Origin: an uncultured Pseudomonadales bacterium
GTDB lineage: Bacteria; Pseudomonadota; Gammaproteobacteria; Pseudomonadales; Azotimanducaceae
DNA: 64,000 bases
Assembly: GCA_937775265.1 (NCBI GenBank)
Contig: CALKBV010000002.1
Coordinates: forward strand, 244,538-308,537
Reading direction: 5' to 3'
Of the stretch, positions 1-64,000 are shown piece by piece (positions within the stretch are counted from its first letter, which is position 1; the number at the start of each line of letters is the position of its first letter). Under the pieces are notes generated by a model, which worked only from the letters and a program-made list of their open reading frames with translations, did no database searches and was not told the DNA's origin. The translations under genes and the position numbers were made by a program.

Positions 1-138
1 GCGCGCCTTCTTTCTTAAGCTAGTCATGTTGTCTACCGAAACTCCTCGGTAGTCAGCTATAACAGCAGAAAGGGCTTTGCTCGCTGTATCGTTCACCTCA
101 GCAACAATCGCCTGCTTTTCTTTAAGTCCTATTGGCAC
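1..138 (-). CDS. rplJ: 50S ribosomal protein L10, N-terminal part (cut by window edge)
   Basis: First 46 codons of ribosomal protein L10, which anchors the L7/L12 stalk on the large ribosomal subunit. The reading begins at a GTG (136-138) as [13 protein letters not shown] and continues with [25 protein letters not shown], the conserved L10 start. A GGAG ribosome binding site lies 9 bases before the GTG. It follows rplA as in the usual rplKAJL cluster; the rest of the gene lies outside the window. L10 normally represses its own message by binding the leader, so the structured spacer upstream is relevant. Confidence 0.93.
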
Positions 139-453
139 AGTTACGTACTCCCGACTTGTTTAAAATTGCTACAACCCGTCTGTCACACAGCTTGCAACGC
201 TACTCACGGCGATGGATTCAATTCCTGAATCGGGCTCACCGTCTGCGCAGGCTTTTCGTTTTAACCATCAACTCATTCGAGCATCCGGGCCTGCGGTCTT
301 TGACGAGTCAAGTGACCAAAGTCACTCGAACCCTTCAAAAGCTTAGAATTTCTTGAATTTTTCATCGAAAAAATTCCTAGAAATTCTTTGCCCCCGAGCG
401 TTAGCCGAGGGGTCCTTATTCTTTTCGAAGCGGGCCTTTCGGCTTCGCTTCGC
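139..453 (-). promoter_or_regulatory. rplA-rplJ spacer / L10 mRNA leader with hairpins
   Basis: A 315-base stretch without a gene between rplA and rplJ. It holds three inverted repeats: 426-432 with 446-452 (CGAAGCG/CGCTTCG) just after the rplA stop; a long interrupted one, 345-353 with 379-387 plus 356-362 with 369-375, giving about 16 pairs; and 311-316 with 321-326 around a CAAA loop. In related bacteria this spacer carries the rplJ promoter and the L10-binding leader; which hairpin does what here is inference. Confidence 0.6.
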
Positions 454-1149
454 TTACATTTCCAGTGAAGCCTGATCAATAGGGATACCAGCACCCATCG
501 TCGTCGACAGCACGACTTTCTTAACATAAGTACCTTTAGCGCTGGTTGGCTTCGCCTTTTTCAGGTCGGCAATCAACGCCTCTATGTTTTCCTTGATGGC
601 AGCAGGTTCAAATCCAACTTTCCCTATACCACCGTGAACAATACCGTTCTTGTCCGTTCTGTAGCGCACCTGGCCTGCCTTCGCATTCCTGACCGCTTCG
701 CCTACATCCATGGTGACCGTCCCAAGTCTTGGGTTTGGCATTAAACCACGCGGGCCAAGGACCTGACCCAATTGGCCAACGACTCTCATGCTATCTGGGG
801 TGGCAATTGCCACGTCAAAATTGAGTTCACCGCCTTTTACCGCCTCGGCAAGGTCATCCATACCAACAATGTCAGCACCAGCCGCACTTGCTTCATCGGC
901 TTTCTCACCCTGCGCAAAAACAGCTACGCGTACATCTTTGCCGGTTCCATTAGGAAGGACAGTTGCGCCTCGCACAACCTGGTCAGATTTCTTTGGGTCA
1001 ACCCCAAGGTTAATACTGATGTCGATTGATTCCTTGAACTTCACCGTTGACAGCTCAGTCAACAGGGTAACCGCCTCATCAATCGCGTAAAACCTGCCTT
1101 CCTCAACCTTTTCCTTGAAAGCCTTTGCTCTTTTCGTCAGCTTAGCCAT
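454..1149 (-). CDS. rplA: 50S ribosomal protein L1
   Basis: Ribosomal protein L1 (231 aa; family about 230-235), which binds 23S rRNA at the mobile L1 stalk and represses the rplKA message as a free protein. It opens [15 protein letters not shown] and carries the typical stretch [15 protein letters not shown] near residues 125-140. Its ATG overlaps the stop codon of rplK by one base (TAATG at 1147-1151), so the two are translationally coupled. Ordinary in every respect. Confidence 0.98.
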
Positions 1150-1583
1150 TACACAACTCCCTCGGTCTCAATACCTGATGCGCGAGCGGTACCGGCAATC
1201 GTCCTGACCGCAGCATCCATATCTTTAGCCGTAAGGTCCGGCTGCTTGGTGGTCGCGATCTCCTCGAGTTGCGCCCGGGTAACCTTGCCAACCTTATTTA
1301 CATGAGGCTCTGGACTACCCTTAAGAATACCAGCGGCCTTCTTCAGCAGGACAGATGCCGGCGGCGTTTTCTTAATGAAAGTAAAACTCTTGTCGGCATA
1401 GACCGTAATCACGACGGGAACAGGCATACCTTGTTCCAGTGATTGAGTCTCGGCATTGAATGCCTTACAGAATTCCATGATGTTCACACCATGCTGTCCC
1501 AGCGCCGGGCCAACGGGTGGGCTTGGATTTGCCTGCCCTGCAGGAACCTGCAGTTTTATATAGGCGCTAACCTTCTTAGCCAT
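1149..1583 (-). CDS. rplK: 50S ribosomal protein L11
   Basis: Ribosomal protein L11 (144 aa), part of the GTPase-associated centre of the 50S subunit and needed for stringent-factor activation. The Pro-rich N-terminal segment [19 protein letters not shown] is diagnostic, and the C-terminal RNA-binding domain ends [14 protein letters not shown]. The start is placed at MAKKVSAY (1583), which has the family's N terminus and an AGGAG upstream; a longer reading to 1610 adds nine unconserved residues. It lies downstream of nusG with a 100-base gap and overlaps rplA by one base. Confidence 0.97.
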
Positions 1584-1683
1584 TAGTTTTCTCCTCGGGT
1601 GCTGACGCATGACTCATTTCATGCTCCCCATAAATGACAGTTCCCGACTAAAGTCCCTGCCAGATTAAAATTCAGTTATAAAT

Positions 1684-2217
1684 CTAGCCTTTCTCTACCT
1701 GCCCGAAATCAAGCTCGACAGGCGTGGATCGACCGAAAATAGTTACCGCAACGTGCAGGCGGTTCTTCTCGTAATTAACCTCTTCAACCACTCCGCTAAA
1801 GTCGTTGAATGGGCCATCTACCACTCGAACCAGTTCGCCCGGTTCAAATACTGTCTTCGGCGTGGCATGCTCAGTACCGGCCTGCACTCGCTGAAGAATT
1901 GCAGCAGCTTCTGCGTCGCTAATCGGTGCGGGTTTATCCGTTTTTCCACCAATGAAACCCATTACACGCGGTGTTTCTTTCACCAGGTGCCATGTGTCGT
2001 CACCAAGTTCCATCTCAATAAGCACATAACCGGGGAAAAACTTTCGCTCGCTGCGGCGCTTCTTTCCGGCTCTCATCTCGACTACTTCTTCTGCCGGCAC
2101 GATCACTTCACCGAATTTTTCAGCGAATCCGGAAAGCTCAATCCGCTCTCCCAACACGCGCATCACCTGCTTCTCGTATCCCGAGTAAGCGTGCACCACA
2201 TACCAGCGTTTACTCAA
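1684..2217 (-). CDS. nusG: Transcription termination/antitermination protein NusG
   Basis: NusG (177 aa, usual length) rides on RNA polymerase, suppresses pausing, and links it to Rho or to ribosomal protein S10. The N-terminal NGN domain starts [15 protein letters not shown] and includes [12 protein letters not shown]; the C-terminal KOW domain (about residues 125-175) contains [18 protein letters not shown]. It sits ten bases after secE and upstream of rplKAJ, the standard bacterial arrangement. Confidence 0.98.
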
Positions 2218-2227
2218 CTTCTACTCC

Positions 2228-2596
2228 CTAACCAATTACGCCCCGGACGCCCCAACTTAAACTTGAGTCCAGCGCCCAGAGAATCAACGCCACAAGAATC
2301 ACTACACCCACCACAATCAACGTGGTCTGCGTTGTTTCCTGCGTTGTAGGCCAAACAACTTTTCTGACTTCTACTCGCGCTTCCTTGGCGAGGTTCCATG
2401 CCCATGCTCCGTTCTTGGTCTGCAACGCAACACCTACTGCAAACGCAGCCACCAGAACGCCCGCGAGCGCGCGGAACAAAGGCTCAATCGCAGCATAGTA
2501 AGAGTTGGCATATATGCCGCCTCCTACTATAGCCAGCACCACCAGCCATTTCAGGCTGTCCAGTTGATACTCACCCGCTTCAGCTTTGCTACTCAT
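2228..2596 (-). CDS. secE: Preprotein translocase subunit SecE
   Basis: SecE (122 aa) clamps SecY in the inner-membrane protein translocase. It has the three-helix architecture of gammaproteobacterial SecE: hydrophobic segments near residues 17-35, 41-58 and 92-110. The conserved amphipathic motif EVRKVVWPTTQETTQTT precedes the last helix. It lies between tRNA-Trp and nusG on the minus strand, as in pseudomonads, and is likely co-transcribed with both. Confidence 0.96.
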   Translation of the reverse strand: MSSKAEAGEYQLDSLKWLVVLAIVGGGIYANSYYAAIEPLFRALAGVLVAAFAVGVALQTKNGAWAWNLAKEARVEVRKVVWPTTQETTQTTLIVVGVVILVALILWALDSSLSWGVRGVIG

Positions 2597-2645
2597 CTAT
2601 CAAACTTTTCTCGAATTCCTGCCCCCTTACGGGAACCGAAGCATG

Positions 2646-2721
<76 letters not shown>

Positions 2722-2764
2722 AGTGCTTCGTTTATGTTTCGGTTGGGATTAGCGAATAGCTATG

Positions 2765-3955
2765 CTATTCACTAATCTTCGTTACTACACCTGCACCAAC
2801 TGTCCGACCACCTTCTCGAATAGCAAAACGCTGGCCTTCTTCCATCGCGATCGGGGCAATCAGCTCAACCGCCATCGTCACGTTATCACCAGGCATCACC
2901 ATCTCGGTACCTTCAGGTAACTCACAAGACCCTGTGACATCTGTCGTCTCAAAGAAGAACTGTGGCTTGTAGCCTTTGAAGAATGGCGTATGACGACCAC
3001 CTTCATCTTTCGACAAGACGTAAACCTCACCTTCAAAATGCGTATGCGGCGTGATTGACCCCGGCGCCGCCAGTACCTGACCGCGCTCTACTTCTTCTCG
3101 CTTGGTACCGCGAAGCAAAACACCAACGTTCTCGCCTGCACGACCTTCGTCAAGCAGCTTGCGGAACATCTCTACACCCGTACAAGTCGTCTTCTGCGTA
3201 TCCTGGATACCAACGATCTCAAGCTCCGCGCCCACCTTTACAATACCGCGACCAATTCGACCCGTGACAACGGTGCCACGACCTGAGATCGAAAATACGT
3301 CTTCAATCGGCATCAAAAATGGTCGGTCAACATCTCGCGTAGGCTCCGGAATATAAGAATCCAAAGTCTCTACCAGCTTAACAATCGCCGGCGCACCAAT
3401 CTCTGAATCGTCACCTTCCAGCGCTTTCAGCGCACTACCGATAACGATCGGCGTGTCGTCGCCCGGAAAATCGTACTGGTCAAGTAGCTCTCGTACTTCC
3501 ATTTCAACCAGCTCTACCAGCTCTTCGTCATCAACCATGTCCGCTTTGTTCAGGAACACAATGATGTAAGGAACACCCACCTGCTTCGACAGCAGAATGT
3601 GCTCTCGTGTCTGGGGCATCGGACCATCAGCTGCTGAACAGACCAGAATCGCACCGTCCATCTGCGCCGCACCCGTGATCATGTTCTTCACATAATCAGC
3701 GTGACCAGGACAGTCTACATGTGCGTAGTGCCGGTTCGGCGAATCATACTCAACGTGTGAAGTCGAAATAGTGATACCACGCTCTCTTTCTTCAGGCGCA
3801 TTATCAATTGCGTCAAACGCCTGGAACTCGCCTCCCCATGTCTCTGCACAGACCTTGGTAATCGCCGCTGTCAGCGTCGTCTTACCATGGTCAACGTGAC
3901 CAATGGTTCCTACATTTACGTGCGGCTTTGTCCGCTCAAATTTTTCTTTGGACAT
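2765..3955 (-). CDS. tuf: Elongation factor Tu
   Basis: EF-Tu (396 aa) delivers aminoacyl-tRNA to the ribosome as a GTP complex. The G motifs are all present: GHVDHGKT near residues 19-26, DCPGH near 81-85, NKAD near 136-139 and SALKAL near 174. The effector segment has the usual ERERGITI. The gene is preceded by tRNA-Tyr, tRNA-Gly and tRNA-Thr, as for tufB of enteric bacteria and pseudomonads, and is probably read from the promoter before tRNA-Tyr. No second copy next to fusA can be checked here. Confidence 0.98.
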
Positions 3956-4019
3956 TCCAGCCCTCTCCTTACTATGACACCTGAATTGATATGAAAACCC
4001 AGTATTCGCCGGTTATTAG

Positions 4020-4095
<76 letters not shown>

Positions 4096-4118
4096 GTGTA
4101 AATATTTCTCCTTCTCTA

Positions 4119-4192
<74 letters not shown>

Positions 4193-4232
4193 CAATCCTG
4201 CTGTTAATAACGTTCCTAGATCCATCCCACCT

Positions 4233-4316
4233 TGGTGGAGGGGGGTGGATTCGAACCACCGAAGCTTACGCGTCAGATTTACAGTCTGATCCCTTTGGCC
4301 ACTCGGGAACCCCTCC
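4233..4316 (-). tRNA. tyrU: tRNA-Tyr (GTA anticodon)
   Basis: An 84-base tRNA with the long variable arm of bacterial tRNA-Tyr. The acceptor GGAGGGG pairs with CCCCTCC, the anticodon loop CTGTAAA has anticodon GTA, and CCA is encoded. It is the first gene after its own promoter. Confidence 0.97.
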
Positions 4317-4331
4317 AAAAAGAGGCGCTAG

Positions 4332-4360
4332 ATTCTGCCTTCGAGTCTAGTGCTTGTCAA
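4332..4360 (-). promoter_or_regulatory. Sigma-70 promoter of tRNA-Tyr-Gly-Thr-tuf
   Basis: On the minus strand a perfect -35 TTGACA (4355-4360) is followed after 17 bases by CAGAAT (4332-4337), 15 bases before the tRNA-Tyr 5' end. It lies just after a terminator-like hairpin that ends the upstream tRNA-Thr(TGT) unit, which makes tuf's tRNA cluster a separate transcription unit. Confidence 0.7.
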
Positions 4361-4460
4361 ATCTAATTTTCCGAAAAACCTGATTAATATACGTTTTTCG
4401 TCAAACTGCTCATAATATTCCTGAGCTGATATCTCTAATTGTTGTTTTGCCGGTTTAATC

Positions 4461-4490
4461 GACAAAAAAAGCACCACCGGGTGCCTTTTG
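4461..4490 (-). terminator. Terminator after tRNA-Thr(TGT)
   Basis: Read on the minus strand, GCACC-CGGT-GGTGC is flanked by A's on the left and by a run of seven T's (complement of 4464-4470). A strong intrinsic terminator shape, about 45 bases after tRNA-Thr(TGT). Confidence 0.75.
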
Positions 4491-4535
4491 AAATATATTT
4501 CGCTAAACCTAGGGCAGTAACACTGCTACAAAATC

Positions 4536-4611
4536 TGGTGCCGCCACCAAGAGTCGAACTCGGGACCTACTGATTACAAATCAGTTGCTCTACCAACTGA
4601 GCTATAGCGGC
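4536..4611 (-). tRNA. thrU: tRNA-Thr (TGT anticodon)
   Basis: A 76-base cloverleaf with encoded CCA. The acceptor is GCCGCTA with TGGCGGC (one G-T pair), and the anticodon loop TTTGTAA has anticodon TGT. It is separated from tRNA-Tyr by 219 bases that hold a terminator and a new promoter. Confidence 0.96.
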
Positions 4612-4626
4612 GCAAAACTTTTAAAA

Positions 4627-4653
4627 ACAATAAGTTAAGGCGGATTTTGTCAA
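4627..4653 (-). promoter_or_regulatory. Possible promoter of tRNA-Thr(TGT)
   Basis: A consensus TTGACA (4648-4653, minus strand) is followed by TATTGT (4627-4632) at a short 15-base spacing. It lies 15 bases before the tRNA. The -35 is clear; the -10 is uncertain. Confidence 0.4.
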
Positions 4654-4740
4654 TGGCCAAATAAGCCAGCCTCAGGAGCGAGCGGATTGTATGCGATTGT
4701 GACGCCGCTATCAATTACAATGGCACTTAATGTGAGACTG

Positions 4741-5463
4741 CTACTCATTCATACAGCCAGTTTCTGTCACTTCAACCTCAATAAATTCGGCAATGATCTC
4801 TGAAAGCAGTACTTCAGGGAATATTTCCTGACTAATCTGAACCCAGTAGCCCCGGTTGACTCTCGGTATAACTTTCACAAGTGCGTCGTAACCCTGATCG
4901 ATAAGTCCCTGTCGATAATTCTCAGCTGCACCATCGGAGGAGAAGACTCCCAATGATATTCCCTGAGCATCCACTCCCTTGGTAATGACGAAGCTATCGA
5001 TATCTCGGGATTTAAGCTCACGATGCCTGCGAAATACTTCTTGCCGAGAACCCAGGGGAGGCATCACAACCCTGTAATCAGATTCTCCGGTGGGCTTATC
5101 AACAGCGGTCATCTCTACGATGTACCCAATAGCCTTTAACCGTTCAGCGACATCCCGTGCCGAGACGATATTTTCGAAAGGTCCCAAACCCATGCAGGAC
5201 TTAAGTTCATCCGCCGCAGCCACCAGCGTGGGCTGTTCCATCACCGCCACCAAAGTCGATTTATTGCCAGGCCGACTGTCTTCCAATAGAAACAGCGCCC
5301 TGCTGCCTTTTTGCTCAAAGCCAGAACCCCAGGGACCCGTGTCTTTAAACACATTTTCGCCAGTATTGCCGGTCGCGCCCACCCGGGATGTCACGGCGCC
5401 ACTTAGGTTCAGTGCCATATAAGCGAGGTTAGCGAGCAACAAGGAGTAAAAAATCCATTTCAT
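4741..5463 (-). CDS. SPOR-domain membrane protein
   Basis: A 240-aa protein with an N-terminal membrane anchor (residues 4-22, KWIFYSLLLANLAYMAL) and a periplasmic part. Near residues 165-215 it carries ISLGVFSSDGAAENYRQGLIDQGYDALVKV, a typical SPOR fold signature; such domains bind denuded glycan strands at the septum. The segment around CMGLGPF may be a second, degenerate copy. Its ATG overlaps the birA stop by four bases. In pseudomonads a similar gene lies after birA and coaX; here coaX is missing. The exact role is unknown. Confidence 0.8.
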   Translation of the reverse strand: MKWIFYSLLLANLAYMALNLSGAVTSRVGATGNTGENVFKDTGPWGSGFEQKGSRALFLLEDSRPGNKSTLVAVMEQPTLVAAADELKSCMGLGPFENIVSARDVAERLKAIGYIVEMTAVDKPTGESDYRVVMPPLGSRQEVFRRHRELKSRDIDSFVITKGVDAQGISLGVFSSDGAAENYRQGLIDQGYDALVKVIPRVNRGYWVQISQEIFPEVLLSEIIAEFIEVEVTETGCMNE

Positions 5464-6407
5464 GTTCTGGCGACCGGCCTCACACTGACTTCTCCCGAAT
5501 TGTGTACTTCCAGGCCCGTCCCGGTTCGCAACAACAAATTACCCTGCTGATCAACGCCGCTATCGATTCCAGATATTATCTCGCTGCCGCGAATAACGTT
5601 GACCTGCTGTCCCGTATAGAGATTATATTCACTCCACTTCTCCGCAAAGGAATCAAACCCTACATCCTCGAAAGTCTGGATTGCATTCACTATCCTCCCG
5701 CCAAGCGCCCCAAGCAAAATGTTGCGCGGCATCTCCAGCTGAGAGCTGATAGCACTCCAGGGCTGATCAATGCTCAAGGATTCCTCCAGGTTGAGCGCAA
5801 GATTTAGGCCCACGCCTGCAACCAAACCGATACCACCAGTATCAGAAGCGCGGAGTTCCAGGAGTATTCCTCCAAGCTTTCCTCCGCCTAACAGAATGTC
5901 ATTTGGCCATTTTAGACCAACCCGCTCCAAGCCCATGGCACGAAGAACATCCACCACCACCATGCCGACAACCAGCGATAGCCCACCCAGTTCCGACAAC
6001 TGGCGGCCGATGAATCGACCGTATGTCAGGTAAACATTCCTGCCAAAGGGTGAGATCCATCGCCTGCCACGCCTACCTTTGCCCGCGGTCTGCATCTCTG
6101 CGGCACATAAAATCGCGGTGCTTTGGCTTTCAACGAGCCTTTGCATCACTACATCATTTGTTGATTGCGTCACCCGGTGGATCTCCAGATCCAATGTCGA
6201 CATCTGCAACTCCGAAACCAAATGCTGCAATTCGGTGCGAATGGCGCCTTCGTCCAGAAGCTCCATCCCATGATTTAGCGTTAAAACTGAACCCTGCCTG
6301 GTATAAGGAACACCAATACCGTCGAGAAAACCCAGCAATTCAAGCGTTGAATTCACCGGGTTACCAGCGATCAATTTCTCAAATTCAGGATGTGTGCTTT
6401 TAATCAT
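5460..6407 (-). CDS. birA: Biotin--protein ligase BirA (degenerate N-terminal HTH)
   Basis: Biotin-[acetyl-CoA-carboxylase] ligase (315 aa), which makes biotinyl-AMP and attaches biotin to AccB. The catalytic core is intact: AGKGRRGRRW (108-117), KWPND (166-170) and KLGGIL (177-182), followed by the C-terminal SH3-like domain. The first 60 residues, which in bifunctional BirA form a winged helix with a S-R-A-A-V-W-K recognition helix, keep the wing (RQGSVLTLNHGMELLDEGAI) but no recognisable recognition helix. Only about 80 bases separate the start from tRNA-Ile, so no longer form fits. Repressor function is therefore doubtful; ligase function is not. Confidence 0.93.
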   Translation of the reverse strand: MIKSTHPEFEKLIAGNPVNSTLELLGFLDGIGVPYTRQGSVLTLNHGMELLDEGAIRTELQHLVSELQMSTLDLEIHRVTQSTNDVVMQRLVESQSTAILCAAEMQTAGKGRRGRRWISPFGRNVYLTYGRFIGRQLSELGGLSLVVGMVVVDVLRAMGLERVGLKWPNDILLGGGKLGGILLELRASDTGGIGLVAGVGLNLALNLEESLSIDQPWSAISSQLEMPRNILLGALGGRIVNAIQTFEDVGFDSFAEKWSEYNLYTGQQVNVIRGSEIISGIDSGVDQQGNLLLRTGTGLEVHNSGEVSVRPVART

Positions 6408-6416
6408 TAAGGTCGT

Positions 6417-6444
6417 TTGTAAAAAGTAACGCTCTGCGTATAAT
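6417..6444 (+). promoter_or_regulatory. Promoter of tRNA-Ile/tRNA-Ala
   Basis: TTGTAA (6417-6422), a 16-base spacer, then a perfect TATAAT (6439-6444), followed by a GC-rich discriminator ACGCGCCC of the kind found at stringently controlled stable RNA promoters. It is 45 bases before tRNA-Ile, showing that this tRNA pair has its own promoter. Confidence 0.72.
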
Positions 6445-6489
6445 ACGCGCCCTCAACCGGATGCAAAGCATCGGGTTAGAAACTTACCC

Positions 6490-6566
<77 letters not shown>

Positions 6567-6617
6567 GGTAAGGACCCAGATCTTGTGCGAGTTTAATGAA
6601 ACTCGCCAAGTGACCTT

Positions 6618-6693
6618 GGGGCCATAGCTCAGCTGGGAGAGCGCCTGCCTTGCACGCAGGAGGTCGGCGGTTCGATCCCGCCTGGCTCCACCA
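6618..6693 (+). tRNA. alaT: tRNA-Ala (TGC anticodon)
   Basis: A 76-base cloverleaf with encoded CCA. The acceptor is GGGGCCA/TGGCTCC, and the anticodon loop TTGCACG has anticodon TGC. It lies 51 bases after tRNA-Ile, as in a classical rRNA spacer, but is followed directly by a terminator. Confidence 0.97.
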
Positions 6694-6730
6694 ACAAAAA
6701 AAAGGGATGCAAATGCATCCCTTTTTTTTG
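6694..6730. terminator. Bidirectional terminator between tRNA-Ala and tyrS
   Basis: GGGATGCA (6704-6711) and TGCATCCC (6714-6721), flanked by eight A's on the left and eight T's on the right, so it can stop transcription from both directions. It serves the tRNA pair (+) and tyrS (-). Confidence 0.9.
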
Positions 6731-6744
6731 CTCGTAGCAAGCCG

Positions 6745-8032
6745 CTAGCGGCCAAGGACCAGAAGATGGTGATGCTTTTTGCCTTTTTGAATGACAAAAA
6801 AGCGACCGAATAGCGCGCCTTCGTTAGTTAGCGTCAAATCAACATCAACCTGCTTCTCTCCATTGACTGAGACGCTGTTTCCCTGAATCAGCTTTCTGGC
6901 CTGACCGGCGGTAACTTCTCCTTTTGGCGTCACAGCAAGACCAGACGACACCAGCACATCAACCAAAGCAACGTTACCGGACGCTGTTGAGGATGGCATA
7001 CCATCCTGCGCAAGTTGCTCTAGATCTTCTTTCGCAAGCTCGTTCAAACTGTTGCTAAATAGCGCAGCGGTAATCCTCTCTGCAGCGTTCAACCCTGTTT
7101 CACCATGCACAAGCCTCGTGATTTCCCTTGCAAGTGCTACCTGTGCTGTTCTTTGGCCCGGGTCTGAATCATGCGATTTCGCCAACACACCTAATTCAAT
7201 CTCCGATAAAAAGGTGAATATCTTGAGGTAGTTGATCACTTCTGAATCTGCTGCATTAATCCAAAACTGGTAGAAACTAAACGGCGATGTCATTTCCGGG
7301 TTCAGCCAGATGGCCCCGCCGGAACTCTTCCCAAACTTTGTGCCGTCTGATTTTGTAACCAGAGGATAGGTTATTGCGTACGCTTGCTTGCTCTCCATCC
7401 TGCGAACAAGATCGATACCCGCCGTAATATTACCCCACTGATCACTACCGCCCATTTGAATGGTGCAATCATACTGACGATTCAACACAACAAAATCGTA
7501 GGACTGAAGAATCATGTAGCTGAATTCAGTGTAACTGATACCCTGCGAGTCATCCTCGATTCGGCGTCGCACCGATTCCTTCTGTATCATCGCATTCACA
7601 GAAAAATATTTACCAATATCGCGCAGATAATCAATAACCGACAAACTCTTCGTCCAGTCAGCATTATTGACCACCACCGCTGAAGTTTCTCCACAGTCGA
7701 AGTCAAGAAAGCGACTCGCCTGTGCTCGAATTTTCGCCAGTTTTCGTTCAACAACTTCAGCAGACTGTAGCTCTCTCTCACTATCACGACCGCCGGGGTC
7801 TCCTATCATCCCTGTAGCGCCACCAACCAGGAGCAAAGGTCTATGACCAGCCAACTGAAACCGTCTAAGTGCCAAGAGAGGCACCAAGTTGCCAACCTGC
7901 AGACTGTCTGCGGTCGGATCGAACCCGCAATAAACCGTTCTGATCGCCAGAATCCAGATGGTTTTTCAACTCCTCGTTCGCACTCAATTGCGCGACAAGC
8001 CCTAACCCCTGCAACTGTTCAATAATGTTCAT
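6745..8032 (-). CDS. tyrS: Tyrosyl-tRNA synthetase, apparent 1-nt frameshift near the 5' end
   Basis: Class I tyrosyl-tRNA synthetase (about 428 aa if repaired), charging tRNA-Tyr. The start MNIIEQLQGLGLVAQLS reads from the ATG at 8032 and runs to HLDSGDQ. The next family residues, TVYCGFDPTADSLQVGNLVPLL, are one frame away, so an extra base lies at about 7938-7940 (an AA pair on the gene strand). The total length, 1288 bases, is 3n+1. Downstream the enzyme is complete: LVTKSDGTKFGKSSGG holds the KMSKS-like signature, and a C-terminal S4-like domain is present. The gene is essential, so a sequencing error is the likeliest explanation; a real break would need a second synthetase elsewhere. Confidence 0.88.
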
Positions 8033-8289
8033 TTAATAACCACTAGTTCTAACAAACTCCATCTGTATGGACACCTGGGTATCGGTGCCAGTCCTTAATA
8101 CGCGCGCAACATACCGTATACCACAGCAAATTCAAGCAAGCCTCAATCGGCGAAGCGACCATTTGGCTCATTTTCGACTGATCTCGCCCTCATCCAACAG
8201 TGAAAGCTTCCATTATTTCTTTATATTTTATATGGTTAGCGTTAGCTTCTCAGACTTGACCGTAGAAAAACACTCTACATTCGGCTTTT

Positions 8290-9627
8290 ATGCATCGTTA
8301 TCCTAAATCACATGTGAAAGTCGCCCTGTTATTCACCGCAATCTTGGCGATCTTGATTACTGCATTGCCTGCCGACCAGAGCCAATCGCCCTCTGATGCA
8401 CCGGTTTCCCTGCAACTGGAAGTAACTGAAACCGCTGATTTTGTCAGCGCTGACGAACTGCCGGTAAAACAGGAGCAGATGGAGGCCAGCAACAGTCGCT
8501 GGATCAACATGACCATCCAACCAGGCGATAACCTCGCGCGTATTTTTAAGCGAAACAAGCTGTCTGCCGCAGACCTACAAAATATCGTTAATTTGGGAAA
8601 ACCAGTTTCGTCACTCAGGAAAATACTCCCCGGACAGAAACTTGGTTTCAAGATCACATCCAGCGGTGAGCTTCTTGCCATCCGATACAAAAAGAATGCT
8701 CTCGATACGCTGTTGATTCAAAGACAAGACCAGAGCTTCGTTGCCAGCTGGCTGTCTGCGACGCCAGAAACGATAGTCGCCTTTGAATCAGCAAAAATCA
8801 CAAAAGAAAACCCTTCCCTCTATCATGCCGGAAAGGCCGCAGGGCTATCCGACAATATCATCATGAAGCTCAGCCACATCTATCAGTGGGACATCAGTTT
8901 TGCACTGGACCTTCGGGCCGGGGATTCGTTTAGCCTGATGTTCGAAGAGATCTATGTTGACGGCGAACTCGTCAAGGAAGGCAATATCATCGCCGCTGTT
9001 TTTACCAATATGGGTAAACGTCACGAAGCAGTAAAGTACACCGATATAGAGGGCCACTCCGACTACTACACCCCTGAAGGTCTCAGTATGCGTAAGGCTT
9101 TTCTAAGAGACCCGGTGCATTTTTCCCATGTGAGCTCCTCATTCAACCTGCGCCGCTTGCATCCAATTCACAAGAAGGTAATGCCTCACCGCGGAATTGA
9201 TTACGCTGCGAAACGAGGTACACCTGTGTTGGCTTCCGGTGATGGTAAAGTCACTATTCGAAGACAAAACAACGCATCAGGTAAGTACATCGTTATTCAG
9301 CACGGAGAGCAATACACAACTAAATACCTCCACCTGTCGGCGTTTGGCAAGGGCATCAAGCCTGGCAAGTCGGTCAAACAAGGGCAGACAATTGGCTACG
9401 TCGGTGCTACCGGGTGGGCGACTGCGCCACACCTGCACTACGAGTTCCTGGTCACCGGCGTGCATCGCAACCCCAAGACCGTATCATTGCCAAAAGCATT
9501 GCCCATCGCCAAGGACGAGCTGGAAAGGTTCAGGAATAGTGTGTCGCCAATACTGGCTCGACTAGAATCTATTTCAGGCAAGGGGTACGCGTCGCTAGCC
9601 CCAGGTGATCGCTCAAATGGCGGCTAG
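8290..9627 (+). CDS. M23 family murein DD-endopeptidase (MepM-like)
   Basis: A periplasmic, membrane-anchored zinc peptidase (445 aa) that cuts peptidoglycan cross-links. It has an N-terminal membrane segment (8-28), a LysM/OapA-like domain (about 71-123, with [18 protein letters not shown]), a middle domain, and a C-terminal M23 (lysostaphin-type) domain. Zinc ligands are visible as H300-x3-D304 (HRGID) and H381-L-H383. It diverges from tyrS, as in pseudomonads. Its TAG stop overlaps the erpA stop by four bases (CTAG, 9624-9627). The usual neighbour anmK is missing. Confidence 0.92.
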
Positions 9628-9974
9628 ATAGCAAAAGAATTCCCACAACCACAGGTTGTCGCGGCATTCGGGTTTGTCACCACAAACCGTGAACCCTGTA
9701 AATCTTCCTGGTAGTCAATGACTGAGCCAACCAGATACTGGTAGCTCAAAGGGTCAATCAGTAGCGCCACACCCCCTTTACTGACCTGGGTATCATCTTC
9801 TTCGACATCTTCATCGAAAGTAAAACCATACTCGAAACCAGAACAGCCTCCACCCGTGACGAATACTCGCAGCTTAAGATGCTCGTTTTCCTCTTCTTCT
9901 ATGAGCGCCTTTACCTTACCGGCGGCGGCATCTGAAAAGGTCATTGAGATTGGGTCAAATGTTGTTGCTTCCAT
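9624..9974 (-). CDS. erpA: Iron-sulfur cluster insertion protein ErpA
   Basis: An A-type Fe-S carrier (116 aa) that delivers clusters to apoproteins, including those of isoprenoid synthesis. The three conserved cysteines are present: C44 in [11 protein letters not shown], and C108 and C110 in TCGCGNSF. The acidic loop EDVEEDDTQ is typical of ErpA rather than IscA, and the neighbourhood (bactofilin, M23 peptidase, tyrS) is also that of erpA. Confidence 0.93.
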
Positions 9975-10042
9975 AATCTATTAGATTGCGCCTTTGCTGT
10001 TAAGTTTCAAGATAAGTTTACTCCAATACTAGTCTACAAGAG

Positions 10043-10498
10043 CTACGCGGTCTGGTTCTTAACCGCTGTTACAAGTGCCGAGACGTCTTCACCGGCTTTC
10101 TCTGCAGCCTTCGCAGGTTTCGACTCTGCCACTTCCTGCTTACCATCTTGCAGATGAACTAGCTGCCCATCAATCCTCGAGCCTTGTACCATTTCAATCA
10201 AATGGTAGTAGACATTACCTTTTACTTCGGCTTTTGCTGCAAGTTCAATGTGCTTGTCCGACCAAATGTCACCGAACACTTCGCCATTTACAATTATTCT
10301 GGGAACTCGAATTTCACCCTGGACGCGACCCTTCTCACTGATCCTAACGACGGCTTTAGATCCGGATTGGGCATAGATATTCCCCTTTACAATCCCGTTC
10401 ACCAACAGTTCGTCACTAAAATGCACGTCACCTACCAGCTCACAGTTGGCTGCAACAAGAGTTGTCCCTGATTCACTTCGTCCTTCTTTCTTAAACAT
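10043..10498 (-). CDS. Bactofilin (polymer-forming cytoskeletal protein)
   Basis: A 151-aa bactofilin: a short N-terminal tail, a central right-handed beta-helix of about residues 12-115 with repeated G-x-[VI]-x-G units (GDVHFSDELLVNGIVKGNI, GRVQGEIRV, GEVFGDIW), and an Ala/Lys/Glu-rich C-terminal tail. Such proteins polymerise without nucleotide on the inner membrane and localise cell-wall enzymes. It stands near an M23 peptidase gene, a recurrent association, and is 12 bases after the coiled-coil protein upstream, probably in one operon. Confidence 0.9.
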   Translation of the reverse strand: MFKKEGRSESGTTLVAANCELVGDVHFSDELLVNGIVKGNIYAQSGSKAVVRISEKGRVQGEIRVPRIIVNGEVFGDIWSDKHIELAAKAEVKGNVYYHLIEMVQGSRIDGQLVHLQDGKQEVAESKPAKAAEKAGEDVSALVTAVKNQTA

Positions 10499-10510
10499 GC
10501 CTACTCTCCT

Positions 10511-11236
10511 TTATAACGACCAGTCGAACGTTTTCTCCAATCGCTGAGCATTTAATCCTGATGTTTGCACCACAACCATAACCTCTCGAGGTACAAAGCC
10601 ATTGGGAAGCTGCTGTTCAACCATGATGTTCTGGAAATAGCGAAACCGAAATGTAATGGCCTCAGCTTCATCACGGCCCGAATCACTGATCTGAATAGTC
10701 TCTTCCTGACCATCATTTTGACCAAGCAAGGATATCCGTACCCCACCTTGCACATAATCATGCTTGTCCACTACTTGGGTAAGTAATAGCGAGTACCTCA
10801 CCCTGCCTGGCACGTTTGAGCTTACATCCAACCGCTCAATCCGAAGCCCCTTGTTCGCGACATTTGGCAGCATGACCCCTTTGTAAAAGCTGATTTCCTC
10901 ATTCTGCGCTGCCAGCAGATTCTGCTGGTTTTCAATCGTATGCCTAACTTCTTCATTAGCTTGGTTATCAATCTCACCTCCCACCGTGAGATCCGCAATT
11001 TCCTGCCTCATTTCGTTAATCAGGCCCCGGGCCTCTCCCAACTCCTTGCTGATCAGGTCCTTTTCCCGGACCACTTGGACTTTCAGTTCGAGACCCTGAT
11101 TATTCCCAAATTCGTAGGTCAACCAGCCAAATATGGCCATCGCGAATATAAAAACTATAAAGATCATAGCCTTATATAAAGGTCGGTAGGGTACTACGAC
11201 CATGTGATGTAGCTTGCTGCCTTTTACTGCTGCCAT
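10511..11236 (-). CDS. Single-pass membrane protein with coiled coil (DUF6776-like)
   Basis: A protein of about 241 aa with a basic N terminus (VVVPYRPLYK), one membrane helix (MIFIVFIFAMAIFGWLTYEFG), a predicted coiled coil rich in Glu/Gln, then a C-terminal beta-rich domain that ends EKTFDWSL. It resembles the uncharacterised proteins encoded beside bactofilin and erpA in pseudomonads. The start at MAAVKGS is preferred over a GTG at 11281; a further ATG lies at 11203. Function unknown; a partner or anchor of the adjacent bactofilin is only an inference. Confidence 0.78.
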   Translation of the reverse strand: MAAVKGSKLHHMVVVPYRPLYKAMIFIVFIFAMAIFGWLTYEFGNNQGLELKVQVVREKDLISKELGEARGLINEMRQEIADLTVGGEIDNQANEEVRHTIENQQNLLAAQNEEISFYKGVMLPNVANKGLRIERLDVSSNVPGRVRYSLLLTQVVDKHDYVQGGVRISLLGQNDGQEETIQISDSGRDEAEAITFRFRYFQNIMVEQQLPNGFVPREVMVVVQTSGLNAQRLEKTFDWSL

Positions 11237-11397
11237 AGCTGCCGCGAGGTAAGTGACAAAATGGGCTAAACATCTTAGCACAATTCGTTAAAGTTCAGCC
11301 CTGATTGCGTTTCATCAATACTTTTCAGTTCCCGTATGCTGTACTTCAATCAACTGTTTTTGCTCACTTTTATGAAACGCCGATTTATAGACTGGTT

Positions 11398-13113
11398 ATG
11401 AAAATGTTCAAACTTTCCATCAAGACGTTCCGTCAACGGCTCGCCTCCATCGATTCAGCGCCTCAATTCGCCATTCTGGGCATCGCTTCAGGGTTTCTGA
11501 CAGGCCTGGTTATTATCGCCTTTCGCCTCGCTATTGAGTGGCCGCTGGACCAATTGCTTGAAGACGGCCCGGAAAGCTTTGAAACCCTGGATCCACTAGC
11601 AGCCTTTTCGCTGCCGGTTGCCGGAGCAATACTCCTGGTGCTTATTTTTAGCGTGCTATCCAAAACAAATCGGCGTGTCGGGGTCGTTCACGTCATTGAA
11701 CGACTTGCTAGGCACCAGGGCCACATGCCACTCAGGAATGCGGTAGCCCAATTCATCGCCGGCGTTGTCGCTCTGGCGTCGGGACAGCCTGGCGGCCGGG
11801 AAGGTCCCGCCATTCATCTGGGTGCAGCAGGTAGCAGCCTGATCGGGCAATACCTTCAGCTGCCTAACAACAGTGTAAGGGTGCTAGTGGGGTGTGGGGC
11901 CGCTGCCGCAATTTCTGCCTCTTTTAATACACCAGTAGCCGGAGTCATATTTTCAATGGAGGTCATCGTCATGGAATACACGATCGCTGGCTTCATACCA
12001 GTGATCCTGGCTTCAGTCGTCGCCGCAGTAATGACGCAAATTGTATTCGGGTCGCTGACTGCATTTGATGTGCCGACAGTAGCAATGTCTTCCTTCATAG
12101 ATATCCCTATCCTGGTAATGGAAGGGGCATTTATCGGTGTCATCGCCGCCGCTTATGTTCGATGCATGCTCCTGTTCTACAAGATATCACCGGATTCCAT
12201 GTGGCAACGTATTATGATCGCCGGGTTACTTACCGGAACCGCTGCACTGATCCTTCCCGAGGTTCTGGGTATCGGTTACGACACGGTCAACCTGGCGCTT
12301 ATAGGAGAACTCTCACTGGCATTACTGCTGACCGCGTTCACTCTGAAGCTTGTGCTTTCCTCTGCAATTATTGCCCTTGGAGTGCCCGTAGGGTTTATTG
12401 GTCCAACACTGTTTATAGGTGCGATGGCCGGCGGTATGTTCGCCTTTTTTGCCCGATTCATTGATGCCGGCCTGTCTGAGGATGCACTGTATGTAATGCT
12501 CGGCATGGGTGCCATGATGGGAGCAGTGCTTCAAGCGCCGCTAGCGGCATTGATGGCAGTTCTCGAACTCACTAATAGTCCAGGCATTATCCTGCCTGCC
12601 ATGCTTGTCATCATTATCGCGAACATGACTGCCAGCCAGGTCTTCGGGGTTCGCTCACTGTTCGTCCTGCAAATGGAAATACTCGGAATTGAATTTCGAC
12701 AGAACCCACTATCGATGACGCTAAACAGAGCATCGGTTGCGAGCATTATGACCAAAAGCTTCAAACGAGTAGCGCCTGTGATTGAACTGGAAGCTGCCCG
12801 CTTGCTGGTTGCACAGAAACCTTACTGGCTGCTGGTCAATGGAGAAGAAAGACCGGCTTTTATCTTGAGGACTGAAGACCTCGCCCAGTATCTTTCCTCC
12901 GAATCCGTGGAACAGATTGACCTGACAGCCATTCCGGCGACTCGAAAAGATGTCACTGGCATTCTCCTCCAGGCAACGCTAAGTGAAGCACTAGATTCAT
13001 TGAATCAATCCGGCGTGCAGGCACTCTTTGTCAACCGCATCAGCGCGCCCCTGCTGGATTCTCCAGTCGGCATCTTGACCCGAGAAGACATAGAAAGCTT
13101 CTATCAATCGTAA
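11398..13113 (+). CDS. CLC-family chloride channel/H+-Cl- antiporter with C-terminal CBS region
   Basis: A membrane protein of about 571 aa. It has the CLC signature GGREGPAIHLG (gating glutamate in GREGP, about residues 133-137) and the second motif GVPVGFIGPTLFIG, with some ten hydrophobic helices. The C-terminal 130 residues form a soluble CBS-like region (ASIMTKSF, PVGILTREDIESF). The start is set at the ATG at 11398, just before the amphipathic leader; an in-frame upstream reading to 11305 lacks family similarity. Whether it is a channel or an exchanger cannot be told from sequence alone. It stands alone between divergent and co-directed genes. Confidence 0.88.
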   Translation: MKMFKLSIKTFRQRLASIDSAPQFAILGIASGFLTGLVIIAFRLAIEWPLDQLLEDGPESFETLDPLAAFSLPVAGAILLVLIFSVLSKTNRRVGVVHVIERLARHQGHMPLRNAVAQFIAGVVALASGQPGGREGPAIHLGAAGSSLIGQYLQLPNNSVRVLVGCGAAAAISASFNTPVAGVIFSMEVIVMEYTIAGFIPVILASVVAAVMTQIVFGSLTAFDVPTVAMSSFIDIPILVMEGAFIGVIAAAYVRCMLLFYKISPDSMWQRIMIAGLLTGTAALILPEVLGIGYDTVNLALIGELSLALLLTAFTLKLVLSSAIIALGVPVGFIGPTLFIGAMAGGMFAFFARFIDAGLSEDALYVMLGMGAMMGAVLQAPLAALMAVLELTNSPGIILPAMLVIIIANMTASQVFGVRSLFVLQMEILGIEFRQNPLSMTLNRASVASIMTKSFKRVAPVIELEAARLLVAQKPYWLLVNGEERPAFILRTEDLAQYLSSESVEQIDLTAIPATRKDVTGILLQATLSEALDSLNQSGVQALFVNRISAPLLDSPVGILTREDIESFYQS

Positions 13114-13188
13114 GGTAGCTTCGGTATTTCATTTGAATCAACTCACAAGTAATGCTTGAATGCCGGCGGCAGAACCCAGGAGCAAGTC

Positions 13189-14475
13189 ATGACAAGATCG
13201 CAGCGTTTCTTTGAGGACGCCAAAAAATACATTCCCGGCGGAGTCAATTCTCCCGTTCGGGCTTTTGCCCGGGTAGGCGGGCAACCAGTCTTTTTCAAAA
13301 GTGGCAGCGGTGCATACCTTACTGACGAAGACGGCAAAAAATACATTGACTACATAGGCTCCTGGGGGCCGATGATCGTTGGGCATGCCCACCCCCGGGT
13401 CGTCGAATCAGTCCAGGAAGCAATGGGCCATGGACTCAGCTTTGGTGCGCCCACTGAAATAGAAACCAAGGTCGCCAAGAAACTCACTTCGCTGGTCCCT
13501 TCCATGGACCTGGTTCGAATGGTGAATTCGGGCACCGAGGCAACCATGTCAGCCATCAGAGTTGCCCGCGGATATACCGGCAGAGACACCATCATCAAAT
13601 TCGAAGGCTGCTACCACGGTCATTCAGATGCCTTACTGGTCAAAGCCGGATCAGGCGCGCTGACTCTGGGCGAGCCAGACTCACTCGGCGTTCCGGAAAG
13701 TTTTGCACGTCACACTCTCACTCTCGAATTTAATGACCTTGAACAGATCAAAAAGGTCTTCCGGGAAAAAGGAAACGAAATCGCCGCCGTAATTGTTGAG
13801 CCTATCGCTGGAAACATGGGCTGTGTACCGCCGGTATCAGGCTTCCTTCAGGGGCTTCGAGACGCATGCGACAGTCACGGCTCGCTACTGATTTTTGATG
13901 AAGTCATGACGGGCTTCCGGGTGGCAAAGGGCGGCGCGCAATCTGTTTACAACATCGACCCAGATCTCACTACGCTTGGAAAGGTCATCGGCGGGGGTAT
14001 GCCCGTAGGGGCATTTGGCGGCAAGCGTGAAGTAATGGAAGTCGTCGCGCCTCTTGGCGGCGTATATCAGGCGGGAACCCTGTCCGGCAATCCGATCGCG
14101 ATGCAGGCAGGTTTAACAACTCTGGAACTCATTGACGAACCTGGGTTCTATGAGCGCCTGGAGCAGCAATCCGGCAAACTCATCGACGGTCTTCAGTTGC
14201 TTGCCGATGCAGCTGGAATCCCTTTTACGACCAATCGGGTCGGCAGCATGTTTGGTTTCTTCTTCACTAACGCGACGCCTGTGACGGGTTTTTCCCAGGT
14301 CATGAACGCTGACAGCAAAATGTTTAATGCCTTTTTCCACGCGATGTTGCGCCAGGGAGTGAATCTTGCGCCATCTCCCTTTGAATCTGGGTTTATTTCA
14401 GCGGCCCACGGCGACAAGGAAATCAAAGACACGCTAGACGCCGCACAAAATGCTTTTAAGGAACTAAATATATGA
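13189..14475 (+). CDS. hemL: Glutamate-1-semialdehyde 2,1-aminomutase
   Basis: HemL (428 aa), the PLP enzyme converting glutamate-1-semialdehyde to 5-aminolevulinate in C5 haem synthesis. The start [11 protein letters not shown] has AGGAG six bases upstream. The PLP lysine is K265 in [27 protein letters not shown] (236-244) supplies the cofactor aspartate. Its TGA overlaps the ATG of the next gene (ATGA, 14472-14475), so the two are coupled. Confidence 0.97.
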
Positions 14476-15464
14476 ATCAGTACGACGTCTATGGAATCGG
14501 CAACGCTCTCGTTGACACAGAGTATGAGGTGGATGACACCTTTCTAGATCATGCGAAACTGCCTAAAGGCATCATGACCCTAATAGAAGAAGAAGACCGG
14601 AAAAGAATAACTCGACTGCTCGAACAGGAGTATACGCAGGGCGCCGTCAAACAGTCCGGTGGCGGATCAGCTGCAAACACCATGGTCATCATTTCCCAGC
14701 TTGGCAGCCAGGCATTCTACAGCTGCAAAGTCGCTGCCGATTCCACTGGGGATTTTTTTGTCAAAGATCTCAGCGATGCAGGGGTTGATACCAACCTGAG
14801 CGATGACCGTGAACAGGGCGCCACTGGCCAGTGCATCGCGATGATCACCCCCGACGCAGAACGAACAATGACCACCTGCCTTGGCATTACAAACTTCCTT
14901 TCCCCAAGGGAGTTGAACCCACAGGCTCTCAAAAACTCCTCTTACCTGTATATCGAAGGTTACCTCGTCAGTTCCTCAACAGGGTTTCAGGCGGCCCTTG
15001 AAGCCCAGGACATAGCGCTCACCTCAGGCGTCCCAGTTTCCCTAACCCTTTCAGACCCTGCGATGGTTGAAAACTTCAAATCTAACTACGACCAACTGTT
15101 AAACAAGGGCGTTGACCTTCTTTTTTGCAATCATGACGAAGCCCGTTTATTGACCGGAGCGGATTCCGTCGAAGACTGCGTTACAGCGCTAAAAGAAACC
15201 TGCAAGACCTTTATCATCACCTGCGGGAAGGATGGCTCGGTGGCGTTTGATGGCCAGGATCTAACGACAGGAACAGGTGTCCCGGCCAAGGCTGTTGATA
15301 CAACAGGAGCGGGTGATATTTTCGCCGGCGCCTTTCTGCATTGTCTGTGTCAAGGGCTTGGGTTTAGTGAAGCTAACCAACTGGCGAACAAATTTGCCTC
15401 TAAACTGGTTACACGCTTCGGTGCACGACTTACGCAGGAAGAGGTCGAGGCCCTATTAAAATAA
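14472..15464 (+). CDS. PfkB-family carbohydrate/nucleoside kinase
   Basis: A ribokinase-like kinase (330 aa) with the N-terminal GG motif ([18 protein letters not shown], 61-78) and the catalytic anion-hole motif [13 protein letters not shown] (276-288), where the Asp of GAGD is the base. The N terminus [17 protein letters not shown] is most like bacterial adenosine-kinase-type PfkB proteins. The substrate cannot be assigned. It is translationally coupled to hemL and overlaps the end of polB on the other strand by nine bases. Confidence 0.88.
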
Positions 15465-17816
15465 GCCTATCTGCTTATCCATAAGCAGGGCCAAAGAGCT
15501 TCCCTCAAGACTAAGAATCGCATCGGCGATAGGGGCTAGTTGTCGGTCCATATAGAAATGATAGTCGATCGCTGAATTAACATAGGGCAAAGGTTCAGGA
15601 CCATTCAAAGTCATCTGGTATTCAATCCACCCGCCATGCTCATAGGTCGGCTTTAAACCCCGTTTGAGTCGCTCGGTATCTGCAAGCCTCGCGGCCCTGA
15701 CATGCGGCGGAACGTTCTTTGTGTAATCGTTGAGCTTTCGCCGAAGCCTCCTTCGAAGTGAGAGCTTCTCGTCCAACTCACCTTCCAAGAGTCGTTCAGC
15801 GGTCTCCCTGATGTAAGTCAAATGGGGTTCATCCGCAAATACTCGACGATATAACTCTATTTGGAACTCCCGCGCCAGCGGTGACCAATCACTTCGAACA
15901 CTTTCCAGTCCCTTAAAGATTAGCTGTGATTTTCCACCGCTGTCCCTCACCAACCCCGCATACCGTTTCTTGCTTCCTTTTTCGGAACCCCTGATTGTTG
16001 GCATAAAAAACTTTTCAAAATGAGTCTCGAACTCGACCTCCAGATAACAGGGAATGTCATACCGGTTCTTGAGTTCGCTGGTCCACCAATCGTTGAGATA
16101 TTCTGCAAGCCGTGAACCTGCGGTTTTCACCTCACCTTCGACCTGATCCAGTAAAACGAACACTGAATCAGTATCACCATAGATAACCGGGTAACCCTGA
16201 TCCTCAATCAAATCCCTCGTTTTCTGGAGGATTTCGTGTCCGCGCATAGTAATAGAACTCGCTAACCTTGAATCAAAGAACCGACAACCCGGTGTACCTA
16301 AAACGCCATAGAACGAGTTCATGATGATCTTAATCGCTTGGGAACCTGCGGCATCGCTGTCCTTTTTTGCCTCGTCACGAGCCTGCCACAGCTCTTTAAT
16401 AATGCCTGGAAGAATGTGATGGTCCTTCGAAAAGCTCGCCTCAAGAAACCCGGGGATGCGATCTCCACCTGCCTTAATCATGGCAAGCGGGTCGACATGA
16501 AATGTTCGAATGATACTGGGATACAGGCTCTTGAAGTCGAGCACGATGACGTCCCGATACAAACCGGGCAAAGAATCAAGCACATAACCGCCAGGGCTAT
16601 GCACGATGGTTTCCTGATCGACTACAGGCGCGACAAACCCCGCTCGGTGCAGTTTAGGCAGGTAAAGAAAATCAAAGGCGGCCACCGACCCGCCCTGTCG
16701 GTCCATTCCCAATCCAGTCAGGCACGACCGCCTTATCGCGAAATCGATAAGTCGCGTGTGCTTGAAAATATCCAAAACAAGCGTGCAGTCTTCAAGGTTA
16801 TATCTGGCAAGGCTCTCCTGGTCAGTGCGATGCATGTCTTCAATTTCAACAGCGCGCGAATCGACATCGTGTACTAGTTTTCCCCTTCCGAGCAGTTCCC
16901 GTGAAACATTCTCAAGAGAGAAGCTTTCGAAACTGTAAGTCGCGGTTCGAAGGAGTTCTATCCCGTCCAGGACCACTCTGCCAGGAACCACAGCGTAAAC
17001 TCGCTGTTGGCCTCGATCCAGAAAACGCCAGCTGACCGGAGACCTGCCACGACCAATATCGAATTCCAAACCCAGGGTATCTGCCCGATCCTGGAGAAAT
17101 TTAAGGTCAAAGGCAACGATGCTCCAGCCAATAATGACGTCGGGATCCAACTCTGCAAACCAAGCCATAAACCTTCGAAGTAAGGTGGCCTCGTCATCAA
17201 TGAATTCGAGATAAGGAAGCAACGATGGTCGCGTCCTGCCCAGCATGAAAACTTTTCTAACGGCGTCACTATCAATCGCAATACTAAGAATGTTGCCATT
17301 AGAGATTGACGTTTCAATATCCAGGGAAACTACCGACAGCCTGGGCTCATACGAAGCCTTCCGAATCTTTGGGTTTTCAGCCGTCAGGTAACCTTCTCCA
17401 AAATTGAAATCTCCTGAGACTTCCACTGTCCCCTGCACGAAGCGCTCCATCAGATATCTATCCGTAGGCCGGATATCTGCTTCATACGTGGGAATATGGT
17501 GATTTTGTAACAGCGCTCTTGCCAGCCCCAGATCACGCTGATTTCTGAAATAGCAGGCAATTGCAGGCTCATCTGTCTCGCTGAAACAGCGAAGCTCTAA
17601 CGCTGAGCTTCGCCACTTGAGTTGGGCCGCCAGAACCGGTTCAGCTCTGGGAATACTGGACGCAGGGATAAAGAACACCGATTCCTGGCCAGGAAACTCA
17701 ATTCTTACGGGACCCTCGTTAGTTGCTAACCAATAAACAAGCGATTGCCCACTAACAGAGTCGCGCCATTGCCTGGTAAGAATCAACCCCTGGAGTGTTG
17801 TGCTCTCACTTTTCAA
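15456..17816 (-). CDS. polB: DNA polymerase II (family B)
   Basis: DNA polymerase II (786 aa; E. coli 783), a proofreading polymerase for replication restart and translesion synthesis. The 3'-5' exonuclease starts at SLDIETSI, with IIGWSIVAFDLKFLQ as Exo II. Polymerase motif A is VLDFKSLYPSIIRTF, motif B IKIIMNSFYGVLG, and motif C YGDTDSVFV. It overlaps the end of hmuV by 11 bases, so it is the last gene of the sfsA-hmuU-hmuV-polB run. No LexA site is expected or seen inside that run. Confidence 0.97.
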   Translation of the reverse strand: MKSESTTLQGLILTRQWRDSVSGQSLVYWLATNEGPVRIEFPGQESVFFIPASSIPRAEPVLAAQLKWRSSALELRCFSETDEPAIACYFRNQRDLGLARALLQNHHIPTYEADIRPTDRYLMERFVQGTVEVSGDFNFGEGYLTAENPKIRKASYEPRLSVVSLDIETSISNGNILSIAIDSDAVRKVFMLGRTRPSLLPYLEFIDDEATLLRRFMAWFAELDPDVIIGWSIVAFDLKFLQDRADTLGLEFDIGRGRSPVSWRFLDRGQQRVYAVVPGRVVLDGIELLRTATYSFESFSLENVSRELLGRGKLVHDVDSRAVEIEDMHRTDQESLARYNLEDCTLVLDIFKHTRLIDFAIRRSCLTGLGMDRQGGSVAAFDFLYLPKLHRAGFVAPVVDQETIVHSPGGYVLDSLPGLYRDVIVLDFKSLYPSIIRTFHVDPLAMIKAGGDRIPGFLEASFSKDHHILPGIIKELWQARDEAKKDSDAAGSQAIKIIMNSFYGVLGTPGCRFFDSRLASSITMRGHEILQKTRDLIEDQGYPVIYGDTDSVFVLLDQVEGEVKTAGSRLAEYLNDWWTSELKNRYDIPCYLEVEFETHFEKFFMPTIRGSEKGSKKRYAGLVRDSGGKSQLIFKGLESVRSDWSPLAREFQIELYRRVFADEPHLTYIRETAERLLEGELDEKLSLRRRLRRKLNDYTKNVPPHVRAARLADTERLKRGLKPTYEHGGWIEYQMTLNGPEPLPYVNSAIDYHFYMDRQLAPIADAILSLEGSSLALLMDKQIGLF

Positions 17817-18570
17817 GTTCTGCTCGAAAGTAGCGTTCGCTACCCCCGCCTAGCTGGTTGATGACAGTATCAAAAGTGCGCTCAAGGTTATCAACCTTAA
17901 GTGCTTCTTCAGCGGACCCTTTTGCAACCACGTTGCCATGCGACATGAGTACGATTTCATCCGCCAGTTCAGCAGCAAGATTAATATCATGCATCACAAC
18001 CAGCTGACCCAGTCCCTGCAATGACAATTTCTTTAAGGTTGAGGCAATCTTTGACTGGTATCGCAGGTCAAGAGCCGTCATGGGCTCGTCGAGCAGAAGA
18101 AAAGCCTCAGAACCGCGACCCCACACCTGCGCAAATACACGGCAAAGCTGAACCAGCTGCTGCTCACCCCCAGACATGGTGAGGTAAGATTGATCTGCCG
18201 CCACACCAAACATGCTGAGCAGTTCCTGTGTCACTTCATCGAAGCCCTCGCTCACGCCAAATGGCATCCTCCCCATTGCGATGACTTCTCGGGCAGTAAA
18301 CGGAAATTCCAGCGAGCTCCTTTGCGTCAAAACACCAAGCATCCTGGCCCGAGCCTTTAGAGATATCTTTTCCGGATCACAACCGGCAATCATAACTTCT
18401 CCACCCGTAGCCTTCAGGTAGCCACTCAAAATCTTCATGAGGGTTGATTTACCAGCCCCATTCGGGCCCAGCAGCACTGTGGTCTTGCCCCCCTGGATCT
18501 CAAGGTCTATGTCACGAAGGATAGTCAGGTCTTTTATTGCAAACGAGATATTGCGTGCAGAGAGGTTCAT
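17806..18570 (-). CDS. hmuV: Haem/iron-type ABC transporter ATPase
   Basis: ABC ATPase (254 aa) of the FecCD/HmuV type. Walker A GPNGAGKST (35-43), a Q-loop LGVLTQRSSLEF, the signature MSGGEQQLVQL, and Walker B FLLLDEPMTALDL are all present. It overlaps the permease gene by four bases (ATGA). Similarity is to haemin importers, but cobalamin or siderophore uptake is possible because no binding protein or receptor is encoded nearby. Confidence 0.88.
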   Translation of the reverse strand: MNLSARNISFAIKDLTILRDIDLEIQGGKTTVLLGPNGAGKSTLMKILSGYLKATGGEVMIAGCDPEKISLKARARMLGVLTQRSSLEFPFTAREVIAMGRMPFGVSEGFDEVTQELLSMFGVAADQSYLTMSGGEQQLVQLCRVFAQVWGRGSEAFLLLDEPMTALDLRYQSKIASTLKKLSLQGLGQLVVMHDINLAAELADEIVLMSHGNVVAKGSAEEALKVDNLERTFDTVINQLGGGSERYFRAELEK

Positions 18571-19547
18571 AGCACTAACCTTCCCTTTTGCTCAACCATA
18601 ATCAGATATATAAAGAATGGGCCTCCAACCAGCGCCGTCAAAATACCCACGGGGAGTTCAGTTGGCGCAAGAATAGTTCTGCTTATCACATCAGCCACCA
18701 GCAGTAGCATCCCTCCCAACAGAGCAGAGGCAGGAACCACCGTCCTGTGATTGGAGCCGAGCGTCATTCTAACCAGATGTGGTACGACCAAACCGAGAAA
18801 CGCGATGACGCCAGTTAGCGCAACTCCAATACCTACCGCGACTGCACACAAAGATACTATCCTGACTCTGAGCTTTTGATGGGATACACCAAGATGCTCC
18901 GCCTCCTCGTCGCCCAGGGTGATCACATTCAGGTTTCTAGATTCGAGAAAGATCAGCAACACTACGACTGGAATGGCAAGCGCCAGAAGCACCGAGACCC
19001 AGGTCGCTCCGTTCAAGCTACCCAACGCCCAGAACGAAATAGAGCGAAGCTGCATGTCCGTCGAGAGGTACGACAGCATTCCCACGCCAGACAGTGCTAT
19101 CGCATTGATCGCGATGCCAGCCAACAAAATCGTTGATAGCCCACCACCACGGCCGCCCACAACGAGGACTATCCAGGTGGTAAGAAGCCCGCCTACAAAA
19201 GCGCTACCGGTCATGCCTATCAGAGACAATCCCTGGCTACCGTCTAGCACAACATAGATAGCAGCAAACAACGCCGCACCCGCAGACACCCCGATTAGCG
19301 CGGGATCAGCCAGCGGATTACGAAACATTCCTTGAATTGCCGCGCCAGATGCCGACACACCCGCACCCACAAGTAGCGCCAGGAGCGTCCTAGGCAGTCG
19401 AATATCAAGCACAATCGTGCTCAGCCCTGGGTCGTCATTATGGCTAAGCAAACGAAACAGATCTTTGAGACTAACATCTGCGCTGCCGAACAGCAGAGAT
19501 GCAACGGCAAGAACACAGACCACCAGCGCAAGAGCTGCTATCTTCAT
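18567..19547 (-). CDS. hmuU: Haem/iron-type ABC transporter permease (FecCD family)
   Basis: An integral membrane permease (about 326 aa, 9-10 helices) of the BtuC/FecC/HmuU family. It shows DIRLPRTLLALLVGAGVSASGAAIQGMFRNPLADP, the conserved early segment, and later GVALTGVIAFLGLVVPHLVR and ELPVGILTALVGGPFFI. The start at 19547 overlaps the sfsA stop as ATGA; a longer reading from 19571 is possible. No periplasmic binding protein (HmuT) gene is present in this operon. Confidence 0.88.
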   Translation of the reverse strand: MKIAALALVVCVLAVASLLFGSADVSLKDLFRLLSHNDDPGLSTIVLDIRLPRTLLALLVGAGVSASGAAIQGMFRNPLADPALIGVSAGAALFAAIYVVLDGSQGLSLIGMTGSAFVGGLLTTWIVLVVGGRGGGLSTILLAGIAINAIALSGVGMLSYLSTDMQLRSISFWALGSLNGATWVSVLLALAIPVVVLLIFLESRNLNVITLGDEEAEHLGVSHQKLRVRIVSLCAVAVGIGVALTGVIAFLGLVVPHLVRMTLGSNHRTVVPASALLGGMLLLVADVISRTILAPTELPVGILTALVGGPFFIYLIMVEQKGRLVL

Positions 19548-20251
19548 ACGATGACCGGGAGATCTCTCCACAACCGAAACCCCTTGTTCGATTTCCTAAC
19601 CTTATACGCCAACACTTCAACCCCACTAGCCAGTGCTTCTCGAAGCAGCTTACCGTATTCACGGTCAATATGGTCGGCGGGCCTGACTTCCTGTATGCCC
19701 GTGTGCTGCACACAAAAAAACAAAACTGATCTGGCGTCCGACTGCGACATTTTAATGAGCTCCCTCAAATGCTTGGCCCCTCTTTCACTTACCGCATCCG
19801 GAAAATATCCAATACCGCTTGATGGTGGATCCTCAAGCAATGTCACGCTTTTAACTTCGACATAACAGTCCTGTTTTTTACTGTCCTGCAGCAGCAGGTC
19901 GATTCGACTGTTTTCATCTCCATACTTCACCTCAGGCCGGATCGTGTCGTACCCCGCCAACGGCTCAACCAGTCCATCCCGTATCGCAGATTGAACCAGT
20001 TGATTGGCTTTCCCCGCATTGACTCCGATGTGATGACCACGCGATGTCCTCAGGTACTCCCAAGTATATCGGTACTTTCTTTTTGGGTTATTCGAATCTA
20101 ACAGCCAGATTTCTGCATTCTCTTCGACACAGTTCTTCATCGAACCGGTATTGGGACAATGAACAGTTATAATCTCATCATTGTCCAGCCTTACATCTGC
20201 CAGGAAACGTTTATATCTTTTGATCAATCGAGCATGAACCAAGCCCTTCAT
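19544..20251 (-). CDS. sfsA: Sugar fermentation stimulation protein homolog SfsA
   Basis: SfsA family (235 aa), a nuclease-fold protein with proposed DNA binding; the biochemical role is unsettled. Family hallmarks are RYKRFLADV, VHCPNTGSMKNC, RIDLLL and the PD-(D/E)XK-like CYVEVKSVTL. It overlaps the aminotransferase gene (ATGA, 20248-20251) and the permease gene downstream. The sfsA-aminotransferase pair beside dksA is conserved in pseudomonads. Confidence 0.94.
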   Translation of the reverse strand: MKGLVHARLIKRYKRFLADVRLDNDEIITVHCPNTGSMKNCVEENAEIWLLDSNNPKRKYRYTWEYLRTSRGHHIGVNAGKANQLVQSAIRDGLVEPLAGYDTIRPEVKYGDENSRIDLLLQDSKKQDCYVEVKSVTLLEDPPSSGIGYFPDAVSERGAKHLRELIKMSQSDARSVLFFCVQHTGIQEVRPADHIDREYGKLLREALASGVEVLAYKVRKSNKGFRLWRDLPVIV

Positions 20252-21405
20252 CCGAGCATTATCCTAATACGACAAACAGCCTCTTTCAGCTGCGATAAGT
20301 CTCTTGCATAGCTAATTCGAATCGATCTATCGGCGTTGTGAAAACCAAAGTCAGTTCCCGGCGTCACAGCAACGAAATGGTTTTCGAGTAGGCGGTGACA
20401 GAATTGTTCACTGTCCTGCACCTTGCCTGGTAAACCCGCATAGATATAAAACGCTCCTGCTGGCATTAGCGGAATCTCGAACCCGAGTTCCTTTAGCGCT
20501 GGCACAAGGTAGTTTCTGCGAACTGCAAGCTCGGCTTTTTGAGCCTCCATTGTCGCAATCGACTCGGGATCGAAGGCCGAAAGCGCGGCTTCCTGCGCGA
20601 TAGCCGAGGGACAAATAAAGAGGTTCTGAGCGAGCTTTTCAAGATCAGTGGCAATTTCTTCGGGTACAACCACCCAGCCAAGGCGCCACCCAGTCATCCC
20701 GAAATACTTTGAAAAGCTGTTAATAATAATCGCTTCGGGCACCTGTACCAGAGCAGACCCCGAGGCGTGGTTTTCATAGACCAACCCCTGATAGATTTCA
20801 TCCACGATCATAATGCCATCTTTTTTTCGCACGACTTCACCCAGTTCCCTGATAGCCTTTTGGCTCAAGATTGAGCCTGTAGGATTAGCCGGAGATGCAA
20901 CCAAAACCCCCCGAGTGGTCCTGGTCCAGTATTCCTCAACCAATGAAGGCGTTAGCTGATAATTTTGGTCAGCATCAACGGGCACCAACAATCCCTCAGC
21001 ATTGAAGCTGGATAGAAAGTGGCGATTACAGGGATAACCTGGATCAGGCATCAACAGATTCTCGCCCGGATCGAGCAACAAAGCACTCAGCATCAGCAAA
21101 CCGCCCGAGGAACCTGCAGTAACAAATATCCGCTCTGCCTTCACTTCAACGCCAAGGCTAAACTTATAGAAGCCTGAAATTGCCTGTCTGAGTTCGGGAG
21201 TACCCCTGGCGTCCGTATACCTTGTTTTACCCTCTGAAATAGCTCGCACACCGGCCGCACGGATCGGGGCCGGCGTATCAAAGTCCGGCTCCCCTACCTC
21301 AAGGTGAATCACATCATGACCTAGTGACGCGAGTTCATTAGCGCGAGCGAGCAATTCCATCACTCGAAATGGAGCTATTTTGCTAAGCCTTTTTGCTACT
21401 TTCAA
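20248..21405 (-). CDS. Class I PLP-dependent aminotransferase
   Basis: A fold-type I aminotransferase (385 aa) of the AspC/alanine transaminase subgroup. EVGEPDFDTPAPI and ASPANPTGS are the substrate and cofactor motifs; the PLP lysine is in NSFSKYFGMTGWRLGW; the carboxylate-binding arginine is in SIRISYAR near the C terminus. The amino acid used is not evident. It is the first gene of the minus-strand run and diverges from dksA. Confidence 0.92.
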   Translation of the reverse strand: MKVAKRLSKIAPFRVMELLARANELASLGHDVIHLEVGEPDFDTPAPIRAAGVRAISEGKTRYTDARGTPELRQAISGFYKFSLGVEVKAERIFVTAGSSGGLLMLSALLLDPGENLLMPDPGYPCNRHFLSSFNAEGLLVPVDADQNYQLTPSLVEEYWTRTTRGVLVASPANPTGSILSQKAIRELGEVVRKKDGIMIVDEIYQGLVYENHASGSALVQVPEAIIINSFSKYFGMTGWRLGWVVVPEEIATDLEKLAQNLFICPSAIAQEAALSAFDPESIATMEAQKAELAVRRNYLVPALKELGFEIPLMPAGAFYIYAGLPGKVQDSEQFCHRLLENHFVAVTPGTDFGFHNADRSIRISYARDLSQLKEAVCRIRIMLG

Positions 21406-21551
21406 AACCCTATCCAGAGGACATCAAGAAACGGATATTACCCTAAAAAAACAAGGGTCAGGGTCGCCGGAAATAGGCTTGGCGAATGGATTTCTATCTG
21501 GTAAGGTTCGCCGCTCGTTTTAGAACCCACATTGTTGAAACGGACAGATCA

Positions 21552-22637
21552 ATGGCAGCGAAGCGCAAAGCAACCGCAAAGGCGAAACCAAAAAACAAGG
21601 CAAAGGCAAAGGCCCAGACAAAAACCAAGTCTAAGGCCAAGAATGCACCTGCTAAGAAAGTACCTGCAAAAAAGAAAGTCAGCATGAAATCTAAAGTCAA
21701 GCCAACAGCAAAAGCCAAACCGAAGGCAAAGGCAAAGGCCAAACCAAAGGCAAAAGCCAAACCAAAGGCAAAAGCCAAACCGAAAGCCAAAGCGAAGCCA
21801 AAAGCCAGAAGGCAAAAGCCAAGCCGAAGGCAAAAGCCAAGCCACAGACAAAAGCCAAACCGAAGGCAAAAGCCAAGCCACAGGCAAAAGCCAAACCGAA
21901 GGCAAAACCGACAGCCAAGAGCGCGGCAAAACCCAAGGCACGGTGGCAAGGTCAAGACAAAAGTTACAACCAAGGCTAAGGCAGTAACGAAAAAGGCAGC
22001 GGTAAAGAAATCGCCAGCCAAGACGAAGCCAAAAACCACCAAAAAAACTTCAACCAGCATTAAAAAGGTCACGAAGAAGTTGAGGTCGACAACAAAAACA
22101 GCAGGGAAACCCGCCGCGAAGGCGAAGGTTGCAATCAAGAAAGCTGCAGCCCCAAGAAAAGCAGTAGAAGTAAAGCAGAAAGCACCACGGCCACCACCTA
22201 GCGCAGCAAGGCCAAGGACCGTTCCTAATGAACCTACCGTTACTCCTTATAAAACAAGAATCAATGAGGAGTATATGAACGCAGAGCAGAAAGCTCATTT
22301 CAGCGATATCCTACTGGACTGGAAATTCCAGCTGATGGAAGAAGTGGACAGAACTGTAAGCCATATGAAAGATGAGGCAGCTAACCATCCTGACCCAGCC
22401 GACAGAGCAAGCCAGGAAGAAGAGTTCAGCCTCGAACTGAAAACCCGCGACCGCGAACGAAAACTGATTCGAAAAATCGACAAAACTCTCGAGTTGATCG
22501 ATCAGGATGATTACGGTTACTGCGAGTCCTGTGGTATTGAGATCGGTGTGCAAAGGCTGGAAGCGCGCCCAACCGCAACCCAGTGCATTGACTGTAAAAC
22601 GCTTGATGAAATCAAGGAGCGTCAAATCCACGGGTAA
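21552..22637 (+). CDS. dksA: DksA with a very long basic N-terminal extension
   Basis: RNA polymerase-binding regulator DksA. The last 130 residues match E. coli Dks[20 protein letters not shown], the coiled-coil tip [12 protein letters not shown] (D-x2-D-x-A kept), and a zinc finger CESC...CIDC. Ahead lies about 230 residues of Lys/Ala/Pro repeats, H1- or AlgP-like, which may bind DNA or RNA; E. coli DksA has only 151 residues in all. Inside the tail, about 21807-21945, the repeats switch from K-A-K-P to R-R-Q-K-P-S/H and back, showing two compensating frameshifts. The start MAAKRKA is chosen; a TTG/ATG 66 bases further upstream is less likely. Confidence 0.9.
21711..21945. repeat. Low-complexity tandem repeats within dksA
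   Basis: Imperfect tandem copies of 12- and 24-base units built from AAAGCCAAACCGAAGGC, encoding Lys-Ala-Lys-Pro in one frame and Arg-Gln-Lys-Pro in the next. The opposite strand is also open across the repeats, a side effect of composition. Such tracts are prone to slippage. Confidence 0.85.
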
Positions 22638-22677
22638 AATAGTGATCACCCTATAATGCCAAACATACCTCTCTAAG

Positions 22678-23535
22678 ATGGATTACGTCGGTCGATTCGC
22701 CCCCTCTCCGACCGGCCCGTTACACTATGGATCGTTCGTTGCTGCCATGGCAAGTTTTCTTGATGCCCGACACGCAGGCGGAAAATGGCTACTCCGGATT
22801 GAGGACCTTGACCCACCCCGAGAATCCATAGACGCGCCTCGGGAAATCATCAGACAGCTACTCGCACTTGGCCTGCACTGGGACCTTGAGGTCCTCTACC
22901 AGAGCAGCAGACTGAAATCCTACGACGCCGCCCTTGAATCCATTCAAGCATTTACCTTTCCATGCACGTGTTCCCGAAAAGCGGTTCCTGACATTTATCA
23001 AGGCATCTGCCGCCGCAGGAAGCATCTCGTGCCCGGTGGACCATATGCAGTTCGACTCCAGGTGCCCAGGCACAGCGTATCAATCAATGATCGTTGCCTT
23101 GGTTTAAAGACCTGGGATCTGGAAAAGGAAGTTGGCGACTTCATCATCAAGCGCAAAGATGGACTTCACGCATATCAGCTCGCCGTTGTCGTTGACGACA
23201 TCCACTATTCCGTCAACCATATTGTCCGCGGGAATGACCTCCTTGATTCGACACCACGCCAACTAGCGCTTTACGAACAGTTAGAGGTTTCACCACCCGA
23301 GTATCTGCATATCCCGGTATTGGTGGACGAGTCGGGAAACAAACTCAGTAAACAAGCTCATGCAAAACCAGTGGATACCAGTGATGCTTTAACCACTATC
23401 CGTAGCGCGCTATCAGACCTGGGCCAGAATACACACAAGTACTCCTTAAGCATCGAAGAACTGCTGGAGAAGGCGGCCTCCTCCTGGAATCCAGCTACTA
23501 TTCCAAATGTTCATGGCATCTACCGCAGAAATTAG
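22678..23535 (+). CDS. gluQ: Glutamyl-Q tRNA(Asp) synthetase
   Basis: GluQ-RS (285 aa), a truncated glutamyl-tRNA synthetase paralogue that attaches glutamate to queuosine in tRNA-Asp. It has the HIGH-like GRFAPSPTGPLHYGS, a zinc site with CTCSR and GICRRR, RIEDLDPPRE, and the KMSKS-like KLSKQ. It lacks the anticodon-binding domain, as expected. It follows dksA by 40 bases, the standard pairing. Confidence 0.95.
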   Translation: MDYVGRFAPSPTGPLHYGSFVAAMASFLDARHAGGKWLLRIEDLDPPRESIDAPREIIRQLLALGLHWDLEVLYQSSRLKSYDAALESIQAFTFPCTCSRKAVPDIYQGICRRRKHLVPGGPYAVRLQVPRHSVSINDRCLGLKTWDLEKEVGDFIIKRKDGLHAYQLAVVVDDIHYSVNHIVRGNDLLDSTPRQLALYEQLEVSPPEYLHIPVLVDESGNKLSKQAHAKPVDTSDALTTIRSALSDLGQNTHKYSLSIEELLEKAASSWNPATIPNVHGIYRRN

Positions 23536-23662
23536 GCATCTTCCGCACGGCCCTCTGACAGAGGCGACAAAAGCTCGGCATTCCCCGTAAGAAGAGCCGT
23601 TTACGTTAGTGTTACCTTTTTACCCATCAACGCGGCATTGAGTAACAATCTACCTGGCAATA

Positions 23663-23999
23663 TGGGAGTAAAATTTTGTATGTTATTGATTTTTATGGAG
23701 TTGTTTATTTTCCCGCAATTCTGGGATAGTGGTAACTGTCAGTCAACATAGAACAAACAGGAAGATTCTGGCAGTGACCTTCACTTTCGGGTGGCAGGTT
23801 GAAAAATAATAGCAAACATAATACGAAGAATGTCCTGGCTCGCTAAATGGGAAAAATTCGCTTTTACCATTTTCTTTTTCCACCTCCGCAAAAACGTTAC
23901 CGTAAGAATCAGTTCGCTCTGTTAAACTATCGCCGATTCTAAATACGTCACCCCTTTAAACTTGTTTTTTACGACTCGTATTTTCAACTTTACTCCCAC
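23663..23999. mobile_element. Possible MITE-like element: inverted termini and 5-bp direct repeat
   Basis: The 522-base gap between gluQ and pcnB has no convincing gene. Inside it TGGGAGTAAA (23663-23672) and its exact complement TTTACTCCCA (23989-23998) face each other, with 12 of 13 bases matching when extended inward. The direct repeat CAATA flanks them at 23658-23662 and 24000-24004 (the right end carries one extra C). An inverted-repeat element with a target duplication is the natural reading. It encodes no transposase and is A/T-rich. Further copies elsewhere in the genome would be needed to confirm it. Confidence 0.4.
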
Positions 24000-24057
24000 C
24001 AATACGCTGGGACTTCCAGGCCAACTCTTGTCAAATGACTGATTTACAGCATCAAAG

Positions 24058-25332
24058 ATGAATTATTTAAGTTCTATTGAAGAAAGTGCCATCAGCATCA
24101 ATGCCAGCAAGGTAATCAGTCGCCTGCAGGACCATGGCTTCCAGGCATACCTCGTCGGCGGCTGTATTCGTGATCTGTTGCTACGCAAAACCCCAAAAGA
24201 TTTTGACATCGCAACAGATGCTCACCCGGAAGAAGTCCGTGAGTTGTTTCGCAACTCTCGCATCATTGGGAAACGATTTCGGATTGTTCATGTCCGATTT
24301 GGACGCGAAATAATAGAAGTTACCACCTTTCGCGGGCCTCACGCGGATGAGTACGATGAGAATCACTCTGATTCCGGTATGACCCTGAACGACAATGTCT
24401 ACGGCACCTTCGAAGAGGATGTGTTCCGGCGGGACTTCACGATGAATGCCATCTATTACGAGCCCCAGGGAAAGGAAATCATCGATCTCGCAGACGGTAC
24501 TGCCGATATTGAAAGCCAGATTATCAGGACAATCGGTGACCCAGCAGGAAGACTAAGGGAAGACCCGGTCAGGATGCTTCGTGCCATCAGGTTTCAGGCG
24601 AAACTGGAATTTGGTTTGGAGTCGGATCTCCAGAGCTCAATAAGATCGCTGGGCTACCTTATACAGGATGTTCCCCCGGCCAGGTTATTCGAGGAAGTAC
24701 TAAAGCTTTTCCTGTCTGGTTATGGCACTGCTGCCTTCGATGCCATGCTGGAGAATGATATCTATGGGTGGTTGTTCCCGGATTCCAAGCGGTCGATGGA
24801 GAACAATGCGACTGAAGAACTCGTACGGCTGGCACTAACCAGCACGGACCAAAGAATCGCGAAAAAAATGCCCGTCACACCAGCTTTTATATATGCAGCA
24901 ATACTCTGGCATCCATTTGTTGACGAAAAACAACGGCTAGAACAAGAGGGTGAGATCAAATACGCAGCTGCACATGAAGCGGCTAACAATGTGATATCGA
25001 AACAGCAGCTTTTCACCTCTATTCCGAAACGCTTCTCCGGTCCGATGAGAGAGATCTGGTTCCTTCAGTCGCGGCTACCTTCCCGGTTTGGCCAGAAACC
25101 AGACAGAACGATGGAGCATAAGCGCTTCAGGGCTGCTTATGATTTTCTTCTACTGCGAGAACAGGCTGGCGAGAAAACAGAACAACTCGGGGAGTGGTGG
25201 ACGGAATACCAGGAAGCCACCGAAGAACGAAAGCTTGCCATGAAACAATCGACCAGCAACGGTCGCCAGCGTAAACGTAAGCGAAAACCTCGCCCGAAAG
25301 CCAGTCCCAGCGATCAAACGTCCTTGAACTAA
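24058..25332 (+). CDS. pcnB: Poly(A) polymerase I
   Basis: PAP I (424 aa), which adds 3' A-tails that mark RNAs for decay. The nucleotidyltransferase core has AYLVGGCIRDLLL, the metal pair KDFDIATDA, and FRRDFTMNAIYY; the neck GRLREDPVRMLRAIRF follows. The C terminus is strongly basic (RQRKRKRKPRPK), as in E. coli. The ATG at 24058 fits the family length without a leader. In pseudomonads cbrAB precede it and folK-panBCD-pgi follow; none are here. Confidence 0.95.
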   Translation: MNYLSSIEESAISINASKVISRLQDHGFQAYLVGGCIRDLLLRKTPKDFDIATDAHPEEVRELFRNSRIIGKRFRIVHVRFGREIIEVTTFRGPHADEYDENHSDSGMTLNDNVYGTFEEDVFRRDFTMNAIYYEPQGKEIIDLADGTADIESQIIRTIGDPAGRLREDPVRMLRAIRFQAKLEFGLESDLQSSIRSLGYLIQDVPPARLFEEVLKLFLSGYGTAAFDAMLENDIYGWLFPDSKRSMENNATEELVRLALTSTDQRIAKKMPVTPAFIYAAILWHPFVDEKQRLEQEGEIKYAAAHEAANNVISKQQLFTSIPKRFSGPMREIWFLQSRLPSRFGQKPDRTMEHKRFRAAYDFLLLREQAGEKTEQLGEWWTEYQEATEERKLAMKQSTSNGRQRKRKRKPRPKASPSDQTSLN

Positions 25333-25440
25333 CCCCGGGATCCAGAATACCGGTTGCAACTCCTGTCTGATCCTAGTTTTAAGCCGAGCCACATTGTGGC
25401 ACCCTGTCTATCCCATCACATCTGGTTTGAAGGAGCCGTA

Positions 25441-27383
25441 ATGGCCGAACAAAAAGTTTATCCGGTCCCCAAAGAATTCGAGAACCACACACATATACGC
25501 AACGATCAATACCTTGCGATGTATGACGCCTCGATTAATCGATCGGATGAGTTCTGGTCCCAGAAAGCAGATGAATTCATCACCTGGTTTAAACCCTGGG
25601 ACAAGCTGACCGAGTCTGACTTTGATCAAGGCGAGGCAAAATGGTTCTTAGGTGCAGAGCTAAACGCAAGCTACAACTGCATCGATCGACATCTTGAGCT
25701 GAAGGCTGACCACACCGCCATCATCTGGGAAGGCGATAATCCCGATGATGACCTACGTATCACTTATCGTGAACTTCACGATCACGTCTGTCGACTTTCC
25801 AACGTACTGCTGGACCGCGGAGTCAACAAGGGCGACCGAGTCTGCATCTATATGCCAATGATCCCGGAAGCCGCCTACGCGATGTTGGCCTGCGCACGGA
25901 TAGGCGCAGTACACTCGGTTGTGTTTGGCGGTTTTTCTCCGCATGCGTTGAAGGACCGAATCCTGGATTCAGATTGCAGGACGGTGATCACGGCTGATGA
26001 AGGAGTACGCGGCGGCAGACCGGTCCCCCTTAAAGAAAACACCGACAAAGCTCTCGAAGACTGTCCCGATGTTTCTACTGTACTGGTCGTTAAACGAACA
26101 GGTGGGAAAATCGACTGGTTCGACGATCGTGATGTCTGGTATGAGGAGGCAACCAGCCAGGTCTCACCGGAGTGCGAAGCCATCCCCATGGGAAGCGAAG
26201 ACCCTTTGTTCATTCTGTATACTTCCGGCTCAACGGGAAAACCAAAAGGTGTCCTTCACACTACCGGCGGATACCTGTTACAGGCCGCAATGACCCATAA
26301 GTATGTGTTTGATTATCACGAAGGTGATGTCTACTGGTGCACTGCCGACGTGGGCTGGGTGACAGGACATTCCTACATTGTCTACGGCCCCCTCGCCAAC
26401 GGCGCGATCACCTTGATGTTCGAAGGTATTCCCACCTACCCTGATTCTTCGAGGTGCTGGCAGGTCGTCGACAAGCACAAGGTCAATATTTTCTACACCG
26501 CTCCGACTGCCCTGCGTGCACTCATGAGCCAGGGAGACGACTTCGTAAAATCAACCTCCCGCGAGAGTCTTCGATTATTAGGCAGTGTTGGTGAGCCCAT
26601 CAATCCGGAAGCATGGGAATGGTATTACCATGTAGTGGGTGACGCGCGATGCCCGATCGTAGATACATGGTGGCAAACTGAAACTGGCGGCATCATGATC
26701 ACCCCCCTGCCCGGAGCAACAGATTTAAAACCAGGCTCAGCTACCACACCTTTTTTTGGCGTCAAACCCGTCCTGCTGGATGAAAATGGCAAAGAGCTAG
26801 AAGGTGCTGCGTCAGGTAACCTGGCGATTAGCGGTTCATGGCCTGGCCAAATCAGGACAGTTTTTGGAGATCACCAGAGGTGTATAGACACCTACTACTC
26901 GACCTATCCAGGTTATTATTTCACCGGTGATGGCGCCCGGCGAGACGAAGATGGTTATTTCTGGATCACTGGCAGGGTTGACGATGTGTTGAATATTTCC
27001 GGGCATCGCCTGGGTACCGCAGAGATCGAAAGCGCACTGGTCGAACACAGCCTTGTTGCTGAAGCCGCAGTTGTCGGTTATCCCCACGACATTAAGGGCC
27101 AGGGTATCTACGCCTTCGTCACCTTGATGCGGGGGACCGCAGGGCACCGACGAACTTCTTGCGTGAGCTTAACAGCCTCGTCCGATCAGAGATCGGCGCC
27201 ATCGCAAAACCCGATATCCTGCAGTGGGCCCCTGGCTTACCGAAGACCCGGTCCGGCAAGATCATGCGCCGTATTCTCCGGAAGATCGCCGAGAACGAAC
27301 TGGACAACCTGGGAGATACCAGCACGCTGGCCGACCCTTCAGTAGTCGATGACCTGATCAGGAACAGCCCAGTGACCTCATAA
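25441..27383 (+). CDS. acsA: Acetyl-CoA synthetase, with two apparent 1-nt insertions near the 3' end
   Basis: AMP-forming acetate--CoA ligase (about 647 aa after repair). The P-loop is [23 protein letters not shown] and the hinge [15 protein letters not shown] are present. The frame is intact to VTLMR (27132). One extra G in the run 27131-27135 restores GPQGTDELL, and one extra G at 27161 restores [18 protein letters not shown] and then [15 protein letters not shown], the C-terminal domain with the acetylatable lysine. As written, the first frame ends early at 27345 with unrelated residues. The start MAEQKVY has GGAG upstream. Sequencing errors or true decay. Confidence 0.9.
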
Positions 27384-27426
27384 CAGGGTCGTTTTCTAGA
27401 AACGAGGGATAGAGCAGACAGAAACA

Positions 27427-27452
27427 AAAACGCCGTCAGAAGACGGCGTTTT
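27427..27452. terminator. Bidirectional terminator between acsA and pnp
   Basis: ACGCCGTC-AGAA-GACGGCGT with A's to the left and T's to the right, so it can serve both converging genes. Confidence 0.9.
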
Positions 27453-27465
27453 GTAACACTCAAGG

Positions 27466-29628
27466 TTAGTGATTAACTTGCGCTTTCATCACTATTCCTG
27501 CCGCAACATTGCCGTTAGGCCCGTCTGCGTCATCATCGGCTTCTTCCGCCGCTACCTCTTCAACCAGTTCTTTCATTGAAAGCTTGATTCGACCACGATC
27601 CACATCAAGAACCAACACCTTAACTTCCTGCCCTTCGGTCAGGTAGTCGGTGACTTTCTCAACACGTTCCTTGGCAATCTGGGAAATGTGAACCAGACCA
27701 TCCTTGCCAGGAAGAATGTTAACAAACGCACCAAAGTCTGCGATCTTAACGACCTTGCCCGTGTAGATCTGCCCAACTTCGGCTTCCTTGGTAATCGCCT
27801 CGATCATGGCAACTGCAGCATCACGAGAGTCGGCATCTTCACCAAAGATAGTGATTGAGCCATCGTCTTCGATATCCACGGAAGCACCGGTTTGTTCTGT
27901 AATTCCACGAATAGTAGAACCACCCTTACCGATAACATCCCGAACCTTGTCTGCTTCAACCTTGATCGTCACCATTGCAGGTGCATTCTCAGACACACCT
28001 TCACGGGACTGGCCAATGACCTTGTTCATCTCGACCAGGATATGAAGCCTTGCATCTTTAGCCTGGTCAAGAGCAGTTTCCATAATCTGTTCGGTAATGC
28101 CCTGGATCTTGATGTCCATTTGAAGCGCAGTAATACCAGTTTCAGTACCCGCCACTTTAAAGTCCATATCACCGAGATGATCTTCGTCACCCAGGATGTC
28201 GGTCAATACAGCAAAGCCTTCTTCTTCAAGAACAAGACCCATAGCAATACCGGCAACAGGTGCTTTAAGTGGAACACCTGCATCCATCAATGCAAGGCTC
28301 GCACCACACACAGATGCCATAGAAGAAGAACCGTTTGATTCTGTAATCTCAGATACAACTCGAGTCGTATACGGCCAGTCTTCACTCTTCGGCAACATCG
28401 CAGCAATACCGCGGCGTGCTAATCGACCGTGGCCAATTTCTCGTCGCTTGGGTCCGCCAGAGAAGCCTGTCTCACCAACACTGTAATGTGGGAAGTTATA
28501 GTGCAGAAGGAAGTTATCCCGGTATGAACCTTGCAGCGCATCAATGATCGCAGCATCTCTCATAGAGCCCAGAGTGGTTGAAACCAGCGCCTGAGTCTCA
28601 CCCCGTGTAAACAATGCTGAACCGTGTGCCTTCGCCAGCACACCAACTTCAACATCAATCTGGCGTACCGTTGTAGTATCACGGCCATCAATTCGAGGAT
28701 TGCCCGCAACGATAGAGCGACGAACGATAGACTTAGCGATGCTGTCAAAGACGGCTTTAATCTCGTCTTTAACCGTTTCTTCAGTCTCATTTGCCGCCAC
28801 CGCTGCAGATTTAAGCTCAGAAAGTTTGTCCTGACGAGCCATCTTTTCAGTGATCTGGTAAGCAGTGGTGATCTCTTCACCGAACTGAGTGGTAATTGCT
28901 TCAATCAGCGCAGCATTCGGTGTAGCTGGAACCCAAACCCAGGCTTCTTTGCCTGCTTCTGCTTGAAGCTCTTTACAGGCAGCGACAACTGATTGCATCT
29001 CCTGGTGAGCGAAAAGTACCGCACCCAGCATCTGGTCTTCAGTTAACTCATTCGCCTCAGACTCAACCATCAATACAGCAGATTCAGTTCCGGCCACAAC
29101 CATGTCCAGCTCTGAAGTCTTGAGTGCTTCATAACCAGGATTCAGCAGGTAACCTTCAGGTGTAAAACCAACTCGCGCAGCACCGATTGGGCCTGCGAAT
29201 GGTAAACCCGAAATAGCCAGAGCCGCTGAGACACCGATCATTGCAACGATATCTGGATCTACGTCCTTCGCTGCTGAAACTACCTGACAGGTCACCTGAA
29301 CTTCGTTCATGAAACCTTTAGGGAAGAGTGGGCGGATAGGACGGTCGATCAAACGACACGTCAGTGTTTCCTTCTCGGAAGGTCGACCTTCTCGCTTGAA
29401 GAAACCACCGGGAATCTTACCCGCTGCATATGTTTTTTCTTCGTAGTTCACTGTTAAGGGGAAGAAGGCCTGACCTGGTTTCATGTCAGGGCGTGCAACC
29501 ACTGCAACTAGAACTGTTGTTTCCGCCATGGTTACCATGACAGATGCTGTTGCTTGTCTCGCAACCTTTCCAGTTTCCAGAAGTACTTCCTGGTCACCGA
29601 ACATAAATTTCTTACTTATATAACTCAC
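27466..29628 (-). CDS. pnp: Polyribonucleotide nucleotidyltransferase (PNPase)
   Basis: PNPase (about 720 aa), a phosphorolytic 3'-5' exoribonuclease and degradosome component. It has two RNase PH domains ([24 protein letters not shown] with [15 protein letters not shown]), a KH domain ([21 protein letters not shown]) and an S1 domain ([18 protein letters not shown]). A GTG at 29628 has GGAG six bases upstream and gives the family N terminus; an ATG at 29640 is an alternative. The C-terminal 25 residues are acidic, then unconserved. The gene follows rpsO as usual. Confidence 0.95.
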
Positions 29629-29641
29629 ATTATTCTCCATA

Positions 29642-29660
29642 GTCGGTGCCAATCACCGAC
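29642..29660 (-). promoter_or_regulatory. Hairpin in pnp leader
   Basis: A seven-pair perfect stem (29642-29648 with 29654-29660; GTCGGTG/CACCGAC) with a five-base loop between rpsO and pnp. In E. coli an RNase III-cut hairpin in this position drives pnp autoregulation; the same role here is inference. Confidence 0.5.
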
Positions 29661-29667
29661 ACTAACA

Positions 29668-29937
29668 CTACCGACGCAAACCTAACCTCTTAATAGTAGA
29701 TGTATAACGATCGGGGTTTTTGTTGCGTAGATAGTTCAATAATTTTCTTCGTTGACTAACCATACGTAGAAGTCCTACCCGTGAATGATGATCATGGGCA
29801 TGCTCCTTGAAATGCGATTGAAGTTGTTCAATATTCGCAGTTAACAGGGCTACCTGTACTTCAGGTGATCCTGTGTCGTTCTCTGATGTGCCGAAATCTT
29901 TAACGATTTCAGCCTTTCTTTCGACTGATAAAGCCAC
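29668..29937 (-). CDS. rpsO: 30S ribosomal protein S15
   Basis: S15 (89 aa, standard length), a primary binder of the central domain of 16S rRNA. It has the usual [33 protein letters not shown] and ends [11 protein letters not shown]...LGLRR. The start is a GTG (29935-29937) with GGAGAGAAA upstream. S15 represses its own translation in E. coli through the leader; the leader here has several hairpins. Confidence 0.97.
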
Positions 29938-30049
29938 TAGTTTCTCTCCAGTTTAATATGCCCTGGCCCTAACCCAATCACTGGATATTCGGCCGTTAAA
30001 CAATCAGGTATATCCACGCATATTTATAGATGACCTGCTTTTCTTATTT

Positions 30050-30176
30050 CGCCAATATGCTTTCCTGCATATTGGCGAGTAGTCACGGGCCTTGGCCCGC
30101 TCGCGCCAGAACAAATCGCGTCGCAATTTGTTCTGCGGGTTCTACCATCTCTGGCGGAACTCTCTCCATCGAGAGT
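30050..30176 (-). promoter_or_regulatory. Cluster of four hairpins in the truB-rpsO spacer
   Basis: The 286-base gap before rpsO has no gene but four stems: 30050-30060 with 30067-30077 (11 pairs, CGCCAATATGC); 30086-30090 with 30095-30099 (CGGGC around CTTG on the plus strand); 30107-30116 with 30126-30135 (10 pairs, CAGAACAAAT); and 30159-30164 with 30171-30176. A seven-base segment, 30104-30110, can pair alternatively with 30150-30156, disrupting the third stem. This looks like a structured leader or processing region for rpsO. Confidence 0.55.
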
Positions 30177-30223
30177 CTTGGTTATCCAAATCTCTCGGTA
30201 GAAAAATATGTTGTTCGGCTAGC

Positions 30224-31150
30224 CTAATTAGTAACGACTAATCGCCTGGGTGCTATCCGTCCATCATCCGTAACCTCACCAACACCAATGAACTCTTCAT
30301 TGGGATCGTCAGACTCTGAAAAAATACTTACCCATCCTGTGGTCGGTGCATTCGCAATCTGAACTGGCTGTCCCTGCCTAATATAGGAAGCCGTAACTTC
30401 TGTCAGCTCAACCTGAGGCCAATCCTGAACAGCTGAACTCACTGGCTGTAATTTTGCATCCAGCTGAGCTTTGTCTTCGGCCAATGCTTCAAGCTGTTCC
30501 ATAGAGACAGCCTCATCTACCGTGTAAGGTCCAGCTGCCAGTCGACGGAGTTCTACCACGTGAGCGCCACAACCGAGCTCCAGCCCTATATCTTCTGCCA
30601 ACGTTCTGACATATGTACCTTTAGTACAATGCACATCAACCGTTACTTTATCCTGATGGCGTTCCAGTACAGCCAGTTCGTGAATCGTCACCTGGCGCGA
30701 CTTGCGTTCGATCTCTATTCCCTGACGAGCAAGCTTGTAAAGTGGTTGTCCATTTACCTTCAATGCCGAGAACATCGATGGAATCTGACTGATCTCTCCT
30801 CGATACTTTTCAAGAACACTTTCAAGTTTGGAGTCGCTGATCTCAGGAACAGCCCTCGTTTCAAGGACCTTACCGTCTGCATCTCCAGAGTCCGTGATGA
30901 CTCCCAGTTTGAACGTAGCCTGATAGCGTTTATCAGCGTCGAGCAAGAATTGGGAGAACTTGGTGGCTTCACCGAAACAAAGAGGAAGAACGCCAGTCGC
31001 AAGCGGGTCCAGAGACCCCGTATGCCCAGCCTTACAGGCGTCAAATAACCGCTTCACAATCTGCAGCGCGGTATTAGACGTTATCCCCGCAGGTTTGTCC
31101 AGCAACAATATCCCACTGATATTCCTGCCTTTTCTTCCTCGTCTACTCAT
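30224..31150 (-). CDS. truB: tRNA pseudouridine(55) synthase
   Basis: TruB (about 308 aa), making pseudouridine 55 in the T loop of tRNAs. The catalytic aspartate is in GHTGSLDPLATGVLP; KRYQATFKLG and GTYVRTLAEDIG are the other family motifs, and a C-terminal PUA-like domain follows. The start at MSRRGRKGRNISG overlaps the rbfA stop by eight bases; a reading from 31180 adds ten residues without support. Confidence 0.95.
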   Translation of the reverse strand: MSRRGRKGRNISGILLLDKPAGITSNTALQIVKRLFDACKAGHTGSLDPLATGVLPLCFGEATKFSQFLLDADKRYQATFKLGVITDSGDADGKVLETRAVPEISDSKLESVLEKYRGEISQIPSMFSALKVNGQPLYKLARQGIEIERKSRQVTIHELAVLERHQDKVTVDVHCTKGTYVRTLAEDIGLELGCGAHVVELRRLAAGPYTVDEAVSMEQLEALAEDKAQLDAKLQPVSSAVQDWPQVELTEVTASYIRQGQPVQIANAPTTGWVSIFSESDDPNEEFIGVGEVTDDGRIAPRRLVVTN

Positions 31151-31526
31151 CCGTATGGCTCGGATCACGCTGACTTTCATCCTGCGAGAGCGCCTTATTT
31201 ATCGCTTTATTCATGCGAGCGCCACTTTCGATCGTATTATCGTAATGAAAACGTAGCTTGGGAGTCGTACGGGTACTCAGCACTTTCGCTAGCTGTGAGC
31301 GCAGGAAGCCACTTGCTTCGTTGAGTACTTCCTCGACTATCTCGGTGTTTTCAGATGGCAGTACTGTGAAATAGATGTCAGAGAAGGCTAAATCACGGCT
31401 AACCGTCGCCTCATTGATGGTAACCATTCCAATCCGTGGGTCTTTGATCTCACGCTGAACAAGCACCGCTACTTCGCGCTGAATGAGGTCGCCAATCTTA
31501 CGACCTCGGCTGGATTCTTTTGGCAT
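31143..31526 (-). CDS. rbfA: 30S ribosome-binding factor A
   Basis: RbfA (127 aa), a KH-fold maturation factor for the 5' end of 16S rRNA, also needed for cold adaptation. Family features are RVGDLIQREVA-like GRKIGDLIQREVAVLVQREIKDPRIGMVTINEA and a KxTPKLRFHYD-like TTPKLRFHYDNTIESGARM. It lies 12 bases after infB and overlaps truB. Confidence 0.95.
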   Translation of the reverse strand: MPKESSRGRKIGDLIQREVAVLVQREIKDPRIGMVTINEATVSRDLAFSDIYFTVLPSENTEIVEEVLNEASGFLRSQLAKVLSTRTTPKLRFHYDNTIESGARMNKAINKALSQDESQRDPSHTDE

Positions 31527-31538
31527 CGCTATCGACCC

Positions 31539-34133
31539 TTAAAGTTCCCGGGCAACTTCTCGAGTATCGAAAACTTCGATCTGGTCACCTTTTTTCACGT
31601 CATTGTAGTTTTTGACGCCAATACCACACTCAGTTCCACTCGAAACGCTCTGTACTTCGTCTTTAAATCGCCTCAGTGATTCGAGCTCACCTTCGTAAAT
31701 CACCACATTGTCCCGTAAAACACGAATCTGCTTGGACCTGGAAATAGTTCCTTCGATGACCATGGAGCCAGCAATCTGGCCCATTTTCTTGGACTCGAAC
31801 ACGTCCCGAACCTCTGCTATTCCAACAATATCTTCTCTTACTTCCGGTGAAAGCATACCTGACAACGCATCTCTAACATCGTCTACAAGGTCATAAATAA
31901 CCTTGTAGTAGCGAAGATCCAGGCCTTCTGTCTCGACCACTCGCTTCGCAGCGTTATCGGCCCGAACATTAAAACCAAACACGACGGCCCCTGCTGTTAC
32001 AGCGTAGGACACATCTGATTCCGTTATTCCACCAACACCGGACATCACGACGTTAACCTGTACTTCTTCGTTACCGACGGCATTCAGGGCAGTCACAATC
32101 GCCTCGAGTGAACCTCTGACATCCGCCTTCACAATAACATTGAGCCGTTTAACTTCATCAGCGCCAAAGTTTTCCAACAGACTATCGAGAGACGCACCGG
32201 CACCGGTATTCAGTCGCGCATTAGTGGCACGCTGTGCCCTGAACTCTGCAACTTCTCGAGCGCGCTTCTCATCTTTGGCGACAATAAAAGAATCGCCAGC
32301 ATTAGGGGTGCCATTAAGTCCAAGCGCGGCAACCGGAGTTGCTGGACCCGCTAACTTAACTTGCTTACCCGATTCATCATTCAGCGCACGAGCCCGCCCA
32401 AAATACTGCCCGGCAACTATAAGATCACCCTGCTTCAGCGTACCGTTTTGCACCAATAAGGTCGCAACCGGACCCTTGCCCTTGTTCAGCTCCGACTCAA
32501 TAACAACACCTTGGGCCGGTCCGTCTATCACGGCTTTGAGCTCCAGCAGTTCTGCCTGCAGCAGCACGGCTTCAAGGAGCTCTTCAATTCCTGCGCCCGT
32601 AATCGCACTACAGGGAATAAACTGAGTGTCTCCACCCCAGTCTTCCGGCACGACCTCACGCGCTACCAGTTCGTTTTTGACGCGATCCAGATCCGCGCCT
32701 TCTTTGTCAATCTTGTTAATCGCGACCACCATTGGGGCACCGGCGCTTTTTGCATGTTTGATGGCTTCTTCTGTCTGCGGCATCACACCATCGTCTGCAG
32801 CAACAACCAGAATGACGATATCTGTAGAATTAGCGCCCCTTTCGCGCATCGCAGTGAAAGCTGCGTGCCCCGGGGTGTCGATGAAACAGATCTCTCCGTG
32901 GTTGGTCTCCACGCGATATGCCCCAATGTGCTGTGTAATACCACCAGCTTCGCCACTCGCGACACGTGAACTTCGGATATAGTCCAGCAGAGAAGTTTTA
33001 CCGTGGTCAACATGTCCCATCACAGTAACAACCGGAGCCCGGTGCTGTTCTTCAGCCTCGTAAAGCAGCTCATCTTCAAGTGTCTTCTCTACTGCATCGA
33101 CATCAAGCAGCTTGACTGAAAGACCAAACTCTTCAGCTACGAGCGTCGCTGTTTCCTGGTCGATTGACTCATTGATTGTCTTCATAATGCCGAGGCCAAA
33201 CAATGTCTTGATAACAGCCGACGCCTTTACGGACATTTTTTGGGAAAGCTGTTGGATCGTTACACTTTCAGCCAATTCAACCTCACGTTTGATTTCTTCT
33301 GTTGGCGCATTGAACTTATGCCGTTTCGCGGGTTTTCCACCGGATGTCCGTCGGGTTCGAGGTGAACTCAGGCCTAGCGGCGTGGCTTCTTCTACCTTTC
33401 CTTCAGCAACTAAAACATCTTCTTCCAGATCCTTCACTGCCGCCAGATCAACTTCGAGCAAATCATCACCCGCCAACTCTTCCACACGACGCTTACGGCT
33501 ACCCTGCTTAGATTTCTTGGCTTGTACTTCTTCTTCGTCGAGGTCGTGACGATCTCTCTTGTCTTTCCGATTGGAAATACTGGTTTCTTCAATCACTTCT
33601 TCAATAGTTGGCTCTTTCTTTTTTTCAGAAGAAGCCGCAGCTTCTTCTGAAAGACGTTTCTTCTCTTCTTCCTCTTCCGCCTTCTGCTCTCGCTCTTCCT
33701 GTTCAGCTAGCAGTTCAACAGCAACCTCCTGCCTTTTACGTTCTGCTTCAGCATCAATATCCTTGCCTGCGACTTCCGGCGCTTCTGCAAGCTTCGCTTC
33801 TTCAGCCTCTGATGCTTCTTCAACTTCGGGTGTTCCACGACGAACGTAAGTTCTTTTCTTTCGGACTTCTACATTGACGGTACGACCACGTCCCGCAGAC
33901 CCCCCTGTTTTCAAAGTAGAAAGCGTCCTGCGTTTCAATGTTATTTTTCTGGGTGCTCCCTCGTCTTCACCGTGGCTCTTCTTCAGGAACGCGAGCAGTA
34001 TCTCTTTCTCGTCTTCCAATATGACATCATCAGACACACGCTTGGGCAAGCCTGCTTCCTCCATCTGAAGCAACAGACGTTCCACCGGCGTGCCGACTGT
34101 CTCCGCAAGTTGTCCTACTGATTCTTCTGCCAT
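31539..34133 (-). CDS. infB: Translation initiation factor IF-2
   Basis: IF-2 (864 aa), the GTPase that brings fMet-tRNA to the 30S subunit. It starts with an IF2N domain (VGQLAETVGTPVERLLLQMEEAGL), then a long charged linker (about residues 80-280) rich in Glu, Lys and Ala, a second IF2N (VTIQQLSQKMSVKASAVIKTLFGLG), and the G domain with [19 protein letters not shown] and NKID. Domains II-IV follow to EVFDTREVAREL. It is 14 bases after nusA. Confidence 0.98.
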   Translation of the reverse strand: MAEESVGQLAETVGTPVERLLLQMEEAGLPKRVSDDVILEDEKEILLAFLKKSHGEDEGAPRKITLKRRTLSTLKTGGSAGRGRTVNVEVRKKRTYVRRGTPEVEEASEAEEAKLAEAPEVAGKDIDAEAERKRQEVAVELLAEQEEREQKAEEEEEKKRLSEEAAASSEKKKEPTIEEVIEETSISNRKDKRDRHDLDEEEVQAKKSKQGSRKRRVEELAGDDLLEVDLAAVKDLEEDVLVAEGKVEEATPLGLSSPRTRRTSGGKPAKRHKFNAPTEEIKREVELAESVTIQQLSQKMSVKASAVIKTLFGLGIMKTINESIDQETATLVAEEFGLSVKLLDVDAVEKTLEDELLYEAEEQHRAPVVTVMGHVDHGKTSLLDYIRSSRVASGEAGGITQHIGAYRVETNHGEICFIDTPGHAAFTAMRERGANSTDIVILVVAADDGVMPQTEEAIKHAKSAGAPMVVAINKIDKEGADLDRVKNELVAREVVPEDWGGDTQFIPCSAITGAGIEELLEAVLLQAELLELKAVIDGPAQGVVIESELNKGKGPVATLLVQNGTLKQGDLIVAGQYFGRARALNDESGKQVKLAGPATPVAALGLNGTPNAGDSFIVAKDEKRAREVAEFRAQRATNARLNTGAGASLDSLLENFGADEVKRLNVIVKADVRGSLEAIVTALNAVGNEEVQVNVVMSGVGGITESDVSYAVTAGAVVFGFNVRADNAAKRVVETEGLDLRYYKVIYDLVDDVRDALSGMLSPEVREDIVGIAEVRDVFESKKMGQIAGSMVIEGTISRSKQIRVLRDNVVIYEGELESLRRFKDEVQSVSSGTECGIGVKNYNDVKKGDQIEVFDTREVAREL

Positions 34134-34147
34134 AAAAATACCTCTAA

Positions 34148-35677
34148 TTACGCCTCAGTTTCGGCTTCTGACGTTGTGCCCTCAGACTCTTCGTCTTCAA
34201 ACCAGGGCGCTCGTGCGGTCATTATCAACTCACCGGCACGTTCCTCAGTCATTTCTTCAATATCTATTAAATCGTCAATCGCCTGCTCTGCCAGATCTTC
34301 CATCGTGATGATGTCCATTCCTGCCAGCAAATAGGCCAGGCGTCTATCCATACCTTCCATGTTAAGCAGGTCTTCCGCAGGCTCTGTGCTACCAAGCTCT
34401 TCTTCAGTCGCAAGTTCTTGCGTGGTTATCGCGTTCTTGGCTCGTGACCGAAGCTCCTCAACGATGTCCTCGTCAAACCCATTGATAGCAATCATTTCTT
34501 CAATGGGCACATAGGCTACTTCTTCAAGACTTGTGAATCCCTCTTCAACAAGAACGACGGCAACGTCTTCATCGACATCCAACTGTTGCATGAAGTTCTC
34601 CATAACCGAACCGGCTTCAGCTTCGTGCTTCTCCGCAGCCTCTTCCTCGGTCATGATATTCAGTTCCCAGCCAGTCAACTCACTCGCGAGCTTAACATTC
34701 TGGCCGCCTCGGCCAATCGCCTGGGCAAGGTTCTCTTCCGATACAGCGATATCCATACTTCGGGTTTCTTCATCGACTACGATAGAGACAACTTCAGCAG
34801 GTGACATTGCATTAATAGCAAGCTGGGCGACGTTGTCGTCCCAAGGAACAATGTCGATTCTTTCATTGCCGAGTTCATTGGACACCGCCTGAACCCGCGA
34901 ACCTCGCATGCCAACACAGGCTCCAACCGGATCAATTCTTCCGTCGTTCGTCTTTACCGCGATCTTGGCCCGCGAGCCCGGATCACGGGCGCAGCCAAGA
35001 ATTTCAATGATGCCGTCAGAAATCTCTGGAACCTCTATTTTGAACAGCTCAATCAGTACCAAAGGTGAGGTTCGCGTCAACGCCAACTGCGGGCCTCTTG
35101 CCTCGGGCCGGACTTCTTCGAGCAAGCCCCGGAGCCGATCGCCAACTCGGAAAGTTTCACGAGGAATCCATTCTTCCCGCGGTAGTATCGCCTCCGCATT
35201 GCTACCCAGATCCACAATGACCGCTTCGCGGGTCACCTTCTTAACCTGGCCGCTCACCAGTTCACCGACTTTGCTTCTATAGGCTTCAACAACCTGCGCG
35301 CGCTCTGCTTCCCGAACTTTCTGAACAATGACCTGCTTTGCAGTTTGTGCTGCGATACGACCGAACTCTACAGACTCAACCGGAATCTCGTAACGACCCT
35401 CAACCTCTAGAGAGGCATCTTTTTCTTTTGCTTCAGTTAAAGTCAGTTGTGCTCCGGGAAACTCAATTTCCGCATCATCCTCGACAACATTCCAGAATCG
35501 GAAGGTTTCATACTCTCCTGACTCCTTATCAATAGACACACGAAGCTCGACGTCATCGTCGTAACCCTTCTTTGTTGCAGTCGCAAGCGCTAACTCCAAC
35601 GCCTCAATGATGACGTCTTCCGACACACCCTTTTCGTTGGATACTGCTTCAACAACCAACAATATTTCTTTGCCCAT
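34148..35677 (-). CDS. nusA: Transcription termination/antitermination factor NusA
   Basis: NusA (509 aa) binds RNA polymerase and nascent RNA to control pausing, termination and rRNA antitermination. The domains are: N-terminal polymerase-binding (1-125), S1 ([18 protein letters not shown]...), KH1/KH2 ([22 protein letters not shown] and [18 protein letters not shown]), and two acidic helix-hairpin-helix repeats at the C terminus, as in gammaproteobacteria. It lies between rimP and infB. Confidence 0.98.
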
Positions 35678-35697
35678 CGCTTCTACCTCACCTTGCC

Positions 35698-36144
35698 CTA
35701 TACAGAGGGGACGACATTTGCTCTCTCAATTTCTTCGAACGGAAACAAAATCTCTTCGTCCTGGTAACCCAGAATAATTTCGTCTCCCTCGACACCTCTC
35801 AACTGGCCCGAGTACTTGCGCTGGCCTTCATAAGGCCGCTTAAGTCGGATCCGGACCTCCGAACCTGTAAACGCTGCGTAGTGATCGAGTTTGAACAATC
35901 TTCTGTTCAAGCCTGGCGACGAGACCTCAAGAGTATACTCACCGTTCACCGGGTCCTCGACGTCAAGCAAACTACTCACCTGACGACTCACCTTCGCGCA
36001 ATCTTCAATGTCGACTCCCTTTCTGGAATCGATGTATATCTTTACCGTTGAATACCGCCCCATAGAGAGTTGCTCAATTCCCCATAGTTCGCATCCCATT
36101 GCCTCCACAACCGGCTGGATTAGCTCGCTCAGCTGATCACTCAT
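35698..36144 (-). CDS. rimP: Ribosome maturation factor RimP
   Basis: RimP (148 aa), required for 30S maturation. It shows the family's [17 protein letters not shown] and the motif [18 protein letters not shown]. The start [10 protein letters not shown] has GAGGGGGG just upstream; a longer frame to 36186 would run into the second leader hairpin and is rejected. It is the first protein gene of the rimP-nusA-infB-rbfA-truB operon and is preceded by two terminator-like hairpins and tRNA-fMet. Confidence 0.95.
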
Positions 36145-36184
36145 ACCCCCCTCGCCTAATTCCCGATATTCGGATTGCGAAAAC

Positions 36185-36208
36185 AAAAAATGGGCATAAA
36201 GCCCATTT
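36185..36208 (-). terminator. Second leader terminator/attenuator before rimP
   Basis: On the minus strand AAATGGGC-TTTAT-GCCCATTT followed by six T's (36185-36190 complement), about 40 bases before rimP. Either an attenuator or an incomplete terminator, since the operon must be transcribed through or from here. Confidence 0.65.
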
Positions 36209-36265
36209 CATAAACGATGGGCCTGTCGCCCCACCTGTACTCCGACGTCTGAAACCGAAGTTAAT

Positions 36266-36287
36266 AAAAAGCCCCAATAAGGGGCTT
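36266..36287 (-). terminator. Terminator just after tRNA-fMet
   Basis: On the minus strand AAGCCCC-TTATT-GGGGCTT followed by T's; it begins nine bases after the tRNA. With the next hairpin it forms a tandem pair, resembling the leader of the metY-rimP-nusA-infB operon of E. coli. Confidence 0.72.
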
Positions 36288-36295
36288 GCATAAAG

Positions 36296-36372
<77 letters not shown>

Positions 36373-36387
36373 ACAACAAGGGGCGGG

Positions 36388-36416
36388 ATTATAGGGGTGT
36401 CGCTTAACAGCGTCAA
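36388..36416 (-). promoter_or_regulatory. Strong promoter of tRNA-fMet and the rimP operon
   Basis: On the minus strand TTGACG (36411-36416), a 17-base spacer and a perfect TATAAT (36388-36393), followed by a GC-rich discriminator CCCGCCCC typical of stable RNA promoters. The remaining 230 bases up to tRNA-Leu show no other clear signal. Confidence 0.85.
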
Positions 36417-36651
36417 CCACACATACCCCCGAAATCGTCTTTAAATGCGAATGTAATTTGTTGATTTTCCTGAAAAAAGGCTTGAGGCGCAGTTCAAGGG
36501 CCCGAATGGTTAAATTCTGGCATTGATTTGGGGATAAAGTCAGTAGAAATACTCGGATATAGACTCGCGAAAAATCCGCAAGATCGACAGTCGAACGCGA
36601 GCCCTGGGGCCCTGTAAACTGTAAAACCCACTTGTAGCGTGTTTTTATAGT

Positions 36652-36738
36652 TGGTGCCGAAGAGAGGACTTGAACCTCCACGGGGTTTCCCCCACTACCC
36701 CCTCAAGGTAGCGTGTCTACCAATTTCACCACTTCGGC
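36652..36738 (-). tRNA. leuU: tRNA-Leu (GAG anticodon)
   Basis: An 87-base tRNA with a long variable arm (GTGGGGGAAACCCCGT) and encoded CCA. The acceptor is GCCGAAG/CTTCGGC, and the anticodon loop TTGAGGG has anticodon GAG. It lies 49 bases after secG, as in other gammaproteobacteria, probably on the same transcript. Confidence 0.97.
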
Positions 36739-36787
36739 AATATTTTGACCTCAAACTCCAACGAATCTCACTCACGGAGTCTGGTTC

Positions 36788-37159
36788 TTAACCTTCCGGT
36801 ATCTCTGAGTCTTGCTCAAGAGACTCAAAGGCTGGAAGTTCGCCCTCCTCGTCTTCCTGAGCCCTTAAAGCAGGCGCCTCAACGACAACGGGTATACCTA
36901 CTCCGCTTGCCGCTTGAGATTTTTCCTTTGCATAGAAGGCCAGCCCAAAACTCGTGAGAAAGAACGCGATGGCTATGCCTGTCGTCATCCGTTGTAGAAA
37001 ATTACCTGCACCACCAGACCCGAACACGGTCGAGCTTGCACCGCCTCCAAATCCAGCGCCGGCATCCGCACCCTTTCCATGTTGAATCAGCACCAGGCCG
37101 ATAACCGCTAACGCTGCCAACACGTGGAATACAAGCACTAAGGTTTCAATCGTTTCCAT
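36788..37159 (-). CDS. secG: Preprotein translocase subunit SecG
   Basis: SecG (123 aa), the accessory SecYEG subunit. Two membrane helices (about 5-23 and 55-75) flank the conserved cytosolic loop LIQHGKGADAGAGFGGGAS-STVFGSGGAGNFL. The C-terminal tail is acidic and disordered. It is six bases after tpiA, the common tpiA-secG-tRNA-Leu order. Confidence 0.95.
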   Translation of the reverse strand: METIETLVLVFHVLAALAVIGLVLIQHGKGADAGAGFGGGASSTVFGSGGAGNFLQRMTTGIAIAFFLTSFGLAFYAKEKSQAASGVGIPVVVEAPALRAQEDEEGELPAFESLEQDSEIPEG

Positions 37160-37165
37160 AACTCA

Positions 37166-37939
37166 CTATGACTCTTCCGCTGCTTTGCAAATCTCAGCAA
37201 AGCTATTCGCTTTTAAAGATGCCCCGCCAACAAGCGCGCCATCCACATTTTTCATTCCAAACAGTGCCACTGCGTTATCTGCGGTCACACTGCCACCGTA
37301 CAGTATTCTCGTTCTGTTGGAGAGGTCTTCATCCAACTCCGCCAAGCACTGACGCAGCCCGGCGTGCACCTCCTCCGCTTGCTCAGGAGTCGCACTTTCC
37401 CCTGTGCCTATAGCCCATACTGGTTCATAGGCAATCATGGCGCCGTCAAACCCTGCCAGCCCAACGCGTGAAGTCACCGCCCTTAACTGACGGGTCACTA
37501 CCTCTATCGTTCGGTCCCGCCGACGCTCTTCCAGCGTCTCACCTACACAAACTATCGGAACCAGCCCCTGAGACCCACATTGTTCAAACTTGTCGGTAAC
37601 CAACTCATCGGATTCCGCAAACAATGTCCTGCGCTCTGAATGCCCAACAAGAACAAACCCACACCCTGCGTCTTTCACCATCGCCGCAGAGACGCCTCCT
37701 GTAACAGCGCCTTGGGTTCGCTGATCTACATCCTGAGAACCTACCCCAACAATGGACCCTCGCAGCTTTTGAGCTACTTGACCCAAATAAACATAGGGCG
37801 GGAAAACCAGAACACTACATCGCCTGAGCGCTAACGCTGAGAGTTCACTGAGCACTCCATCCAACAGCAAATCCAGACTGCCGGCGTCACCATTCATTTT
37901 CCAGTTACCCGCGACCAGCGGATCTCGCTCGCTCATCAA
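37166..37939 (-). CDS. tpiA: Triosephosphate isomerase
   Basis: TIM (257 aa), interconverting DHAP and glyceraldehyde 3-phosphate. Catalytic residues are seen as Lys in AGNWKMNG, His in VGHSERR and Glu in AYEPVWAIGTG; the phosphate loop is YGGSVTADN. It starts MMSERDPLV; either Met could be used. It is 63 bases after glmM. Confidence 0.97.
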   Translation of the reverse strand: MMSERDPLVAGNWKMNGDAGSLDLLLDGVLSELSALALRRCSVLVFPPYVYLGQVAQKLRGSIVGVGSQDVDQRTQGAVTGGVSAAMVKDAGCGFVLVGHSERRTLFAESDELVTDKFEQCGSQGLVPIVCVGETLEERRRDRTIEVVTRQLRAVTSRVGLAGFDGAMIAYEPVWAIGTGESATPEQAEEVHAGLRQCLAELDEDLSNRTRILYGGSVTADNAVALFGMKNVDGALVGGASLKANSFAEICKAAEES

Positions 37940-38002
37940 TAGGTCCCGGGAAAAAGGCGGCAGATGTTAACGGCTTTGTCCGTAAGATTCAAACCAGATC
38001 AC

Positions 38003-39340
38003 CTATCCAAGTTCCCCTGAGACAACTCTGGCCAGTTCCTCCGTGAGGTTGGCCACTATAGTCGCATCTTCACCTTCAACCATCACCCTGACCACTGGTT
38101 CGGTTCCTGAGGGTCGCAGTAGCACACGCCCTCGGCCTCCTAATTTTTTTTCAGTCTGAGCTACTGCTTCTGTGACGGCCACGTGGCCGCCGAGGTCGAT
38201 TTTTTTCTGGCAAGCAACATTTACCATATGCTGCGGGTATTTTTTCATCCCGGCCTTTAGTTCACGGAGTGAACTGTTGAATTCGAGCATCGCAGCAAGT
38301 ACCTGCAGGGCCGATATAATTCCATCACCCGTTGTAGTCACATTCAGGCACAGAAGGTGTCCGGAGCTTTCTCCTCCAAGCACCCAGTTTCGGCTATCTA
38401 GTTCCGCCAGCACATAACGATCACCAACGGCAGCGCGAACAAACGGAATGTCTCTTTCACTCAGGGCTTCTTCAAGCCCGAAGTTGCTCATCTGGGTGCC
38501 AACGACTCCGCCCCTGAGTCTCTTTGATCGATGCTCCGCGTTCGCAATAATAAAAAGCAATTCATCGCCATCAACAACTTCGCCCTCGCTGTCGACCATG
38601 ATCAGCCTGTCTCCATCCCCGTCGAGGGCGATCCCAAGATCAGCACCCTCTGCCAGCACCAGCTTCTGCAGCAACTCGGGTTTAGTAGAGCCTCCTTCGG
38701 CATTGATGTTGAACCCATCCGGTTCGGTGCCCCGCTCAATGACTGATGCGCCCAGTTCCCGCAACACATTGGGTGCTATGTGATAGGTCGCACCGTGAGC
38801 GCAATCAAGGGCAATCTTCATACCCCGGAGGTTTCCTTGAGAAGGAAAGCAGCTCTTACAAAACTCTATGTACCGGCCGGCCGCATCGTTGATACGGGAT
38901 ACCTTGCCGATTTGATCTGAAGCAACCATCTGCATGTCTGATTCAAGTTCGCTCTCTATCGCCAACTCAACATCATCGCCCAGCTTCGCACCCGTGCCTG
39001 AGAAAAACTTAATGCCATTGTCATGATAAGCGTTATGCGAAGCGCTGATCACGATCCCCGCACTGGCATTGAAGGTCCTTGTGAGATACGCGATAGCTGG
39101 CGTCGGCATTGGCCCTAGCAGCGCTACGTCGACACCCGCTGACGCAAGCCCCGCCTCAAGAGCAGACTCAAACATGTAACCTGAAACCCGAGTGTCTTTA
39201 CCGATAAGAATAAGACCTCGACCTTCCTTGGAGAAGACTTTTCCAGCAGCCCAGCCAAGTTTAAGCATGAACTCAGCTGTAATCGGCGCATCTCCGACGC
39301 GGCCGCGTATTCCATCGGTTCCGAAGAATTTTTTTATCAT
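38003..39340 (-). CDS. glmM: Phosphoglucosamine mutase
   Basis: GlmM (445 aa), making glucosamine-1-phosphate for peptidoglycan and LPS precursors. The phosphoserine loop is [16 protein letters not shown], the metal loop DGDGDRL, the sugar-binding loop GGESSGH, and the phosphate-binding segment [12 protein letters not shown]. It follows folP by six bases, as in most proteobacteria. Confidence 0.97.
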
Positions 39341-39346
39341 GTGTAA

Positions 39347-40177
39347 TCAGGTAGTAAAGTTAACAACGTGTTCTCCGGCAAAAGATTGCCATACTTTGAT
39401 CGCAGAAATAGTTTGTGTAACGTCGTGCACTCGAAGAATTCGCGCGCCTTTGCTTAGTGCGAAAAGTGCGCCGCTTACGCTACCGATCAGCGGATCATCT
39501 GCGATCCTGCCAATAGTACTCTTTCTGGAGAGGCCCACCAACATCGGCAATCCGAGTTCCAAAAATCTCGGGAGCTGGTTAATCAGCCTGAGGTTATCTT
39601 GCGGGGATTTTCCAAAACCGAACCCGATATCCAGGACCAGTCGACTTTGCGGGATACCGGCAGTCTCACAGGCACTCACCCGATCGACCAGAAAGCCAAA
39701 CACCTCACTGACGACATCTCCGTAATCAGGGTTCTGCTGCATTGTTCGCGGCTCCCCCAGCATGTGCATAAGGCAAACTGGTATCCCGGATTGACTAGCG
39801 GCATCCATAGCGCCTTCATGTCGAAGTGCACAAACGTCATTGATAAGGTCAATATCTTCCGATTTTACGGCATGAATCACTTGCGCCTTACTGGTGTCTA
39901 CCGAAATAGCAACGTCCGACTCTCGTCTTATCGCCTGGATGACCGGAAGAATTCTGTCAATTTCCTCGGAGGCGGAAACTGGATCAGCGCCGGGTCGCGT
40001 GGACTCACCTCCAACGTCGATGATATCTGCTCCGCCTGCGACCATTTTTCGGGCGTGAGTGAGTGCGCTGTCTATTGTTAGAAATCGGCCACCATCTGAA
40101 AACGAATCCGGAGTGACATTCAGGATTCCCATGACCAGCGGTCGATCACGGGAAAGCAACTCCCGCAGGCGAGACAT
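39347..40177 (-). CDS. folP: Dihydropteroate synthase
   Basis: DHPS (276 aa), joining pABA to the pterin in folate synthesis; the sulfonamide target. Motifs are GILNVTPDSFSDGG near the start, DVGGESTRPGA and DIGFGFGKSPQDN. It is 11 bases after ftsH. Nothing unusual in the pABA loops is evident by eye. Confidence 0.97.
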   Translation of the reverse strand: MSRLRELLSRDRPLVMGILNVTPDSFSDGGRFLTIDSALTHARKMVAGGADIIDVGGESTRPGADPVSASEEIDRILPVIQAIRRESDVAISVDTSKAQVIHAVKSEDIDLINDVCALRHEGAMDAASQSGIPVCLMHMLGEPRTMQQNPDYGDVVSEVFGFLVDRVSACETAGIPQSRLVLDIGFGFGKSPQDNLRLINQLPRFLELGLPMLVGLSRKSTIGRIADDPLIGSVSGALFALSKGARILRVHDVTQTISAIKVWQSFAGEHVVNFTT

Positions 40178-40188
40178 CTCCCTGTCAG

Positions 40189-42120
40189 TTAGTGATCAGG
40201 CGCCGGGTCGCCGACAGGCCCCGTGCCCAGGTTGTCATTGCCGGTATCGGATTCATCGGCTTTTGGTGAAGCGTCGGAGTCTTTGTCATCCCAGCTTTCG
40301 GGCGGGCTTGGTTTTCGCCCGGCCATGATCTCATCAATCTGAGCTTTGTCGATAGTTTCGTACTCGAGAAGGGCATCCTTCATTATCTCAAGCTTTTCCC
40401 TATTCTCTTCAAGTATTTGTTCCGCCGTCGCGTAACAGCCATCGATGATCGATCTTACTTCAACATCGATCTTCATCGCTGTCTCATTAGATACCTGGGG
40501 TCTGGCTGAGCCAGCAGACATACCAAGAAACACTTCTTCATCATCTTCAGCGTACATCAATGGCCCAAGCTTCTCAGACAATCCCCATTTGGTGACCATC
40601 GCTTTCGCCATCTTGGTTGCCCGTTCAATATCGTTGGAAGCACCCGTTGTAATTCCATCCGGGCCTAGCGTCATCTCTTCAGCAATACGACCACCAAACA
40701 AGGAACATATCTGGCTAATGATCATTCTTTTACTCAGTGAGTATCGGTCTTCCTCAGGCAGGAACATGGTTACACCCAGCGCCCTTCCTCTTGGAATGAT
40801 GGACACTTTGTAACTTGGGTCATGCTCCGGTACCAGATAACCGACAATACAGTGGCCAGCTTCGTGGTACGCGGTGTTTTGCCGTTCCTTTTCTGACATC
40901 ACCATAGACTTCCTTTCGGCGCCCATCATGATTTTGTCTTTAGCTTGCTCGAACTCGCCCATGGTGACCGTTCGTTTGTCCTGTCTCGCTGCAAAAAGCG
41001 CGGCCTCATTAACAAGGTTAGCCAAATCAGCACCAGAGAATCCAGGCGTGCCTCGCGCAATCACACTGGCATCAACGTCTGCGCCAAGCGGAACCTTACG
41101 CATATGTACTTTAAGAATCTGTTCACGACCACGAATATCCGGCAAGGACACAACCACTTGCCGATCAAATCGTCCCGGCCGGAGTAGCGCTGGATCCAGA
41201 ACATCCGGCCGGTTGGTCGAGGCGATAACAATAATGCCCTCGTTACCTTCGAATCCGTCCATCTCAACCAGTAACTGGTTCAGGGTCTGTTCCCGTTCGT
41301 CATGACCGCCACCCACGCCTGCGCCCCTGTGCCTGCCTACCGCATCTATCTCGTCGATAAAAATAATGCAGGGGGTTTGCTTCTTGGCCTGTTCAAACAT
41401 GTCCCTCACTCGAGAAGCACCCACACCAACAAACATTTCCACAAAATCAGAACCCGAAATACTGAAGAACGGGACCTTGGCTTCACCGGCAATCGCTTTC
41501 GCAAGGAGAGTTTTACCGGTACCAGGCTGGCCAACCATCAGGATGCCACGCGGAATCCTGCCGCCTAACTTCTGGAACCTGCTGGGGTCCTCGAGAAACT
41601 CAACGAGTTCCTGAACATCTTCTTTCGCTTCATCAACACCAGCTACATCAGCGAAAGTCGTTTTGATTTGGTCCTCGCCGAGCAATTTTGCTTTACTCTT
41701 TCCAAAAGTTAGCGGTCCACCCTTTCCACCAGCACCACCTTGCATCTGACGCATAAAAAACATGAACACAGCAATAATGACGAGAATCGGAAAACTGGCC
41801 ACCAGTAATTGAGTCCAGATACTTTGCTGTTCGGGACGCTTGCCTTTGAAATCAACATTTCGATCGATCATATCCCCGATCAGAGCACTATCGGTGATCT
41901 GCGGCTGGATGGTTTCAAAGGCCCGCCCATCGGAACGTTCGCCGCGAATGGTCAGGCCATCCACTTCAACGGTTCGCACCTGATTTTGGTCCACCATTTC
42001 CAGGAAAGCAGAGTAATCAATCTCTTCATTTTCTGGACGAACATTGAAATTCTGGAACACCGTCAGCAGTACAGCTGCGATAATCAACCAAAGTAGTAGA
42101 TTTTTACCCATATCATTCAA
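40189..42120 (-). CDS. ftsH: ATP-dependent zinc metalloprotease FtsH
   Basis: FtsH (643 aa), a membrane AAA protease that degrades heat-shock sigma factor, LpxC and misfolded membrane proteins. Two N-terminal helices (about 5-24 and 105-122) flank a periplasmic domain. AAA motifs are [28 protein letters not shown] and the SRH region RPGRFDRQV; the zinc site is HEAGH. A Gly/Gln-free charged tail ends GDPAPDH. The start is at 42120; an ATG three codons in is possible. Confidence 0.97.
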
Positions 42121-42218
42121 AGCTCTATCCTCAATCCCGGACTGGTATCAGCCCAAGGTACCGTTAATTATACTTGTACGGCGTTATTAGTTCATCCGAC
42201 TACAATTCTAGCGATAAG

Positions 42219-42851
42219 TTATATCGAGCTGCCCTTGAACTTGCGGCCCAACACATAGATTTCGCGAGACTTCCCTCTTGAAGCTTTTGGCTTAAAGTTA
42301 TTTAACTGTTTGAAATTATTACGAATTATTTCTCTTATCTCATCGATCCCTGAACCTTCAAAGCATTTCATCACCAGCGCACCACCCGGTCTTAAGGTCG
42401 AACAGGCTAACTCCAGCGCCAGTTCGGTCAGGTAAATTGCAAGAGGTTGATCAATTTCTCTCATACCACTTAAGTTGGGGGCCATATCCGAGATTACAAG
42501 GTCTACGGGACGATCTTGCAGCACTGCCATCAACTCAGCGAGAACCTTTTCGTCCGTGAAATCGCCTTTAATGAGCATGGCACCCTCGATTGGCTCTATA
42601 TCCAGCAGATCAAGGCCAACCACGAACCCTTTGGGTCCGCACTTGTTTACCGCAATCTGCGTCCAGCCACCGGGCGCAGCACCCAGATCCACAACAACAG
42701 TCCCTGGACGAAGGAGATCGAATTTTTCATCGATCTCAAACAACTTGTAGCTCGCCCGGGATCTATAACCTTCCCGCCTGGCGCGAAGTACGTATTCATC
42801 CTTTTCGTGATCATTTAGCCACTGGGCACTGGATTTCGATTTTTTCGTCAT
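42219..42851 (-). CDS. rlmE: 23S rRNA (uridine(2552)-2'-O)-methyltransferase
   Basis: RlmE/FtsJ (210 aa), which methylates U2552 of 23S rRNA. SAM-binding motif I is VVDLGAAPGGWTQ; the K-D-K-E residues are recognisable in RSRASYKL, SDMAPNLSG, and VMKCFEGSG. It precedes ftsH and diverges from yhbY, the standard order. Confidence 0.96.
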   Translation of the reverse strand: MTKKSKSSAQWLNDHEKDEYVLRARREGYRSRASYKLFEIDEKFDLLRPGTVVVDLGAAPGGWTQIAVNKCGPKGFVVGLDLLDIEPIEGAMLIKGDFTDEKVLAELMAVLQDRPVDLVISDMAPNLSGMREIDQPLAIYLTELALELACSTLRPGGALVMKCFEGSGIDEIREIIRNNFKQLNNFKPKASRGKSREIYVLGRKFKGSSI

Positions 42852-42929
42852 TTAATTCCCTTCCGAAATGAAGTATCGCAAACCTGGGGTAACGTGGGTA
42901 CAATCGCCGCCCACAAATTCGGGTAAATC

Positions 42930-43235
42930 ATGAACGGTAAGCTAAAAAAGAAACTGAGAACCATCGGGCACGGACTCAAGGCAGTCGTCACCGTCGCCGG
43001 TAATGGTCTTTCAGAAAATGTGATTGCTGAGCTGAACCGCGCCCTCGATGATCATGAGCTGATCAAAGTGAAAATGTTTGGCGACAAGGCGGAACGAGCT
43101 GATGTTGTTGCTTCGCTAAAGGACATCCCGGACACGGCAATTGTTCAGGTAGTCGGAGGCATGGTGCTTGTCTATCGTGCTTCGCGCGAACCCAACCCGC
43201 TGCTGTCAAACATTGCCAGGGCCAACGTCCTTTAA
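42930..43235 (+). CDS. yhbY: YhbY-family (CRS1-YhbY) RNA-binding protein
   Basis: A single CRM-domain protein (101 aa) that associates with pre-50S particles. It has the conserved start KKKLRTIGHGLKAVVTVAGNGLSENVIAELNRALDDHELIKVK and the GxxG-like loop. It ends 14 bases from greA on the other strand. Confidence 0.94.
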   Translation: MNGKLKKKLRTIGHGLKAVVTVAGNGLSENVIAELNRALDDHELIKVKMFGDKAERADVVASLKDIPDTAIVQVVGGMVLVYRASREPNPLLSNIARANVL

Positions 43236-43249
43236 ACGGCGTAGCTGAA

Positions 43250-43726
43250 CTATGCGTGCCTGACGGCACATATTTCAAACTCCGCTTCTCCTGCTGGTGT
43301 CTTGACGAACGCCACATCGCCAACTTCTTTTCCGATCAACGCTCGAGCGATCGGTGAATAGACCGACAACTTGTTCAGCTTAATGTCTGACTCATCATCA
43401 CCTACGATCTGATAGGTCAGCTTCTCATCGTTACCGAGATTTAACAGTTCAACCGTTGTGCCAAAAATAATTCTGCCCGACTCGGGTATCAGCGTCACAT
43501 CAATAATCTGAGCGTTAGACAGCTTGCCTTCGATCTCAATAATCCGACCTTCTATAAAACCCTGCTCTTCCTTGGCATATTGGTACTCGGCATTCTCGCG
43601 AAGGTCACCCTGAGCGCGTGCTTCTGCAATCGCCTGCACAATCCTAGGCCTTTCCTGCAGTTTTAGTTTGTCGAACTCCTGGCGCAGTTGATTCTCGCCA
43701 TTCACCGTCATTGGAACCTTGTCCAT
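43250..43726 (-). CDS. greA: Transcription elongation factor GreA
   Basis: GreA (158 aa, as in E. coli) stimulates transcript cleavage in backtracked polymerase. The coiled coil carries [22 protein letters not shown], including the acidic D-x2-E tip, and the C-terminal globular domain ends [15 protein letters not shown]. The start [14 protein letters not shown] is chosen over an ATG/GTG at 43774 because it gives the family's N terminus. Confidence 0.96.
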
Positions 43727-43815
43727 CTTGTTATCTCTTACGTTAACTATCCCAGAACCGGGATAGTGCCGCATTGGGTGTGACTAGTGTCGAGAAGATT
43801 TAGTGCTTTGTCCAG

Positions 43816-46800
43816 CTATCTGCGTTGTAAATCTTGCAGGCTGTGGACTGTTCTATCTTCTCCGTGGCGAAGCGCTGCAACGCTCGCGCGTCCACCAGCC
43901 ATGGTGGTGGTGTAGCACACCTTGTTTTGTAAAGCAGTTCGCCTGATCCAGTATGAGTCTGCGATGGCCTGCTTGCCCTCTGTTGTATTGACGATAAAGT
44001 CGACATCATGGTTCTTCAACATATCTACAATATGTGGCCGTCCTTCCTGGACCTTGTTCACAAGCTGAACTTCCATTCCTGCTTCGCTGATAATCTTTGC
44101 ACTTCCCTGCGTGGCGACCAGCGCGAAACCCAGCTCAACCAATCCTTTGGCAATCTCCGGCAACTGGTCTTTATCGGCGTCACGGACACTCAGAAACACC
44201 CTGCCTTTGTTCGGGATTGTGTCGCTCGCCGCTGTCTGTGCCTTGCCGTAAGCCTCGGCAAAGCTTGCACCTGCGCCCATAACTTCTCCGGTGGATTTCA
44301 TCTCCGGCCCAAGAATCGGGTCGACACCCGGAAACTTCCCGAATGGAAACACCGCTTCTTTTACACTGAAAAAGTTTGGAATGATTTCCTCGGTAAACCC
44401 CTGTTTCTCGAGTGAAATACCGACCATACATCGCGCAGCCACTTTGGCGAGGCTTACCCCAATACACTTGGAAACAAACGGAACGGTTCTTGAGGCACGC
44501 GGATTCACTTCCAGCACAAAAATTTGGTTGTTTTGAACCGCAAGTTGCACGTTCATCAAACCAATGACGCCAAGTTCCAACGCCATGCGTTTTACCTGGT
44601 CTCTCATCTCGGCCTGCAATTCATCAGAAAGGCTATATGGCGGCAAGGAACAAGCCGAATCGCCGGAATGAATGCCTGCCTGCTCTATATGCTGCATGAC
44701 AGACCCGATGACGACCTGAGTCCCATCTGAGACTGCATCAATATCAACTTCAATGGCCTGGTCAAGAAAACGATCAAGCAAAATCGGCGAGTCCTCTGAA
44801 ACTTCGACCGCTTCTCTCATATAGGATTTCAGCTCGTCCTGGTCATAGACGATTTCCATTGCTCGTCCACCCAAAACATATGACGGCCGCACTACCAGAG
44901 GGAAACCTATATTGTCAGCCGCTACCACAGCTTGCTCCTGCGTTCTGACAGTTTTGTTAGGGGGCTGGATCAACGAAAGCTTATCGATCAGTTTCTGGAA
45001 CCTTTCACGGTCTTCGGCCTCATCTATCGCATCAGGCGATGTACCAATGATCGGTACTCCCGCCGCTTCCAACTGGTTAGCCAGTTTTAGCGGCGTCTGC
45101 CCACCGAACTGAACTATGACCCCCTTGGGTTTCTCAAGATCTACTACAGCCATAACGTCTTCAAACGTTAATGGTTCGAAGTACAACCTGTCAGAAGTGT
45201 CATAGTCGGTGGATACGGTTTCAGGATTGCAGTTGATCATGATCGACTCGAAACCATCTTCACGCATTGCAAATGCAGCATGAACACAGCAGTAGTCAAA
45301 CTCTATACCCTGACCAATCCTGTTAGGACCTCCGCCCAATACAATAATCTTGTCACGGTCCGTTGGGTTGGATTCACATTCATCTTCGTAGGTGGAATAC
45401 ATATAGGCGGTTGACGACTGAAACTCCGCCGCACAGGTATCTACGCGACGATAAACAGGACGAATATTCAAATCGAGTCTGTACTGACGAATGAGCTCTT
45501 CTTCGCATCCCAAAACAGATGCAAGCCTGGAGTCAGAAAATCCTTTTTGCTTCAAACGAAACAGCTCGGCTCGTTCTATACTCTTTACCGGCCTACCCTC
45601 AAGGGATTGCTCGCTCAGAACAAGGTCCTGTAGCTGCACGAGAAACCACGGATCTATGCCAGTTAACTCAAAGATCTCTGAAATCTCAAAGCCATGCCGC
45701 ATCGCATCAGCGACGTAGCGCAAACGGTCTTCGGTAGGTGTCCTTATTTGCTGACGAAGCCGGCTCTGGGCATCTTTTTGCTCCGGCGGAACAATCGGTG
45801 TTAAACCATCAATACCAATTTCCAGACCCCGTAAGGCTTTTTGTAGCGACTCCTGAAAAGTTCGGCCGATTGCCATTACCTCACCCACGGACTTCATTTG
45901 TGTGGTTAGCGTGTTATCTGCCTGGGGGAACTTTTCAAACGTGAACCGCGGAATCTTTGTCACGATATAGTCGATCGACGGTTCAAAAGAGGCCGGTGTT
46001 ACACCTCCCGTGATTTCATTAGACAGCTCATCCAGTGTATAACCGATTGCAAGCTTCGCTGCGACCTTCGCAATCGGGAACCCTGTTGCCTTGGATGCGA
46101 GAGCAGAGGACCGGGAAACCCTCGGGTTCATCTCAATCACGATCAGGCGACCGGTATTTGGATCAACGGCAAACTGGACGTTTGAACCACCAGTCTCAAC
46201 GCCAATGACCCGCAACACATCGAGAGACGCGTTGCGCATTATCTGATATTCCTTGTCGCTTAACGTCTGGGCCGGAGCAACGGTAATCGAGTCACCCGTG
46301 TGAACACCCATTGGATCAAGGTTTTCAATCGAACAAATAATGATGCAATTGTCATTTTTATCCCGGACAACTTCCATTTCATATTCTTTCCAGCCAATCA
46401 GCGACTCATCAATCAACAATTCGTTGGTTGGTGACAGGTCGAGGCCCCTGAGACAAATCTCTTCGAAGTCCTCCAGGTTGTAGGCAACGCCGCCGCCTGA
46501 ACCACCCATCGTAAAAGATGGGCGAATGACACAGGGGAAACCCAACATGGGCTGGACCTGTTTGGCCTCTTCTAACGAATGGGCAATGGCGTTTTTCGCG
46601 GTCTCTAAGCCAATTGACTTCATGGCGACATCAAACTGCTGGCGGTCTTCGGCCTTGTCGATCGCCTCTTTCGTTGCTCCAATCAATTCGACATCATATT
46701 TTTCAAGGACGCCTTCCCGTGCCAAATCTAACGCGCAGTTCAATGCTGTCTGTCCGCCCATGGTTGCAAGAATCGCATCAGGGCGCTCCAGCGCGATGAT

Positions 46801-47028
46801 GTTCTCAACATGTTGCCAGATAACCGGCTCGATGTAGGTTGCATCAGCCATGTCCGGATCTGTCATTATCGTGGCCGGATTAGAGTTCACTAGAATGACC
46901 CGGTAGCCTTCTTCACGTAGCGCTTTACACGCCTGCGCCCCGGAGTAATCAAACTCACAGGCCTGCCCGATGACAATGGGCCCAGCACCAATGAGCAAAA
47001 TACTTTTTATGTCAGTTCTCTTTGGCAT
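43816..47028 (-). CDS. carB: Carbamoyl-phosphate synthase large subunit
   Basis: CarB (1070 aa), making carbamoyl phosphate for arginine and pyrimidine synthesis. Two homologous ATP-grasp halves are seen, each opening with an [15 protein letters not shown]-type loop ([37 protein letters not shown]), and a C-terminal MGS-like allosteric domain (about 940-1070). It starts directly after the carA stop. Confidence 0.98.
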
Positions 47029-48168
47029 TTATTGGTTATGCTCCCTCATCAACTCAATGAAATGATCAAACAAGGGGCCAGCATCATGAGGGCCAGGGCT
47101 TGCTTCCGGGTGTCCCTGGAAGCCAAACGCGGGGCGATCCACTAATTGGATACCCTGGATTGTGTCATCGAACAGCGAACGGTGAGTCACTCTCACGGTA
47201 TCCGGCAGCGCGACTTCATCGATGCAGAATCCATGATTCTGGCTAGTTATCAGCACCGTACCGTCTTCCAGGTTTTTTACCGGATGATTGGCACCGTGGT
47301 GACCATGACCCATCTTCTTCGTTTTCATTCCAGCGGCGAGCCCGAGGAGCTGTAAGCCGAGGCAAATACCAAATACCGGAATCTTCGTCTTCAATATTGC
47401 CGTTATCGCCTGGATCGCATAGTCACAGGGCCCGGGATCCCCTGGGCCGTTAGATAAAAATACGCCATCCGGATTCAGTGCCAAAACTTCGGCCGCAGAC
47501 GTCTGCGCGGGCACTACAGTAAGCCTGCAGCCCCGGTCTCCCATTAACCTGAGTATGTTTTTCTTAACACCAAAGTCGTATGCAACCACATGGAACTCGG
47601 ACTCGGTAACTGCTGAGTATCCCTGCCCGATCTTCCAGCTTCCTTCCCGCCACTCATAGGTCACAGGCGATGTAACAACTTTCGCCAGGTCCATACCCTC
47701 AAGCCCGGCAAAGCCTTTCGCCGCCGCGAGTGCTCCTGATATTACACTTTCCGACAGGTCTGGCCCTGCCACTATGGCACCATTCTGGGAGCCCTGATCA
47801 CGAAGGACCCGGGTTAGTTTTCTGGTATCTATCTCAGCTATCGCTACAACATTTCGGGCGACAAGGTAATCACTAAGAGACATCTCGCTGCGCCAGTTAC
47901 TGGCCATGAGAGGTAAATCACGAATCACCAGGCCCGTCGCCCAGATTTCCGGGGATTCCTCATCTTCAAGCGTAACGCCAGTATTGCCAATATGCGGATG
48001 GGTCAGCGTAATAATCTGCCTGGCATAAGAGGGGTCGGTGAGTATCTCCTGATAGCCGGTCATCGACGTATTGAAGACGACTTCTCCGACGACAAGACCA
48101 TCTACGCCAATAGCAGTACCCTCGAACAGCATACCGTTTTCGAGTGCAAGTACTGCTCTACTATCCAA
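47029..48168 (-). CDS. carA: Carbamoyl-phosphate synthase small subunit
   Basis: CarA (379 aa), the glutaminase subunit. The class I amidotransferase triad is visible in [13 protein letters not shown] (Cys) and GHPEASPG (His, Glu). Family N termini match from the TTG at 48168 ([17 protein letters not shown]), which has GGAG eight bases upstream; an in-frame reading to 48210 would begin inside the terminator stem region. An intrinsic terminator lies 40 bases upstream, pointing to separate or attenuated expression from dapB. Confidence 0.95.
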
Positions 48169-48208
48169 GCGCGAGTCTCCAAGAAAAATTAAAATGAACG
48201 TGCCGATC

Positions 48209-48243
48209 AAAAAAAAGCGAGACGGAAATTGCTTCCATCTCGC
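48209..48243 (-). terminator. Strong terminator/attenuator before carA
   Basis: On the minus strand GCGAGA-T-GGAA / TTCC-G-TCTCGC (ten pairs with one mismatch) followed by eight T's. It is after dapB and only 40 bases before the carA start, so it may end dapB transcripts or act as a carAB attenuator. Confidence 0.8.
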
Positions 48244-48368
48244 CTTTCAATTCTGTTTACGCGGGTGTTTCATCCTAAGCGCAGCATTCTAGTCGAGGTG
48301 CACTTTTGTTTCCAGTCATTCGACTGACTTTAACCCATCAGCCAGTATCTTTATTGAGGGGTATTAGT

Positions 48369-48464
48369 GAGCCTTCAGCGTTGCCTCGTAAATTTGAATT
48401 TAGGCCTAATCATGTCCAGAGATTTAAACCTGCCTGGTAGCCCACCACAAAAGAGCCTTCAGCG
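48369..48464. repeat. Two copies of GAGCCTTCAGCG between carA and dapB
   Basis: GAGCCTTCAGCG at 48369-48380 and 48453-48464, each continuing similarly (TT-R-CCT-S-G/C-AA). The second directly abuts the dapB stop codon (48465-48467). The same core with one base changed is repeated five times at the end of recN. The rest of the 254-base spacer holds the terminator and no gene. Confidence 0.7.
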
Positions 48465-49271
48465 TTACCTGGCAAGCCCAAGTACGTCCAGCATGTCATA
48501 GCGACCCGGAACCTGGTTTACAATCCAACCGGCCGCGCGGAGAGCCCCTTCTGCAAAGTTGGCGCGGCTCTGTGCCCTATGAGTGATTTCCAGACGTTCG
48601 CCACCAGCAATAAACATAACCGTATGCTCACCGACTATCTCACCACCGCGAACCGCATGAAACCCAATGGTTTCACGATCACGGGCACCGGTTAGCCCAT
48701 GCCTTCCATGCCGGGAGACAGAAGCCAGGTCTCGCCCGAGCCCTTTCGCGACATGTTCACCCAGACTGAGAGCCGTACCTGATGGTGCATCTACTTTATG
48801 ACGATGATGCGATTCAATAATCTCAACATCCACCGTGTCGCCGAAAATGCCCGCCGCCATCTCAACTAATTGAAAAGTTGCGTTAACCCCAATGCTGTAA
48901 TTACTGGCGAAGACCACGGGGACAGAGCTGCTGATTTCGTCCATCCTGGCTGTTTGACTTTCAGACAAACCGGTTGTGCCGATCACCATGCGAGTACCTG
49001 CCTTATGGCAGATTTCCAGATTCTTTTCGGTTGCAACAGCAATGGTGAAATCAATCAGTACATCCATATCGGCTACCACCTGTGCCAGGTCATCAGCAAT
49101 GGAAACACCCACCTTACCAATACCCGCAACGATCCCAGCGTCCTGGCCAATAACCCGCAGGCCGGGCAGATCAACAGCCGCCGCCAGGTCCAAGTCCGGT
49201 GATTCCTGAATCATCTTGACCAGGGTTTTCCCCATTTTTCCGGCAGCGCCGACTACACCTACTCTGGGCAC
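48465..49271 (-). CDS. dapB: 4-hydroxy-tetrahydrodipicolinate reductase
   Basis: DapB (268 aa) in the lysine/diaminopimelate pathway. The NAD(P)-binding loop is VVGAAGKMGKTLV at the N terminus; the substrate/catalytic motif is ESHHRHKVDAPSGTAL. It lies between dnaJ and carA, as in pseudomonads. Its stop is followed at once by a CGCTGAAGGCTC repeat. Confidence 0.97.
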   Translation of the reverse strand: MPRVGVVGAAGKMGKTLVKMIQESPDLDLAAAVDLPGLRVIGQDAGIVAGIGKVGVSIADDLAQVVADMDVLIDFTIAVATEKNLEICHKAGTRMVIGTTGLSESQTARMDEISSSVPVVFASNYSIGVNATFQLVEMAAGIFGDTVDVEIIESHHRHKVDAPSGTALSLGEHVAKGLGRDLASVSRHGRHGLTGARDRETIGFHAVRGGEIVGEHTVMFIAGGERLEITHRAQSRANFAEGALRAAGWIVNQVPGRYDMLDVLGLAR

Positions 49272-49329
49272 GAGCTTTCCTGAAGTTAATGAACGTTAAG
49301 GGAGGATAGCGAATTGAGACCGGTAGTGT

Positions 49330-50454
49330 CTAATCGGTCAGGGCGTCAACGAAGCGTTTGACCCGGCTGAACCAGCCAGATTGCTGAGGTCTTTGTTTCT
49401 CACTGGTATGCTCGGCAAATTCCTTCAGCAATTCTCTTTGCTTACCGGAGAGGTTCACCGGAGTTTCAACAATCACCCGGCAGAACAAGTCCCCAATGCC
49501 ACCGCCTCTTACCTGAGTGACGTTGACACCTTTACCTCGCAAGCGGAACTGCTTGCCTGTTTGGGTTTCTGACGGGATCTTGAGATTCACACGACCATCA
49601 AGAGTCGGCACTTCGAGCTCTCCACCCAAAGCCGCGTCAACAAAGCTCACAGGCACATCACAGTAAAGATGTTCGCCGTGCCGGGTGAATATGTCGTGAT
49701 CACGAACCTCCATTTGCACATACAGATCACCGGCCGGCCCACCCATCGCGCCTGCTTCACCCTGCGCACTCAGCCGAATTCGGTCGCCCGTATCTACGCC
49801 AGGAGGTACTTTCACAGACAGTGTCTTGGTTTCCTGGGTTCGACCCTGACCGTTACATTTGACGCAGGGTTCCCTAATGATTTTGCCCTGACCACGACAC
49901 CTGGGACAGGCCTGCTGTATCGAAAAAATGCCCTGTCGGGCCGATACCTGGCCCATGCCACCACATTGGATACAGTCAGTAGCAGAAGTACCTTTTGCTG
50001 CACCCGAGCCATGGCATTCAACACATTCAACCAGCGTTGGCACCTTGATTGTTGGATTCCAGCCCTTGAAGGCCTGTTCAAGGCTTAGGTTAAGGACGTA
50101 TCGAAGATCTGCGCCACGACTGGGCCCACCTCGGCGGCCACCGCCACCTGCGCCTCCGAAAATATCACCAAAGACATCTTCGAAGATCGAGCCAAACCCG
50201 CCACCACCACCAGCACCAGCGCCAGAACCGTCGACCGCAGCATGACCAAACTGGTCATAAGCCTGCCTTTTTTCAGCGTCCATCAATACTTCTGCCGCCT
50301 CACTGGCCTCTTTGAACTTCTCTTCTGAACTCGCATCATCCGGATTACGATCAGGATGGTGCTTCATGGCAAGACGACGATAGGCTTTTTTAATCGCCTG
50401 CTCAGAAGCATTCCGCTCTACGCCGAGGACTTCATAGTAATCTCGTTTTGCCAT
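49330..50454 (-). CDS. dnaJ: Chaperone protein DnaJ
   Basis: DnaJ (374 aa), the Hsp40 co-chaperone of DnaK. The J domain has HHPDRN; a Gly/Phe-rich linker ([24 protein letters not shown]) follows; four zinc-centre repeats [24 protein letters not shown] and CVKCNGQG are complete, then the C-terminal substrate-binding domains. It lies 83 bases after dnaK, with a hairpin between them. Confidence 0.97.
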
Positions 50455-50480
50455 AACTATTCTTCTTTACCTTTCAATAC

Positions 50481-50506
50481 AAAACAACGCGGCTTGACCC
50501 GCGTTG
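50481..50506 (-). terminator. Internal hairpin/terminator between dnaK and dnaJ
   Basis: An eight-pair stem (CAACGCGG/CCGCGTTG) with a six-base loop, followed on the minus strand by TTTT. Probably a partial terminator or processing site that lowers dnaJ relative to dnaK. Confidence 0.6.
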
Positions 50507-50537
50507 CTTACTTGCTACCTTGAAGTAAACCAGACGA

Positions 50538-52457
50538 TTACTTCTCGTCTTTAACTTCCTCGAACTCAGCGTCCACTGCGTCCGGATCACCTCCGGATTC
50601 TGCAGGACCCGCTTCAGCTTCCTGTTCAGCTCCTTCCTGAGCCTCAGCATACATGCGCTGCGCCAGAGAGGAAGAGGCTTCCGTCAGTTTCTGCGTTTTG
50701 GCCTCAATGTCGTCCTTGTCATCTAACTTAAGCGACTCTTCAAGCGCTGAGATTGCGCCTTCAATGTCGGTCTTTTCTGATTCCTCAACCTTGTCGCCCG
50801 CTTCTTCCAACGTCTTCCTGGTCGCATGAATAATGCCGTCAGCCATATTGCGCGCACCAACCAGCTCTTCAAACTTAAGGTCTTCATCAGCATGTGACTC
50901 AGCATCACGAACCATTTGCTCGACTTCTTCATCAGACAAACCGCTTGAAGCCTTAATCACAATGGACTGTTCCTTGCCGGTAGCCTTGTCCTTCGCTGAC
51001 ACGTTCAGGATTCCGTTGGCGTCCAGGTCAAAACTGACTTCAATCTGTGGCGTACCTCGAGGAGCCGGGGGAATATCGGACAAATCAAATTGACCAAGAG
51101 ATTTGTTCTGGCCCGCCTGCTTTCGCTCACCCTGCAACACATGAATAGTCACGGCCGGCTGGCTATCGTCAGCCGTAGAGAAGACCTGTGATTTCTGGGT
51201 AGGAATCGTCGTGTTCTTCTCTATCAGCGGACTCATCACGCCGCCCATGGTTTCAATACCCAACGACAGCGGCGTCACGTCAAGTAGAAGCACATCTGTA
51301 ACTTCACCCGCTAAAACAGCAGCCTGGATAGATGCACCCAAGGCAACAGCTTCATCAGGGTTTACATCTTTTCGAGCATCCTTGCCGAAAAATTCCTTTA
51401 CTTTTTTCTGCACCAGAGGCATACGCGTCTGGCCACCCACGAGGATAATGTCATCAATCTTGGAAACGCTGACGTCAGCGTCCTTCAGGGCAATGCGAAG
51501 TGGTTCAAGCGTCCGCTCAACCAGCTCTTCAACGAGAGACTCCAGCTTGGCCTGGGTTACCTTTATAACAAGGTGCTTGGGCCCAGTGTTATCCGCCGTG
51601 ATGTATGGAAGGTTAACCTCAGTCTGGCCACTGGTTGACAGCTCGATCTTGGCTTTTTCCGCGGCTTCCTTCAGACGCTGCAACGCCAGCGGGTCGTTAT
51701 GCAAATCCATAGCGTGTTCTTTTTTGAACTCGTCAGCCAAGTACTCAATCAGGCGGAGGTCAAAATCCTCGCCCCCGAGAAAGGTATCGCCGTTAGTTGA
51801 CAGCACTTCGAACTGTTTCTCGCCATCGACATCTGCAATTTCAATGATCGAGATATCAAAAGTACCACCGCCAAGGTCATAAACTGCGATAGTAGAATCG
51901 CCAACCGACTTATCCATGCCATAGGCAAGCGCCGCCGCTGTGGGCTCGTTAATAATTCGTTTGACTTCAAGGCCCGCGATTTTACCGGCATCTTTAGTGG
52001 CCTGGCGCTGCGAATCATTGAAGTAAGCCGGAACAGTGATAACAGCTTCAGTCACTGTTTCACCAAGATAGTCTTCGGCCGTTTTCTTCATCTTACCCAA
52101 CACCTGGGCGGAAACCTGTGGCGGCGCCATTTTTTGGCCTTTGACCTCGACCCACGCATCACCGTTGTCGGCTTTCACAATCTTGTAAGGCACCATCTTA
52201 ATGTCACGCTGAACGACGTCGTCGCCAAATTGCCGACCGATAAGTCGTTTTACTGCGAACAGGGTGTTTCCAGGGTTGGTAACTGCCTGCCGTTTCGCAG
52301 ACTGACCGACCAATATCTCGTCGTCATCGCTGTAGCCAACAACGGATGGAGTCGTTCGATCCCCTTCCGAGTTTTCAATAATTCTCGGCTCCTTACCCTC
52401 AAGGACGGCAACACAAGAATTGGTTGTTCCGAGGTCAATACCAATGATCTTACCCAT
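50538..52457 (-). CDS. dnaK: Chaperone protein DnaK (Hsp70)
   Basis: DnaK (639 aa). It opens [21 protein letters not shown]; the ATPase domain has [12 protein letters not shown] and [12 protein letters not shown]; the linker [18 protein letters not shown] leads to the substrate domain, and the disordered end reads EEVKDEK, as in other bacteria. A weak CTTGAA-N16-CAATAT sequence upstream might be a secondary heat-shock promoter; the main one lies before grpE. Confidence 0.98.
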
Positions 52458-52559
52458 TTCGTTTCTCCATTCTCACCACAGCTCTTGGTGGCGTAATCAA
52501 TTATTAGTAACCGCTATATTGTTACGATGCCCGGTAATTCAAGGTCCGGACCAGTAAAT

Positions 52560-53243
52560 TTATTCCGTCGTTTCTGGAGCCGGGCCTACAGGCGCTTGGT
52601 CCGCCGGCGCCTTGGTAACCATCACCATAGCCGGCCGCACCAGCCGGCCATTTAACTTGCAGCCTTTTTGCACCACTGCGAGTACTGAGTTTGGTTCCAT
52701 ATCAGGATTCTCAACCATCGACATGGCCTGGTGCTCATTAGGATCAAATGGCTCACCAACCGGATCGATAATCTCCACCCCTTCCTTATTGAGCGTGTCC
52801 ACCATCAATTTGTGACAAAGTCGCACCCCTTGCGCAATCGCGTCCGCGTTGTCACCGGTTGACTCGATGGCTTTCTCTAGGCTGTCGACCACGGGAAGCA
52901 TGTTCTGGACAAACTTTTCCACGCCGAACTTGTGGGCATTCTCGACGTCCCTTGCCGTCCGCCGTTGCAAATTCTGCATCTCAGCTTCTGCACGCAGCGC
53001 CAGATCCCTAAATTTCTCAACTTCTAACAGCGCAGTCGCCAAGGCCTCGTCGCCCAGGAGCTCCAGCTCATCGTCAGTACCCTGCTGGCCCGAGGAACCA
53101 TCCCCGTTATCAGCTTCTATTTGTTCCGACGCCTCTTGTTCCGGGGTCTCTTGCTCCGAGGCCTCTTGTTTCAGGGCCTCGTTTTCAAAGGTTTCTTCTC
53201 CAGATTCAGGCGTTTGCTTCGCCTCATCTTCGGGCAATGCCAT
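52560..53243 (-). CDS. grpE: Nucleotide exchange factor GrpE
   Basis: GrpE (227 aa), the ADP-release factor for DnaK. The N-terminal 65 residues are low-complexity Glu/Gln/Ala repeats (EQEASEQETPEQEASEQ), then a long coiled coil (LRAEAEMQNLQRRTARDVE) and the four-helix/beta-wing region with DPVGEPFDPNEHQAMS and VVQKGCKLNGRLVRPAMV. It has a clear heat-shock promoter 46 bases upstream. Confidence 0.96.
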   Translation of the reverse strand: MALPEDEAKQTPESGEETFENEALKQEASEQETPEQEASEQIEADNGDGSSGQQGTDDELELLGDEALATALLEVEKFRDLALRAEAEMQNLQRRTARDVENAHKFGVEKFVQNMLPVVDSLEKAIESTGDNADAIAQGVRLCHKLMVDTLNKEGVEIIDPVGEPFDPNEHQAMSMVENPDMEPNSVLAVVQKGCKLNGRLVRPAMVMVTKAPADQAPVGPAPETTE

Positions 53244-53288
53244 ATAAAACTCCCGCGTAACGGTTCACAGAAATTAAACGTACAGGCT

Positions 53289-53320
53289 ATATGGGGATTA
53301 GAGCCCCGCCATTCAAGGGG
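53289..53320 (-). promoter_or_regulatory. Sigma-32 heat-shock promoter of grpE-dnaK-dnaJ
   Basis: On the minus strand CCCCTTGAA (CTTGAA at 53312-53317), a 15-base spacer, then CCCCATAT (53289-53296). Both boxes match the RpoH consensus. It lies between hrcA and grpE, so the chaperone operon can be induced separately from hrcA. Confidence 0.85.
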
Positions 53321-53343
53321 ACTAGGCAAAAGCTGAGGAGAAA

Positions 53344-54381
53344 TTATCGACGATTTGTCTCGAGGGCAGCGCTGAGGAGCCTTGCAGTAGCATCAACAAT
53401 AGGGATAACACGGTCGTAGGCCATCCTGGTCGGCCCAATAACACCCAATACACCGACAAGATCACCATCAACATGGTATGGAGAGGTCACCACAGAGCAC
53501 TCATCCAGGACACTGTAGCCAGACTCGTTGCCGATAAAAAGTTGTACCCCTTCTGAATCCATACAACGATCAAGCAGATGCAGAATGTCACCTTTCATCG
53601 AAATGGCCTGGAACAGCTGTCGAATATCATCGAGAGCCTGATCGGTTGCGAGGAGATTCTCCTGGCCTTTTACAACAAAATCACTGATTTCCTCTCGATC
53701 GAAAGCCTGGTCTGCCACTTCCAGCGTGGTCTGCATCAGCGAGTTCATGTTTTCACGATCCGAACGCATCAACGTGACCAGTCTTTCATGAACATTACCG
53801 AGCACCTCACCCATAAAATGCTGGTTGATGAAATTAGACGCCTCTTTGAGTTGGATCTCTGTGTAGGTTTGTTTTGTATAGATCACCCTGTTTTGGACCT
53901 CATGATCATCGAGGACCAGGATAACCAGCACGCGGTTACCCTCGAGACTTAGAAAATCAACGTGCCGAAGGGTCACCTGGTCACGCTTGGGGATAGTGAC
54001 AAGACCTGCCATACGAGTGAATTCCGAGAGAATCCCCGACGCAGACTCCACCAGCTCCTTTGAAGACATATCCGGGTCCAGGTTTCGATTCAGGCTGGCA
54101 AGGTCGTAAGTGTCAATCTGGTTGACCTTGATCAAGGTATCCACAAAAAGCCGATATCCAAGTGCAGTCGGGACGCGACCCGACGAAGTGTGCGGTGAAC
54201 TCACGTAACCCAGCTCTTCAAGATCCGACATGATATTACGGACCGTTGCAGGACTCACCGAAACGCTCGCAGAATCTGCCAGTGTTCTGGATGCGACAGG
54301 CTGGCCATCTGTTATATATTGCTCGACCAGGGTCTTGAGCAATATCCGAGACTTTTGGTTCAGTGAACCTGGGTTGGACAT
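53344..54381 (-). CDS. hrcA: Heat-inducible transcription repressor HrcA
   Basis: HrcA (345 aa). The N-terminal winged helix has GQPVASRTLADSASVSVSPATVRNIMSDLEELGYVSSPHTSSGRVPTALGYRLFVD-type features (residues 22-80); a GAF-like domain and the C-terminal motif GVLGVIGPTRMAYDRVIPIVDATARLL follow. It would bind CIRCE operators; none was seen before hrcA, grpE or dnaK. Most pseudomonads and enterics lack hrcA, so its presence with a sigma-32 promoter indicates dual control, perhaps with a groESL target elsewhere. Confidence 0.94.
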   Translation of the reverse strand: MSNPGSLNQKSRILLKTLVEQYITDGQPVASRTLADSASVSVSPATVRNIMSDLEELGYVSSPHTSSGRVPTALGYRLFVDTLIKVNQIDTYDLASLNRNLDPDMSSKELVESASGILSEFTRMAGLVTIPKRDQVTLRHVDFLSLEGNRVLVILVLDDHEVQNRVIYTKQTYTEIQLKEASNFINQHFMGEVLGNVHERLVTLMRSDRENMNSLMQTTLEVADQAFDREEISDFVVKGQENLLATDQALDDIRQLFQAISMKGDILHLLDRCMDSEGVQLFIGNESGYSVLDECSVVTSPYHVDGDLVGVLGVIGPTRMAYDRVIPIVDATARLLSAALETNRR

Positions 54382-54532
54382 TAGATCTGCCTCATTGAAG
54401 ATTAGATACTAACCAAGGACCGGCAAGGAGACAATTGCCTGTTGGGCTACAAATTCACAAAAAGCGCACTTACATCAGCTCCGGATTGCTTTTCAATTGC
54501 CAGGCTTAGTGACATCAGGGTTAAATAGGCAA

Positions 54533-56311
54533 GTGCTAAGTCATCTATCTATTAAATCATTAACCCTGGTTGACCAGCTGGAACTGGAATTCAATACAGG
54601 TATGAGCGTCATTACAGGCGAAACCGGTGCAGGTAAGTCCATTTTGCTTGGGGCGCTTGGCCTGGCCCTGGGTGATCGGGCAGACAGCTCACTGATTGCA
54701 ACCGGAGCCGCAAAAACTGAGGTCAACGCTATCTTCGACCTGCAGGACCACACCGAAGCATTAGCCTGGCTAACTGAACGTGAGCTCATCGATGGAGATC
54801 AGTGCATTCTTCGCCGCGTTGTGTCACGGGACGGCCGATCGCGGGCTTTTGTTAATGGCAGCTCCACGACCCTGCAGGGACTCAAGACGCTGAGTGAGAT
54901 GCTACTTGATATCCACTCCCAGCACGAACACCAGTCCCTGTTAAAGAAAGAAACCCACGAGAGAATGCTCGATGAGTTCGGCGGACTCACTCCGTTGGTG
55001 TCAGAAGTGAGGACGTTATTTAAATCCCTGAGCGCGTCCAGGCATAAGCTCTTGAAAACCCGCACTGACGCCGAAGAGCAGTCTGCCCGGGTTCAACTAC
55101 TCAGTTACCAGGCCGAAGAACTAGCGACTCTGGCGATCCAGCCGGATGAAACCGCGCAACTTGAGAACGAACTAAAACGGCTCAGTTCAGCGGGTGAAAT
55201 ACAGGAGAAACTCACTGAGGCACTAGCGCTTTGTAACAGGGAAACTGACAGCAGCGCATCAACTCAACTGACCCGCACGCTAAGACTACTCTCAGACATC
55301 GAGGACAACGCCATCAGGCCGATCGTTGAGATGCTCGCCAGTGCCTTGATCCAGCTTGACGAGGCTACTTCAGACCTCTTGTCGGTGAGCGAGAAGTTTG
55401 AATCAAACCCCATAAAACAACGGGAAGTTGAAGGTCGACTAAGCGATATCTATGAGATCGCCAGGAAACACAAAATCCAGCCAGATGAGCTGGCTACCCT
55501 GACCAACCGCATTCAGGACGAACTTGACCAGATACTCAACGCCGAAACAATTATCAAAGAACTCGAGCAACAGGTAGCCACCGCAGAAACCGAATACCAG
55601 GTTCTCGCAGAAAAACTTACCAAATCCAGGTTAGGAAAGGCGAAGCGATTGCAGCCAGAAGTCACAAAAGGTTTACAGGGCCTTGGGATGGATGGCGCAA
55701 AGTTCGAAGTGTCACTCGGCGAGTCACCTAGCTGGTCAGAGACAGGCATGGATGATATCGAGTTCAGGATATCTACTATTCCAGGCTCCAAACCAGGCGC
55801 TCTGGCAAAGATAGCCTCAGGCGGTGAACTGTCTAGAATCAGCCTGGCGATCCAGGTCATCACCGCCAGGACATCGCGAACGCCAACGCTTATCTTCGAT
55901 GAAGTTGATGTGGGCGTCGGTGGCGCCACTGCGGAAGTTGTTGGTTCACTGCTCCGCAAACTAGGAGGACACGCCCAGATTATTTGCGTAACTCATCTGC
56001 CCCAGGTTGCTGCACAGGGCCACCAGCATTACGTGGTCGCTAAATCGACAACTAAAAAAAGCGCGACAACGACTGTCGTCCAGCTAACTGAAGAAGAAAA
56101 AGTTGACGAGATTGCCAGAATGCTCGGTGGCGTAGAGAAAACTGACCTTTCGCTTGCCCACGCCGAAGCCATGCTTTCGGGGGTAGAGAGCCCTCAGCGT
56201 GATAAAGAGCCCTCAGCGATAGAGCCCTCAGCGAAAGAGCCCTCAGCGCATGATAGCAGGAGCCCTCAGCTTCTTATTGTCGACACTCCGGGCACAACCC
56301 ATACATATTGA
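54533..56311 (+). CDS. recN: DNA repair protein RecN with a repeat-derived C-terminal tail
   Basis: RecN (592 aa), an SMC-like ATPase for double-strand break repair. It has Walker A GETGAGKS near the start, a central coiled coil, signature ASGGELSRISLAIQ and Walker B LIFDEVDVGVGG. The GTG at 54533 gives the family start VLSHLSIKSLTLVDQLELEF. The normal end is near SLAHAEAMLSG; here about 40 extra residues follow, encoded by five GAGCCCTCAGCG repeats and then by antisense of fur's last codons (38-base overlap). No LexA box was found upstream. Confidence 0.93.
   Translation: MLSHLSIKSLTLVDQLELEFNTGMSVITGETGAGKSILLGALGLALGDRADSSLIATGAAKTEVNAIFDLQDHTEALAWLTERELIDGDQCILRRVVSRDGRSRAFVNGSSTTLQGLKTLSEMLLDIHSQHEHQSLLKKETHERMLDEFGGLTPLVSEVRTLFKSLSASRHKLLKTRTDAEEQSARVQLLSYQAEELATLAIQPDETAQLENELKRLSSAGEIQEKLTEALALCNRETDSSASTQLTRTLRLLSDIEDNAIRPIVEMLASALIQLDEATSDLLSVSEKFESNPIKQREVEGRLSDIYEIARKHKIQPDELATLTNRIQDELDQILNAETIIKELEQQVATAETEYQVLAEKLTKSRLGKAKRLQPEVTKGLQGLGMDGAKFEVSLGESPSWSETGMDDIEFRISTIPGSKPGALAKIASGGELSRISLAIQVITARTSRTPTLIFDEVDVGVGGATAEVVGSLLRKLGGHAQIICVTHLPQVAAQGHQHYVVAKSTTKKSATTTVVQLTEEEKVDEIARMLGGVEKTDLSLAHAEAMLSGVESPQRDKEPSAIEPSAKEPSAHDSRSPQLLIVDTPGTTHTY
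56188..56271. repeat. Five GAGCCCTCAGCG repeats at the recN/fur junction
   Basis: Copies begin at 56188, 56207, 56222, 56237 and 56260 (the last ends in T instead of G). They are separated by 19, 15, 15 and 23 bases. The array lies in the recN tail and stops two bases before the fur stop codon, between convergent genes. The same motif with T for C occurs twice by dapB. Confidence 0.85.
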
Positions 56312-56690
56312 GGTTGTGATCCGTCAGTTCAAACCCGAGTTTATCCGCAACTTTCTTCTGGAGATTTTCAATTTCGTCGTCCGCAAACTCTTCTACACGA
56401 CCACACCTTACACAAACAATATGGTCATGATGTTTATCTGAGGACAGCTCAAAGATCGAATGACCGCCTTCAAAATTGTGCCGAACGACTAATCCGGCCT
56501 GTTCAAACTGCGTAAGTACCCGATAAACAGTCGCCAGACCGACCTCTTCACCATTTTGTAGTAACAATTTGTAGACATCTTCAGCGCTGACGTGATGTAC
56601 TTCCGAGCTTTCAAGGATCTGTAATATCTTGACTCTTGGTAAAGTAATCTTCAGTCCGGCGTCTTTGAGTTCTTGGGATTCAGGAGGCAT
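56274..56690 (-). CDS. fur: Ferric uptake regulator Fur
   Basis: Fur (138 aa), the iron-responsive repressor. The winged helix spans the first 80 residues (GLKITLPRVKILQILE; GLATVYRVLTQFEQAGLV); metal ligands include HHDHIVCVRCGRVEEF (with CxxC) and CPEC near the C terminus. It converges on recN and diverges from bamE, the usual order. No canonical Fur box was seen in the 149-base fur/bamE spacer. Confidence 0.97.
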   Translation of the reverse strand: MPPESQELKDAGLKITLPRVKILQILESSEVHHVSAEDVYKLLLQNGEEVGLATVYRVLTQFEQAGLVVRHNFEGGHSIFELSSDKHHDHIVCVRCGRVEEFADDEIENLQKKVADKLGFELTDHNLNMYGLCPECRQ

Positions 56691-56722
56691 CGTCGTTAGC
56701 TAAGTTTTAGTCCGTGGTTAAC

Positions 56723-56752
56723 TATAGGTGAGTTAAGTATAGGTGAGTTAAG
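56723..56752. repeat. Perfect 15-bp tandem repeat upstream of fur
   Basis: TATAGGTGAGTTAAG occurs twice in direct succession (56723-56737 and 56738-56752), 32 bases before the fur start in the fur/bamE divergent spacer. A binding site duplication or slippage product; function unknown. Confidence 0.85.
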
Positions 56753-56839
56753 ATCTAGAGAATAGAACTCCCTCGCGGGGTAAAATAAAGTATGGTTAAT
56801 TTCATAACCAATTGAAATAGAAAAAGCGTAGATAGTCCA

Positions 56840-57205
56840 TTGATTCGAATAACTGTAGTCCTCCTTCTTGTCGCTGCCCTAACAGCCTGCTCTACATTCA
56901 GGTTTCCTGGTGTACACCGAATTACCATTCAACAGGGAAACGTCGTCACCCAGCAGATGGTTGACAGACTAAAACCCGGTATGACCGAAAGCCAGGTGAA
57001 GTTTGTCTTGGGTAATGCCGTCATTGACGATCCGCTTGAAGCTGATCGATGGGACTACGTGTACTCTATCCAACTTCCAAACAGGAGCGTTATTCGCAAA
57101 GTACTTTCCGTATTCTTTGTTAATGGACGCCTGTCGCATTTCATGGGCGATTTCATCCCCACCGACGAATACGACGCCTTAGCCATCACAGCCAGCAAAG
57201 ACTAG
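56840..57205 (+). CDS. bamE: Outer membrane assembly lipoprotein BamE
   Basis: BamE/OmlA (121 aa), the small lipoprotein of the BAM complex. The signal peptide ends in the lipobox LTAC, with the lipidated Cys at about residue 16; the conserved segment is IQQGNVVTQQMVDRLKPGMTESQVKFVLG. The start is a TTG (56840), with no ATG nearby. Downstream it converges on ratB. Confidence 0.93.
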   Translation: MIRITVVLLLVAALTACSTFRFPGVHRITIQQGNVVTQQMVDRLKPGMTESQVKFVLGNAVIDDPLEADRWDYVYSIQLPNRSVIRKVLSVFFVNGRLSHFMGDFIPTDEYDALAITASKD

Positions 57206-57519
57206 GTCTTTTTGTTTGCCTGAGTCTCTTTGCTTGTCTGGGTCTCGGCCCGTCGTCGCCTCGCATCCTTTGCATTTGTAATCAACGAACGATAAATCTG
57301 TACCCTGTCTCCTGACTGAACCGCATAGACTTCAGGTTTCACTTCCATCCACACGCCCACTGGCAACACCGATAGGTCATAACTCGGAAAATGTGACTCA
57401 ATACAGGACAGTCGAACCGCATCACGGATCAAGGTACCTAACGGGACTTCGAGTTGAATCACTTGCTGCTTTTCTGGCACTGCAAATGCGACTTCGATCG
57501 CCACGGTTTCTTCAATCAT
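57202..57519 (-). CDS. rnfH: RnfH/RatB-family ubiquitin-like protein
   Basis: A small protein (105 aa) of the RnfH (RatB) family: VAIEVAFAVPEKQQVIQLEVPLGTLIRDAVRLS and the GDRVQIYRSLI-type end of a ubiquitin-like fold, followed by a basic RRRRAE tail and Lys/Thr residues. It overlaps the ratA stop by eight bases when begun at MIEETVA. The role is not well defined; it is paired with ratA and smpB in many gammaproteobacteria. Confidence 0.9.
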   Translation of the reverse strand: MIEETVAIEVAFAVPEKQQVIQLEVPLGTLIRDAVRLSCIESHFPSYDLSVLPVGVWMEVKPEVYAVQSGDRVQIYRSLITNAKDARRRRAETQTSKETQANKKT

Positions 57520-57949
57520 TACTGTACAGAACCTTTGCCCGGTCACAGAATGCCTCAACAAGACTATCTGCCACCTGCTCAAACACCTTCCCAAAAGTCG
57601 CATTTAGCATTCTTGAATTGAAATCAAACGTTAAGTTCATTTCCGTCTTACAACCGTCATTACCTAATTGACTGAATAACCAGTAACCATTAAGTGAGGT
57701 GAACGGGCCCTCGACTAACTGAAGGTCAATTCTTTGGGGACCTAACAGCTTATTCCGGGTGGTGAACTGCTGACTAACGCCAGCTTTCGTCAAAGTCAGT
57801 CTCGCGACCATAAATTCCGACGAAGATTCGATCACTTCGCTCCTTGAACAGGACGGAAGATAGTCCTGATACAACGCTACATTATTGACCACATCAAACA
57901 TCTGTTTGGCTGAAAACGGTAATAGGGCGGATCTGGAAATTTCTTTCAC
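57512..57949 (-). CDS. ratA: RatA / Coq10-type START-domain protein
   Basis: RatA (145 aa), a START-fold protein reported as a 50S-binding toxin and related to ubiquinone-binding Coq10. It shows SALLPFSAKQMFDVVNNVALYQDYLPSCSRSEV and a C-terminal helix VADSLVEAFCDRAKVLY. It is normally beside smpB; here about 1.7 kb of other sequence lies between. Confidence 0.93.
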   Translation of the reverse strand: MKEISRSALLPFSAKQMFDVVNNVALYQDYLPSCSRSEVIESSSEFMVARLTLTKAGVSQQFTTRNKLLGPQRIDLQLVEGPFTSLNGYWLFSQLGNDGCKTEMNLTFDFNSRMLNATFGKVFEQVADSLVEAFCDRAKVLYSND

Positions 57950-57958
57950 AGGAACCCG

Positions 57959-58354
57959 CTAACTCACAAAAGTCATAACGAACACTACAAAAATACAAAC
58001 AGGAGCGATAATGCGCATCAACACCCTGAGCAGCTTGATCACAATTTCAGATGTCCCTTCGAGTTGTTCCGTTAAGATTTTCTGGTCAAGAAACCAGCCT
58101 GCAAACAAGCCAATTAGAAATCCGCCAAACGGCAAAATGACGTTGTTGGATACAAAGTCGATAGTGTCGAAGAAGCTTCTGCCTGGCAAGAGTGTGACAT
58201 CGGACCAGATGTTGAATGAAAAGGCGCCACCACCATTTTCCCCAGCGACATAAGGGAATCGCCAGATGTTACCCAAACCGACCGCAGATCCTGCTGCCGC
58301 GATAATAAACATCAATCGCGAGGACCACATACCGTGCGGAGATTCAGACATCAC
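57959..58354 (-). pseudogene. Sodium:neurotransmitter symporter remnant (internal deletion)
   Basis: A 131-aa reading whose first 45 residues are the canonical NSS/LeuT start ([36 protein letters not shown]) and whose last 85 resemble the end of such transporters ([41 protein letters not shown]...). About 300 residues, TM2 to roughly TM9, are missing. The join is near [12 protein letters not shown] and stays in frame. Full NSS genes commonly sit beside ratA in relatives, so this is the resident copy, gutted. Confidence 0.85.
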
Positions 58355-58413
58355 TGCTACCTCTCACTCTTATAACTATCCATTGTGAATTATTTTTTTG
58401 CCCACAAGCGCTA

Positions 58414-59580
58414 TTATGAAAGCCTTGTTAACATCGCCCCTTCTGGCGGCATTCCGAGTAAGACTCGGCCCCCATCTTCCATGTGCAGGCCAGCTACTGT
58501 TAGGTGTTGCCTCACGACCCGCACATCCCGACCGATTCTCTCCAACGGGTGGCTCTGGAAATTAGCAGACGTGCCTGCAGCATCGCTCAACAGGTCCACG
58601 GCTTCCACACAACCGCGCACAGCATCGGAACAGGCTATCTGGAATATCGCACGCTCTCGGGTAGTAATGTGCTCTTCGTTTAATACTTGCCGCCAAAGTT
58701 CAGCTACAAGTTCTATGAGTAACGCGCGAGAGGCAAGCACTCGAACTTCGGCTTCTGCGATCGCACGATGGGCACTTGGCCTGTCACGCAAACTTTTACT
58801 GGAGAACCTGGGTATCTTGCCTGCCGCCAATTCAACGAAGGCGTCCAGGCCAGCGCGAGCCAAGCCTAGACTGACCGCCACTTTGTTGTAGGCGAGTCTT
58901 GCCCCCGTCGGAAAACGCATCAGTGGCTGGTCAGACCGTGCCGACCCAATGGCCGGCAGTATATGGTTATCTGGTACGAAGGCATCTTTGACGTGGACAT
59001 CATGGGAACCAGACCCTCTCATGCCGCCGACATACCAGGTATCCTGGATCTCAAAATCAGGTAACTGAACAATCGCGGCAAAACGTTGCGTTCCTCGCTC
59101 ACCGCCCTCTACAAGATTAACGGTCGCACTAAACAGAGAGGCATTATGGCAACCGGAGACAAACTGCCATTGCCCATTAACCCTATAGCCACCATCCACT
59201 TTCTCTGCCGTGCCGACCGCAGCGGTAGATCCGCAAAGAACGACCATAGGGTCTTTAATGAGGTATTCGCATTCACCGAAACTTGACGCCATCAACCCGA
59301 AGGTTTCAACGCCTATCATCAGATTCCATCCTGCTGACCCATCAAAACGGGAAATCGTCTCGATGGTTTCAATCTGGGCCATTGGGTCTGACTCTTCACC
59401 GGAATAAGTCCTTGGGGCGCCAATGCGATAAAGCCCGTTTTCCGCAAAGGCCACGGCGACTTCTTTTGAAAGACGACGATTACCATCCGCATCATCGGCG
59501 TGCTTTCGTACCAGGGCTTCCAGGGCCTGGGCTCTCTGGACAGGAGATATCGCTGGAGAATTCATCGGTAGATCATACAC
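58414..59580 (-). CDS. Acyl-CoA dehydrogenase-like flavin-dependent monooxygenase
   Basis: A 388-aa protein of the acyl-CoA dehydrogenase fold, of the two-component (group D) monooxygenase type rather than a true dehydrogenase. It has the N-terminal helical domain (ISPVQRAQALEALVRKHADDADGNRRLSKEVAVAFAENGLYRI), a beta domain with GGYRVNGQWQFVSGCHNASLF and a C-terminal helical bundle with DLLSDAAGTSANFQSHPLERIGRDVRVVRQHL. The start is GTG (59580) or ATG (59565). The substrate is unknown; the reductase partner is not in the window. It interrupts the ratA-smpB pairing. Confidence 0.8.
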   Translation of the reverse strand: MYDLPMNSPAISPVQRAQALEALVRKHADDADGNRRLSKEVAVAFAENGLYRIGAPRTYSGEESDPMAQIETIETISRFDGSAGWNLMIGVETFGLMASSFGECEYLIKDPMVVLCGSTAAVGTAEKVDGGYRVNGQWQFVSGCHNASLFSATVNLVEGGERGTQRFAAIVQLPDFEIQDTWYVGGMRGSGSHDVHVKDAFVPDNHILPAIGSARSDQPLMRFPTGARLAYNKVAVSLGLARAGLDAFVELAAGKIPRFSSKSLRDRPSAHRAIAEAEVRVLASRALLIELVAELWRQVLNEEHITTRERAIFQIACSDAVRGCVEAVDLLSDAAGTSANFQSHPLERIGRDVRVVRQHLTVAGLHMEDGGRVLLGMPPEGAMLTRLS

Positions 59581-59656
59581 TTCTCCCTGTCTTCTTAACT
59601 ACTCCTGGCAGGACAAATGTATATAATGACGCCCCCGCAGGAATGAGTAGCAGATT

Positions 59657-60139
59657 GTGACTGGCAAGAAAAAGCCGAAGGTCCAATCCAACACTATCGC
59701 CCGGAACAAGAAGGCCAAGTTCGACTATTACTTGCATGATCGATTCGAAGCTGGTGTCGCTCTTGAAGGGTGGGAAGTGAAATCGCTTAGGGCTGGCAAA
59801 TGCCAGCTCGGGGATACATATATCCTGCTTAAGAGCGGCGAAGCCTTTCTTCTTGGCTGCAATATAACGCCCATGGCGGCGGCTGCTGCCCATGTTGACG
59901 CGGATCCCACAAGAACTCGGAAGCTACTCCTGCACAAAAGAGAAATAGCCCGGCTGATCGGCGCAACACAGCAAAAGGGCCAAACCTGCATTCCTGTCTC
60001 GCTCTACTGGAAGTCAAACAAAGTGAAATGTGAAATCGCACTGGCTTCCGGCAAGAAGGAACACGACAAGCGGGCAACCCTGAAGGAACGAGACTGGGGA
60101 CGGGATAAATCCCGAATTATGAAAGAGAACCAGACCTAA
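59657..60139 (+). CDS. smpB: SsrA-binding protein SmpB
   Basis: SmpB (160 aa), which carries tmRNA to stalled ribosomes. It shows [40 protein letters not shown] and the basic C-terminal tail [23 protein letters not shown]. The start is a GTG (59657). It lies 150 bases before ssrA. Confidence 0.96.
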
Positions 60140-60273
60140 ACTCTCAAGAATCGGCCACCCTATAGAAGCAGAGCTTCTACTCGCAAAGCGAAAACTAAGC
60201 CGCAGAGTCATTCCGAGCAAAACCAAAGGAACTCTGCTTGAATTCTCTTTAAAACCCCACCCCAGAGAAGTGT

Positions 60274-60279
60274 TACAAT
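60274..60279 (+). promoter_or_regulatory. -10 element of the ssrA promoter
   Basis: TACAAT at 60274-60279, nine bases before the mapped 5' end of tmRNA. No good -35 is visible; spacing to an A/T-rich stretch at about 60249-60254 is too long. Confidence 0.45.
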
Positions 60280-60288
60280 ATTGGTTAC

Positions 60289-60668
60289 GGGGGCGACTTG
60301 GCTTCGACGCCGGTTGCGAAACCTGAAGTGCATGTCGAGAGGGTAGTGACTCTCGTAAATCAATCGCTGTAACTTCTTATAGTTGCCAATGACGAAAACT
60401 ACGCACTAGCTGCCTAAAAACTCTTTTTAAGAACTTTTTAGATTAGCTTGACCCGGGGCGAATGTGCCCATGTATTCAAACCGGGTGCGCGACTCATGGG
60501 ACCGCTGCCAGACCCCGCTTGTGGTTAAAGCAGTTAAAATTAAAGCAAGCTCGCCTTCCAATCCCTGTTTGTCGGGCCAGTGGAAGGTTAAACAGTAGAC
60601 AAAATAAACATGTAGACCTGAAGGCAGAGAACTGACGGACGCGGGTTCGATTCCCGCCGCCTCCACCA
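60289..60668 (+). ncRNA. ssrA: Transfer-messenger RNA (tmRNA)
   Basis: A 380-base tmRNA. The 5' end GGGGGCGAC and 3' end CGCCTCC-A-CCA form the tRNA-like acceptor; the T arm has GGTTCGATTCC. The resume codon is GCC at 60385 and the tag ORF (60385-60417) encodes ANDENYALAA and ends TAA, so the full tag is AANDENYALAA as in enteric bacteria. Confidence 0.97.
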
Positions 60669-60684
60669 AATACTAAGAACAAGT

Positions 60685-60703
60685 CTTACGGTTTTGCCGT
60701 AGG
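60685..60703. terminator. Weak hairpin after ssrA
   Basis: CTTACGG-TTTTG-CCGTAGG follows tmRNA by 17 bases, between convergent genes. The T-run is poor, so termination is tentative. Confidence 0.4.
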
Positions 60704-60707
60704 TAGT

Positions 60708-61583
60708 TTAACGTGCGCACGCAATCACCATATCCTGGAGTGACAGCGCAGGGAGATTGGTAGCCCAGGTACCCCGGTGAACTTCTCCTTCTACTTTCAA
60801 ACCGTTTTTCTCATAGGCCGATCTAATAAAGCCTTCATCAATCGCAATCGCATTCTCGGGATCAATCTCTGTCGCCGAGAGTGAATGCTCATCAACTGGA
60901 AACCTGAAGGCGACTGCACTTTCACCACTACTGATTGCCGCCCGGGAATCCTCACCAAGCAAGAAGAACGAAGCAAGGCAATGTCCACCAGGTTTCAGGC
61001 ACCGAGAAATTTCCTTCAGGTAGTGTGCAATATCAGCTGGTCGCATGTGCGTAAAAACCGACGCGAGAAAAATGACATCGAATTCGTCGTCCGGAAAGGG
61101 GAACGGGTAGTCTGAGCTTTGGTATTGTCCTTTAGGATTGTAATAACTGTTAAAGACATCCGCATGATGGAATGTAAAGTTCTCGTGGGCAACGTACACT
61201 TGCTCGCACCAGTCAACGCCACTCTTCACAATTTCCAGACCTGTGTAGCTACCCTCTGCTGATAGGAACCCGGTGAGAGGGAGAGCCATGCGACCCTGGC
61301 CACTGCCAATATCCAGGACCTGCCCTCCCGGGGTGAGCCCGGTGAACTGAACCAACGTTTCAAGAAACGCACGACCATCTGCAATGAAATCGCCGCGTCC
61401 AATAAAGGTGTGCCTGCGCGCAGGAACCATTGGGTGCCGGCGACCCAACACAAAGTCCGCAAGGTCAAACCAGGCATCGTAACTGTATAGAAGAATATGT
61501 TTGATGGATTTTGGTACGTACTGCTTTATCTGCAAACCTACTCCGAATCGCGAATTTATAGCCTGAGCATGGATGAATACCAA
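60708..61583 (-). CDS. Class I SAM-dependent methyltransferase
   Basis: A 291-aa methyltransferase with a Rossmann SAM-binding motif I QVLDIGSGQGRMALPL (about residues 88-103), an acidic post-I position (TGLEIVKSG), motif FDVIFLASVFTHMRPADI, and LKPGGHCLASFF. The basic, aromatic N terminus of about 50 residues (KQYVPKSIKHILLYSYDAWF) resembles small-molecule or lipid-modifying enzymes. Substrate unknown. It lies 57 bases after the carotenoid oxygenase gene, possibly in one operon. Confidence 0.82.
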   Translation of the reverse strand: MVFIHAQAINSRFGVGLQIKQYVPKSIKHILLYSYDAWFDLADFVLGRRHPMVPARRHTFIGRGDFIADGRAFLETLVQFTGLTPGGQVLDIGSGQGRMALPLTGFLSAEGSYTGLEIVKSGVDWCEQVYVAHENFTFHHADVFNSYYNPKGQYQSSDYPFPFPDDEFDVIFLASVFTHMRPADIAHYLKEISRCLKPGGHCLASFFLLGEDSRAAISSGESAVAFRFPVDEHSLSATEIDPENAIAIDEGFIRSAYEKNGLKVEGEVHRGTWATNLPALSLQDMVIACAR

Positions 61584-61640
61584 AACCGCCTGCGGGTTCA
61601 GGCCAAGCCGATAGAAAGTGGTGACCCGAAGACCGAGACC

Positions 61641-63098
61641 TTAGGTTGTTGAAAACACTTCAGGTGTATAGAAACCATGAAACTGGTGAGGCAAATGATG
61701 CTTTAACTTCAACGAACACACCTGGTCATTCACATCATCGGCACGATAGATCTGCAACTCGCTCTTGTGCTCGAATCCGTTATAGACAACTTCCATCAGA
61801 TAGCCATCATCTTCTTTCGTTGCATTTATCTTTGGCACAAATACGGGCTCTGAGCCATAACACCCGGGCGGCAATGCAACCACAGTCGCATCTCCATCGT
61901 GGGTTACCCGGGATATACCATTAAAGAAACTGTTCGCGCCGTTATCCACTGAACAGGCTGTGTACGTGACTTCGTTCCTCGATCCTGTCAGGGAAGTGTT
62001 GAACGTCGGAAATTCACATTCCGTATCCATCACTTGTTCAGATTTTAATTCACCGGTCTTCATATTGAGGTGGTAACGCCGATACCAGCCACCCCCAAAC
62101 CTACCATCAGGATTAAACACGTCACCTAAGGTTTCATTTGCACCAAAGTTGTCCTGGAACATTCCATCGATTATCAGTTCGTCACCTTCTTCAAAGGCAT
62201 TACCGAAGTGGATGATCGCACCCGGATCTGTTTCGAAGCGCTTCACTTCTGTCAGTGTGTCCAGATCGACGACAACGATTTGCATCGGGATTGATTCATC
62301 AAAAGTCACCTGATCGGAAATCGTTTTGGTGCCTATGATAACGGGCATCATGTTACCGAACACGATAGAACCCAGGAAGAAAACCGCGTATTTGTCCGAG
62401 AGCGCAAAATCGTGACAGAAAGGGAAGGTATCCAGTGGAATCTGCGCTTTCTTAAATAGAGTTCCCTCAGGGCTAATACGATACATGTTGATGCACGGCT
62501 TCGGCCCCTTCAGTCCAAAACCTGAAACACCTGCACCATAGTTGATATAGTCGCCCGATCCAGGATGCACCTTGCCATGTGCGCTAAATACCATGGATGG
62601 TTCCAACTCACCTTCATAAGTGAACTCACCGATCGTGTCGAGTGACCCTGGCTGAAGCTCCCAAGGCTTACCGCCTTCGTTAAGCGCCAGCAAATGACCA
62701 CCGTGATAAACCGTATTAGTGTTAGCCGGGTTGGCTGGCATTTTCAGAAAGTTTGATAAAAGACCACCAGGCACCTGTGTACCGAATCCGCGATACAGCA
62801 CTTTTTGAGCAGCTGTCTCTTCGATGTATTTGGGTGTTCGCACATAACGATTCCGGAAATGCGCCTTGCCTTCATTAAAGGTGAACTGGCAGAGCATGCC
62901 GTCACCATCGAACCAGTGGCCGTATTTGGAATCACCAATACGCTGCCTGCCAGGACCATTCCTGTAGAAAGTACCTCTGATATCAGTGGGTAGTTCGCCC
63001 TCGACATCTTCAAGGTCGTAGTCATATTCCACGTCCAGGTTTTCCAATCCACCGTGGCAACTTGGCACTTCATTGGTACCTAACGCTTGTACACTCAT
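61641..63098 (-). CDS. Carotenoid oxygenase family protein (RPE65/CCD type)
   Basis: A 485-aa non-haem iron dioxygenase that cleaves double bonds in carotenoids or stilbene-like compounds. It has NGPGRQRIGDSKYGHWFDGDGML at the start, and all four iron-binding histidines are visible in FSAHGKVHPG, FPFCHDFAL, AIIHFGNAF and LPHQFHGFY (the last close to the C terminus). Substrate undefined (carotenoid, apocarotenoid or lignostilbene). Flanked by a TauD-type dioxygenase and a methyltransferase. Confidence 0.9.
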   Translation of the reverse strand: MSVQALGTNEVPSCHGGLENLDVEYDYDLEDVEGELPTDIRGTFYRNGPGRQRIGDSKYGHWFDGDGMLCQFTFNEGKAHFRNRYVRTPKYIEETAAQKVLYRGFGTQVPGGLLSNFLKMPANPANTNTVYHGGHLLALNEGGKPWELQPGSLDTIGEFTYEGELEPSMVFSAHGKVHPGSGDYINYGAGVSGFGLKGPKPCINMYRISPEGTLFKKAQIPLDTFPFCHDFALSDKYAVFFLGSIVFGNMMPVIIGTKTISDQVTFDESIPMQIVVVDLDTLTEVKRFETDPGAIIHFGNAFEEGDELIIDGMFQDNFGANETLGDVFNPDGRFGGGWYRRYHLNMKTGELKSEQVMDTECEFPTFNTSLTGSRNEVTYTACSVDNGANSFFNGISRVTHDGDATVVALPPGCYGSEPVFVPKINATKEDDGYLMEVVYNGFEHKSELQIYRADDVNDQVCSLKLKHHLPHQFHGFYTPEVFSTT

Positions 63099-63231
63099 TG
63101 GTTTATCTCTTTAGTTTGTAATTTGTCTGAAATCGCGCAAGCGCGATAAAGTCTTCGCTTATACACCACTAGCATCCCGATGAGCAGTGTCGACATACCC
63201 GAAGGGTTCAATTGAAAGGATAACCGAGAAT

Positions 63232-64000
63232 TCAATGCTGCGCTGCCTCTGGCGGCTTACCATCCAAAATTGAAACGCGCTCACCGTATCTAGCGAACCC
63301 CGCATAATCCATGATCGCCTGGTGTTGAACACAACGGTTATCCCACATAACCAGTGTATTCGGCGCCCACTTTACCCGACACTGAAGTCGAGCATTCCTG
63401 GCAACGAAGTCATACAGGCCCGATAGCAACATATCACTCTCCCAACCGGGTATGTTCTCAATATGAGAGGTGAAACTGCCGTTCACGAAGAGCAGCGGTC
63501 TGCCGGTTTCCGGATGCTTGGCAATAATCGGATGACTCGCCTGTGGGTATTGTTGGCCGGCAGGCAGCGTGATCCCGTAATTTCGAAGGTCAATTTCGCC
63601 ATCGTGAAACGCAGTTTTCCCCATCAGTAGAGTCTTCAGGTCATTCGAGAGCTCACTAAACGCCTCGTACATGTTGGCAAACATGGTATCACCACCACCA
63701 TTATCCGGGACCTTCGTCACATACAGCAGTGAAGCCATTGGCGGCACCGCCTCGCAGCTGACATCCGAGTGCCAGGCCTCGCCGTTACTTTGTTTAGCAT
63801 CGGCAGGGGTGTCGATGACAAAAATTTCGGGGTCGCCCCCCTTATTTAACCCACTCCGGTGGGATGGGTGCACATGCAGTTCGGCAAAATGACGAGCAAA
63901 CTGCTTGTGGTCTTCGCGGGAAAGCACCTGGTCTCTGAATACCAGCACAAGATGTCGAAGAAAGAGTTCCCGAAGCCTTGCGATCGTATCCTTGTCCAGC
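63232..64000 (-). CDS. TauD/TfdA family dioxygenase (5' end outside window)
   Basis: The C-terminal 255 codons of a Fe(II)/2-oxoglutarate dioxygenase. The frame stays open to the window edge (LDKDTIARLRELFLRHLVLVFRDQVLS), so the start is beyond 64000. The iron site is WHSDVS (His, Asp) and QHQAIMDYAGFARYGERVSI (distal His, and the 2-oxoglutarate Arg). Family substrates include taurine, 2,4-D and other sulfonates or phenoxy acids; here unknown. It lies 133 bases upstream of the carotenoid oxygenase gene. Confidence 0.88.
   Translation of the reverse strand, partial: LDKDTIARLRELFLRHLVLVFRDQVLSREDHKQFARHFAELHVHPSHRSGLNKGGDPEIFVIDTPADAKQSNGEAWHSDVSCEAVPPMASLLYVTKVPDNGGGDTMFANMYEAFSELSNDLKTLLMGKTAFHDGEIDLRNYGITLPAGQQYPQASHPIIAKHPETGRPLLFVNGSFTSHIENIPGWESDMLLSGLYDFVARNARLQCRVKWAPNTLVMWDNRCVQHQAIMDYAGFARYGERVSILDGKPPEAAQH

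Follow-up and report, generated by a model that had tools for sequence, protein, structure and literature searches.

The CbrAB-CrcZ module and its closest described relatives

In Pseudomonas, the small RNA CrcZ is made via CbrB, RpoN and IHF, and its A-rich motifs bind the distal face of Hfq, freeing target mRNAs from Hfq/Crc, as outlined in PMC8395346. The same paper describes CrcY and CrcX of Pseudomonas as homologues of CrcZ whose A-rich motifs bind Hfq; they are additional copies, whereas the locus reported here occupies the place of crcZ. Three A-rich motifs acting on Hfq are also described for sRNA99 of A. baumannii, an RNA of another organism, which its authors liken to CrcZ (PMC12802169). 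Upstream of crcZ, PMC6296734 places three CbrB subsites and a GG-N10-GC promoter. CbrAB is called exclusive to Pseudomonadaceae in statements of two papers (PMC8871633, PMC6296734), and none of the papers listed in a search of the open-access literature reports either CrcZ or CbrAB beyond Pseudomonas and Azotobacter, or a CrcZ without CbrAB.

The window analyzed here is the whole stretch of 64,000 nucleotides from an uncultured bacterium of the Azotimanducaceae, whose genome is designated G000. All features described below lie on its plus strand unless otherwise stated. The genes gluQ (22678-23535) and pcnB (24058-25332) are separated by a gap of 522 bases, which is very probably the leftover of a CbrAB-CrcZ carbon-control module with a decaying RNA gene. 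In common with CrcZ of Pseudomonas and Azotobacter (RF01675), this RNA gene is located between cbrB sequence and pcnB on the same strand, preceded by GTTACC/GTAAC sites and an IHF-like site; relatives of the window also share the A-rich AANAANAA motifs and a terminator hairpin with a T-run, and 16 of the 18 cbrB-bearing relatives outside the genus share the sigma-54 promoter. Unlike CrcZ, the RNA in the window has a length of about 140 bases by its inferred ends, compared with 396 for the Rfam match in Stutzerimonas, has no Rfam match, and has decayed A-rich motifs and a decayed terminator; its genus has neither the sigma-54 promoter nor cbrA, and its own genome has no cbrB and no Crc match. 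The synteny series, the cbrB remnant, the homology of the RNA to those of relatives, the absence of a sigma-54 promoter and the hairpin damage are seen in the sequence, and they are best explained by a course of events in which the order of steps, the descent shared with Pseudomonas CrcZ, the Hfq decoy function and its loss here would be the interpreted parts.

Synteny of the locus in the family

Comparison of 18 loci revealed the order gluQ-cbrA-cbrB-pcnB in G049, G053, G056, G040 and the yardstick Stutzerimonas, in which Rfam CrcZ is found between cbrB and pcnB (302.7 bits). In genera of the family other than that of the window, dksA precedes this series (dksA-gluQ-cbrA-cbrB-pcnB), and G024 has cbrA-cbrB-pcnB on a contig that stops beyond cbrA. 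Because the gene order is the same and the place is that of the Rfam CrcZ in Stutzerimonas, the family carries the pseudomonad CbrAB-CrcZ locus. In the genus of the window, the order is gluQ-cbrB-pcnB in six genomes (G001, G002, G009, G010, G013 and G016), and the locus of G014 is cut by a contig end. A contig end also cuts the locus of G011. In G005, G012 and G030, gluQ is present and cbrB is absent at the locus. In G007 (L067), gluQ, cbrAB and the RNA are all absent between dksA and pcnB.

The CbrB proteins of the six relatives are intact, with 431-455 residues as counted from the first start codon and 49-54% identity to CbrB of Stutzerimonas. Other CbrB-like genes in the own genome reach 40-44% identity and at most 277 bits, compared with 57-68% and 520-646 bits for orthologues. 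In a tree from which the partial G014 row was left out, CbrB is set apart by a branch with 71/96 support that occurs in 72% of bootstrap trees; because the paralogue branches in this tree are long, the orthology of CbrB rests on synteny and on the identity gap. A search for cbrA at E<=1e-60 gave no match in any of the 17 genomes of the genus, which are incomplete assemblies, and since the own assembly is 77% complete, finding neither cbrA nor crc in it does not prove their loss.

The full gluQ-cbrA-cbrB-crcZ-pcnB order in another family, together with the natural series in which the module is dismantled stepwise, is what gives this locus its interest beyond the window.

A remnant of cbrB fused to the end of gluQ

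The last approximately 28 codons of cbrB and its stop codon are retained at 23524-23609 with an internal stop, as identified by a protein match, DNA alignment and comparison of the junction. Residues 408-438 of CbrB from G001 match this remnant with 71% identity and one TGA inside, and the DNA can be aligned with that of G001, G010 and G014. G001 is the closest relative that has cbrB, with a PcnB 96% identical and 150 of 176 four-fold sites identical. Comparison of the G001 and G005 ends located the gluQ/cbrB junction and revealed that the last approximately four codons and the stop of the gluQ open reading frame (23524-23535) derive from cbrB, whose bases are read here in a different frame. 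G005 has an upstream junction identical to that of the window, so a single deletion is probably common to both genomes; in G005, a further 42 bases are missing between two GGCAT words. The suggestion of the initial annotation that the gap marks the scar of cbrAB loss is thus borne out by the cbrB tail fused to the gluQ end, and relatives carry cbrB or cbrAB exactly there.

A CrcZ-type RNA gene before pcnB

When the gap DNA was compared with 97 genomes, the own genome included, 15 were matched, over the full length in the closest genomes and otherwise mostly on 23802-23878. This conserved core stands before pcnB wherever the loci are readable. A covariance model of the 3' part (R1), aligned from 15 relatives with the window and G005 left out, scored 71.6 bits (E 2.5e-9) on 23794-23878 of the window, which is its only match in the own genome, and 61.9 bits in G005. 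In the terminator stem of R1, 3 of 13 pairs are changed on both sides, and 98.4% of cells are paired, compared with 43-72% when the alignment is slid. The decayed gene for the CrcZ-type small RNA is placed at 23737-23879, the ends being approximate, between the cbrB remnant and pcnB, at a place where cbrB stands intact in relatives; pcnB is its downstream neighbor in the compared loci. Among 150 family genomes searched with stricter filters, at which weak matches are lost, R1 matched 39, with one match each except in G147. The second match in G147 (C288:13291-13364, E 6.7e-7) is perhaps a CrcY-like second copy or belongs to a contaminating contig.

The connection to Pseudomonas CrcZ is made through the relatives. 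Rfam CrcZ, whose threshold is 95 bits, also matches this position in three further families of the order (L046, 110.8 bits; L043, 66.9 bits; L039, 36 bits); the threshold is reached by Stutzerimonas (L055) and L046 and not by the window. In this family, CrcZ matches below the threshold occur at the same place in L032 (E 0.026) and L023 (E 0.055), and because two unrelated Rfam families reach E 0.39 and 0.79 in the same run, these weak matches lean on their position. R1 in turn matches L046 at E 0.0018 and Stutzerimonas CrcZ at only E 0.21-0.28. In the gap itself, CrcZ gave no match at E up to 10, and Rfam at gathering thresholds listed ten tRNA/tmRNA matches in the window, none of them in the gap. 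Through this chain of synteny and graded Rfam and R1 scores, we infer that the RNA in the window shares descent with Pseudomonas CrcZ. For annotation, it follows that the short CrcZ-type RNAs of this family score under the Rfam threshold.

Control region of the RNA gene

A TGTTACC...GTAACA pair at 23610-23647, identified by alignment and by its Stutzerimonas counterpart, represents the putative old CbrB-type upstream sites of crcZ. The stretch 23609-23645 is identical to that of G014 at 35 of 37 positions, although only 82 of 157 four-fold sites of pcnB are, and the upstream sites are identical to those of G001 at 36 of 37. The two sites are 31-32 bases apart in nine of ten genus loci and missing in G012, which is without cbrB; a similar pair stands behind cbrB in Stutzerimonas, and the pair in the window would be a binding place of CbrB. 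Between these sites and the promoter, an IHF-like site was read from the sequence at 23679-23691, with 12 of 13 positions agreeing with the IHF consensus; crcZ of Pseudomonas has its site in the corresponding position.

At 23701-23730, where other family members have the sigma-54 GG-N10-GC element, the window has two promoter-like boxes, TTGTTT-18-GATAGT, the second of them preceded by TG. The words TTGTTTATTT and GGATAGT are invariant in all five aligned genomes, and GATAGT is found in eight of ten genus loci. A generic sigma-70 scan did not list the TTGTTT/GATAGT pair, the hexamers being poor. No GG-N10-GC match was found in the window, and none of the ten genus loci exceeds 6 of 10 positions. 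Outside the genus, with Stutzerimonas included, the cbrB-bearing loci with this promoter match at 8-9 of 10 positions, and the two that failed the strict pattern are G109 and G154. A search for RpoN was positive in 17 of 18 genomes, in 15 of them above the cut-off. Downstream of the RNA, a block containing TGTTAAACT at 23889-23929 is largely invariant in five genomes, with similar words in other loci, and is the probable promoter of pcnB.

Probable decay of the RNA in this genome and in G005

The hairpin and T-run at 23845-23879 are damaged in the window, two stem pairs having been lost via changes at 23856 and 23866. The predicted fold has -5.5 kcal/mol (z -0.94), compared with -10.5 to -17.2 kcal/mol in five intact relatives. 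Across 32 loci, G005 (-5.1 kcal/mol) joins the window, and the other 30 range from -10.5 to -19.5 kcal/mol. The A-rich AANAANAA motif is found once in the window, not at all in G005, 2-7 times in the other 30 loci, and 3-7 times in the eight genus rows besides these two; 37 of 200 shuffles reached the number in the window and 200 of 200 that in G005. Since the terminator lesions of the two genomes differ and both have few motifs, the two lines seem to have lost RNA features separately after the shared deletion. Over the A-rich and hairpin part (80 columns), private differences number 7 in G000, 8 in G005 and 3 in G001. This is the direction expected if the RNA evolves faster in G000 and G005, with counts too small to make decay statistically decisive. 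The upstream sites and promoter boxes are still intact in the window, which could mean continued use.

Other readings of the gap

The gap had been read in the initial annotation as a possible MITE-like element whose insertion duplicated a 5-bp target. The 10-bp perfect inverted repeat behind this reading, extendable to 12 of 13 positions, is present, its arms being TGGGAGTAAA (23663-23672) and the complementary TTTACTCCCA (23989-23998; span 23663-23998, without strand). CAATA is likewise present at both ends (23658-23662 and 24000-24004), with the left copy abutting its arm and the right copy one base off, so the supposed target duplication is not flush. The repeat is at chance level: with CAATA set apart, at least one perfect 10-bp inverted repeat occurred in 289 of 2000 sequences made by dinucleotide shuffling of the gap and in 12 of 122 tiles of the window, and a 12-of-13 repeat occurred in 6 of 60 shuffles. 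In an alignment of the window with G005, G001, G014 and G010, both arms and both CAATA copies are kept in G005, which speaks for an element; against it, the left arm of G001 differs at one position and its left CAATA reads CGATA, and both arms are altered in G014 and G010, although the gap aligns throughout. A search for further copies gave one match in the own genome (assembly 77% complete), and none of the four aligned relatives has an empty site with one CAATA, the gap being filled and syntenic in each. The gap thus resembles MITEs in being non-coding and in having a short inverted repeat and differs from them in having neither a second copy nor an empty site nor conserved ends; the cbrB tail, the RNA gene and the pcnB leader account for the features inside. 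With a repeat at chance level, ends altered in three of four relatives and a single copy, the transposon reading falls, and an insertion of this kind is extremely improbable. An equally improbable reading is that the conserved core encodes a small protein: a 31-codon ATG frame (23830-23925) does cover the most conserved stretch, but in relatives it is broken up over more than one frame or matched only in part, its ATG occurs in 2 of 15 alignment rows, and the stem changes preserve pairing. The earlier statement that the gap holds no protein gene is upheld as far as this frame was tested; on the opposite strand, 23743-23883 is a 46-codon ORF, identified as an open reading frame only.

That the conserved stretch is merely the 5' leader and promoter of pcnB is hardly more credible. 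The stretch ends beside pcnB, and 23889-23929 is probably the pcnB promoter; however, the R1 match lies upstream of this block and ends in relatives in a terminator hairpin, which would halt transcription before pcnB, and Stutzerimonas has Rfam CrcZ at that place. A more serious competitor, still unlikely, is a functional RNA in the window, that is, a rewired short CrcZ-type Hfq decoy with a sigma-70-like promoter, whose transcript would end at the weakened hairpin or run into pcnB. The retained promoter boxes and the near identity of the upstream sites to those of G001 agree with it, as do the presence of Hfq in all 16 genomes searched and the intact RNAs of relatives without cbrB. Against it stand the terminator damage by different mutations in both genomes that share the deletion and motif counts of one and zero, which do not exceed those of shuffles.

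The leftover of a CbrAB-CrcZ module remains the preferred reading, and the following course of events may be proposed. In an ancestor, the sensor kinase CbrA and the sigma-54 activator CbrB would have turned on crcZ, located between cbrB and pcnB, and the A-rich motifs of its RNA would have titrated Hfq off target mRNAs. In the genus of the window, cbrA would have disappeared, and the sigma-54 promoter of crcZ would have been replaced by sigma-70-like boxes. In the common ancestor of the own genome and G005, a deletion would have taken the last gluQ codons and nearly all of cbrB, after which the RNA gene would have been decaying in both, with A-rich motifs lost and terminators broken by different mutations. 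On the best reading, the RNA serves, or once served, as an Hfq decoy in relatives, and in the own genome the switch is gone and the RNA is being lost.

CbrB without CbrA, and the status of Hfq and Crc

The seven CbrB sequences of the genus, among which G014 is without the receiver and G001 has unread bases in it, were compared at the phosphorylated aspartate and at the GAFTGA loop, which contacts sigma-54. CbrB of G001, G010 and G002 has deletions after the phosphorylated aspartate, and asparagine replaces the receiver aspartate in CbrB of G009 (L064 1568-2923), a genome without cbrA. Six of the seven sequences have GAFSGA in place of GAFTGA, and in CbrB of G002 (L066 5852-7147), also without cbrA, this loop has been lost. 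The DNA-binding part at the C terminus is well preserved. These changes fit a regulator leaving sigma-54 control.

As mentioned above, Hfq is general among the genomes searched. A Crc search with the Stutzerimonas query (E<=1e-10) gave no match in 16 of 17 genus genomes, which are incomplete assemblies. The only match, in G009, is 35% identical and carries GDYN and SDH nuclease-type words; because L127 of another family, a 46% Crc match, also has SDH, and the pattern is silent for L094, L125, L126 and L130, this word test does not decide whether the G009 match is Crc. In 20 other family genomes, the best matches in 18 are 24-37% identical or absent. Among the orphan genomes covered by the search, G000, G005 and G012 gave no match and G030 a match of 26%.

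Orphan RNAs in other relatives

The 39 R1-positive genomes yielded 30 loci, 20 with cbrB upstream, 8 with gluQ and without cbrB, and 2 undecidable. The eight orphans are the window, G012, G030, G098, G134, G150, G172 and G192, and G005 brings the orphan genomes to nine. In these nine, no CbrB orthologue was found elsewhere, the best matches having 38-50% identity and at most 289 bits, and no cbrA was found. In the seven other orphan loci, no convincing remnant of the cbrB tail was detected: G012, G030, G134 and G192 gave no match, and the matches in G098, G150 and G172 are weak (E 0.002-0.09). Counted by genus labels, cbrB would have been lost at least four times (G000/G005, G012, genus g15 and genus g23), and at least three lineages besides G000/G005 would have lost cbrB with the RNA intact. 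Outside G000/G005, the hairpins of the orphan RNAs fold at -14.3 to -19.5 kcal/mol, and their A-rich motifs number 2-6.

In g15, PcnB four-fold identity between G172 and G098 is 0.49, compared with 0.84 for the RNA stretch and 0.89 for its core, and pairs with G150 have 0.24-0.25 at PcnB four-fold sites versus 0.76-0.77 in the RNA core; the RNA identities are somewhat raised by the A-rich make-up, and the G030 rows were not used. An RNA identity so far above that of PcnB four-fold sites speaks for selection on the g15 RNA after cbrB loss. Before the RNA, the five g15 orphans have TTGCAG-17-TANNNT in common, as read from the sequences, and G162, a cbrAB-bearing relative of these orphans, has TGGCACGAACCCTGC there instead. 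Four loci speak against a clean promoter switch: an 8-of-10 GG-N10-GC match persists there in G172, 7-of-10 matches are seen in G150 and G192, and G181 combines cbrB and a 9-of-10 sigma-54 promoter with no cbrA.

It may thus be that CrcZ-type RNAs persist once CbrAB is gone, probably in the role of Hfq decoys. Extended to the whole family of mostly uncultured bacteria, the RNA would not be tied to CbrAB but would repeatedly outlive kinase and activator, exchange sigma-54 for sigma-70-like promoters and serve as an Hfq decoy independent of CbrAB and apparently of Crc; CbrB would pass through a kinase-less stage with an eroded receiver and, in one genome, a missing loop for contact with sigma-54, and the window, with its dying RNA, would be the last stage. 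This wider scheme is tentative, and we are slightly more doubtful than persuaded of it. If the orphan RNAs work, they would provide a direct test of the use of Hfq titration without CbrA nutrient sensing.

Neighboring genes

Downstream of pcnB, acs (25384-27380) looks frameshifted, residues 2-588 of Acs from G001 being matched in one frame and residues 593-666 in another from about 27159; a real lesion and an assembly error are both possible. Upstream of gluQ, dksA (21486-22637) is a 383-codon ORF with a long, repetitive lysine-/alanine-rich N-terminal extension. Counted from the first start codon, the dksA ORFs have 283-394 codons in ten relatives and 187-188 in G009 and G002.
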